NCBI GenBank assembly: GCA_903930515.1
Contig: CAIYYW010000122.1
Coordinates: 1 to 5,574 of the forward strand
Length of the DNA stretch: 5,574 nt
Direction: 5' to 3'
DNA from: an uncultured delta proteobacterium
GTDB lineage: Bacteria; RBG-13-61-14; DRUE01
In this document: positions 1 through 5,574 of the stretch, in pieces
How positions within the stretch are numbered: the first letter of the stretch is position 1
How the letters are laid out: each line of letters opens with the position of its first letter
Made by a program: the position numbers and the translations under genes
Notes under the pieces: model-generated
Told to the model about the DNA's origin: nothing
Databases searched by the model: none
The model's input: only the letters and a program-made list of their open reading frames with translations

Positions 1-249
1 AGAAATGAATATGGTCAACTTGGGAATGGGGCAAATACCGATAGCAATGTTCCGGTGGATGTTTCCGGCCTATCTTCAGGAGTAGACATGATCGCGGCTG
101 GTGGTTATCATACCTGTGCCCTTACCTCCAGCGGCGGAGTAAAGTGCTGGGGATGGAATGGGTATGGTCAACTTGGGAATGGCACAAAGACTGATGGCAA
201 TGTTCCAGTAGATGTGATCGGATTTGGGTTATTGAATTCAATAAGGTGA
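1..249 (+). CDS. RCC1-repeat (beta-propeller) protein, C-terminal fragment
   Basis: This reading frame is open at the left edge and ends at TGA 247-249, so only the last 82 codons are visible and the start is missing. The protein shows the hallmark RCC1 repeat pattern: YGQLGNG followed by a VPVDV strand, then AAGGYHTCAL, GGVKCWGWN and a second YGQLGNG-VPVDV. The repeat period is 51 residues. RCC1 repeats form blades of a seven-bladed beta-propeller. In bacteria such proteins are often exported or surface-associated, and usually have no assigned function. After the last VPVDV strand the protein runs through a short tail (VIGFGLLNSIR) and stops. This could be a natural end of the propeller or a truncation. 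A GTG at 55-57 lies inside the repeat and is not a credible start. Family assignment is confident; function is unknown. Confidence 0.85.
   Translation, partial: RNEYGQLGNGANTDSNVPVDVSGLSSGVDMIAAGGYHTCALTSSGGVKCWGWNGYGQLGNGTKTDGNVPVDVIGFGLLNSIR
4..219 (+). repeat. RCC1 tandem DNA repeat, 153-bp period
   Basis: Bases 4-66 and 157-219 are two copies of the same 21-codon block, exactly 153 bp (51 codons) apart. By eye 51 of 63 bases are identical, with about half of the changes silent or conservative. The first part, encoding YGQLGNG, matches almost completely at the DNA level. This suggests either recent blade duplication or gene conversion between blades in a longer array that lies outside the window. 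Confidence 0.8.
229..244. repeat. Perfect 16-bp palindrome at the end of the RCC1 gene
   Basis: TTATTGAATTCAATAA reads the same on both strands with no mismatch and no spacer. It covers the last codons before the TGA at 247-249. It is AT-rich, contains an EcoRI recognition site (GAATTC, 234-239), and lies just after recognisable RCC1 homology stops at about base 222. It has no following T-run and no loop, so it is a poor rho-independent terminator. It could be a protein-binding dyad or chance. Confidence 0.6.
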
Positions 250-422
250 ACAAAGGGCCGGCAAGCTGGATCGCACCCGGTTTGGGGCTTAGTCGGGGCG
301 CGGCTTGCGGGACCGAAATAGGACAGGGCAATCCCGCCCAACGGTGAGTCAAATCTGAAACTCAAGAACTATTTGGGCAACAAGCCCTTACCCTCCTCAT
401 CAGTAATTGCTTGTGATCTCGC

Positions 423-1718
423 TCAGTGTCTCCTTATCATCCTTTTAACCATGCGCTCGTGTTCTCTGACATTATGTTTGATCAGCTTCTTGAGTTTTTG
501 TTTCTGAGCAGGGGTCAAATTGAGATCGTCCCAAAGTTTAATGCCGGCATTGATTTCCTCCGGAGTCCGCTTGACGCCTTTTTCTATTTCCGCCTGGACC
601 TCATCCACATTGGCCAGGACCAGGTTGAACTGCTCCGGAGTAAGGATCTGCCTGGCCTGCTTCACCATCTCGGCTCCCAGGAGAGAAGCCTTGCCAATGC
701 CGCCGTCAATCCCGAGCAGCTTGGCCGCCGCCAGCATTTTGGACGGGTCCGAATTCCGGGCCAGGACCTCATCCCTCAACTTGAAGCCGCTCCTGGCAAC
801 CTCGTCCGCGTCCTTGATGATCTCGGCCTTTTTATCTTCCACCAACTTGAAGAGCTGGTCCATCTGTTCCTTGCTCAGCCCCAGGTCATGATATAGCTTC
901 ACCGCGCTCTCTATCTCTTGATGCTGTTTCTTTTCCATTTCCGTTTGCCGGGGCTGGACATACGCTTTTACAATCTTCATCTGCTCGTGAGTGAGGATTC
1001 TCCGGAGCTCATGCCAGATCCGATGTTCTTGATGCCTGGCGAGGTTCTCCTGCATCCTCTCCGCAAAATGCCGCCACCTGATCAAAGAGTCAATTTGTTC
1101 CAAAGACAAATCCAGCTCCCCCCAGAGCGCGATCAAATCTTCCACTTGCTTGGGCATTCCTTTCAAAATATCGTCGCCTTCGGCCTGTCCCTTCTTGATC
1201 AGATCTTCCACCACTGCCCACTGCTCCGGGGTGAGGGTCTGGCGGGCTTCTTTTACCATCTTGGAAAGCTCAATGGCGCCCTCGCCGATGTCTTTGGCGA
1301 GCTTGTCGGAGTTGTCCAGGATGGCCTTGTCTTTAACATTGTCTGCGACAATGGAGTTTTTAAGAGCGATGCCGTCTTTGGTGATGGGATCGGCGTAGGT
1401 CAGGAACAGGGACTCTCGGGAGGACACGATTTTGATCAAGGCGTCTTCTTGTTCCTTGCTCAAGTCAATTTTGTCAAGCGCGTTTAAGAGGTCCTCGTCC
1501 CAAATGAGCATCTTCTCCAAGTCCTTTTGCCGTTGATCCCGGTGAGATTTTTGGAATTCCTTCAGAACCATAATTTGTTCGCGGGTAAGATTATGCCGTC
1601 CGCCTTGCGCTTTTTCCCGGCATTCCTTTTCCTTGCCCGCCACGGAGCTTCCCGGCAAGAGCATTGAGATCAACAATGCCGCGCTCAAAACCATTATCGA
1701 AAATCTGATCCGTTTCAT
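423..1718 (-). CDS. Exported multi-LTxxQ (Spy/CpxP-like) protein with internal duplication
   Basis: The 431-residue product starts with a signal peptide: a basic N-terminus (MKRIR), a hydrophobic core at about residues 7-22, and a likely signal peptidase I site after SVA (25-27). It is therefore probably periplasmic. The mature part is highly charged and helical, with eight L[ST]xxQ motifs at residues 44, 86, 162, 204, 242, 281, 359 and 401. LTxxQ is the signature of the Spy/CpxP/ZraP family of helical periplasmic chaperones and stress regulators, which are normally about 150-170 residues with two such motifs. Here motifs 1-4 and 5-8 repeat with an offset of 195-198 residues, so the protein is two copies of a unit of about 197 residues. 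Both units end in a basic, His-containing segment (RHQEH near 228-232; IRRH at the C-terminus). The only Cys is residue 33. The start is supported by an AGGAGG site 8 nt upstream. Chaperone or metal/envelope-stress function is inferred from the family only. Confidence 0.85.
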   Translation of the reverse strand: MKRIRFSIMVLSAALLISMLLPGSSVAGKEKECREKAQGGRHNLTREQIMVLKEFQKSHRDQRQKDLEKMLIWDEDLLNALDKIDLSKEQEDALIKIVSSRESLFLTYADPITKDGIALKNSIVADNVKDKAILDNSDKLAKDIGEGAIELSKMVKEARQTLTPEQWAVVEDLIKKGQAEGDDILKGMPKQVEDLIALWGELDLSLEQIDSLIRWRHFAERMQENLARHQEHRIWHELRRILTHEQMKIVKAYVQPRQTEMEKKQHQEIESAVKLYHDLGLSKEQMDQLFKLVEDKKAEIIKDADEVARSGFKLRDEVLARNSDPSKMLAAAKLLGIDGGIGKASLLGAEMVKQARQILTPEQFNLVLANVDEVQAEIEKGVKRTPEEINAGIKLWDDLNLTPAQKQKLKKLIKHNVREHERMVKRMIRRH

Positions 1719-1726
1719 TTCCCATT

Positions 1727-1732
1727 CCTCCT
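1727..1732 (-). promoter_or_regulatory. Ribosome binding site of the LTxxQ gene
   Basis: On the minus strand AGGAGG lies 8 nt before the ATG at 1718-1716. It is a full match to the anti-Shine-Dalgarno core at near-ideal spacing, which fixes this start codon and implies efficient translation. Confidence 0.85.
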
Positions 1733-1771
1733 CTGAAAGGTTAGATTACACTCTTTCCATGCGATGCTTAG

Positions 1772-1800
1772 ACGGTATTCCCATTCCATACCAATGTCAA
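1772..1800 (-). promoter_or_regulatory. Candidate sigma70-type promoter of the LTxxQ gene
   Basis: On the minus strand a perfect -35 box TTGACA (1800-1795) is followed after 17 bp by TACCGT (1777-1772), which keeps only the T, A and final T of a -10 consensus. Transcription would begin near 1765, giving a leader of about 45 nt that contains the AGGAGG site. The strong -35, exact spacing and good position support it; the weak -10 suggests low basal activity or a need for an activator. Confidence 0.45.
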
Positions 1801-1852
1801 TCAGAAGCCCGAAACGGAAAAATATGCGATCCCGCGTCAACAATGTCTCTGC

Positions 1853-1881
1853 TTGACCGCCCGGTCGCCTGGCAAAAAAAT
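1853..1881 (+). promoter_or_regulatory. Candidate promoter of the yacG-glycosyltransferase operon
   Basis: TTGACC (1853-1858, 5 of 6 to the -35 consensus) is followed after 17 bp by AAAAAT (1876-1881, 4 of 6 to the -10 consensus). Transcription would start near 1888 and give a leader of about 115 nt before yacG. Two short dyads overlap these boxes, which would suit repressor control. This is a by-eye match and an A-run can mimic a -10 box. Confidence 0.3.
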
Positions 1882-1888
1882 ATTTGCC
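1855..1888. repeat. Two adjacent dyad symmetries in the divergent intergenic region
   Basis: GACCG-CC-CGGTC (1855-1866) and GGCAAA-N6-TTTGCC (1871-1888) are perfect inverted repeats of 5 and 6 bp arms. Their centres are 19 bp apart, a little under two helical turns. They overlap the candidate rightward promoter and lie about 55-90 bp upstream of the candidate leftward -35 box. They could be operator sites or small RNA hairpins. Arms this short also arise by chance. Confidence 0.4.
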
Positions 1889-1964
1889 CTTGAAACAACG
1901 GAAACGGAAATGACGGGAGAGGAGTATGCAAAGCGAGAAACGAGAGAAGCGGAACGGGGCCGGG

Positions 1965-1993
1965 TTGGAAGGAAAATCGGGCCGTGATAATCT
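1965..1993 (+). promoter_or_regulatory. Alternative weak promoter directly before yacG
   Basis: TTGGAA (1965-1970) and TAATCT (1988-1993) are 17 bp apart. Transcription from here would begin at about 2000, only a few bases before the ATG at 2003, so the mRNA would be almost leaderless. That conflicts with use of the AAAGG at 1994-1998 as a ribosome binding site, which lowers confidence. Confidence 0.2.
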
Positions 1994-2002
1994 AAAGGCA
2001 AG

Positions 2003-2203
2003 ATGAAGGTGAAATGTCCGAGATGCGGGAAGCTGTTGGAATACGAGGGGAACCCGTATCGGCCGTTCTGCTCGGAGCGATGCCGTCTGGTAGATCTGGG
2101 GAAATGGCTGAACGAGGACTACCGGATTCCGGTAAAGGCAGAAGGCGCGGAAGATAAGGATGATGAGGACATTGGGGTGGAAAAGGAGCCGACGGGTCAA
2201 TGA
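2003..2203 (+). CDS. yacG: YacG-family zinc-binding protein (DNA gyrase inhibitor)
   Basis: This 66-residue protein matches the YacG (DUF329) pattern throughout: CPRCGK at residues 5-10, NPYRPFCSERC at 17-27, then DLGKW (31-35) and ExYRIP (38-43). The four cysteines C5, C8, C23 and C27 (CX2C and CX3C) form the zinc site. The tail from residue 47 is acidic and probably disordered. E. coli YacG is a similar size; it binds GyrB and inhibits gyrase, and this role is transferred here by homology. The start is secure on the 5' side because an in-frame TAA lies at 1988-1990. The ribosome binding site (AAAGG, 4 nt spacing) is weak. The stop overlaps the next start as ATGA, so it is the first gene of a glycosyltransferase operon. 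This is unlike the gammaproteobacterial context with coaE and zapD. Confidence 0.93.
   Translation: MKVKCPRCGKLLEYEGNPYRPFCSERCRLVDLGKWLNEDYRIPVKAEGAEDKDDEDIGVEKEPTGQ
2183..2188 (+). promoter_or_regulatory. Ribosome binding site of the GT4 gene
   Basis: AAGGAG lies inside the last codons of yacG, 11 nt before the ATG at 2200. Together with the ATGA stop-start overlap it supports this start and translational coupling. Confidence 0.65.
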
Positions 2204-3288
2204 GGGTGGCGATTTTAAATTCCTGCCGATATATCGGCGGAGCGGAATTATGGCAGATCCGGTTCGCCCGGTTCCTGTTTGAGCGGGGGGACGAGGCCAG
2301 GTTTTTTTTAAGGCCGGGCAAATTTGCGGACCTGGTGGAGGAGGAGCGGTTCAAGTTGCGCCGGATCCCGATGCGGTTTGATTTGGACCCCGTGGCGATA
2401 GGTCGGCTGTTTTTTGCGTTGCGTAAATTCCAGCCGGAGGTTGCGATTTTCAATGACCAGCGCGATCTTCGGGTCGGGGTGATCGCGGCGGATTGGGCCG
2501 GGGTCCCTCTTTTAATTCAGCGCAAGGGCTGGTCTTTTCTCAAGGGCAGTTTCCGGGACCGTTTTTATTACGGCAGGCTGGATTACCTGGTCGCGGTTTC
2601 CAAAGCGATTGAGGATATGTATCGCGCGAAATTGAGATTGCGGGAAGATCGCCTATATTATTTGCCCAACGGGGTCAGCCCGGGCCGGTTTGATCGGGCG
2701 GACGCACTGGAGTTGAGAAGGAAGATCGGGGCGGACGCGGACGAGGTTTTGATCGGGATGGTCGGCCGTCTGGAGCGGCAGAAACGGCAGTCGGATTTGA
2801 TCCGGGCCGGTAAAATGCTGATTGAGCGCGGGGCCAAAATCCGGATCCTTCTCGCCGGAGAGGGCCGGGAGCGGGAGAACCTGGCTCAACTGGCGCGCGA
2901 CCTGGGGATCGCTTACCGGGTCAGCTTGTTGGGATTCGTTGATACCATTGAAGAGTTCCTGGCCGGGCTGGACCTTTTCGTGTTCTGCTCGGAATGGGAA
3001 GGGATGCCCAACGCGGTGCTGGAGGCTCTGGCCGCGGGAAAGCCGGTGGTGGGGGCGGATATAGAGGGCGTGCGGGAGGTAGTGGAAGACGGGAAGAGCG
3101 GAATGTTGTATCCGGCCGGGGATCTGGAGGCGCTTTCCGAGCGGATGGAAAGGCTGATCCGGGACCCGGGTATGGCAAGGGAGATGGGAGAGGCGGCGAG
3201 GAAGCGGATGTCGGATAATTTTGACGAGCAGAAATTATTCCGGGAATTCCGGAATTGGCTGAAGCAGCGGGTTAAGGAGCGGAGATGA
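2200..3288 (+). CDS. Glycosyltransferase family 4 (GT-B fold)
   Basis: This 362-residue protein has the size and two-domain layout of a retaining GT4 enzyme. The N-terminal acceptor domain begins with a beta strand and a glycine loop with GGAE at residues 13-16, as in many GT4 enzymes. The linker region carries YLPNGVS at 154-160. The C-terminal donor domain has GMVGRLERQK (186-195), where R190 and K195 fit the usual diphosphate-binding pair. It continues with ILLAGEG (216-222), LLGFVD (243-248), and the diagnostic EX7E motif formed by E267 and E275 in WEGMPNAVLEAL. The enzyme probably moves a sugar from a nucleotide donor to a lipid-linked or surface glycan on the cytoplasmic face of the membrane. 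Neither donor nor acceptor can be told from the sequence. There are no transmembrane segments. It overlaps yacG and the next gene by ATGA on both sides, so all are probably co-translated. Confidence 0.92.
   Translation: MRVAILNSCRYIGGAELWQIRFARFLFERGDEARFFLRPGKFADLVEEERFKLRRIPMRFDLDPVAIGRLFFALRKFQPEVAIFNDQRDLRVGVIAADWAGVPLLIQRKGWSFLKGSFRDRFYYGRLDYLVAVSKAIEDMYRAKLRLREDRLYYLPNGVSPGRFDRADALELRRKIGADADEVLIGMVGRLERQKRQSDLIRAGKMLIERGAKIRILLAGEGRERENLAQLARDLGIAYRVSLLGFVDTIEEFLAGLDLFVFCSEWEGMPNAVLEALAAGKPVVGADIEGVREVVEDGKSGMLYPAGDLEALSERMERLIRDPGMAREMGEAARKRMSDNFDEQKLFREFRNWLKQRVKERR
3273..3279 (+). promoter_or_regulatory. Ribosome binding site of the first TPR-GT2 gene
   Basis: TAAGGAG lies within the last codons of the GT4 gene, 5 nt before the ATG at 3285. 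It is a near-perfect Shine-Dalgarno at a slightly short spacing and decides this start. Confidence 0.75.
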
Positions 3289-4577
3289 AATCATATCCGG
3301 GCGTGGACAAGGTGCGGAGGTTTTTGCTCAATCACCAGTGGGTGGAGGCGGAGCGGTTCCTGGAAGAGGTGATGGCGGTGAGCGAGAACGCCGGGGCGCT
3401 CAACGACCTGGCCCTGATCTACGCTCGGACCGGGGAATGGGAACAGGCGCGGAGGCTGATGGAATCGGCGATGCAACAGCCGGACCGGGATGTTCGGACC
3501 CGGATCAATTATTTTTATATCGCCGAGTTGATGGCTCTGGACCAGAGCCGGGGAGAAAAGGCCCGGGAGCGCGTCCTGGACCTCAAGGTCGGGGATCAGG
3601 CCCTCAAGCCCAGGCTCAGCATCGTGATGCGGACCTTGAACCGCGGGGAGATGATCCGGGGCGCGCTGAAAAGCGTTCTGGACCAGAACTTCAAAAACTG
3701 GGAGTTGGTCATTGTCAATGACGGCGGAGAGCGCGCGGTGGAGCAAATCCTGGAAAGCCTCTGGGACAGGCGGATGGTTTACGCATACGCGCGTCATTCC
3801 GGGCCGGCCGGCGCGTTCAATGTCGGGCTTCGGCTGGCGCGCGGGGAGATGATCGGTTTTTTGGATGATGACGATCTGGCATATCCGGAAAGCTGGGACC
3901 GGCTTCAGAACCATCTTGAAACGCATCCGGATTCCCGGGCGGTTTATTCCGACCTCAACCTGGCCTGGATGGACCTAAAGACCGGGGCCGCAAAACGGAC
4001 CCGGCCTCATCCGAACGGCGAGTTCCAGCGAGAAAAACTCTGGAGCGGATTTTTCATAATGAACCTGATGACCCTGGTGATCAGAAGGGAGTGCCTGGAG
4101 CGGATGCCTGGTTTTTTGGAAGGTTTGAGCAGCTCGGTGGATTGGGAGTTTTTGCTCGCGCTCAGCCATCACACGAATTTTGATTACCTCAAGAATACGG
4201 CCGGGGAGTTAAGGTATTGGGAAGGACTGGACCAGGTCGGGAAACGGTCCGTCCTGGACCGGAACCATCAGCGCAACCTGATTTCTTACTTACACGGCAT
4301 CACCCCCTTTTATCAATTCGGCTTCGGCGGAAAGGAGCTGCATTCAAAATTCCTGGAAACGCTGGAGCGGTTGCTGACAAAATTTCCGGACCTGATCCGG
4401 GGCTTGGAACTGCGCAAGTTGTTGAACGAGCCGGCCTACTCGATGTTTTATCAGCTCGGGGTTGAGTTGTTGAAGGAAGGCAAAAAGAGGGAGGCGCGGG
4501 AATGTTTCAGTTGCGCGGGGAAGCTGGCTCCGGGCGAGACCAGGATTTGGTGGAAACTGGTCAGGAGCTGGTTTTGA
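3285..4577 (+). CDS. TPR-GT2 fusion glycosyltransferase
   Basis: The 430-residue protein has three parts. Residues 8-100 are helical and TPR-like, with a clear repeat at about 38-65 (ALNDLALIYARTGEWEQARR). Residues 109-320 are a GT2 (GT-A fold) domain: RLSIVMRTLNR (110-120), NDGG nucleotide-binding turn (145-148), and GFLDDDD (191-197), which supplies the metal-binding DXD. It also has DWE (286-288) at the position of the usual catalytic-base motif. Residues 385-417 look like one more TPR (YQLGVELLKEGKKREARECF). All expected GT2 active-site motifs are present, so the enzyme is probably active and inverting. TPRs may bind an acceptor protein or partner enzymes, as in some protein or flagellin glycosylation loci, but this is inference. 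It has no membrane segment. It overlaps the GT4 gene by ATGA and the next gene by TGATG. Confidence 0.88.
   Translation: MKSYPGVDKVRRFLLNHQWVEAERFLEEVMAVSENAGALNDLALIYARTGEWEQARRLMESAMQQPDRDVRTRINYFYIAELMALDQSRGEKARERVLDLKVGDQALKPRLSIVMRTLNRGEMIRGALKSVLDQNFKNWELVIVNDGGERAVEQILESLWDRRMVYAYARHSGPAGAFNVGLRLARGEMIGFLDDDDLAYPESWDRLQNHLETHPDSRAVYSDLNLAWMDLKTGAAKRTRPHPNGEFQREKLWSGFFIMNLMTLVIRRECLERMPGFLEGLSSSVDWEFLLALSHHTNFDYLKNTAGELRYWEGLDQVGKRSVLDRNHQRNLISYLHGITPFYQFGFGGKELHSKFLETLERLLTKFPDLIRGLELRKLLNEPAYSMFYQLGVELLKEGKKREARECFSCAGKLAPGETRIWWKLVRSWF
4563..4567 (+). promoter_or_regulatory. Ribosome binding site of the second TPR-GT2 gene
   Basis: AGGAG sits in the last codons of the preceding gene, 9 nt before the ATG at 4577. 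With the TGATG overlap it marks the start of the last gene. Confidence 0.65.
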
Positions 4578-5574
4578 TGAATGTCGCTTATGAGAAGGCC
4601 AAAAAGCTGATCCGGGAGGGCAGCCTGGAGGCCGGCGCGGTGGAGTTGGGGAAGCTTCTTGACCCGGAGGCGGGCGCGGAGTTGCTCAATGACCTTGGGG
4701 TTTGCAACTATCTCCTGGACCGGCCGGAACCGGCGCTGGATTTTTTTGCCCAGGCCTTGAAAAAATCTCCTTCCTTCTGCCTGGCCGGGATCAATTTATT
4801 TTATCTGGAAAAAGCGCTTGAGCTCAGGCGCAAAGGGTATCTCCAGTTCCGCCATATTGATCACGACCTACTTCCGGAAAACCGGCCTCGGCCCAAGGTC
4901 AGCCTGATCGTCCGAACCTACAACCGTCCGGATTTGCTTAAAGAAGCGCTCAGGAGCGTGAGCAAGCAGACCTTCCGGGATTTTGAGACCATCTTGATCA
5001 ATGACGGCGGCGCCAAGGAAGCGGAAGCCGTTGCGAAAGAAATCAACCCGCCCGGGCTGAGATATTTTATGGCCCCGCATTGCGGGCCGGGAGCGGCCCT
5101 GAACCGGGGGTTGGAAATGGCGCGCGGCGATTTCATCGGTTTTCTTGATGATGACGACCTGATCTATCCGAACCACCTGGAGGCCTTGCTTAAGCGGCTG
5201 GAGGCGGAAGCAACCGCGGGGCTGGCGTATCCGGAGGTGAAGATCAATTTTTTCGACCGGCGCGGAAACCTGGTCCGGTCCGAGCTCAACCGCGAGCCAA
5301 CGATTGATTACGCCAAATGCGTCCGCTACGACCCGATCGTGTCAATGCTGATCCTGGCGAGCCGGGAATGTTTTGAACAGGCCGGGATGTTCATTGAGGA
5401 GTTGGTCACCACCGCGCACGACTGGGAGATGTGGCTCCGGATCATCAAGCGTCACCCGTTCTATCACCTCCCCACAGTCACCTGCGAATACCAGGAGCGG
5501 GTCCGCAGTGACCGCGCGACCCGGAAGGGATTGTATGAGCGATATTATTACAGCAACCTGATGCATTACCTGCA
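4577..5574 (+). CDS. Second TPR-GT2 fusion glycosyltransferase, 3' end missing
   Basis: The frame runs from ATG 4577-4579, sharing one base with the previous TGA, to the window edge without a stop; 332 complete codons are visible. Residues 1-95 are a TPR-like helical region, with the best repeat at about 35-64 (ELLNDLGVCNYLLDRPEPAL). Residues 106-320 are a GT2 domain: VSLIVRTYNRPDLL (108-121), NDGG (142-145), GFLDDDD (188-194) giving the DXD, and HDWEMW (281-286) at the catalytic-base position. The order of domains and the sequence around each motif match the previous gene, for example HCGPGAALNRGLEMARGDFIG against HSGPAGAFNVGLRLARGEMIG. The two are therefore paralogues from a tandem duplication. 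A C-terminal TPR like that of its neighbour may lie beyond the edge. The sugar and acceptor are unknown. Confidence 0.88.
   Translation, partial: MNVAYEKAKKLIREGSLEAGAVELGKLLDPEAGAELLNDLGVCNYLLDRPEPALDFFAQALKKSPSFCLAGINLFYLEKALELRRKGYLQFRHIDHDLLPENRPRPKVSLIVRTYNRPDLLKEALRSVSKQTFRDFETILINDGGAKEAEAVAKEINPPGLRYFMAPHCGPGAALNRGLEMARGDFIGFLDDDDLIYPNHLEALLKRLEAEATAGLAYPEVKINFFDRRGNLVRSELNREPTIDYAKCVRYDPIVSMLILASRECFEQAGMFIEELVTTAHDWEMWLRIIKRHPFYHLPTVTCEYQERVRSDRATRKGLYERYYYSNLMHYL

Follow-up and report, generated by a model that had tools for sequence, protein, structure and literature searches.

The LTXXQ gene and its surroundings

The window, meaning the whole stretch of 5,574 nucleotides that was analysed, is a contig of 5.6 kb on which an LTXXQ (Spy/CpxP-family) gene lies beside RCC1 repeats, yacG and glycosyltransferase genes (Table 1). 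The gene is encoded on the minus strand; the plus strand of 423-1718 contains in-frame stops. Codon usage in the LTXXQ gene is close to that of the adjoining glycosyltransferase genes, with an r of 0.69 compared to 0.35-0.40 for shadow ORFs. A promoter scan of the minus strand 5' of the gene returned no site. By inspection of the sequence, the N-terminus shows the features of a signal peptide, with a basic n-region, a hydrophobic core and the ending ...SSVAG, and no lipobox was seen in it. Its removal would leave a mature protein of 403 residues.

The cut RCC1-repeat gene at the start of the contig is convergent with the LTXXQ gene, and yacG is divergent from it. yacG is immediately 5' of the first glycosyltransferase gene, their ends overlapping. 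The two following genes are adjoining TPR and GT2 glycosyltransferase paralogues; the likely true start of the last one is the ATG at 4577, which overlaps the stop of the preceding gene, and not position 4502.

Table 1. Features of the window and the basis on which each was assigned. Residues are numbered from the initiator methionine of the LTXXQ protein.
Feature	Position	Strand	Basis
RCC1-repeat protein, C-terminal end, cut by contig start	1..249	plus	
LTXXQ (Spy/CpxP-family) gene, 431 aa, tandem-duplicated	423..1718	minus	ORF; PF07813 and home-made LTXXQ profile
Repeat unit 2, residues 239-431 (motifs 242, 281, 359, 401)	426..1004	minus	self-alignment, alignment, model (six helices, pLDDT 74)
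C-terminal single LTxxQ helix and basic tail, residues 394-427 (LTPAQ 401)	438..539	minus	profile, 14.1 bits; Pfam best stretch 394-424
Full Spy domain 2, residues 273-368 (LSKEQ 281 - 78 - LTPEQ 359)	615..902	minus	profile positions 8-101 of 108, 37.4 bits; model
Shortened LTxxQ hairpin between domains, residues 197-256 (LSLEQ 204 - 38 - LTHEQ 242)	951..1130	minus	profile, 2.7 + 10.2 bits
Repeat unit 1, residues 41-238 (motifs 44, 86, 162, 204)	1005..1598	minus	self-alignment (z ~25), pairwise alignment
Full Spy domain 1, residues 79-176 (LSKEQ 86 - 76 - LTPEQ 162)	1191..1484	minus	profile positions 9-106 of 108, 32.5 bits
N-terminal single LTxxQ helix, residues 40-81 (LTREQ 44)	1476..1601	minus	partial profile match, 8.1 bits
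Putative N-terminal signal peptide, residues 1-28	1635..1718	minus	sequence inspection only
Shine-Dalgarno AGGAGG, 8 nt ahead of ATG	1727..1732	minus	read directly in sequence
yacG (DNA gyrase inhibitor, PF03884)	2003..2203	plus	
Glycosyltransferase gene	2200..3288	plus	
TPR + GT2 glycosyltransferase gene	3285..4577	plus	
TPR + GT2 glycosyltransferase gene, paralogue of the preceding	4502..5572	plus	

Eight motifs in a tandem duplication

L[ST]xxQ motifs occur at residues 44, 86, 162, 204, 242, 281, 359 and 401 of the 431-residue protein, each where the initial annotation had placed it. Shuffled versions of the mature sequence contain 0.2 such motifs on average and never more than 3 (5000 shuffles). 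The annotation had also described the protein as a tandem duplication whose copies agree in the sequence flanking the motifs. Both points were borne out by alignment: residues 41-233 aligned locally with residues 239-430 with a score of 202, compared to 39 ± 6 for shuffled sequences (z ~25), the two halves share 29% identity, and the quoted flanking matches were found. Thus, the two halves are a true tandem duplication, in which a unit of approximately 197 residues was copied within the gene. An assembly artefact was considered as the origin of the repeat and rejected, because the copies are merely 29% identical. Neighbouring quarters inside each half are also alike (z of 7.5 and 12.5 in the self-alignment), as expected from repeated LTxxQ helices.

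The copies had further been said to end alike, in basic His-rich segments. These segments are present but mild, and strong basic character is confined to the C-terminal one, with 3 His, 11 Lys/Arg and 2 Asp/Glu in residues 400-431, compared to 4 His, 7 Lys/Arg and 6 Asp/Glu in residues 205-241.

Family membership

The LTXXQ model PF07813 matched the whole protein with 28.9 bits (curated gathering cut-off 24.3; E 2e-6) in two stretches, the best of which covers residues 394-424. Scored stretch by stretch, as in a genome-wide frame search, the same model reached 21.6 bits. This is below the cut-off, so the pass rests on the summed stretches. We also built our own LTXXQ profile from 33 windows containing two motifs approximately 76 residues apart, taken from loci of many genomes and from E. 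coli Spy. Two of these 33 windows are off-register inside one tandem relative (L036, see below); they add slight noise to the profile and were left out of the tree. With this profile the protein scored 90 bits, whereas the best of 2000 shuffled sequences reached 8. The NCBIfam equivalog models for Spy (NF007769; 16.9 bits, cut-off 174) and CpxP (NF007687; 16.8 bits, cut-off 160) scored far under their cut-offs. The protein is thus a member of the LTXXQ (Spy/CpxP/ZraP/CnrX) family, well known for its bacterial stress chaperones, yet no orthologue of Spy or CpxP. The family assignment given initially is upheld by PF07813, the home-made profile and the structure match described below. Pfam matches to Peptidase_M15_2, RFC1 and Exotox-A_target were under their cut-offs and were taken as chance.

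Two Spy domains with additional LTxxQ segments

What stays constant among single-domain members is the distance between the two motifs, which are 75-77 residues apart in 31 of the 33 reference windows. The window protein has motif pairs separated by 76 residues (86-162), by 78 residues, one residue outside this range (281-359), and by 38 residues (204-242). The profile matches in the last pair, residues 197-221 and 229-256, correspond to both ends of the model with its middle missing. The 204-242 pair accordingly corresponds to a hairpin that lacks the middle helices. Motifs 44 and 401 each mark a lone helix at one end of the chain.

The protein had initially been credited with the equivalent of four Spy domains. 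This count was not retained: since only the 86-162 and 281-359 pairs fit, or nearly fit, the canonical spacing, the chain contains two Spy domains and some extra segments. Such an organization is better suited to one covalent pseudo-dimer than to a cage of four domains.

Predicted structure of one repeat unit

The full chain, predicted by AF2 from its single sequence, gave an unusable model (pLDDT 40). For unit 2 (residues 239-431), an alignment of 8 rows was assembled, which also held unit 1 and domains from three tandem relatives. The best of the five resulting models had a pLDDT of 74.4 and a pTM of 0.51 (the others reached at most 55); it is all-helical, with six helices, and each LTxxQ motif is predicted at a helix N-terminus.

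Comparison of this unit with Spy had been proposed in the initial annotation, and the predicted helical model indeed matches Spy, CnrX, CpxP and ZraP. Foldseek ranked Spy (6owy) first with a probability of 1.00 and weak E-values, 0.09 and above; CnrX, a VirG-like STV protein and CpxP (3itf) were among the next rows. VIA-align placed ZraP (3lay_A) at the top (Z of 9.8, 1.1 Å across 77 residues) and gave CnrX (2y39) a Z of 8.1 across 102 residues; helical Z-scores below approximately 13 are not decisive alone. When the protein alone was used as a phmmer query against the PDB, neither Spy nor any other relevant match was returned, whereas a profile of the unit-2 alignment, relatives included, found Spy and CpxP with E-values of 8e-5 to 4e-4. 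The structure matches of the unit 2 model agree with the sequence evidence for a Spy-type fold.

Distribution and origin of the doubled architecture

Three genomes of the host phylum were examined, including that of the window itself, and only the window's own genome carries the gene. In one of the others (G001), the contig that matches the locus (C556, match from base 155) breaks just 5' of the glycosyltransferase gene. Absence from that genome is therefore weak evidence. Close homologues were not found in the genome contigs, viral contigs, plasmids or two other host-phylum genomes searched, and a profile search of the phyla to which the two nearest relatives belong yielded no tandem homologue.

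Of 386 other genomes, 7 gave distant matches to a two-row profile, mostly over the canonical domain. One of these matches (in G381) is the tandem protein L036, and the others are single-domain proteins. PF07813 itself exceeded its cut-off in 168 of the 386 genomes. Among 61 ORFs with a profile match, a sample chosen by the search and not at random, 49 have one full domain. In this sample, the only proteins with two full domains are the window protein and a family of 306-315 residues from three MAGs, RS_13_36, CSMAG_496 and RS_2_16 (L036/L053, L054 and L055). Like the window protein, members of this family are exported and carry two full Spy domains per chain, which are separated by a partial third LTxxQ segment. 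Unlike it, they have a shorter middle segment, lack end helices and contain four or five motifs.

In the domain tree, the two full domains of the window protein are sisters (98/89), and so are the two domains of the L036 family (99/98). Since the sister domains lie within each protein, the two duplications are separate, and an unrelated bacterial lineage has produced a comparable doubled protein. The tree thus indicates that the duplication arose in the window protein's own lineage, and that tandem LTXXQ proteins arose at least twice. The doubled architecture is real and uncommon, rare but not unique, and varies a theme that is already known. The open-access literature searched yielded no paper dealing with a tandem LTXXQ protein. 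With at least two origins, joining Spy domains in one chain may confer a selective advantage.

Comparison with characterised LTXXQ proteins

The Spy monomer consists of four helices, and its homodimer forms a cradle whose concave face holds unfolded clients independently of ATP (PMC8144458, PMC3910116). E. coli Spy (3o39, 3oeo, 6owy) is the best Foldseek match of the unit 2 model and also a profile match in the PDB. The two have in common an export signal and a four-helix domain with two LTxxQ motifs approximately 72-76 residues apart. However, Spy is a homodimer of single-domain chains of 138 mature residues, whereas in the window protein a single chain of 403 residues combines two domains with a hairpin and helices at the ends. 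The fold is also shared by CpxP (3itf, 3qzc), ZraP (3lay) and, over approximately 102 residues, the metal sensor CnrX (2y39); all three are single-domain proteins, unlike the window protein.

The rank of ZraP (3lay_A) and CnrX among the best structural matches, together with His clusters at 212-236 and 415-431, might point to metal binding or sensing. In that case the protein, with Zn, Ni or Co bound by its His-bearing helices, would serve as a metal buffer or control an envelope regulator. We consider this unlikely: the 403 mature residues include only 12 His and 1 Cys, both clusters are located at the unit ends, outside the full Spy domains, and the short 5.6-kb contig carries no sigma/anti-sigma pair, sensor kinase, RND or P-type metal pump. 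CpxP and ZraP accompany the Cpx and Zra two-component systems, and CnrX is membrane-anchored and encoded in an operon with CnrY/H. Neither two-component genes of the Cpx/Zra type nor an operon of the CnrY/H type was seen on the contig.

In overall charge, the mature window protein is near-neutral (pI 6.71), in contrast to the mature Spy (pI 9.45), whose cradle is strongly basic; full Spy domain 1 is acidic, with a net charge of approximately -4. With such values, it is not evident that the protein captures clients electrostatically, as Spy does. This charge, the low similarity to characterised members (phmmer with the single protein sequence missed Spy in the PDB) and the lack of a close homologue in the genomes searched would all fit a helical periplasmic protein that has diverged, such as a structural protein of the envelope, and that has kept the family resemblance and lost the chaperone function. 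Such a loss appears very improbable: although the copies share only 29% identity, both have retained their motifs, eight in all, and the canonical 76/78 spacing, a sign that the fold has stayed under selection.

A candidate single-chain chaperone

The function that we favour, with about an even chance of being correct, is that of an ATP-independent periplasmic holdase whose single chain forms a Spy-like pseudo-dimer. On this reading, the protein is exported to the periplasm through its putative signal peptide, and each unit provides one complete four-helix Spy domain and extra LTxxQ-capped helices. The hairpin (residues 197-256) covalently connects the two domains, which would then most likely join into a cradle-like pseudo-dimer, as the Spy homodimer does with two chains. 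The end helices (motifs 44 and 401) may act as caps or pack against one another. Under stress, the cradle would bind unfolded envelope proteins without ATP; the 5.6-kb contig carries no stress regulator and no metal-resistance neighbour.

The Spy domains might instead pair across chains and build a larger oligomer, scaffold or cage. ZraP is a decamer barrel according to the title of entry 3lay, and tandem proteins would be able to cross-link dimers. This arrangement is nevertheless improbable, since the join between the domains, approximately 100 residues with an LTxxQ hairpin of its own, is long enough for pairing within one chain. A more elaborate version of intramolecular pairing is also conceivable, in which the helices of motifs 44 and 401 would pair as a split short hairpin equivalent to 204-242, closing the chain into a two-fold pseudo-symmetric ring or clamp round the client. 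We regard this version as quite speculative and give it little weight; if true, it would be a chaperone architecture undescribed for the LTXXQ family in the literature searched.

If the chain works as a covalent Spy pseudo-dimer, it would be a naturally occurring equivalent of linked dimers made by engineering. Mutating one domain at a time within the single chain would then reveal whether both cradle halves are required to bind clients, which is difficult to address with a homodimer.

Other LTXXQ repeat architectures

Several LTxxQ pairs, including short-spaced ones like the 204-242 pair, were also seen in short four-motif proteins, two from one locus (L030; 216 and 197 aa) and one of 340 aa (L064), in none of which the profile found a full-spaced domain. 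The two LTXXQ proteins of L030 (G017:C31) each have at least four motifs, with pairs approximately 51 and 52, or 51 and 23, residues apart, and form a short-type tandem subfamily. Finally, a minus-strand ORF of 927 aa in another genome (L058, G137) encodes a large exported protein with short-type LTXXQ repeats at its N-terminal end. The remainder of this protein resembles, by eye, secretin N-domain repeats, and the protein thus represents a further LTXXQ fusion architecture.
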